Shown here: piece after piece, positions 1 through 22,359 of the stretch
Layout of the letters: the number at the start of each line of letters is the position of its first letter
Numbering within the stretch: position 1 is the stretch's first letter
Virus record (IMG/VR): IMGVR_UViG_3300032309_000732
Span: 1 to 22,359 of that record
Length of the DNA stretch: 22,359 nucleotides
Direction: 5' to 3' (one strand)
Source: a virus
Made by a program: the position numbers and the translations under genes
The notes under the pieces: generated by a model
Databases searched by the model: none
Seen by the model: the letters and a program-made list of their open reading frames with translations, nothing else
What the model was told of the DNA's origin: nothing

Positions 1-40
1 GCATGCACATATAGATGGGTCAGTGAGACAAGTAAAATGA
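1..40 (+). CDS. 3' end of an upstream gene (partial)
   Basis: Frame 2 is open from the window edge and ends at a TGA at 38-40, giving the C-terminal residues HAHIDGSVRQVK. This TGA overlaps the ATG at 37 in an ATGA junction, the arrangement used repeatedly elsewhere in this window. Too little is present to name the product. Frame 1 is also open to the edge, so the next gene could in principle start further upstream, but its residue pattern fits a start at 37 better. Confidence 0.45.
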   Translation, partial: HAHIDGSVRQVK

Positions 41-1224
41 TAGAATTTAAGCAATTCATAACAGAAGCCAAAGATGATGGCAAAGTAAAGCATATCCACC
101 ATCCAGAGGATAGACCATTAATCGATGGTAAGAAGGGTTTTGAACATGCTATGGGCGTCTTACATCAAGCTTCTGAACATGTAGCTAAAGGTAAGAATGA
201 TTCAAGCATGACGATGAAGTATGATGGCTCACCAGCTATAGTGTTCGGTCATGATCCAAAGACAAAGAAGTTCTTCGTAGCTTCCAAGTCAGCATTCAAT
301 AAGAACCCAAAGATCAACTATACTCCTGAAGACATCGAACGAAACCATGGCCATGCTCCAGGTCTAGTAGAGAAACTTAAGGATGCATTAGCACACTTAC
401 CTAAGATCGCACCTAAAGAAGGTGTATTTCAAGGTGACTTGATGTTTAGTGGTAAAGATGTGGTTCATAATCAAAACGGGTCAGCATCATTCACACCAAA
501 TACAATCACATACTCTGCACATGGTACAGAAGCACATGCGGTCAAGAAAGCTAAACTTGGTGTGGTCGTCCATACTCAATACAATGGCAGAAACCTTGCA
601 GACATGAAGGCATCACCACAATTAACACATAAGTTTAAGACACATACTGACGTATGGAACAAGTCTGCAGTACACAATTCTAACATAACAAACTATGCAC
701 CAGCTGACCAACTTAAGTTTAATAAACATATGGAAGCTGCACAAAAGATCCATACAGAAGGTGGTAAGCAGATGTATACTGCTACTGAACAGCATCAAGG
801 TGAAGGTGGTCATCTAGCTACGTACATCAACCAAACAGTTCGTAACGTAGCAAAGCCTACCGCACAAGGATTACAGCAACATATCATGGATAAGTCTCAG
901 ATCGTTCAATCAAGACTTAAGACTGCTGATAAAGCCAAAGAGAAACAACAGTCAGCTCAAGCTGAAGTCAACTATATCCAAAAGAACCGAGAACACTATG
1001 ACAACCTATTAAAGATGCATCAACACCTTGCTGCAGCAAAGAACGTATTAGTGCATACGCTTAACCAACATCCTGGAACCCTCAGCCATCATATCGATGG
1101 TAAAGAGACGCATCCAGAAGGTTACGTAGTAACACATAAGAATGAACCTACAAAGTTAGTAAACAGAGCAGAGTTCAGTAGAGCAAACCTAATGAAAGTG
1201 AGGAAACCAAATGTTAACGTTTAA
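37..1224 (+). CDS. DUF6267-type protein with ligase-like motifs and a capsid-targeting N-terminus
   Basis: 395 aa. I recognise the overall pattern as the phage family DUF6267, from memory. Residues 61-66 read KYDGSP, which resembles nucleotidyltransferase motif I (KxDG) of ATP-dependent DNA and RNA ligases. VFQGDLMF (130-137) could be motif III, EGYVV (361-365) motif IV and K373 motif V. The interval between the motif III and IV candidates is filled by a Gln/Lys/His-rich, probably helical insertion, so the spacing is longer than in typical ligases. Activity is therefore inferred, not shown. The N-terminus MIEFKQFITE-A resembles the T4 internal protein III targeting sequence MKTYQEFIAE-A, and cleavage after E10 is predicted. 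It heads a run of genes with the same tag. The ATG overlaps the upstream stop; the ribosome binding site is weak. Confidence 0.72.
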   Translation: MIEFKQFITEAKDDGKVKHIHHPEDRPLIDGKKGFEHAMGVLHQASEHVAKGKNDSSMTMKYDGSPAIVFGHDPKTKKFFVASKSAFNKNPKINYTPEDIERNHGHAPGLVEKLKDALAHLPKIAPKEGVFQGDLMFSGKDVVHNQNGSASFTPNTITYSAHGTEAHAVKKAKLGVVVHTQYNGRNLADMKASPQLTHKFKTHTDVWNKSAVHNSNITNYAPADQLKFNKHMEAAQKIHTEGGKQMYTATEQHQGEGGHLATYINQTVRNVAKPTAQGLQQHIMDKSQIVQSRLKTADKAKEKQQSAQAEVNYIQKNREHYDNLLKMHQHLAAAKNVLVHTLNQHPGTLSHHIDGKETHPEGYVVTHKNEPTKLVNRAEFSRANLMKVRKPNVNV

Positions 1225-1486
1225 AGAATACTTAAAAGAAGACAAATACAAATCAGAGACTGGTGGATTGACTCGTGCTGGTGTAGATAAGTATAACAGA
1301 GAGAATCCTGGAAGTAACTTAAAGATGGCTGTGACAACTCCTCCATCAAAATTAGACCCTAAAGGTAAAGCTGCAGGAAGACGTAAGTCGTTCTGCGCTC
1401 GTATGGGCGGAGTTAAAGGTCCTATGAAGGATGAGAACGGTAAACCAACAAGAAAAGCATTAGCCTTAAGGAAATGGAATTGTTAA
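1211..1486 (+). CDS. DUF6321-type small basic protein with capsid-targeting N-terminus
   Basis: 91 aa, very basic. After the tag MLTFKEYLKE-D comes a compact conserved phage domain that I recognise from memory as DUF6321: GGLTRAGVDKYNRENPGS at about 18-35, a KAAGRRKSFCARMGGVKGPM stretch, and the C-terminal ALALRKWNC. Its two cysteines (in SFCAR and the last residue) might bind metal, but no complete zinc site is visible. The gene overlaps the preceding one by 14 nt and has AGGA 6 nt before its ATG. The same domain recurs in other phages, often within longer modular proteins, so this may be a free-standing version of one module of a prohead polyprotein. The biochemical role is unknown. Confidence 0.78.
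   Translation: MLTFKEYLKEDKYKSETGGLTRAGVDKYNRENPGSNLKMAVTTPPSKLDPKGKAAGRRKSFCARMGGVKGPMKDENGKPTRKALALRKWNC
1468..1473 (+). promoter_or_regulatory. Shine-Dalgarno AAGGAA that selects the TTG start at 1480
   Basis: AAGGAA directly abuts the ATG at 1474, too close to serve it. AAGGA (1468-1472) lies 7 nt before the TTG at 1480. Starting at that TTG also produces the N-terminus [10 protein letters not shown], which matches the length and pattern of the neighbouring tagged proteins. Confidence 0.65.
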
Positions 1487-2088
1487 ACTTTAAAGAATAC
1501 ATCACAGAAGACAAAGACCCACAGAAGCATCATGTGATGGCGTTTGGTCGTATGAACCCTCCAACTTCTGGCCATATGGCAGTAATTAACAAAGTTCATG
1601 ATGTTGCTAAGAAACAAGGTGCAGAACACACTGTAGTGACTTCACACAGCCATGATCCTAAGAAAAACCCATTGTCTCCTCAACAAAAGAAGAAACACCT
1701 TAAACGATTTGCACCAGGTACAAACTTTAAGTCATCCTCTGCAGAGCATCCAACTATCCTACATCACGCAGCAGAACTACATAAAAAGGGTGTTACACAC
1801 CTACATGTAGTGGTAGGATCAGATCGTAAGAAAGAGATGCATACATTATTGCATAAGTATAATAACAAGAAGTCTAGTCACGGTCACTATAACTTTAAGA
1901 AGATAACTGTACACTCTGCAGGTCAAAGAGATCCTGATTCAGAGGGTGCAAGTGGAGTATCAGGTACTAAACAAAGAGAGCATGCACGTACTGGTAACTA
2001 TGCGGCGTTCCGCAAGGGTGTACCAGAACACGTATCGCATGCACATGCTAAAGAATTGATGCACGACGTACAACATGGAAGCAAATAA
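1480..2088 (+). CDS. Nucleotidyltransferase of the TxGH (NMNAT/cytidylyltransferase-like) fold, capsid-targeted
   Basis: 202 aa from the TTG start. [11 protein letters not shown] (22-32) is the nucleotide-binding motif of the HxGH nucleotidylyltransferase superfamily, in the TxGH form common in phages. [11 protein letters not shown] near residue 160 corresponds to the second signature (ISSTxxR-like) that binds the triphosphate. Known superfamily members move AMP or CMP onto NMN, pantetheine-phosphate or sugar/alcohol phosphates; the substrate here cannot be read from sequence. The N-terminal [11 protein letters not shown] is a predicted capsid-targeting and cleavage signal. The C-terminal half is rich in His, Lys and Ser. 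An alternative ATG at 1474 adds two residues (ME) but has no usable ribosome binding site. A degenerate paralogue heads the protein at 4317. Confidence 0.82.
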
Positions 2089-2090
2089 AA

Positions 2091-3080
2091 TTGACAGATT
2101 TAAATGAACTATTTAAGATCGTATCTGAAGGCAAAAAGCAATACGAAGAGACTGATCCAACCGGTCAAAAGATCAAGCGTGTTAAAGAACATGTTAAGGA
2201 AGATCTAAACTCATTATTCTCACAATTAGTATCACTTAAAGAAGACTTAGAAAAAGAATTAGTAGTAGAAGAAGCTAAGTTAGAACCACCAATGATAACT
2301 GAGGAGATCCCTGCTCAGCCAGTTATCCATACACCAGAAGTCAGAGCAAAACAAGTCGATGCAGACGTTGACAAATATCTGACAGACAAATCATTTCAAC
2401 AGCCAAATCCTGATCTAGTAACTAAGAACATCGATGATATCCGCAATAAGATTAAGTTTTTAGAGCAAGCCATTGGTCGTGTTGCTGCTGCCGGTCCAGG
2501 TGGCGGTGAAGTTAACCTCAGATATTTAGATGACGTAGATCGTTCAACTATCACAGATGGTTGGTATTTAAGATATAGCGCATCAAAGAAAAAATTCGAA
2601 TTTGCTGAAGTCATTTCAAGTGGTGGAAACGGAGCTACTGGTCCTGCTGGAGCAACTGGAGTTACAGGTTCAAGCGGAGCACAAGGTGCTTCAGGATTAA
2701 ATGGTTCTACTGGTCCAACAGGAGCTAGCGGAGTAAATGGTTCAACTGGACCGACAGGATCTACCGGTGTTAATGGAGCTAGTGGTGCACAAGGTGCATC
2801 GGGGGTATATACAATAAATACAGTATTAGTAACAACTTCAACTTATACTGTAGCAAGTAATGATTATTATATAGGTATTAATAGAGCAGGAACAGTTACT
2901 ATAACATTAACTACGCCATCTAATGGAACACGACTAATCATTAAAGATGAATCTGGTAATTGTTCTATTTATCCTATTACAGTATTAGGTACAGTAGATA
3001 ATGATGCAGATGGATTTATATTACAAACAGATAACGGAGCGATTGAATTGATATATCGTTCTGGATGGAGAATAATCTAA
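2091..3080 (+). CDS. Collagen-like phage fibre/structural protein
   Basis: 329 aa, starting at TTG with GGAAG about 9 nt upstream. Domains in order: a charged, probably coiled-coil N-terminal part (1-140), a [14 protein letters not shown] segment followed by [19 protein letters not shown] (about 137-175) that I recognise as a recurrent phage fibre module, a collagen-like Gly-x-y stretch rich in GAT/GPT/GAS triplets (about 178-239), and a C-terminal beta-rich domain ending [12 protein letters not shown]. Collagen-like triple helices in phages form trimeric fibres, so a virion fibre or appendage is likely; receptor binding is possible but unproven. [14 protein letters not shown] is only a weak match to the targeting tag seen in its neighbours. 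The stop overlaps the next ATG (TAATG). Confidence 0.78.
2626..2808 (+). repeat. Collagen-like Gly-x-y coding repeat
   Basis: Degenerate 9-nt-phased repeats encode [15 protein letters not shown] and GVN triplets, for example the recurring GSTGPTG block. The triplet phase is maintained with no obvious interruption. This is the triple-helix segment of the fibre protein and a potential site of length variation by recombination. Confidence 0.85.
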
Positions 3081-3694
3081 TGACATATTTATTTAACGAT
3101 ATACAAAAAGTTAGTAAAGATGAAAACGTTAATAGTGATACAAATAGAGTTTATGTTGATGCTAAAATAACTGATTCAATAACAGTTATTACCACAGAAG
3201 AAGCTGGTGATCTATATGCATTCAATAATCATGCAACAAATGCAAATCGCGGTTGGACCATGGACAATACCATGCGTCCTGTAATTAGTTTTCAAAATGG
3301 CAGCGCTAATTCTGCAGATATAATTAAAATTATGGAATATGAGATTGGTAATAATAATGCCAATCAAAGTACTATTATATATGAATGGTATGAAGGACCA
3401 TTGACAATATCGGGGGCTGCTATTCCAGCTTGGACTACATTTGGTGTGCACAGTCAATATCGTGTGTATCAGGATCAATACTCAAGTAACCAAGGTAATA
3501 CGTTTACTGTTCCTACTGGTACTTATCAAAGACATAGTGGCATTATTATTGGTAAAAATTCTACTAGTGAAGGAAGCCCAGCAAATATGCATGGAGGCGG
3601 CAGTCCAAACATGCTAACACTATGTATGAAACGAGTAGATAATGCAACCAAACTTGATATATGGTTTACTTTTACAGTTAAGGAGCTAACATGA
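3080..3694 (+). CDS. Unknown protein, probably a beta-rich virion or fibre-associated protein
   Basis: 204 aa. The start at 3080 ([11 protein letters not shown]) overlaps the preceding stop as TAATG and has a TGGAG about 9 nt upstream; an earlier in-frame ATG at 3065 has no such site. No signal peptide or membrane segment is visible. The sequence is rich in Asn, Thr, Tyr and Gly, with a Gly/Ser/Asn stretch SEGSPANMHGGGSPNM near the C-terminus, the composition of beta-structured fibre or baseplate-associated proteins. Placed directly behind the collagen fibre gene and followed by a lipoprotein gene, it could be a fibre partner or cap. I do not recognise a family. Confidence 0.6.
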   Translation: MTYLFNDIQKVSKDENVNSDTNRVYVDAKITDSITVITTEEAGDLYAFNNHATNANRGWTMDNTMRPVISFQNGSANSADIIKIMEYEIGNNNANQSTIIYEWYEGPLTISGAAIPAWTTFGVHSQYRVYQDQYSSNQGNTFTVPTGTYQRHSGIIIGKNSTSEGSPANMHGGGSPNMLTLCMKRVDNATKLDIWFTFTVKELT

Positions 3695-4041
3695 AAAAAC
3701 TAACACTTATTGCAGCATTACTTTTAACTGGTTGTAGCTTCATTATGCCAGTACCGCATGATCCAGCTGAGGCATCAAAACTTATAGATATTAAGCAGAA
3801 GGTTGAAACATTAACCTGTGGAGCATCTAAAGATTTCCCAAGATGGCAGTCTACAGTTGATGACATGAGATGGTTGAACATGTATACAGAGTTTAGAGCA
3901 GACCCACAGGCTAAAACAATTGAAGAACTATACATCGCGACTCAAAAGGCGAGGGACGGATCAGAAGCATACTGTGAAGCTACCCTTAAACTACAAAAGA
4001 CTCGTATCCTAGTGATCGAAAAAGCATGGAAAGGCAGATAA
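3691..4041 (+). CDS. Outer-membrane-type lipoprotein
   Basis: 116 aa. MKKLTLIAALLLTG-C is a textbook lipoprotein signal: two lysines, a hydrophobic core and lipobox LTGC, with the lipidated cysteine at residue 15. Lack of Asp at +2 (it is Ser) argues for outer-membrane rather than inner-membrane retention by the E. coli rule. The mature part is mostly helical and charged and has two further Cys (in TLTCGAS and EAYCEAT) that could form a disulfide in the periplasm. It overlaps the preceding gene as ATGA. Possible roles are outer-membrane spanin or surface exclusion; neither is shown. It lacks the proline-rich character of many Rz1-type spanins, and the spanin-like gene here is 9 kb away. Confidence 0.75.
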   Translation: MKKLTLIAALLLTGCSFIMPVPHDPAEASKLIDIKQKVETLTCGASKDFPRWQSTVDDMRWLNMYTEFRADPQAKTIEELYIATQKARDGSEAYCEATLKLQKTRILVIEKAWKGR

Positions 4042-4042
4042 T

Positions 4043-4279
4043 ATGTCAGTATTAAACGAACTAAGAGCAGCAATGACAGAGCCAGGTATCAAAGGTGCAT
4101 TGGCCCAACAGTTACATGATATCACAGAACAATACAATGATGGCATCTTAAATGGTGACGAGTTCAGAGACTTGGTTACCCAGATAGGTGACGTAAAAGC
4201 TAACGATGATCTTGCAGGAGATGAGATAACTTCAAGATGGGTCGCAAATATTACAAAAGTGATACTCTCGGCTGTATAA
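4043..4279 (+). CDS. Small conserved-looking phage protein, unknown function
   Basis: 78 aa, starting one nucleotide after the lipoprotein stop with AAAGG about 9 nt upstream. The protein is acidic and largely helical (MSVLNELRAAMTEPGIKG...), ends in a short hydrophobic segment VANITKVILSAV, and has no clear membrane span or cysteine. The coupling to the lipoprotein gene suggests joint expression. I recall similar small proteins of this composition in marine T4-like phages but cannot name a family. Confidence 0.6.
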   Translation: MSVLNELRAAMTEPGIKGALAQQLHDITEQYNDGILNGDEFRDLVTQIGDVKANDDLAGDEITSRWVANITKVILSAV

Positions 4280-4282
4280 ATA
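4275..4282 (+). promoter_or_regulatory. T4-type late promoter TATAAATA
   Basis: An exact TATAAATA, the T4 late promoter -10 element used by the gp55/gp33/gp45-modified host polymerase. It spans the stop region of the preceding gene and stands about 34 nt before the ATG at 4317, leaving a leader of roughly 28 nt. This is one of the few gaps in the cluster. It would drive the modular head-protein genes and dps. Confidence 0.7.
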
Positions 4283-4316
4283 ATAGTAACAGTAATACTT
4301 TTATAGATGGATAACA

Positions 4317-5894
4317 ATGAAGAACTATAGACAACTCATAAAGGGTTTGCCTTCCAAGACCGTCATCATGACAGTCGGAAGCTTTAACCCTCCTACCTCG
4401 GTCAACGAGATGGCATTCAAACTAGTAGATAAGCTAGTGGAATCCCATAATGCTGACCACATAATCTACGTTACAGAAGACAAGGATAACTTACCTATCG
4501 ATCGTAAGCTGCACTTCCTTGAGCTCATGTTTGGTGCTATGAACTTTAAGCCATTGAACGAGTCAAACTTAACTTCTGAATTAATTAGATTAAAGAGTAA
4601 GTATAAAGATGTCATCGTAGTATCTTCTGAAGATAAAGCCAAGCTATACGAGTCATTACAAGTGGTTACTACAAGCAACGACTTAGACCATTCTAAGATC
4701 AAGTCATATGTAACAAAAGGCGACTTTGCCTCATTTAAGAAACAGATGCCTTCTACACTAAGAGAGCTGGATGCTCGTAGGCTGATGAACGAGATGAGAC
4801 AAGTTACTGGCCTAGAGTTACTCAAAGAAGAAGTCAAGTTTACTGTAGATGCACTTAGAGAGAAGTATTTTAAAGGACAGATCTACCACATAGGTGATAT
4901 CGTTGAGTCTGCTGGACAACAATACGAGATCATGGATCGTGGTTCAAACTACCTAGTCGTTGTTAATAATACTGGCGACCTATCACGTAAATGGATAAAA
5001 GACGTAAAGTTAGTAGAAGCATGTTGGACTGGATATAAACAAGTTGGCACTAAGAAAAAGGGCAGCAGAACAGTCCCTAACTGTGTACCAGAATCTGTAT
5101 TAAACCCTGCAGATCCACATAAAGACTATGCTGAGAAGAGCAAGACTCTACAAGACTTATCGCGTAACAAAGACGTAGATCAAAAAGCTGTACAACAAAG
5201 ACGCTTAGATCTAGACAAAGAATATGGTAAACTTAAAGAAGAAGTATTTAGTTATAAAGGCTATGTACCTAAGAACCTTAACAGCGAATTAGTAGAAGCG
5301 TTCAAGCTTGCAGCGATAGACTCTAAAGATCCTATAGCAATGCTTAATGCTATCAAAACAACTGATACATACTTACAATTACATGGTAAGATTGGTGATA
5401 ATCCAGATATCAATCAGCTTAAGACATATAAAGATGCTCATATTAAAGCTACTGAAGCTTTACAAAAGATCGGTGTATACGATGCTGATGAAGATAAACC
5501 TGATACTAAGATAGCAAGAAACGTATTAACATATCAAGACTTCATGAAAGCTGGCAAAGAACATGTGCCAGAAAATCCAGAGAAATATGTAGGTGAACCT
5601 CATACGACTCCAGGCCATACGTTAGCTACACGTCAACATCTACGTAGACAAAAAGTTAAGTATGTAAATGAAGCAGCATCAGTTACAGACGGAGAAGTAG
5701 AAGGACAAGTGGTTACTAAGATTAAACCACTACCGATTGAACTAGCTCCAGCTCCTGATGAACCAGGCAAACAAAGAGGTAAAGGCAATAGTGCTTTCTT
5801 TGAGAAGAAGAATAAGAAAGTAGAGAAAGAAGCTCTAGACTACCTTGACTTAGATTCATGGTTAAGACAACAATCACAACAGGCACACGGATAA
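4317..5894 (+). CDS. Modular phage protein: degenerate nucleotidyltransferase head plus prohead-peptide-like modules
   Basis: 525 aa. Residues 15-165 resemble the intact nucleotidyltransferase at 1480: VGSFNPPTSVNEMA (20-33) matches [13 protein letters not shown] but GH is replaced by VN, and KIKSYVTKGDFASFKKQMP (127-145) matches [19 protein letters not shown] although the SGT signature is lost. This half is therefore probably catalytically dead. Next come a small module IYHIGDIVESAGQQYEIMDR (189-208) with GSNYLVVV, a CWTGYKQVGTKKKGS segment ending PNCVPE (236-259) that I recognise as a recurrent phage module, and a charged helical C-terminus. Possible prohead-protease sites include LVE-A at 234 and 327 and VNE-A near 450. 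The N-terminus MKNYRQLIKG starts like the tag but lacks Glu at position 10. It follows a late promoter. Confidence 0.68.
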   Translation: MKNYRQLIKGLPSKTVIMTVGSFNPPTSVNEMAFKLVDKLVESHNADHIIYVTEDKDNLPIDRKLHFLELMFGAMNFKPLNESNLTSELIRLKSKYKDVIVVSSEDKAKLYESLQVVTTSNDLDHSKIKSYVTKGDFASFKKQMPSTLRELDARRLMNEMRQVTGLELLKEEVKFTVDALREKYFKGQIYHIGDIVESAGQQYEIMDRGSNYLVVVNNTGDLSRKWIKDVKLVEACWTGYKQVGTKKKGSRTVPNCVPESVLNPADPHKDYAEKSKTLQDLSRNKDVDQKAVQQRRLDLDKEYGKLKEEVFSYKGYVPKNLNSELVEAFKLAAIDSKDPIAMLNAIKTTDTYLQLHGKIGDNPDINQLKTYKDAHIKATEALQKIGVYDADEDKPDTKIARNVLTYQDFMKAGKEHVPENPEKYVGEPHTTPGHTLATRQHLRRQKVKYVNEAASVTDGEVEGQVVTKIKPLPIELAPAPDEPGKQRGKGNSAFFEKKNKKVEKEALDYLDLDSWLRQQSQQAHG

Positions 5895-5896
5895 AT

Positions 5897-6346
5897 ATGG
5901 ATAAATTAATAGCATCTCTTAAAGTAGCATTAGGTAATACATTTACGATGTATTTTAAAGCACACTCATATCATTGGAACGTTGAAGGAATGCATTTTTC
6001 TATGTTTCATGACTTCTTCGGCGAAATCTATGAAGACGTATATGGTGCAGTAGATCCTCTTTCAGAAGAACTACGTAAACTTGATGCGTATGCTCCTATT
6101 AGTTTAATGGAGATCTATGGTTATAAGACTATCATGGAAGATAGTTCAAAACCAGATACAGCTATAGAGATGGTCATGAATTTATTGGCAGCTAACACGG
6201 AAGTATTAAATTGTCTATCACCATTATTTGATGAAGCTACAACACAAAAACAACAAGGTCTTGCAAACTTTATTGCAGATCGTATGGATAGACATAAATT
6301 TTTCGAATGGCAACTACAAGCAACACTTAAGAACCTCGGAGCGTAA
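5897..6346 (+). CDS. Dps-like ferritin (DNA-protecting, iron-oxidising protein)
   Basis: 149 aa from the ATG two nucleotides after the previous stop; an in-frame ATG at 5858 would add 13 poorly conserved residues. The Dps family forms 12-subunit shells that oxidise Fe(II) with peroxide at sites shared between subunits. The signature YHWNVEGMHF is followed by FHDFF, D and E at the expected spacing: aligned with E. coli Dps, the equivalents of H51, H63, D78 and E82 are present, while D67 is replaced by Gly. The usual Lys-rich DNA-binding tail is absent. It lies between genes for predicted head-internal proteins under a late promoter, so virion packaging or late DNA protection is plausible but untested; it lacks the targeting tag. 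Confidence 0.85.
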   Translation: MDKLIASLKVALGNTFTMYFKAHSYHWNVEGMHFSMFHDFFGEIYEDVYGAVDPLSEELRKLDAYAPISLMEIYGYKTIMEDSSKPDTAIEMVMNLLAANTEVLNCLSPLFDEATTQKQQGLANFIADRMDRHKFFEWQLQATLKNLGA

Positions 6347-6348
6347 GA

Positions 6349-9300
6349 ATGAAATCATACAAAGACATGATAAACGAAGTATTAACTAAGTCCACACCAG
6401 CGAGTGAATGGATTAAAGACTTTGTCGACTCTGATAATCCTAAATTTACAGGTAAATCTGCAGCTAAACGTAAACAGATGGCACTAGCTGCTTATTATGC
6501 TAAACAAAACGAATCTTATGCTGGTTCACAAAATAGTACAGCTATCACTGACATGAACGAAGATCATCTAGTACATGTATCCGATGGTTCTAAGTATGAT
6601 GAAGTCCCACACCCAAAAGATATTGAACATGTTAAGACTGGTGCAATGCATCATGGTGGTAAATGGGATAGTCATTCAGATAAAGGCGCATTCTTTAAGT
6701 TTAAATCGAAAGAAGATGCACAACACTTTGTAAGTCATGTTAACAAATGCCCACATAGAACATGCAATGCAGATTTAACAGAAGCTGTAGAGTATAAAGG
6801 TATCGGTACAGATGTAGTTGACAAGAAGAAGAAATTAAATCCACAACCAAATTTTACAACAGATAAAAAACAAGTTAAAGATTTTAAAGAAGAAAAAGAT
6901 AATAGAGAATATGGCTATGAAGGCGATATGGCTATTTCTCAATTAAAAACTATAATTCGACACTCTGAACACTTAATGGGTATGTTAAAACCTGATACCG
7001 ATCTACCAGAATGGGTCCAATCTAAAATTACTTTAGCTACTGATTATATGCAAACTGCACATGATTATCTAATGTCAGAAATAAACGAAGAAGTAGAACA
7101 GATCGATGAAGGCGAAAACGGTTTAGCAGCAAAAGCTAAGAAGTCTGGTATATCTTTATCTACATTAAAGACTGTATACAAAAGAGGCGTAGCAGCATGG
7201 AACTCTGGTCATCGTCCAGGTACAACTCCACAACAATGGGGAATGGCTCGAGTGAATTCATACATCACAAAAGGTTCAGGTACTTATGGTGGTGCTGATA
7301 AAGACTTACACGAAGATGCTCGTCTTGACAAAAAAGAATATCATAAAGGCATGAGCGATAGTACAGCTAAGGCTCGTGTTGCACATTGGAAAAATGCTGA
7401 TAAGTTATCTGATAGTAATCCAAAGGCATATGAACCAGCACCAGGTGATAAGACTGCAAAGACTACACCAAGCGTGCACACTAAAAAATATCATGCTATG
7501 TATGGAGAAGCTAAAGTGTATGATCCATTTACAAAGAAGATGGTTCCTACTAAACCAATCAAAGTTCAAGCTGGTGGCGGTGCAACTAGGAACGGAGTTC
7601 CAGTTGAGACAGGTCCATCAAAATATAAAGAAAAATTAACTAAAGAAGAAACTATTAATGAGTTAAAAGCCTCTACTCTAAAAAGTTATAGTAATAAATC
7701 ATGGCAAAAGGGACTAGATGCTGCTTATGATGCTGCACACAATGTTGATAAAGAAAAAAATTACCAATTAGCATCTAAAAGATTTGCTGGTAGTTTTAAA
7801 GCTAAATCAAAACTTGATAAAATGAAAGAAGAAGTAGAACAAATCGATGAGTTAGATAAAAAGACAATAGGTTCTTACGCTAAGAAAGCAACTAAAGATC
7901 TTAAATGGCAACAAACAATGAGACCATTTGACGCTAAGCGTATTAGTAATAGAGAAAAAGGTATTGATAAAGCTATTGACAAATTAACTAAAGAAGATGT
8001 ACAGATCGATGAGTTATCTAAAGGATTAGTTGCTAGATACGCAAATAAAGTAGCAAAAACTACACAAACTAATTATGATAAATCTAAAGATAAATTTCAA
8101 TTCTCATCAGGTAGACAAGATGGAATGAAAAATGCAGTTAAGAGATTAACTAAAGAAGAATCAGAACAAGTCGATGAGTCTAGTCTTCATCGTCAACACT
8201 TTCAAATGGTAGCTGATCTTATTAAAGGTCATGAATCTGCAGAGAAACGTAAAGAGCTTGCACACCATCATGCAGAGTTATTTAAGAAAGCAAATCCACG
8301 CTTTGATCATGCTAAGTTCATGAAGGCAGCTGGTGTTAACGAAGAAGTACAGATAGATGAAGTCTCTAAGTCAACATTAATGAGATACATCCCTAAAGCA
8401 TCGAGAGATGTAGGTTCACACACTTATGCAGGTAAAGAAGCCGGTGAATGGGCAAGCCATTACACAAGAGCCGGTGACTGGTCTGCAGCAGAGAAACACT
8501 CTAAGAAGTCTTATGCAGACTTTAAGAAAGCAAACAAACGTATCGCAGGTATAGATACCGCAACTAAGAAACTTGGTACACAAAAAGAAGAAGTACAAGT
8601 AGACGAAGCGGCACACGTGTATGATACAAAGACTAATAAAGTGCATAGCAAACACGACACATATAATAAAGCTATCAAAGCTGCAGAGAAACTAAATAAA
8701 GAACATCCAGGTTATGATACACCTGGAAACCTTGTAAGAGATAAATTTGGTGTTAAACGTATAGATGAAGCTATCGCTAAGAAGTTACCAGTACAACATG
8801 CAGTTGATGCAGTACATGCTACATTAGGTCCTAAGTCAGCTACACGTTTCTTATCACACTTAACACCAGGTTCAGATAAGCATACTACATGGGATAAAGT
8901 AAACGATGCATTAGTAAAACAAGGTGTACAGACACATCACATCGCTTCTATTGCACAAAAGACATCTCGTATGAACGAAGAAGTTATTGACGAATCAAGA
9001 GGTCATAAAGTATTAGCTACATTCTTTAAGAACAGAGAAGTTGCACAAAGATCTTATCAAGGTAATCCTGCTAAAGATGCTGAAGTAGCTCAAGGCGGTG
9101 GTAGTCCAGCAGATCAAGGTATCGCTGCAGCTAAGGCTGACTATAAGAAGATGAACAAAGAGAACGTTAATCCAGCTCTGATGGCCATCCTTAAGAAGAG
9201 ACAAGAAGCTCAAAAGAAAAAGCAAGAAGATAAAAAAAAAGTAAGTGAGGCAACGGCTCCAGCGGTGCATGCTGCTGAACCTAAAAAGACTAAGTCTACA

Positions 9301-9630
9301 CCTAAGGAATATGCTAGCGCTACTATACCAGGTACAAAACGTGTAGCACATGCAAAGCCTGATGATAACGAAGTAGGTGGTGGTACTGCTACAAGGATTG
9401 CTGAAGATCAATATACGTCAGAGTATAAGATCAAGTCTTATGTAGATCCGGTTACTGGTGAGAATAAGACTAGAAAGATTAGACCTCATCGTATTAATTT
9501 TAAATCATCTAAGATGAATGCTGCACCAGCACAAATGACAGAGCCAACAAAAGTTACAGAAGATGATAAAGTATACGATGAAAAATGGAAAAAAGTTAAA
9601 TTTACAGATTTTATAAAGGGAGCTAAGTAA
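6349..9630 (+). CDS. Giant modular head polyprotein with multiple predicted prohead-protease sites
   Basis: 1093 aa, very rich in Lys, Glu, Ala and His. It starts MKSYKDMINE-V, close to the T4 capsid-targeting tag MKTYQEFIAE-A. Eight [ILV]DE motifs, most preceded by an acidic E-E-V-x-Q stretch, stand at E254, E501, E555, E610, E671, E753, E807 and E882; weaker ones are LTE145, INE438 and VSE967. This matches the [IL]-x-E rule of T4 gp21 protease. Between them lie short modules, several of which I know from other phages: 12-54 (SDNPKFTGKSAAKRKQMAL), 187-254, 255-322 (DUF5824-type, AAWNSGHRPGTTPQQWGMAR), 341-387 (PKAYEPAPGDK...MYGE), 611-671, and a repeated SKxTLxxY module at 439, 502, 556 and 672. 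A GGAG stands about 7 nt before the ATG. Predicted role: precursor of packaged internal peptides. Processing is inferred. Confidence 0.75.
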   Translation: MKSYKDMINEVLTKSTPASEWIKDFVDSDNPKFTGKSAAKRKQMALAAYYAKQNESYAGSQNSTAITDMNEDHLVHVSDGSKYDEVPHPKDIEHVKTGAMHHGGKWDSHSDKGAFFKFKSKEDAQHFVSHVNKCPHRTCNADLTEAVEYKGIGTDVVDKKKKLNPQPNFTTDKKQVKDFKEEKDNREYGYEGDMAISQLKTIIRHSEHLMGMLKPDTDLPEWVQSKITLATDYMQTAHDYLMSEINEEVEQIDEGENGLAAKAKKSGISLSTLKTVYKRGVAAWNSGHRPGTTPQQWGMARVNSYITKGSGTYGGADKDLHEDARLDKKEYHKGMSDSTAKARVAHWKNADKLSDSNPKAYEPAPGDKTAKTTPSVHTKKYHAMYGEAKVYDPFTKKMVPTKPIKVQAGGGATRNGVPVETGPSKYKEKLTKEETINELKASTLKSYSNKSWQKGLDAAYDAAHNVDKEKNYQLASKRFAGSFKAKSKLDKMKEEVEQIDELDKKTIGSYAKKATKDLKWQQTMRPFDAKRISNREKGIDKAIDKLTKEDVQIDELSKGLVARYANKVAKTTQTNYDKSKDKFQFSSGRQDGMKNAVKRLTKEESEQVDESSLHRQHFQMVADLIKGHESAEKRKELAHHHAELFKKANPRFDHAKFMKAAGVNEEVQIDEVSKSTLMRYIPKASRDVGSHTYAGKEAGEWASHYTRAGDWSAAEKHSKKSYADFKKANKRIAGIDTATKKLGTQKEEVQVDEAAHVYDTKTNKVHSKHDTYNKAIKAAEKLNKEHPGYDTPGNLVRDKFGVKRIDEAIAKKLPVQHAVDAVHATLGPKSATRFLSHLTPGSDKHTTWDKVNDALVKQGVQTHHIASIAQKTSRMNEEVIDESRGHKVLATFFKNREVAQRSYQGNPAKDAEVAQGGGSPADQGIAAAKADYKKMNKENVNPALMAILKKRQEAQKKKQEDKKKVSEATAPAVHAAEPKKTKSTPKEYASATIPGTKRVAHAKPDDNEVGGGTATRIAEDQYTSEYKIKSYVDPVTGENKTRKIRPHRINFKSSKMNAAPAQMTEPTKVTEDDKVYDEKWKKVKFTDFIKGAK
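7663..8607 (+). repeat. Diverged protein-coding module repeats ([IL]DE-L-S-K-x-T-L-x-x-Y)
   Basis: Four related modules begin directly after a predicted cleavage Glu: 7663-7851 (LKASTLKSYSNKSW), 7852-8013 (LDKKTIGSYAKKATKD), 8014-8178 (LSKGLVARYANKVAK) and 8362-8607 (VSKSTLMRYIPKASRD). Each ends in a R/K-x-x-G-I/M-x-x-A-x-x-x-L-like helix and a KEE-rich linker. The interval 8179-8361 holds an unrelated module. The linker DNA itself is similar, for example GAAGAAGTAGAACA at 7087 and 7828. A second array lies at 10278-10680. Confidence 0.75.
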
Positions 9631-11021
9631 TGTTAAAGTTTAATGACTACTTAAAAGAGGCTGCATTGTCAGCTAAGCAAAAGAAGATCGCAGCGGTCGC
9701 TGGCGACAAAGACAAGATTGATGCTGCAGACTTAGCTGCTTTAAGAGCTGGTAAGAAACCTGTCGATGAAGCTAGTTGCTCTGGTAAAGATATGAAGAAA
9801 GAAGAGCTCGTTGGTAATCAACATAAGCTTGACAAAAATAAAAACGGTAAACTAGATGCTCATGACTTTAAGTTACTTCGTAAAGAAGCTAAAGACGGTT
9901 GGAGTAAAAATGATTCATTAGCTAAACCAATAACATCTAGTCAAGCTATGGCAGATCACTCTAAATACTTTAATAAAGTTACTAAATTAGATCCTAAAAC
10001 GGGTGAACCTATTAAGAAAGATGTTAAAGAAGAAGTAGAAGAGTTAGACGAAGGCCGTGTTAAAGAACTTGCAATGGATCTTAAAGATATGAGTCATGAC
10101 GAGTTCCATAAACGATATGGCAAACCTAAGTCTCATTTCGATCCTACAAACTTTAAGAAACCAGTAGAACCTGGTAAAGGTATGGATCGTGCTAAAGCTT
10201 TAGCTCAACGCGGTATGCAATCATTATCTAAAGAAGAAGTAGAACGTATCGAAGAAAAGTTATCACAGTTAGATGAGTTATCAAAGAATACTTTAGGTTC
10301 ATATGTTAAACGTTCTGCTAATCAAGCTATTGTTAAGAGTTTAGCAAATCCTAAAGATGATTCTGATGACATGAAAACTATTGCTAAACGTGAAAAAGGT
10401 ATTAATTTAGCAACATCAAAACTAGCTAAAGAAGAGACAGAACAAATCGATGAGTTATCAAAGAAGACTTTAGGTTCATATGTAAATAAAGCAGCTAAAG
10501 ATTCACGTATCCATGGCCAAATAGCCACTGATTTTGAAAACACTGCTGATAAAGCTAGAAAGCAATCAAAGAAAGATTCTTTTGAAAGATTAAACAGAAA
10601 ATATTTAGAAAAATCATGGAAGCGTGAAGATGGTATTGCTAAAGCTGTAGGTAAATTAACTAAAGAAGAAGTTTCAGCTGAGATGTCACCATATCTAAAA
10701 GCTACGCTTAAAGTTATGGACGAAGGTAAGATCGATAACCTTAGAGATGCACAGAAGTTAAGAAGAGATACACAATCAGCATATGAAAAAGATTACAAAC
10801 CAGACACAAGTCATCCGCATATCCAAGTAGTTAAAGGTAGTGCGTATGGCGGTGCGAACCAAAAAGATGATGAAGGTGATGAGAAGCCTGATGAAACAAA
10901 AGAGAAAAAAGGTCGTGGCAGACCTACTGGATCTAAATCAGGTGCTAGACAAAAAGGTGGTGGACATGAAGACGGCGGTATTCCTGTGCATAACTTAAAC
11001 TTGCCAAAATCATATAAATAG
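9630..11021 (+). CDS. Second modular head polyprotein, with an EF-hand and SKxTLGSY modules
   Basis: 463 aa, starting MLKFNDYLKE-A, a predicted capsid-targeting and cleavage signal. Residues 68-79 (DKNKNGKLDAHD) form a canonical EF-hand calcium loop: D1, N3, N5, G6, L8, D9, D12. An upstream GDKDKIDAADLAALR (25-39) looks like a degenerate first hand lacking two loop residues, separated from the second by VDE47. Further predicted protease sites are LDE141, LDE216, IDE275 and MDE365. Two LSKxTLGSYV modules (217-275 and 276 to about 348) are homologous to those in the preceding protein. The C-terminus holds a GRGRPTGSKSGARQKGGG segment resembling an AT-hook (GRGRP) followed by a basic Gly-rich tail, which could bind AT-rich DNA. 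The start overlaps the upstream stop (TAATG) with AGGGAG before it. Confidence 0.72.
   Translation: MLKFNDYLKEAALSAKQKKIAAVAGDKDKIDAADLAALRAGKKPVDEASCSGKDMKKEELVGNQHKLDKNKNGKLDAHDFKLLRKEAKDGWSKNDSLAKPITSSQAMADHSKYFNKVTKLDPKTGEPIKKDVKEEVEELDEGRVKELAMDLKDMSHDEFHKRYGKPKSHFDPTNFKKPVEPGKGMDRAKALAQRGMQSLSKEEVERIEEKLSQLDELSKNTLGSYVKRSANQAIVKSLANPKDDSDDMKTIAKREKGINLATSKLAKEETEQIDELSKKTLGSYVNKAAKDSRIHGQIATDFENTADKARKQSKKDSFERLNRKYLEKSWKREDGIAKAVGKLTKEEVSAEMSPYLKATLKVMDEGKIDNLRDAQKLRRDTQSAYEKDYKPDTSHPHIQVVKGSAYGGANQKDDEGDEKPDETKEKKGRGRPTGSKSGARQKGGGHEDGGIPVHNLNLPKSYK
10278..10680 (+). repeat. Second array of SKxTLGSY modules
   Basis: Two modules, 10278-10454 and 10455 to about 10680, encode LSKNTLGSYVKRSA and LSKKTLGSYVNKAAKD, each preceded by [LI]DE. 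Each ends with a R-E-K/D-G-I-x-x-A-x-x-K-L-x-K-E-E sequence. They are closer to each other and to the 7852 module than to the remaining copies, which suggests exchange or duplication between the two polyprotein genes. Confidence 0.75.
11013..11020 (+). promoter_or_regulatory. T4-type late promoter TATAAATA
   Basis: An exact TATAAATA overlapping the end of the upstream gene, 24 nt before the ATG at 11044. The expected start site near 11026 leaves a short leader containing the AAGGAG at 11031-11036. It would give strong late expression of the downstream virion protein. Confidence 0.8.
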
Positions 11022-11030
11022 ATAAAAATT

Positions 11031-11036
11031 AAGGAG
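11031..11036 (+). promoter_or_regulatory. Strong Shine-Dalgarno AAGGAG
   Basis: AAGGAG lies 7 nt before the ATG at 11044. It is among the strongest ribosome binding sites in the window, fitting an abundant structural protein. Confidence 0.75.
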
Positions 11037-11043
11037 TAATAAA

Positions 11044-12024
11044 ATGGCTTTATGGGGAAAAACAGATACTTTAGCTTCGGCTCCAAAGTATGTAACAAGA
11101 AAGGCGGTATTCGATGCGCAAGCTAAAGTTAGCTCAGCGAACGATACTATCGACCTAACAGATGCAAATACAAACTTTTCAACTGGTGACGGTGTTGTTT
11201 ACACTGGTGCTAGTGGTATTGGTTTAACACAAGGTACAGCATACTATGCGATGAGACAAACAGATAACACTATTAAGCTTGCTACTACAGAAGCTGGTGC
11301 TAAAGCTGGTGCTACAGGCATTAACCTAACAGCTGGCGCTACTGGTGCTATCGGTTACCTACAACGTAACACAGAAGGTAACGAAGCTACTGGTGCATCA
11401 GGTGCTACTGGCTCTTCACTACAATTCTCACCAGCTGGTGACCATGTTTACAACGGCCGTGACCTATACTTCATCGATGCTGATGAAGCACAACAAGCTG
11501 AAAACATTGCACGTGGCCTTAAAGTACCAGGTTGGACAAACTATCGTTCATACACTGATTCTAATGGTAACGTTAGACATAAATCAGAAGTATTAATTGC
11601 TATGGGTGCTTATACTGGTGCTACAGGTTCTGGTACATTCCAAGCTCAAACTGGCGATGCTTCAGATGATACAGTATTAGTTGATGGTACTATCACAATT
11701 GGTACACAACCATTAAGTCAATCTAAAGTTGCTGGTTCTCTATTAGCTAACAAAGGTGTATTCACTGTTGTTGCTACATTGGCTGGTGCTGGTTCATTGA
11801 CATACCAATGGCAAGTACAAGAGTCATCAGAATCTGGTGCTACTTGGACTAACGTATCACGCGGTACTGGTGGTACAACAGCTACTTACACAACAGGTAA
11901 TACTCAAGTTGCAGCTTCAGCTTCAGTTGATTCAAACGGAGACAAATATCGTGTTATCGTTTCTTCAACTGGTTCTACAAGCGTAACATCATCAACAGCA
12001 GTATTAACAGTAACAGCAAGCTAA
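11044..12024 (+). CDS. Abundant virion structural protein with C-terminal Ig-like domain
   Basis: 326 aa. MALWGKTDTLASAPK is an N-terminus that I recognise from virion structural proteins of marine T4-like phages. The middle contains Gly/Ala/Thr-rich GATG segments (about 88-125), then a conserved-looking VPGWTNYRSYTDSNGNVRHKSEVLIAMG stretch split over about 161-188. From about residue 225 to the end there is an Ig-like fold pattern: TYQWQVQES, W-T-N-V, a Y-T-T-G turn, D-S-N-G-D-K-Y-R-V-I-V-S-S and TAVLTVTAS, a beta sandwich typical of phage surface decorations. Its own late promoter, strong ribosome binding site and downstream terminator indicate high, separate late expression. The likely place is the head or tail surface; the exact position is not determined. 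Confidence 0.78.
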   Translation: MALWGKTDTLASAPKYVTRKAVFDAQAKVSSANDTIDLTDANTNFSTGDGVVYTGASGIGLTQGTAYYAMRQTDNTIKLATTEAGAKAGATGINLTAGATGAIGYLQRNTEGNEATGASGATGSSLQFSPAGDHVYNGRDLYFIDADEAQQAENIARGLKVPGWTNYRSYTDSNGNVRHKSEVLIAMGAYTGATGSGTFQAQTGDASDDTVLVDGTITIGTQPLSQSKVAGSLLANKGVFTVVATLAGAGSLTYQWQVQESSESGATWTNVSRGTGGTTATYTTGNTQVAASASVDSNGDKYRVIVSSTGSTSVTSSTAVLTVTAS

Positions 12025-12030
12025 CTAAGT

Positions 12031-12055
12031 GGGGGAGGTTAACTCCCCTTCTTTT
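12031..12055 (+). terminator. Rho-independent terminator
   Basis: GGGGAG (12032-12037) pairs perfectly with CTCCCC (12043-12048) around a GTTAA loop, followed by TTCTTTT. It lies 7 nt after the stop of the virion protein gene. The stem is only 6 bp but GC-rich in an AT-rich genome. Confidence 0.75.
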
Positions 12056-12058
12056 AAT

Positions 12059-12436
12059 ATGAATCAAATGTTGACAGAAGATAATTTTTTGACCTATGCG
12101 ATGCATCATTACGACAATAGCCAATGCTATTCGTTGGAAGAGTTTAATGATGACTTGAAAAGGTTTCTTTACTTGAAGAAGTTATTCAATAGGTATAAGA
12201 GCGAGGCTGACTTAAAACAAAACCTCATCTTAAACCATTTAATAGTCATATATAATATATTCGGCGAACACGCCACTAATATGTTATTCTTTAAGATAGA
12301 AGAAGAGTATTGGGACACACTAATAACTTTCTTAGTATTCCTTAACAGGATGCCAGAAGAAGTGACTCAATATAATATAAAGTTATCAGAAGTTGAATTA
12401 GACAATCATATAATACAAACACTTAGGAAGATATAA
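12059..12436 (+). CDS. Conserved T4-like phage protein, unknown function (DUF7207-like)
   Basis: 125 aa from ATG 12059. An in-frame GTG at 12029 would place the terminator hairpin inside the gene, so a later start is preferred; ATG 12068 and TTG 12071 are also possible and none has a clear ribosome binding site. The protein is acidic and helical, with TEDNFLTYAMHHY at the start and DDLKRFLYLKKLFNRY, LILNHLIVIYNIFGEHATNML and WDTLITFLVFLNRMPEE following. I recognise this pattern from conserved small proteins of T4-like marine phages encoded near structural genes. The function is unknown. The stop overlaps the next ATG by one base. Confidence 0.68.
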   Translation: MNQMLTEDNFLTYAMHHYDNSQCYSLEEFNDDLKRFLYLKKLFNRYKSEADLKQNLILNHLIVIYNIFGEHATNMLFFKIEEEYWDTLITFLVFLNRMPEEVTQYNIKLSEVELDNHIIQTLRKI

Positions 12437-12978
12437 TGTCGCAAATAGTAGACAATTTAATAGCTTACAGAGTACTCACTATGTTGGTTAAGCCCTTCAG
12501 CGAGACTGATGCCTATAGACTTGGCATCATCGATAATAAAGGAAAAAATCTCATAAAGCCTTCTTCGCTCTCTACTACAGAAGAGAAGAGTGCATACACG
12601 TTCCTACATCGACTAGTCTTTAATATGAAGAAGATAATCAACAAACTGCCGGGTGGAGAAAGCAAGTTAAAGAGTGTCATATCTGCATACTTCTTGATAA
12701 GAGAGTATTACGAAAAGAATGATAGATCAACTTCAATGATGGAACAAAAGTTTCATAAACTAATGGAGACTGATGCTATCTTAGCAGAAGAATCTATATT
12801 AGTAGAGAAGTTTATTAAGAAGATCGAAGAAGAGGGTGAAGGAGCTCCAGCAAACGTAACAGGTGCAGGAGTTTCAACAGACATCCCGTTACCTAAGAAG
12901 AAAGATCTTGATAAGTATAAACAGACGAACCAAGCTGGTGTAGTGTCGATGGCTCGTCGTAATAATAAGGTGATGTAA
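12436..12978 (+). CDS. Conserved T4-like phage protein, unknown function
   Basis: 180 aa with AGGAAG 6 nt before the ATG. The N-terminal 110 residues are helical and contain LIAYRVLTMLVKPF, TDAYRLGIIDNKGKNL, and AYTFLHRLVFNMKKIINKLPGG, a pattern I recall from proteins conserved next to the 12059-type gene in marine T4-like phages. The C-terminal 45 residues are Gly/Ala/Pro-rich and then basic, probably disordered. No signal peptide or membrane segment is visible. Tight pairing with the previous gene suggests that the two act together, perhaps in virion assembly, but nothing in the sequence proves it. Confidence 0.65.
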   Translation: MSQIVDNLIAYRVLTMLVKPFSETDAYRLGIIDNKGKNLIKPSSLSTTEEKSAYTFLHRLVFNMKKIINKLPGGESKLKSVISAYFLIREYYEKNDRSTSMMEQKFHKLMETDAILAEESILVEKFIKKIEEEGEGAPANVTGAGVSTDIPLPKKKDLDKYKQTNQAGVVSMARRNNKVM

Positions 12979-12979
12979 T

Positions 12980-13579
12980 ATGTGGTTATTGAATATTATA
13001 CCCGATAGTATATTGTACGGGTTTATCTTATCTGTAATGGGTATTGGTGCAGCGCTATTTGTATTTGGTACATTTACTGTATTCCTTCCATTAGTTAAAA
13101 CGTATGGATTATTAATGAGGACAGTTGGTATCATCTTACTCATTGGAAGCGTATATCTATATGGTGGATATGGTACTGAAATGAAGTGGAGAGCTGAAGC
13201 TGCCAAACTTAAGGCAGACATGGACCGTAAGGTAGCATTGTCAGAAAAGAAGTCAAAACAAATAGTAACTAAATATGTAGTACAAACAAAGGTAATCAAG
13301 GAGAAGGGTGATGCAATTAAGAAGTTATCTCAACATGTTAAAGAAGCTGATGCTAAGTGCATTGTGCCTAAGTCTTTTGTCTTGCTCCACGATTCTGCCG
13401 CAAAAAATGAAGTTCCCGACACCTCCGCAGGAGTTAATGGTTCCGCCTCCAGAACTAATCTCTCTACCATCGGAGAAACAGTAACAATTAACTATAACAA
13501 CTATCATCAGTTAAGTGAGCAATTAAAAGCGTTACAAGACTGGGTATCATCACAAGAGAAAATCTATAATGGCAAATAG
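12980..13579 (+). CDS. Inner-membrane spanin-like (Rz-like) lysis protein
   Basis: 199 aa. Two hydrophobic helices (about 9-37 and 44-63) are followed by a charged, probable coiled coil (about 68-125) and a C-terminal part with CIVPKSFVLLHDSAA (129-143) and TVTINYNNYHQLSEQLKALQDWV. I recognise the last two patterns from Rz-like or i-spanin-like proteins of other phages. Spanins bridge the inner and outer membranes and complete lysis of Gram-negative hosts. Classic i-spanins have one membrane helix, so two is unusual and the topology is uncertain. No embedded lipoprotein gene was found; the lipoprotein at 3691 could be the partner but lies far away. AAGGTGAT precedes the start. Confidence 0.62.
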   Translation: MWLLNIIPDSILYGFILSVMGIGAALFVFGTFTVFLPLVKTYGLLMRTVGIILLIGSVYLYGGYGTEMKWRAEAAKLKADMDRKVALSEKKSKQIVTKYVVQTKVIKEKGDAIKKLSQHVKEADAKCIVPKSFVLLHDSAAKNEVPDTSAGVNGSASRTNLSTIGETVTINYNNYHQLSEQLKALQDWVSSQEKIYNGK

Positions 13580-13958
13580 TAACGAGTTAGAACAATTAGA
13601 ACGAATAGTTCTTAAGTTAGATGATTCAATTGATAAGTTAACAGAGGTTTCTGCTAACATTAGTAAATTACTAGCCGTACAGGAACAGCGTATGAATACA
13701 ATAGAAAAAGATACAGATAGGAATCAAGATGATATCCGTCATTTGTATAGCAAACTTGATTCAGTATCTAAAGCTTTAACAGATAAGATGGATGAATCAA
13801 TGAAGAATTCATCTGCTGGCCATGATCGCATTGAGAAAGCTTTCGAGCTTAAAGTACAAGAAGTTAATAAAAGATTAAATGCATTAGAAGCATGGCGTTG
13901 GTTGGTTATTGGGGGCGCGATTGTAATCGGTTGGTTTGTTAATAGATTCTTTAAATGA
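13569..13958 (+). CDS. Coiled-coil protein with C-terminal membrane anchor (XhlA-like)
   Basis: 129 aa. Heptad-rich helices occupy about 5-105 (ELEQLERIVLKLDDSIDKL, ISKLLAVQEQRMNTIEKD), followed by one hydrophobic segment WRWLVIGGAIVIGWFVNRFF at the extreme C-terminus. This coiled coil plus tail-anchor architecture resembles XhlA-type proteins of phage lysis regions. It overlaps the spanin-like gene by 11 nt, supporting a lysis or membrane role. There is no holin or endolysin motif in the protein, so an accessory function is the safer reading. It ends in an ATGA overlap with the next gene. Confidence 0.62.
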   Translation: MANSNELEQLERIVLKLDDSIDKLTEVSANISKLLAVQEQRMNTIEKDTDRNQDDIRHLYSKLDSVSKALTDKMDESMKNSSAGHDRIEKAFELKVQEVNKRLNALEAWRWLVIGGAIVIGWFVNRFFK

Positions 13959-14671
13959 ACTATACGCAATATATCACTGAATTAAAACTTCAACTGCAAT
14001 ACCATTCTGAGTTGAATCCTAAACTATGGGATGATTTCCAATTAAAATCTCAAGTAAGAGACAAACTACTTCAGTTTGCAGAAGTGTGGAGAGAATTTGC
14101 TAAAATACCTAAAAACGCTGTCAAAGAAGTTATCCTTCTCGGGGGAAACGCTAATTACAATTATACTGATATGTCTGACCTTGACGTACATTTGGTCGTT
14201 GACAAGTCTTTAATTGCTAAAGATAATCCATTATTAGATGACTACCTACAAGACAAAAAACAAATGTGGACGATGGCTCATAAGATAACCATCCTTGGAT
14301 ATGGACTAGAACCATACGCACAAGATGAGTCTGTACAATACCCAAAGAATCAAGGCGTATATTCATTAACAAACAATGAATGGATCTGCAAACCAGTATT
14401 CATTGGTGATGAGATGATTAAGGACCCATACCTTAAGAAAAAGGTTAAGTTCTATATGCATATGATAGATGACATGATTAAAAACCATGTAGACCTTGAC
14501 ACAGTAAAATACTTCAAAGAAAAACTTAGAGACATGAGAGGTGCTGCCATTAAACGTGGTGGAGAGTTTTCTTTCGAGAACCTAGTCTTTAAAGAACTAC
14601 GCAACCAAGGATACTTAGATAAACTATCCGCCTATCAAAGAACTAATCAAGATCAAGAATTGAGTTTATAA
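13955..14671 (+). CDS. Pol-beta-type nucleotidyltransferase with capsid-targeting N-terminus
   Basis: 238 aa. LLGGNANYNYTDMSDLDVHLVVD (61-83) is a pol-beta superfamily active-site pattern: GGN, then S-D-L-D with metal ligands D75 and D77. The third acidic residue is probably in the following strand (around ILGYGLEPYAQD), but I cannot place it firmly. Proteins of this type transfer NMP to RNA, small molecules or proteins; the substrate is unknown. The N-terminus MNYTQYITE-L fits the packaged-protein tag with one residue fewer, so it may be cut after E9 and injected. The C-terminal half (about 150-238) is helical and basic. The gene is joined to the preceding one by ATGA and precedes a likely transcription boundary. 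Confidence 0.78.
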   Translation: MNYTQYITELKLQLQYHSELNPKLWDDFQLKSQVRDKLLQFAEVWREFAKIPKNAVKEVILLGGNANYNYTDMSDLDVHLVVDKSLIAKDNPLLDDYLQDKKQMWTMAHKITILGYGLEPYAQDESVQYPKNQGVYSLTNNEWICKPVFIGDEMIKDPYLKKKVKFYMHMIDDMIKNHVDLDTVKYFKEKLRDMRGAAIKRGGEFSFENLVFKELRNQGYLDKLSAYQRTNQDQELSL

Positions 14672-14672
14672 T

Positions 14673-14701
14673 TGTACTTTAATTAACGCCTGAGGTATAA
14701 T
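14673..14701 (+). promoter_or_regulatory. Promoter-like element, copy 1 (TGTACTTTAATT-N11-TATAAT)
   Basis: TGTACTTTAATT (14673-14684), 11 nt, then a perfect -10 box TATAAT (14696-14701), in the gap before a gene starting at 14707. TTGTAC at 14672-14677 could be a -35 box with an 18-nt spacer. The same arrangement with identical spacing occurs before the primase gene. The start site would fall at or beside the ATG. Confidence 0.7.
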
Positions 14702-14706
14702 ACATT

Positions 14707-14940
14707 ATGAAGTATTTTGATATCAAGTGGATCTCCACTGCCCTTTTTATATTCTGCGGAACATTAGTAGCTTTGAAGCTACCATATATGCAATATGCCT
14801 TTCCAGGCTTTATCATAGCCCATGGTATATTGGCACACCACTTCTATAGAGTACATCCAAATAAACCATTATTGATTCAAAACATCTATTTCTTTTTCTT
14901 AAACACTGCAGCCAGTTACATTTGGCTATTCAAAGGATAA
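14707..14940 (+). CDS. Small integral membrane protein, unknown function
   Basis: 77 aa. Three hydrophobic segments are visible: WISTALFIFCGTLVAL (9-24), YAFPGFIIAHGILAHHF (31-47, with two His) and IYFFFLNTAASYIWLF (60-75). Positively charged residues lie in the connecting parts. I do not recognise the family; a holin would be a candidate on size alone, but the three-helix pattern and position beside the co-chaperonin gene do not establish it. It has no evident ribosome binding site and lies directly after a promoter-like element, so its message might be leaderless. Confidence 0.6.
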   Translation: MKYFDIKWISTALFIFCGTLVALKLPYMQYAFPGFIIAHGILAHHFYRVHPNKPLLIQNIYFFFLNTAASYIWLFKG

Positions 14941-14942
14941 TC

Positions 14943-15209
14943 ATGACATTTAAACCATTAGGCAAGAAAGTATTAGTAGCAGAAAATAAGCGCGAGAGTC
15001 AAACAGCTTCAGGTATTATACTTGAAGGGACCCAGGGCCTAGGAGAGTCAAAGACTGGTACTGTGATGGCAATCGGCCCAGAGGTGACCCAAGTGCAGGT
15101 GGGAGACAAGATCCTATTGGAATGGAATAAAGCCGCAGTAACTACTGTAGATGGCGCGCAACGTGTAATCATCTTAGAAGAAAACATCGTAGCAGTATTA
15201 GATAATTAA
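14943..15209 (+). CDS. groES: Co-chaperonin, GroES / T4 gp31-like
   Basis: 88 aa from ATG 14943, with AAAGGA 5-6 nt upstream and 2 nt after the previous stop; an in-frame ATG at 14922 would overlap that gene and has poorer support. The GroES fold is clear: KPLGKKVLV at the start, a mobile-loop-like segment RESQTASGIILEGTQG (17-32, whose GIIL corresponds to GIVL of GroES, contacting GroEL), GTVMAIGP and VGDKILLEW. The section between GP and VGDK is only about 7 residues, so the roof hairpin of bacterial GroES is missing, as in T4 gp31, which replaces GroES so that the host GroEL can fold the large major capsid protein gp23. It probably has the same task here. Confidence 0.88.
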   Translation: MTFKPLGKKVLVAENKRESQTASGIILEGTQGLGESKTGTVMAIGPEVTQVQVGDKILLEWNKAAVTTVDGAQRVIILEENIVAVLDN

Positions 15210-15238
15210 TGTACTTTAATTGAGTTGTATTATATAAT
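15210..15238 (+). promoter_or_regulatory. Promoter-like element, copy 2 (TGTACTTTAATT-N11-TATAAT)
   Basis: The same 12-mer TGTACTTTAATT (15210-15221), an 11-nt spacer of different sequence, then TATAAT (15233-15238). It occupies the 35-nt gap between the co-chaperonin gene and the primase gene, and the -10 box ends 6 nt before the primase ATG. Confidence 0.72.
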
Positions 15239-15244
15239 GGGTCT

Positions 15245-16252
15245 ATGTTATACATTGATGCAAAATACGTAGGTCAAATCTCCTACAAACTCCGCAACTT
15301 TAAAAAGAAGAATGACTACTATTGGAACTTTAGTTGTCCGATATGTGGTGACTCCAAGAAGAACGAACTCAAAGCTCGAGGCTTTGTCTATAAGAACCAA
15401 GACAGACTAGTCTATAAGTGTCATAACTGTGGTGTATCCACATCTATCGGCGGGTTATTAAAGCAACTTGATCCGTTAGTCTATAATGAGTATGTGTTAG
15501 AACGCTATAAAGAAAATACTTCTAAACACATGCCTCATGCTAATGTCAAAGAAGTGGTACCAGAGATTGCACCTGAAATAAGCACTGATCTTGTAAAAGC
15601 TGGTGCACAGTCTATACAATCTAATCAAGAAGCATTACAATACGTGATGTCTCGTAAGATCCCAGCTGAACGCTGGAAAGATCTATATTATGTGCCTAAG
15701 TTTAAAGAGTTTGTTAATAACCTTAAGTATACATTTCCCGATACAACATACGATGCACCAAGATTAATCATCCCATTCTTTGATGAAGACGGTAAGTGCA
15801 TAGCGTTTCAAGGCAGAGCATTCGGCAAAGAGATGCCTAAGTATGTGACCATCAAGCTTAATGAGAAGAAAGAAAAGATCTATGGCCTTGATCGCATGGA
15901 TCATAACAAACGAATCTATGTAACAGAAGGTCCTATCGATTCTATGTTTATCCCTAATGCTATCGCTGTCGCTGGTGCAGGGTTCGATACTAAGTTCATC
16001 GATGCTATCAAAGATAATGCTACATTGATAATGGATAATGAACCAAGGTCTAAAGAGATTACCAAGTTTATTGAGAAGCTTATAGATAATAATTATACAG
16101 TATGTCTATGGCCAGATACCATACAAGAGAAAGATATCAATGAGATGGTATTAGCGGGAAAACCTATAGAGTCAATCATGAATACTATAAATACAAATAC
16201 CTTCCAAGGCATGGAAGCTAAATTGCAATTTACTCAATGGAGAAAGTGTTGA
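15245..16252 (+). CDS. DNA primase, T4 gp61-like
   Basis: 335 aa, close to the 342 aa of T4 gp61. Primase makes the RNA primers for lagging-strand synthesis and works with the gp41-type helicase. An N-terminal zinc-binding domain has C31-P-I-C34 and C59-H-N-C62. A Toprim-like catalytic domain follows, with RLIIPFFDEDG (173-183), AFQGRAFG (187-194), the glutamate motif YVTEGPIDSMF (225-235, E228), AVAGAG, and the acidic LIMDNEP (261-267, D264). It stands alone behind a promoter-like element, with no clear ribosome binding site. The 3' end overlaps the epimerase start as TTGA. Confidence 0.88.
   Translation: MLYIDAKYVGQISYKLRNFKKKNDYYWNFSCPICGDSKKNELKARGFVYKNQDRLVYKCHNCGVSTSIGGLLKQLDPLVYNEYVLERYKENTSKHMPHANVKEVVPEIAPEISTDLVKAGAQSIQSNQEALQYVMSRKIPAERWKDLYYVPKFKEFVNNLKYTFPDTTYDAPRLIIPFFDEDGKCIAFQGRAFGKEMPKYVTIKLNEKKEKIYGLDRMDHNKRIYVTEGPIDSMFIPNAIAVAGAGFDTKFIDAIKDNATLIMDNEPRSKEITKFIEKLIDNNYTVCLWPDTIQEKDINEMVLAGKPIESIMNTINTNTFQGMEAKLQFTQWRKC
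16186..16193 (+). promoter_or_regulatory. Possible late promoter TATAAATA inside the primase gene
   Basis: Exact TATAAATA near the 3' end of the primase gene, about 45-55 nt before the epimerase start. It encodes part of NTINTN in the primase, so chance is possible in this AT-rich DNA. If used, it would make the two glycan-type genes late. Confidence 0.35.
16239..16242 (+). promoter_or_regulatory. Shine-Dalgarno GGAG favouring the TTG start at 16249
   Basis: GGAG stands 6 nt before the TTG at 16249. The ATG at 16237 overlaps it and has no ribosome binding site of its own. The TTG start gives MKVLITG, a usual beginning for this enzyme family. Confidence 0.5.
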
Positions 16253-17118
16253 AAGTATTAATCACAGGAGTTACTGGTTATATTGGCTCTCACCTAGCAA
16301 AGGTGTTATATGAAGCAGGTCACCACATCGTAGGTCTAGATTTAGAATGGAAGAAGCATAATGATGTAAGTAGATACTGTCATCGCATCCTTATCAAAGA
16401 CGTTACAAAGCACATATGTGATGAAGACTACGATGTCATCGTTCATCTTGCTGGATTAATTCAAGTAGAAGAAAGCGTTGCACACCCCACAAAGTACTAC
16501 TCAACAAATCTTGGTGGTACTGTTAACATGTTAAGACAAAATGTTAATGGAGACCCTCACTTTATATTTGCATCTACAGCTGGAGCATTTGATGCACAGT
16601 CACCGTATGCAAGGTCTAAGCTAGCAGCAGAAGACGTTATCAAAGAAAAATCAAAGAACTATACTATATTTAGATTCTTTAACGTAGCAGGTTCTGATGG
16701 TATGCATAGACAAGTTGGTAGAGCATCACACTTAATTCGCATCGCTGCTGAAGCTGCAGCTGGTAAACGAGACTATATGTCAATTTATGGAGAAGACTAT
16801 GATACACCAGATGGTAGTTGTGTTAGGGATTATATCCACGTTGTGGATCTTGTTAACGCTATTCGTGATACGATTAAGCATGGTGCCTTTAACACGCCAT
16901 ATGAATGTATTGGTTCGGGCCAAGGCTACTCGGTCAAAGAAGTAGTTAAGGCCATGAAAGATGTTACAAATCAAGACTTTACGGTAAAGATGGCGGGTCG
17001 TAGAGATGGAGATCCAGCTTCTTTAGCAATTGATAATCAATTCAATCTGTTGCATCCACAATATCAACTAAAAGATATGTGTCTGTCGGCATATAATATT
17101 GAGAACAGAAAGGTATAA
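16249..17118 (+). CDS. NAD-dependent epimerase/dehydratase (GalE-like, extended SDR)
   Basis: 289 aa from TTG 16249 (293 from ATG 16237). The Rossmann NAD-binding motif is ITGVTGYIGSH. The catalytic set is S/T in FASTAG with YARSK (Tyr124 and Lys128 by ATG numbering). YGEDYDTPDGSCVRDYIHVVDL is the substrate-binding and dimer segment typical of UDP-glucose/UDP-GlcNAc 4-epimerases. It would interconvert or modify a nucleotide sugar in the cytoplasm. At about 290 aa it is shorter than GalE (about 335-340), missing mainly part of the C-terminal substrate domain. The next gene is a cytidylyltransferase, so the pair may make or divert an activated sugar or polyol for a surface glycan or phage glycosylation. 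TTGA coupling joins it to primase. Confidence 0.83.
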   Translation: MKVLITGVTGYIGSHLAKVLYEAGHHIVGLDLEWKKHNDVSRYCHRILIKDVTKHICDEDYDVIVHLAGLIQVEESVAHPTKYYSTNLGGTVNMLRQNVNGDPHFIFASTAGAFDAQSPYARSKLAAEDVIKEKSKNYTIFRFFNVAGSDGMHRQVGRASHLIRIAAEAAAGKRDYMSIYGEDYDTPDGSCVRDYIHVVDLVNAIRDTIKHGAFNTPYECIGSGQGYSVKEVVKAMKDVTNQDFTVKMAGRRDGDPASLAIDNQFNLLHPQYQLKDMCLSAYNIENRKV

Positions 17119-17120
17119 AT

Positions 17121-17537
17121 ATGAAAATAGGTTTCACTGCTTCTACCTTTGATTTATTACATGCTGGTCATATAAGTATGTTAAGGGAAGCAAAAGAGAA
17201 TTGTGATTACCTAATATGTGGTCTTCAGATCGACCCTTCTGTTGATAGACCAACTAAGAACTCACCTATCCAAACAATAGTAGAGAGACAAGTACAGCTA
17301 TCAGCAGTTAAATATGTTGATGAGATCATAGTATATAGGACTGAGCAAGATCTAGAAGATATACTTGAGATGTATCATATAGATATAAGAATACTCGGTG
17401 ATGAATACAGAGACAAAGACTTTACAGGTAAAGACATCTGCAAGAAACGTGGTATCCAACTCTACTTCAATAAGAGAGACCATCGCTTCTCATCATCTGA
17501 GCTAAGAAGACAAGTAATAGATAAATCTAAAATTTAA
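17121..17537 (+). CDS. Cytidylyltransferase, glycerol-3-phosphate cytidylyltransferase-like (TagD family)
   Basis: 138 aa, near the 129 aa of TagD. The HxGH motif is intact: ASTFDLLHAGHISMLREAK, with HAGH at residues 15-18. RFSSSELRRQV near the end corresponds to the RTxGISTTxLK-type second signature. Known members activate glycerol-3-phosphate, ribitol-phosphate or related polyols with CTP, or ADP/CDP-activate heptose-like sugars. The substrate is not readable here. It begins 2 nt after the epimerase stop, so the two genes are probably one functional pair. Unlike the nucleotidyltransferases at 1480 and 4317, it has no capsid-targeting N-terminus, consistent with a job inside the infected cell. 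Confidence 0.83.
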   Translation: MKIGFTASTFDLLHAGHISMLREAKENCDYLICGLQIDPSVDRPTKNSPIQTIVERQVQLSAVKYVDEIIVYRTEQDLEDILEMYHIDIRILGDEYRDKDFTGKDICKKRGIQLYFNKRDHRFSSSELRRQVIDKSKI

Positions 17538-17548
17538 TTGGAGTAATA

Positions 17549-19333
17549 ATGACTGACGAAGTCCACGGTATTAAGGTAGACTATTCACGCGACTCATTGT
17601 TCGATGAGTTAGGAATGATTAGGTTAAAAGAGTCATACATGGCAGACGGTGAAGTAAGTCCTCAAGAAAGATTTGCATTCGTATCAAGCAAATTCGCAAC
17701 AGACAAATTTCATGCACAAAGATTATACGAGTATAGCAGTAAGCATTGGTTGTCATATGCTACTCCTATCCTTTCATTTGGCAGATCCAAACGAGGATTA
17801 CCTATATCATGTTTTTTAAACTTTATTGAAGATACGGCCGAAGGCCTAGTGGAGAATTTAAGTGAGACTAATTGGTTATCTATGCTTGGGGGTGGTGTTG
17901 GTATTGGCTTTGGAATCAGGTCTGCTGATGATAAGTCTACTGGCGTTATGCCTCATCTTAAAATGTATGATGCTAGCTCTCTTGCTTATCGTCAAGGCCG
18001 TACTCGTCGCGGCAGTTATGCTGCTTACTTGGATATTTCACACCCTGACATTCTAATGTTCCTTGAGATGCGTAAGCCTACAGGTGACCAGAACATGCGT
18101 TGCTTGAACTTACATCATGGTGTAAACATTCCTGATGCATTCATGGAGATCATTGAGAACTGCATGAAAGATCCTGACGCAAATGATGATTGGGAATTAA
18201 GAGACCCACATTCAGGTGAATTAAGAGAAACTGTATCTGCAAAAGAATTATGGCAAAAGCTATTAGAACTACGTATGACTACAGGAGAACCATATCTACA
18301 CTTCATTGATGAGTCTAATAGAAAGATGCCTCAATGGTTAAAAGACAAAGGTTTGAAGATACACCAATCTAACCTATGTTCAGAGATTATTCTACCTACT
18401 AATGAGAAGAGGACAGCTGTTTGTTGTCTATCTAGTTTAAACTTGGAGTATTATGATGATTGGAAAAATGATAAACTTTTTCTTAAAGATGTTGCAGAGA
18501 TGTTGGATAATGTGTTACAATATTTTATTGACACTGCTCCTTCTAGTATTAAGCGTGCTCGTTATTCTGCTTCTCGTGAGCGGAGCATTGGCATTGGTGC
18601 TCTTGGCTGGCATGCTTTGCTTCAGCGAAAAAACACTCCCTGGGAGAGTGCGATGGCAACCGGACTTAACAAACAAATCTTCAACCACATTAGATCAAGC
18701 CTTGATAAAGCAAATCAACAGTTGGGTAAAGAACGTGGCGAAGCTCCCGATGCCGAAGGTACTGGAAACCGTTTTTCTCATCTTATGGCTATTGCTCCCA
18801 ATGCTAGCTCTTCTATTCTTATGGGAAATACATCTCCATCTATTGAGCCATTCAGAGCTAATGCCTACCGCCAAGATACTCTATCAGGATCTCACTTACA
18901 CAAGAACCAATATTTAGATAAAATTATTAAGGAAAAAGCTAATGATAAATATGATGAGATTTGGTCTTCGATTATTGCAAATGATGGTTCAGTTCAACAT
19001 CTGGATATACTTGACGATTGGACCAAAGATGTGTTCAAGACTTCTATGGAGATTGACCAACGATGGGTGGTCCAACATGCGGCAGATCGTCAAGAGTACA
19101 TCGACCAAGCACAAAGCTTAAACGTATTCTTTAGACCTGATAGCAATATCAAGTATGTTCATGCAGTACATTTCCAAGCGTGGAAACAAAAACTAAAAAC
19201 AATGTATTATTGCAGATCTGATAAGATCGCTAAGGCCGACAAAGTATCTAAACGTATTGAACGTGAAGTCATCGCTGAGATTGATTTAAAAGCAATGACC
19301 GAAGGTGAAACATGTTTAGCTTGCGAAGGTTAA
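17549..19333 (+). CDS. nrdA: Ribonucleoside-diphosphate reductase, large (alpha) subunit
   Basis: 594 aa. Class I alpha subunit: it reduces NDPs to dNDPs for phage DNA synthesis. The redox cysteine pair is C88 (ISCFLN) and C292 (TAVCCLSSLN), the catalytic site is N275-L-C277-S-E279, the radical-transfer tyrosines are Y553-Y554 and the C-terminal shuttle pair is C589-L-A-C592. All needed residues appear present. The N-terminal ATP-cone allosteric domain is absent, which shortens the protein relative to E. coli NrdA (761 aa) and suggests loss of dATP feedback control. GGAG precedes the ATG by 7 nt. Codon use is patchy: stretches near 17940-18060, 18530-18630 and 18770-18840 favour CTT and CGT over the TTA and AGA common elsewhere. 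Confidence 0.93.
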   Translation: MTDEVHGIKVDYSRDSLFDELGMIRLKESYMADGEVSPQERFAFVSSKFATDKFHAQRLYEYSSKHWLSYATPILSFGRSKRGLPISCFLNFIEDTAEGLVENLSETNWLSMLGGGVGIGFGIRSADDKSTGVMPHLKMYDASSLAYRQGRTRRGSYAAYLDISHPDILMFLEMRKPTGDQNMRCLNLHHGVNIPDAFMEIIENCMKDPDANDDWELRDPHSGELRETVSAKELWQKLLELRMTTGEPYLHFIDESNRKMPQWLKDKGLKIHQSNLCSEIILPTNEKRTAVCCLSSLNLEYYDDWKNDKLFLKDVAEMLDNVLQYFIDTAPSSIKRARYSASRERSIGIGALGWHALLQRKNTPWESAMATGLNKQIFNHIRSSLDKANQQLGKERGEAPDAEGTGNRFSHLMAIAPNASSSILMGNTSPSIEPFRANAYRQDTLSGSHLHKNQYLDKIIKEKANDKYDEIWSSIIANDGSVQHLDILDDWTKDVFKTSMEIDQRWVVQHAADRQEYIDQAQSLNVFFRPDSNIKYVHAVHFQAWKQKLKTMYYCRSDKIAKADKVSKRIEREVIAEIDLKAMTEGETCLACEG

Positions 19334-19347
19334 TTAAAAGGGGAAAT

Positions 19348-20094
19348 ATGAAGAAGTTATTAGTACTAGCATTATTAGCATTTGCGTCAGTAGCATCAGC
19401 AAATGATATCGATACAAAGTGTAAGCAGCATGTAATCTATGGTGCACCAGTTAAAGCTGAAGGTAATAACCAATACCTATGTCGTACAGCTTATGCAGTA
19501 AATTATAACTATAGCACAAAGGTTGCATTCTATGCAGTAGAACATATTACTGTACAAAACCTTACTAAAACTGCTGCACGTAAAGATGACTTTAGAGAAG
19601 ATCCAGAAGTACCTGTGCAACACAGAGCAACATTAGCAGATTATACTGGTATGGGTTTTGATCGTGGGCATGTTGCTCCTGCAGCGGATATGACGTTTGA
19701 TGCTAAGGCAATGTCTGAATCATTCTATTTAACTAATATGATGCCTCAAGTTCCTGGTAATAATCGTGGAATTTGGAAATACCTTGAAGAAAATGTTAGG
19801 TACTGGGTACAAGTTAAAGGTGAAGTGTATGTGATTACTGGTACTTTATTTGAAGGTCAACCAAAGATGATGAATAAGGTATCTATCCCATCTCATGTAT
19901 ATAAGATAGCGATCGACCCTAAATCTGGTAAACAAATCGCGTATCTATTCCCTAATGAAAAACTAGATCCTAAGTTAATTGATAATTATGCAGTGTCTGT
20001 TGCATCTATCGAACAAAAGACTGGTATCAATTTCTCACCAACATTAACAAACAATGCAGCAGAAAAAGCTGTATTAAAATTGAAAGACTTTTAA
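19348..20094 (+). CDS. Secreted DNA/RNA non-specific endonuclease (NUC1/EndA-like)
   Basis: 248 aa from ATG 19348, preceded by AAGGGG; an upstream in-frame ATG at 19312 would overlap nrdA and bury the signal peptide. MKKLLVLALLAFASVASA (1-18) is a typical Sec signal, cleaved before ND. The betabetaalpha-metal nuclease core has GFDRGHVAPAADM (103-115), with catalytic H108, followed by YLTNMMPQ and GNNRGIWKYLEE, containing the metal-binding Asn and Glu. Such enzymes cut DNA and RNA without sequence preference using Mg2+. Export would keep it away from replicating phage DNA in the cytoplasm. Its position between nrdA and nrdB hints at a nucleotide-scavenging or exclusion role; this is inference. 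Confidence 0.87.
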   Translation: MKKLLVLALLAFASVASANDIDTKCKQHVIYGAPVKAEGNNQYLCRTAYAVNYNYSTKVAFYAVEHITVQNLTKTAARKDDFREDPEVPVQHRATLADYTGMGFDRGHVAPAADMTFDAKAMSESFYLTNMMPQVPGNNRGIWKYLEENVRYWVQVKGEVYVITGTLFEGQPKMMNKVSIPSHVYKIAIDPKSGKQIAYLFPNEKLDPKLIDNYAVSVASIEQKTGINFSPTLTNNAAEKAVLKLKDF

Positions 20095-20095
20095 T

Positions 20096-21076
20096 ATGTC
20101 ACATAAACTAACTGACACACGAGAATATTTTAAGCCATTCAATTATGCATGGGCTTATGATGCATGGTTAAAACATGAACAAGCACATTGGCTTCATACA
20201 GAAGTTCCTATGGCAGAAGATGTAAAAGATTGGAAGAAGAAATTAACTAAGGAAGAAAAACTATTCCTTACTAATATCTTTAGGTTCTTTACACAAGGCG
20301 ACATAGACGTTGCAGGCGGATATGTTAAGAACTATCTACCATATTTCCCACAACCCGAAATACGAATGATGTTGATGGGTTTTGCAGCACGCGAAGCATT
20401 ACATATCGCAGCTTACTCTCATCTTATTGAAACATTAGGTATGCCTGAATCAACTTATAACGAATTCTTGGAATATCAAGAGATGAAGGATAAACATGAT
20501 TATGTCACCGAACTTAGTTCTAAGAATGGAGATCTTTCTAGTACTGCTACTCATATTGCTGTGTTTTCGGCATTTACCGAGGGGATGCAGTTATTCAGTT
20601 CTTTCATTATGCTTCTTAACTTTCCTCGCCACGGTCTTATGAAAGGTATGGGTCAGATCGTTACATGGTCAATCGTAGATGAAACCATGCATGCTGAGAA
20701 CATGATTAAGTTATTTAAGACATTCATCAAAGAGAACAACGAGATCTGGAATGATGATTTGAAGGGTCGCATATATACTATAGCAGAAAAGATGGTGCAA
20801 CTTGAAGATAAGTTTATTGACTTATGTTATCAAGGTGCTAATATGAGGGCGTTAGAGCCAGAAGATGTTAAACAATATATTCGTTACATCGCTGATAGAC
20901 GACTCATCTCATTAGGATTAAAAGGTATTTTTAAAGTTAAAAAGAACCCACTACCATGGGTGGAGGAGATGATTAATGCTCCTGTACATGGTAACTTCTT
21001 TGAGAACCGTGTGACCGACTATGCAAAAGGTGCACTCAAAGGTTCATGGGAAGACGTATGGGGAGGAGCCCAATAA
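20096..21076 (+). CDS. nrdB: Ribonucleoside-diphosphate reductase, small (beta) subunit
   Basis: 326 aa. Ferritin-like beta subunit that generates the radical used by NrdA. Probable dimetal ligands are D69 (TQGD), E100 and H103 (REALHIAAY), E162 (FTEGMQLF), E196 and H199 (VDETMHAE). The radical tyrosine Y107 is present in the E-x-x-H-x-x-x-Y pattern, so a standard class I cofactor is likely. The first ligand's context (TQGDIDVA) differs from E. coli (LLDSIQGR) but agrees with a NrdB branch I know from alphaproteobacteria (TQADVEV). One nucleotide separates it from the nuclease gene. It ends in a TAATG overlap. The stretch near 20550-20640 shows the same atypical codon choice as parts of nrdA. 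Confidence 0.93.
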   Translation: MSHKLTDTREYFKPFNYAWAYDAWLKHEQAHWLHTEVPMAEDVKDWKKKLTKEEKLFLTNIFRFFTQGDIDVAGGYVKNYLPYFPQPEIRMMLMGFAAREALHIAAYSHLIETLGMPESTYNEFLEYQEMKDKHDYVTELSSKNGDLSSTATHIAVFSAFTEGMQLFSSFIMLLNFPRHGLMKGMGQIVTWSIVDETMHAENMIKLFKTFIKENNEIWNDDLKGRIYTIAEKMVQLEDKFIDLCYQGANMRALEPEDVKQYIRYIADRRLISLGLKGIFKVKKNPLPWVEEMINAPVHGNFFENRVTDYAKGALKGSWEDVWGGAQ

Positions 21077-21222
21077 TGGCAACAAAATATTTTCACTGTG
21101 ACAACTGTGAATCAACAGGTAAAGTAACCGTTAAGACGAACGATGTTACAATAGAAGATATTGTGTTTTGCCCAGTATGTGGTGCAGATATCTTTGAAGA
21201 AGATGAAGACGATCACGAATGA
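21076..21222 (+). CDS. 48-aa zinc-ribbon protein
   Basis: The ATG overlaps the nrdB stop (TAATG) with GGGAGGAG upstream, and the stop overlaps the next ATG (ATGA). Protein: MATKYFHCDNCESTGKV at the start, C-P-V-C-G in the second half, then an acidic tail EEDEDD. The C-D-N-C and C-P-V-C pairs, 21 residues apart, form a classic four-Cys zinc ribbon. Such small proteins may bind nucleic acid or an enzyme partner. The function is unknown, but the tight coupling on both sides makes it a real gene. Confidence 0.82.
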   Translation: MATKYFHCDNCESTGKVTVKTNDVTIEDIVFCPVCGADIFEEDEDDHE

Positions 21223-21647
21223 CATGGTATTACAAAGGTGAGCCAGTTGAAGAGATTGATGAGAAGTATACAGGATTTGTATACATCATTACCAATACTG
21301 TATCAGGTAAAGCATACATAGGCAAGAAGTTATCTAAATTCTCTAAGACTAACATTAAAACAGTTACTCTTAAGAATGGTAATAAAAAGAAAAAGAAGAT
21401 CCGCAGTAAGATCGAGTCAGACTGGAAGACGTATTGGTCTTCATCAAAAGAAGTTATTGAAGATGTCAAGACATTGGGAGAGGATAAGTTTAAACGGGAA
21501 ATCCTAATGTTTTGTTTATCTAAAGGGACAGCCTCATACTTTGAGGCAAAGTTCCAGATGCAGAATGAAGTGCTTGAGCATCCTGATATGTGGTATAATG
21601 GTATCGTTAATTGTAGAGTACATAGAAGTCATATTAAGTACGAATGA
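21219..21647 (+). CDS. GIY-YIG endonuclease, Seg-like
   Basis: 142 aa. GFVYIITNTVSGKAYIGKK (19-37) is the GIY-YIG core in the form F-V-Y...Y-I-G-K. A Lys-rich loop (about 45-62) is followed by WKTYWSSSKEVIEDV, DKFKREIL, and YFEAKFQMQ, whose Glu probably holds the metal. The order resembles T4 Seg homing endonucleases, which cut related phage DNA and spread into it. No DNA-binding repeats (NUMOD) follow the catalytic domain, so target specificity may be low or provided otherwise. It sits directly after nrdB and the zinc ribbon with ATGA overlaps. It could be a free-standing homing enzyme or a domesticated nuclease. Confidence 0.8.
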   Translation: MTWYYKGEPVEEIDEKYTGFVYIITNTVSGKAYIGKKLSKFSKTNIKTVTLKNGNKKKKKIRSKIESDWKTYWSSSKEVIEDVKTLGEDKFKREILMFCLSKGTASYFEAKFQMQNEVLEHPDMWYNGIVNCRVHRSHIKYE

Positions 21648-22108
21648 AAGAGAAATCAAACTTAGCTAAAGGTGTACATAGTTATGATGTCACCATTGGT
21701 GGTACTCTTATTCCTTTCTTTAATAGAAACACATCAGAGTATCCAACAGAAGCTGGTTCAGTTAGCTTTGAATTAGTACCTGTTACGCAACAAAAAGATA
21801 TAATGATTAACCATGCTAGGATGTATGCTCAGCAAGAGTATGATCGTATCATGGAATTAGTAAGTGTACTACAAAAGCAAGCAGATAGTATTAAAAGAAG
21901 GTTAGAAGTCACTGATGCAGTACATTCTGCAGAATATCAGTTTATACCAGTTATGGGCCAAGCTTATTGGTTAGCCTGGAATAAACGTAAAGATCAGATG
22001 ATACTAATTCATGAAGGACCTAATGATTGGTCCGCAGGTGCACCAACAGATTATGTTTATCAAATACAAGTGAAATATATGGGAGATCATACGTGGATGG
22101 AACTATGA
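21644..22108 (+). CDS. DUF2452-type protein, unknown function
   Basis: 154 aa. I recognise the family from memory: EYPTEAGSVSFELVPVTQQKDIMINHARMYAQQEYDRIMELVSVLQKQADSIKRRLEVTDAVH covers the conserved helical core (about 32-95), followed by YQFIPVMGQAYWLAWNKR and a C-terminal YMGDHTWMEL. The family has no known activity. There is no signal peptide or membrane segment, so it is probably cytoplasmic. Overlaps with both neighbours (ATGA) place it in the nrd operon. Confidence 0.75.
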   Translation: MKEKSNLAKGVHSYDVTIGGTLIPFFNRNTSEYPTEAGSVSFELVPVTQQKDIMINHARMYAQQEYDRIMELVSVLQKQADSIKRRLEVTDAVHSAEYQFIPVMGQAYWLAWNKRKDQMILIHEGPNDWSAGAPTDYVYQIQVKYMGDHTWMEL

Positions 22109-22359
22109 ATAGATTATGCGGTTTTATATTAGTAATATTATCAGCAGCATGTTTATATGTTGCAGTGTTATCTCAATTTCAAGTAACAGAATATGAAGGT
22201 AAGTTAAAGTCATTTGAAGTATTACTTAATGAAACTAATGAGAAGAATCAAAGTCTACACGAAGAAGACTTAATAATCTTAAGACTAATACAAGAACAAA
22301 ATAAACTTATTAAAGCTCAAGACGATAAGATCCGTATTCAAGATGCTAATATCGCAGAA
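22105..22359 (+). CDS. Membrane-anchored coiled-coil protein (3' truncated by window end)
   Basis: 85 residues before the window ends with no stop. MNRLCGFILVILSAACLYVAVLSQF is a single N-terminal hydrophobic helix, followed by charged heptad-like sequence (EYEGKLKSFEVLLNETNEK, LIQEQNKLIKAQDDK). The hydrophobic stretch could be a signal anchor; a lipobox is not convincing. This architecture resembles i-spanins or other membrane-tethered coiled coils, but without the C-terminus no family can be named. The ATG overlaps the preceding stop (ATGA). Confidence 0.7.
   Translation, partial: MNRLCGFILVILSAACLYVAVLSQFQVTEYEGKLKSFEVLLNETNEKNQSLHEEDLIILRLIQEQNKLIKAQDDKIRIQDANIAE

Follow-up and report, generated by a model that had tools for sequence, protein, structure and literature searches.

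The open reading frame at positions 37-1224 (+ strand) of a 22.4-kb IMG/VR virus record, analysed here over its whole length of 22,359 nucleotides (the window), encodes a 395-aa protein of the family DUF6267, which we read as a divergent RNA-ligase-type covalent nucleotidyltransferase that is delivered in the virion and probably mends host RNA cut by defence nucleases. We put the probability of this reading at roughly 0.55. It draws on the family assignment, motif conservation, fold, N-terminal tag and gene neighbourhood, all supported by computation, from which we infer catalysis, packaging, an RNA substrate and a role against host defence.

Family, active-site motifs and predicted fold

The reading frame is a full-length DUF6267 (Pfam PF19782, E 1.3e-95) and, scoring 321 bits against a curated cut-off of 27, a member of that Pfam family; it also matches PHROG 455 (function unknown). 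At least 470 deposited phage records contain a relative, each less than 60% identical to the window protein. The majority are cyanophages, and a minority are phages of Methylophilales, Pelagibacter, Stenotrophomonas, Pseudoalteromonas and Vibrio. IMG/VR environmental contigs hold further hundreds. Matches in cellular genome contigs numbered only 36, almost all of them in MAGs, and among the contigs checked several had T4-like phage genes around the match. A search of open-access text found no paper naming DUF6267 and no report of a head-packaged ligase. The features of the protein, by window coordinates, are as follows.

37-1224, + strand: DUF6267 protein, 395 aa, predicted RNA-ligase-like covalent nucleotidyltransferase (PF19782, AlphaFold2 model, VIA-align)
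37-66, + strand: capsid-targeting sequence (CTS) MIEFKQFITE, with a predicted prohead-protease cut after E10 (I-T-E/A; entropy, model, T4 control)
217-228, + strand: motif I, K61-Y-D-G64, K61 being the predicted nucleophile lysine (K, D and G invariant in 74/74)
283-291, + strand: motif Ia-like S83-K84-S85 (K84 invariant in 74/74)
430-438, + strand: motif III-like Q132-G-D134, Asp replacing Glu (Q and D invariant in 74/74)
700-1062, + strand: helical insertion that separates motif IV from the motif III region (residues 222-342; DSSP on the model)
1117-1128, + strand: motif IV, E361-G-Y-V364 (E, G and V invariant in 74/74)
1153-1167, + strand: motif V-like K373-L-V-N-R377 (K and R invariant in 74/74; V375 in 69/74)

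Conservation was assessed in an alignment of 74 DUF6267 homologues, 31-74% identical to the window protein. K61, D63, G64, Q132, D134, E361, G362, V364, K373 and R377 are invariant in all 74, and further invariant residues include H19, H22, E24, K84, H179, N265, K335, F380 and N384. The invariant residues fit the ligase series of motifs, namely I (KxDG), Ia (S-K), III (an acid), IV (EGxV) and V (K), and the ordered, spaced pattern is present in 73 of the 74 members compared to one of 20,000 shuffles of the window protein. The preliminary description of this reading frame had picked out K61-Y-D-G, VFQGDLMF, EGYVV (361-365) and K373, all of which lie at those residues, and had proposed K61, E361 and K373 as the positions on which a ligase assignment would depend; all three are invariant. 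The invariance of the motifs is thus well supported. Two of them depart from the usual form: the acidic position of motif III is D134 and not Glu, and in motif V, K373 is followed by V375 with no KxK, together with the invariant R377. The usual second lysine of motif V is therefore absent, position 375 being valine in 69 of the 74 members.

The AlphaFold2 model of the window protein (pLDDT 91.4, pTM 0.88) has K61 as the last residue of a strand (58-61), after which come a loop and a further strand (67-72), and places motifs IV and V on two consecutive strands (362-367 and 370-375), as the covalent-nucleotidyltransferase fold predicts. VIA-align 2 was run on the candidate list obtained from the PDB with Foldseek, and the top 50 rows were taken. 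All 50 are covalent-nucleotidyltransferase ligases, RNA ligases first: the best match is Naegleria Rnl (Z 8.7, 184 residues, 4.1 Å), then TbREL1 and T4 Rnl1 (both Z 8.0), fungal Trl1 (7.8) and T4 Rnl2 (7.6), with DNA ligases at Z 6.8 and below. As a guard against a single lucky model, a second was built for the DUF6267 protein of cyanophage S-SM1, which is 26% identical and has a shorter helical part (pLDDT 83.8). Its top 50 rows are again all ligases, and 31 of the first 33 are annotated as RNA or tRNA ligases (Naegleria Rnl Z 8.2 over 175 residues at 4.1 Å, T4 Rnl1 7.7, Trl1 7.3). The aligner's own note rates a Z of about 8 as middling, and no unrelated fold stands among the top rows of either model; the argument for the fold therefore rests on the unanimity of the lists, on two models that agree and on the invariant motifs, all taken together. 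Foldseek alone, run against the PDB with the window model, returned no significant match. CorA chains in the Foldseek list were rejected, their long helices being matched at about 21 Å rmsd. The nucleotidyltransferase fold that had been suggested from the motifs was thus recovered in two separate models, and DUF6267 very probably has a ligase-type fold, as far as predicted structures can tell.

The helical insertion is the most variable part of the protein (mean entropy 2.32 bits over the 74 homologues, against 1.61 and 1.63 in its flanks) and is reduced in the S-SM1 clade. In the model the window protein stops 22 residues past K373, with one helix and a disordered tail, and DUF6267 thus lacks the OB domain of DNA ligases and capping enzymes.

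No ligase came up in sequence searches of the PDB, whether the query was the single protein or the profile of the 74 members; when these members were scanned against Pfam, the only strong family was DUF6267, and no link to a ligase emerged. PF09511 (Rnl1) and PF09414 (Rnl2) are absent both from the matches of the window protein and from the 25 families most often matched by the 74 members, and we therefore do not file DUF6267 under either. Alignment of profiles with hhalign gave weak values against the T4 Rnl1 family (E 0.025, with EGYV aligned on EGYV and K373 on the motif V lysine) and the Rnl2 family (E 0.16). However, Rnl1 and Rnl2, which are undoubted relatives, gave an E of only 0.0097 against each other, so that the method is powerless at such distance and the failure of sequence methods is not decisive. 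The HMM comparison with ligase families that the preliminary description had proposed as a check gave no match to a family HMM, and yielded this weak Rnl1 alignment of motif IV and K373.

Gene neighbourhood and candidate substrate

Further genes of the window bear on what the protein may do.

2-40, + strand: 3' end (12 codons and the stop) of a HAD-type phosphatase gene lying upstream, whose stop overlaps the start of DUF6267 (ATGA; identity to L001)
1211-1486, + strand: DUF6321 protein with CTS MLTFKEYLKE (PF19846 E 3.1e-24; strict CTS)
1474-2088, + strand: HxGH nucleotidyltransferase, cytidyltransferase-like (PHROG 3041 E 9.4e-56; PF01467 E 1.4e-4)
6349-9630, + strand: 1093-aa repetitive protein with CTS-like MKSYKDMINE (loose CTS; DUF5824 segment)
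9630-11021, + strand: 463-aa repetitive protein with CTS MLKFNDYLKE (strict CTS)
13955-14671, + strand: weak Pol-beta-type nucleotidyltransferase with CTS-like MNYTQYITE (loose CTS; PHROG 36119; NTP_transf_2 E 0.019)

Positions 1-100 of the window are identical to 1049-1148 of the related contig L001, where the HAD protein is complete (202 aa), carries a CTS of its own (MLKFKEYITEQ...FDIDDTLFHT) and matches PHROG 415, annotated 'polynucleotide kinase' (E 1.1e-8); its stop overlaps the DUF6267 start as ATGA, an arrangement of translational coupling. A HAD-like gene lies within 3 kb upstream of DUF6267 in 22 of 157 informative relatives, and is directly coupled in 13. Downstream, some relatives encode polynucleotide-kinase-like P-loop proteins, and some a tagged fusion of HxGH and P-loop domains directly after DUF6267. 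Tagged adenylate-kinase-like proteins adjoin it in three others (L154:1261-1863, L300:7224-7802, L306:1239-1826; PF00406 E 1e-37 to 1e-41) and could, from their sequences, be injected adenylate kinases. No kinase is adjacent to DUF6267 in the window, and all AAA_33 matches in six long relatives fall below the family cut-off, so that a kinase is not established there.

Several other genes of the window are also of note. The small DUF6321 protein lies between DUF6267 and the HxGH enzyme, and several PHROGs contain larger phage proteins that end in a DUF6321 domain. The 1093-aa and 463-aa tagged proteins (6349-11021) consist of degenerate repeats with EEVEQIDEL-K-TLGSYVKKA-like units; since the repeated I-D-E fits an L/I-X-E cut site, cleavage in the head may break them into many fragments. 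The Pol-beta-type protein contains LLGGNANYNYTDMSDLDVH, shares its CTS-like tag with the relative G001 and is possibly another injected nucleotide-adding enzyme. An untagged Dps/ferritin-like protein (5858-6346, PF00210 E 7e-18) lies inside the cluster of tagged genes.

An HxGH nucleotidyltransferase is fused to DUF6267 or lies within 3.5 kb downstream in 89 of 131 relatives; the fusion itself is found in 8 of 185 non-redundant relatives, six of the eight with a recognised N-terminal tag. This tight linkage, along with the adenylate-kinase-like neighbours and the non-standard motif V, would also suit a different reaction, in which DUF6267 AMPylates or caps a host protein or small molecule and forms with the HxGH enzyme a two-step pair modifying a cofactor or nucleotide. 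We consider this unlikely, as neighbours of the phosphatase and polynucleotide-kinase-like types suggest an action on nucleic-acid ends.

Such ends could be those of the phage DNA, the injected protein sealing nicks or adenylating the entering genome ends and so protecting them before replication. DNA ligases belong to the same superfamily and are among the structural matches (Z up to 6.8), and a packaged DUF6267 would sit next to DNA in the head. However, both models place RNA ligases above DNA ligases, the chain stops just past motif V and so lacks the C-terminal OB domain that DNA ligases normally have, and four of six long relatives encode a separate DNA ligase (PF01068); a DNA-end enzyme is accordingly improbable. 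No RNA ligase of PF09414 or PF09511 was detected in the six long relatives, whose records may be incomplete; the PF09511 search recovered T4 Rnl1 as a control. A search of 160 kb of G001 yielded no tRNA genes. Phage RNA ligases are known to mend tRNA cut by host defence, together with phosphatases, kinases and nucleotide-adding enzymes (PMC7824862, PMC9503650). Of the two roles offered in the preliminary description, we favour RNA repair over the sealing of DNA ends because RNA ligases come first in the structural comparison, relatives have a DNA ligase, phosphatase and kinase genes are neighbours, and such tRNA repair has been published.

The head-targeting tag and proposed delivery

In T4, the first 10 residues of internal proteins direct them into the prohead; mutagenesis of IPIII indicates a role for residues 4 and 7 in targeting and for residues 8 and 10 in processing, and cleavage by gp21 follows L/I-X-E (PMC9026906). 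The N-terminus of the window protein, MIEFKQFITE, fits this pattern (F/Y4, F/Y7, I/L8, E10). Among the 74 homologues, entropy dips at residues 4, 7, 8 and 10 (0.19, 0.96, 0.81 and 0.37 bits) while residues 2, 3, 5, 6 and 9 vary freely, and residues 1-10 are unfolded in the AlphaFold2 model (pLDDT 33), a combination that is the signature of a sorting signal. As a control, the regular expression used for the CTS matched 2 of 267 T4 ORFs of at least 80 aa, exactly IPII and IPIII; it is thus specific, and incompletely sensitive since IPI and Alt were missed. It matched three ORFs strictly and six loosely across the window, compared to 0.001 and 0.0175 expected, and two long relatives have six and five tagged ORFs compared to 0.32 and 0.49 expected. 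A gp21-type prohead protease (PF03420) is encoded in all six long relatives.

A link to the virion comes from S-SM1, where a scan of the 49 kb examined gave SSM1_190 (T4-GC190) as the only CTS match. This gene lies directly downstream of the S-SM1 DUF6267 gene (T4-GC71) and overlaps it, and its cytidyltransferase-like product has been detected in S-SM1 virions by mass spectrometry (PMC3037559). The capsid-targeting tag proposed in the preliminary description is therefore borne out by the T4 and S-SM1 controls and by the enrichment within the window, and we regard a head tag on the window protein as highly probable from its sequence.

The tag is present in most DUF6267 members, for example those of Methylophilales phage Melnitz and Stenotrophomonas phage DLP6; some cyanophage members are without it, including the S-SM1 clade, in which the tag is on GC190 and not on DUF6267, and the virion documentation covers only this adjacent GC190 of S-SM1. 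These facts would suit an enzyme that is not packaged, the N-terminal motif being coincidental and the protein working in the cell after its expression. Against this, the tag pattern is specific in T4 and S-SM1 and enriched in the window and its relatives, and residues 4, 7, 8 and 10 appear to be under selection, which leaves coincidence quite improbable. It is very unlikely that DUF6267 is mainly a structural protein of head core or morphogenesis whose ligase fold is no longer enzymatic, as the head-targeting tag, the altered motifs III and V and the dual role of rnlA noted in the T4 record (gp63, Rnl1, acts in tail-fibre attachment) might suggest, since no active-site residue changes even in homologues of 31% identity, whereas the helical region varies freely.

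Two further tags deserve mention. A degenerate second HxGH-like protein of the window (4317-5894, MKNYRQLIKG) is missing E10; the relatives G001, G002 and L008 have MK(N/D)YRQLI(R/K)E, and the tag thus seems to have decayed in the window phage. In L260 and L262 a stop codon breaks the conserved C-terminal KNWKNEKV of DUF6267 where the tag of the next gene, MKKFSAFL, is encoded in another frame, so that the gene overlap appears to be constrained by the downstream tag.

Proposed mechanism and comparison with known systems

We propose that the N-terminal CTS would draw DUF6267 into the prohead core, that the gp21-type protease would trim it after E10, and that the protein would be kept in the head beside the DNA and then injected. 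K61 would take AMP from ATP (or another nucleotide) and hand it to a 5'-phosphate end, with D134, E361, K373 and R377 surrounding the active site. From time zero, DUF6267 and the co-packaged HAD phosphatase and HxGH nucleotidyltransferase, with the P-loop kinases of relatives, could repair and join broken ends, the most likely targets being host RNA or tRNA cleaved by defence nucleases. The protein is probably catalytically active, and we would give about even odds that it seals RNA ends in the newly infected cell. A broader suggestion is made more tentatively, that the heads of T4-type phages of fresh and sea water may contain a complete kit for repairing nucleic-acid ends, which would be injected and would mend RNA damaged by host defence ahead of phage gene expression. 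Such a kit might comprise the ligase-like enzyme, the phosphatase, nucleotidyltransferases and, in some relatives, kinases, and each part would have a tag of its own or share one.

If this is correct, a family without a function gains a fold and an enzyme class, and the T4 route of head delivery carries repair enzymes besides inhibitors and ADP-ribosyltransferases. A simple N-terminal pattern would then predict the proteins that a T4-type phage injects, and what cyanophages inject alongside their DNA would become directly testable.

Among known enzymes, DUF6267 has its predicted fold and KxDG motif I in common with T4 RNA ligase 1 (gp63/RnlA, PF09511) and the Rnl2-type ligases (PF09414; Naegleria Rnl, TbREL1, T4 RnlB), RNA ligases being its nearest solved structures. 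As in DUF6267, Rnl1 has EGYV as motif IV, followed by a motif V lysine, and its family has K-S-K at a similar distance past motif I as S83-K84-S85. Unlike either group, DUF6267 has Asp in motif III, a single motif V lysine with an invariant arginine, and a head-targeting tag; ahead of motif IV it contains a large insertion of helices, and it lacks a C-terminal domain. The tag has the same key positions (4, 7, 8 and 10) as those of T4 IPII and IPIII; IPI, a nuclease inhibitor, and Alt, an ADP-ribosyltransferase, are among the T4 proteins delivered by a CTS, whereas here the payload is a predicted ligase-like enzyme. GC190, a core virion protein of cyanophages, belongs to a different enzyme superfamily (HxGH), but is the immediate downstream neighbour of DUF6267, to which its type of domain is sometimes fused. 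The HAD, P-loop and ligase-like proteins of this neighbourhood recall the phosphatase, kinase and ligase logic of tRNA repair by T4 Pnkp and Rnl1; however, T4 Pnkp and Rnl1 are produced after infection, whereas several parts of the DUF6267 neighbourhood carry a tag for delivery in the virion.

Follow-up and report, generated by a model that had tools for sequence, protein, structure and literature searches.

A probable modular precursor of the prohead core in a T4-type phage, with predicted sites for a gp21-type protease

The fragment of viral DNA that we have analyzed (the window, 22,359 bases) contains a gene for a 1093 amino acid protein, which is probably a modular prohead core precursor of a T4-type (Kyanoviridae-like) phage, cut by a gp21-type protease. 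A polyprotein cut by such a protease had been suggested in an original prediction. The idea is supported by a targeting-like tag at the N-terminus, the consensus of the sites, the shuffling of modules and their fixed distances from the sites, also by modules which stand alone behind a tag, by the lack of sites where no S77 peptidase is found, and by the presence of modules of one family (K) in gp22 and beside gp21. This evidence is comparative: The cutting step is strongly indicated by it, and the cuts are predicted.

Results

The 1093 amino acid protein and its candidate sites

The open reading frame (6349-9630, + strand, ATG start) lies exactly where it had been placed and codes for a protein of 122 kDa with a computed pI of 9.4. 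The positions originally given for the candidate sites are also exact: Eight [ILV]DE motifs have their E at residues 254, 501, 555, 610, 671, 753, 807, and 882, and three further sites are LTE145, INE438, and VSE967. We can add more sites of the same type, INE10 at the N-terminus, MNE71, LHE322, IAE1019, and VTE1071, and doubled sites at 244/247, 494, 665, 877, and 1065. About 15 canonical sites would thus give 16 fragments, instead of the 12–15 peptides expected at first. Eight [ILV]DE motifs are far above the mean of 0.74 and the maximum of 5 found in 5000 shuffled sequences; for [ILV]xE the protein has 18 motifs, when 10.3 are expected, and 39 of the 5000 shuffles reach that number. The acidic EEV-x-Q linker said to precede most of these sites is found before six of the eight [ILV]DE motifs (254, 501, 555, 610, 671, and 753), not before 807 and 882. 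Two internal junctions are non-canonical, DFKE (M3/M4) and MYGE (M6/M7). The modules are listed below; slashes here and in the text mark a cut or candidate cut.

6349..9630, + strand: putative multi-module precursor, 1093 aa, whole chain (open reading frame and site analysis)
6349..6378, + strand: capsid-targeting-like sequence MKSYKDMINE/V, aa 1-10 (layout as in T4 IPI/IPII/IPIII)
6379..6561, + strand: M1, aa 11-71, ends MNE (24 homologues)
6562..6783, + strand: M2, aa 72-145, small alpha/beta domain, ends LTE (profile search and flanks)
6784..6891, + strand: M3, aa 146-181, non-canonical C-terminal junction DFKE (profile search and flanks)
6892..7110, + strand: M4, aa 182-254, ends EEVEQIDE (31 homologues, e.g., cyanophage S-WAM2 gp081)
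7111..7314, + strand: M5, DUF5824, aa 255-322, ends LHE (Pfam PF19141, E 1.9e-16)
7315..7662, + strand: M6 and M7, aa 323-438, ends INE, M6/M7 junction MYGE/A (profile search and flanks)
7663..7851, + strand: M8, aa 439-501, weak K-family member, ends EEVEQIDE (K-family match)
7852..8013, + strand: M9, K family, aa 502-555, ends QIDE (K-family match)
8014..8178, + strand: M10, K family, aa 556-610, ends QVDE (K-family match)
8179..8361, + strand: M11, aa 611-671, ends QIDE (12 homologues)
8362..8607, + strand: M12, K family, aa 672-753, ends QVDE (K-family match)
8608..8769, + strand: M13, aa 754-807, ends RIDE (profile search and flanks)
8770..8994, + strand: M14, aa 808-882, ends VIDE (profile search and flanks)
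8995..9249, + strand: M15, aa 883-967, ends VSE (flanking contexts)
9250..9405, + strand: M16, aa 968-1019, ends IAE (flanking contexts)
9406..9561, + strand: M17, aa 1020-1071, ends VTE (flanking contexts)
9562..9630, + strand: M18, C-terminal tail, aa 1072-1093, and stop (open reading frame and profile search)

The modules had been described as unrelated, which does not hold for four of them: They are paralogues of the K family (named 'K' after SKKTLGSY), with E-values of 2e-15 (502-555), 2e-10 (556-610), 4e-21 (672-753), and, more weakly, 1e-5 (439-501). The DUF5824-type module was correctly recognized; it is found at residues 262-319 and is the only Pfam domain above the cut-off in this protein. 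NCBIfam gave no domain, and ten single stretches scanned against Pfam had no match above the cut-off. Occurrence of single modules in other phages was also rightly foreseen: DUF5824 is found as proteins of 79-90 aa and M4 as proteins of 81-83 aa. The protein was also considered as a tail component, which we judge unlikely; its PHROGs matches include no tail family.

A single-sequence AlphaFold model of the whole protein has a mean pLDDT of 44, with confident islands only in M2, M5, and M11. Structural comparison of M2 gave matches with Z near 8 or lower, which are generic folds of the ferredoxin-like type. Since the model is poor and these matches are generic, we have not drawn any function from structures. 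For the K module, the predicted structure is a two-helix hairpin of high confidence (pLDDT 94). Its fold matches are generic helical hairpins, and no PDB sequence was matched in a profile search.

Targeting-like starts and gene neighbourhood

The start of the protein, MKSYKDMINE/V, matches those of the T4 internal proteins, MKTYQEFIAE/A in IPII and IPIII and MKTFKEF..TITE/A in IPI. Ten residues suffice for packaging of T4 IPIII (PMC9026906). The tag has been kept in orthologues, whose targeting-like starts include MKTLKEFRIQINE/V and MKSYKDLTQRLDE/I. Several other genes in the window have features of the same kind:

37..1224, + strand: DUF6267 protein, targeting-like start MIEFKQFITE/A
1211..1486, + strand: DUF6321 protein, targeting-like start MLTFKEYLKE/D
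1474..2088, + strand: cytidylyltransferase-like protein with a targeting-like start, homologue of S-CREM2 gp154
4317..5894, + strand: third multi-module protein, cytidylyltransferase-like head followed by modules, start MKNYRQLIKG (relatives show LIKE or LIRE at that place)
9630..11021, + strand: putative second precursor of the same type, 463 aa, start MLKFNDYLKE/A, EF-hand-like loop
10278-10454 and 10455-10670, + strand: the two K modules of the 463-aa protein
13955..14671, + strand: protein with a targeting-like start MNYTQYITE/L, 49% identical to S-CREM2 gp156

A strict pattern for the targeting sequence is found in 37 of 138 complete-looking module proteins, compared with 68 of 550 other open reading frames, figures which are affected by uncertain start sites. 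The gene order in the window (DUF6267, cytidylyltransferase-like, several unknown genes, a phrog_613 head protein, primase, and ribonucleotide reductase subunits) parallels that of Kyanoviridae such as S-WAM2 and S-CREM2. The window has no gp21, gp22, or gp23 of its own; it is too short a fragment to reveal the S77 peptidase, and the presence of this enzyme was judged in relatives: Peptidase_S77 (gp21-type) is encoded by all seven T4-type isolates carrying these modules that were checked, and also by the large relatives L015 and L017.

Distribution of modules and sites in relatives

Orthologues from IMG/VR (L003-L009, L030-L032) differ in their modules, which have been gained, lost, and reordered, and their lengths accordingly range between 771 and 1264 aa; the break points lie at [ILVM]xE sites. 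Among isolates, clear multi-module proteins are gp064 of Caulobacter phage Cr30, which has an S77 protease, gp159 of Prochlorococcus phage P-TIM68, and gp130 of Pelagibacter phage HTVC008M. Profiles of the 18 modules were searched against 2622 open reading frames from 135 sequences, where the K family alone gave 252 matches in 109 proteins. A recurrent pattern is found in the flanks: Irrespective of the preceding sequence, an [ILVM]xE motif stands at a small fixed distance upstream of the module. The motif is thus found at module borders and is rare inside modules. It is present upstream of module cores in 156 of 178 distinct contexts, compared with 2.3% of 12-mers inside cores, a figure that is favourable partly by construction, since the core limits were drawn by hand between the sites of the window protein; the counts for flanks in other proteins suffer from this far less. 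For modules other than K, the motif is found upstream in 121 of 145 cases, while shuffling gives a mean of 52 and a maximum of 66, and the distance from the E to the module is nearly fixed. Downstream flanks show the motif less frequently (159/251).

Individual modules follow the same pattern to different extents. In M1 the offset is 3 in 12 of 13 contexts, both after the N-terminal tag and internally, where the copies follow [ILV]xE. M11 has [ILVM]xE at offset 3-4 in all nine distinct contexts, and M15 is immediately preceded by E in nine out of nine. M17 is preceded in relatives by SLDE, RIQE, RIAE, KITE, or QIKE (LAAE in one), so P1 is constant and P2 is free. M7 follows [ILV][DE]E in most relatives, unlike the MYGE/A junction of the window protein. 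For M6, by contrast, no site stands upstream in 7 of 10 contexts.

A consensus of the site comes from K modules, which were retrieved with a pattern that excluded the site. Upstream of them, in 44 distinct contexts, P1 is always E and P3 is I, L, or V in 43, while P2 is free (D, N, S, F, T, E, Q, H, and others). Judged by sequence, this consensus corresponds to the published cleavage motif of T4 gp21, L/I-x-E (PMC9026906). Leu is usual at P1' before K modules; it is tolerated in T4, as Alt is cut at ITE/L (PMC5694885).

DUF5824 allows us to compare the same module in different settings. Within long proteins it is preceded by QIDE, EIDE, or QLDE. Stand-alone versions of 86-90 aa, found in L051, L060, and L074, carry a targeting sequence (MITFKSYLAE/EADTG.., MDNFKTYLRE/NADSA.., MITFKKYLEE..), so that the module is preceded by the site of this sequence, YLAE or YLRE: Where the single proteins have the site of their tag, the long ones have the internal IDE site. 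The Pelagibacter podophages HTVC111P, HTVC202P, and HTVC026P have DUF5824 alone, as proteins of 79-81 aa with zero Glu, and a search of these three phages with the S77 profile gave no match.

K modules and the prohead core

In all 16 loci with both a K module and gp21, several of them near-duplicates, an open reading frame with a K module lies 3-1268 nt upstream of gp21. Two loci, L108 and L127, have K-module frames between portal and protease, with N-termini matching the 'prohead' family phrog_1064; as far as sequence and gene order tell, they have the position and type of T4 gp67. In L111 three K modules are inserted in the gp22 scaffold protein, while the gp22 of L127, 81% identical to it, has none. 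In T4, gp22 and gp67 are established gp21 substrates with several cut sites each, and most core fragments leave the head (PMC9026906). We have also considered an internal targeting signal in the first K helix, where TLGSYVKKA resembles the tag KFNDYLKEA; we do not claim it, because amphipathic helices match easily.

Virion evidence from related phages

Four proteins detected in virions of cyanophage S-CREM2 are relevant here, gp154, gp155, gp156, and gp160 (PMC10665884, Table 3), with the reservation of the authors that contamination is possible. The first, gp154, is a cytidylyltransferase with the targeting-like start MKNFSSFLTE/A, homologous to the window protein at 1474-2088, and an orthologue was found in virions of S-SM1 (PMC3037559). 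S-CREM2 gp156 is 49% identical to the product of 13955-14671. The 297 aa of gp160 form a string of modules bounded by [IL]xE, with KLSE and EISE among the candidate sites; P-TIM68 gp159 shares two of these modules and also has a K module and an M1 module.

Discussion

The following mechanism may be proposed. The uncut chain would be carried into the core alongside the scaffold protein gp22 by its N-terminal targeting peptide, and probably by the helical K modules too. On closure of the shell, the gp21-type protease would remove the targeting peptide and cut the approximately 15 [ILVM]xE sites, giving some 16 small, mostly basic domains. Some modules would probably stay with the DNA and then be ejected into the host, which is the fate of T4 IPI-III and Alt; other pieces, most likely the K modules and the acidic linkers, may be expelled like the fragments of T4 gp22 and gp67. 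Retention in the head and ejection are what we infer for the fragments.

The fate of the pieces is the point on which a purely scaffolding role differs, as the cutting step would be the same. In this view the chain would be a structural core protein which is digested completely and leaves the head, as T4 gp22 and gp67 do, so that the host receives nothing; we consider this explanation rather unlikely. The K modules in gp67-position frames and inside gp22 are what it would expect, and so is the exit of most T4 core fragments (PMC9026906). On the other hand, DUF5824, M2, M4, M11, and M14 are distinct modules which are also found singly or fused to a cytidylyltransferase-like protein, whose family has been detected in virions, and a pure scaffold would have no need of such a diversity of modules.

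It is less probable still that the protein is delivered intact with the DNA, as a multidomain protein of the polyvalent type, with similar linkers as mere flexible spacers. There are large phage proteins of several domains that are injected without being cut, such as the N4 virion RNA polymerase (PMC5512222). Nevertheless, spacers need neither an invariant E at P1, a hydrophobic P3 and a free P2, nor fixed offsets, and the identical site borders the targeting peptide in stand-alone versions. Enzymatic domains and an embedded peptidase, which are typical of polyvalent proteins, were both not found with Pfam, PHROGs, and NCBIfam. The least probable explanation is that the linkers are recombination cassettes, so that shuffling would be promoted by conserved border DNA and the motif would arise as a side effect: Shuffling is heavy and many linkers read EEVEQIDE, but synonymous codons differ between sites within this one gene (ATC GAT GAA, ATC GAT GAG, GTC GAT GAG, GTA GAC GAA, ATT GAC GAA), P1 and P3 hold while P2 and the linker vary, the linkers of Caulobacter phage Cr30 are SENLNE and SEEMINE instead, and the podophage copies have no site. 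The differing codons and the Cr30 linkers argue for selection on the protein.

A precursor cut by a gp21-type protease resembles several known systems. T4 IPI, IPII, IPIII, and Alt are the closest: They have a tag of about ten residues ending in [IL]xE, in a phage with a gp21-type protease, and are small lysine-rich proteins with variable bodies behind the conserved tag. They are encoded by separate genes and have one N-terminal cut (Alt also has one C-terminal cut), while here about 16 modules share a single tag and chain. T4 gp22 and gp67 have multiple L/I-x-E sites for gp21, and K modules are found in gp22 and gp67-position frames of relatives, but they are not strings of shuffled domains that also occur separately. 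The ejection proteins of phiKZ and SPN3US (e.g., SPN3US gp53 and gp54) are head proteins too, and the prohead protease cuts them several times after x-E; the cuts reported for SPN3US trim propeptides from one mature protein at an A-x-E motif (PMC10052503), and there is no chain of separate modules. Polyvalent proteins, which are found in phages and conjugative elements (PMC5512222), have many domains per chain in shuffled architectures and are predicted to travel with the DNA, but their domains are large and enzymatic, often with an embedded peptidase, whereas the modules of the 1093 amino acid protein are short and non-enzymatic, and their candidate sites would be cut by a distinct enzyme, the prohead protease.

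Some elements of this picture have precedents: Tagged internal proteins, gp21, and head proteins that are cut more than once. In the literature searched, whose coverage does not extend to subscription journals and preprints, no paper was found to describe internal head proteins made as a polyprotein, and none was found that deals with DUF5824. A shuffled multi-module polyprotein, spanning unrelated small domains and core proteins, was likewise absent from the papers searched.

A wider reading, for which we see about even chances, is that a large group of aquatic T4-like phages has interchangeable cassettes of small peptides, which act on the host or pack DNA and are made as one string cut by the head protease. 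If so, one tag would import the whole string, the protease would free equimolar pieces, and evolution could swap pieces at protease sites with assembly unharmed. T4 IPI inhibits host restriction, which makes the modules candidates for counter-defence functions.

If the precursor is cut as proposed, many 'hypothetical' proteins of marine and freshwater T4-like phages would be precursors and not final products, so modules, not open reading frames, would be the functional units for annotation, proteomics, and structural work. The set would serve as a ready-made map of the sites used by prohead proteases, and its modular tag could be employed to load cargo into capsids. From one gene, these phages would deliver sets of peptides in fixed ratios.

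Other multi-module proteins and neighbouring genes

Modules of the SKKTLGSY family (K modules) are also found in a scaffold protein. The gp22 of one compared phage (L111, 4632-6284) has three of them inserted after LFE; the closely related gp22 of L127 has about 60 unrelated residues at this position. The second precursor (window 9630-11021) contains an EF-hand-like loop, DKNKNGKLDAHDF, inside one module, and this motif recurs in several multi-module relatives.

In Actinomycetia phage DSL-LC01 (L145), DUF5824 is found within a longer protein (1967-3010), which has no putative cut site at the usual offset of this module. An S77 protease is not detectable in this phage.

The third multi-module protein (window 4317-5894) is a paralogue of cytidylyltransferase-like type with a degenerate HxGH-type motif: PTSVNE, versus PTSGH in its intact neighbour. 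Its tag site is LIKG, relatives have LIKE or LIRE. A Dps/ferritin-like gene (window 5858-6346) lies immediately 5' of the polyprotein gene, and a collagen-like repeat protein (GxTGxxG, window 2091-3080) is located in the head-gene cluster.

An independent case is found in an isolated Caulobacter phage:

L137 2762-4810: Cr30 gp064, multi-module protein, 682 aa

Its linkers are different (SENLNE, SEEMINE). Cr30 gp064 is a handy laboratory model.
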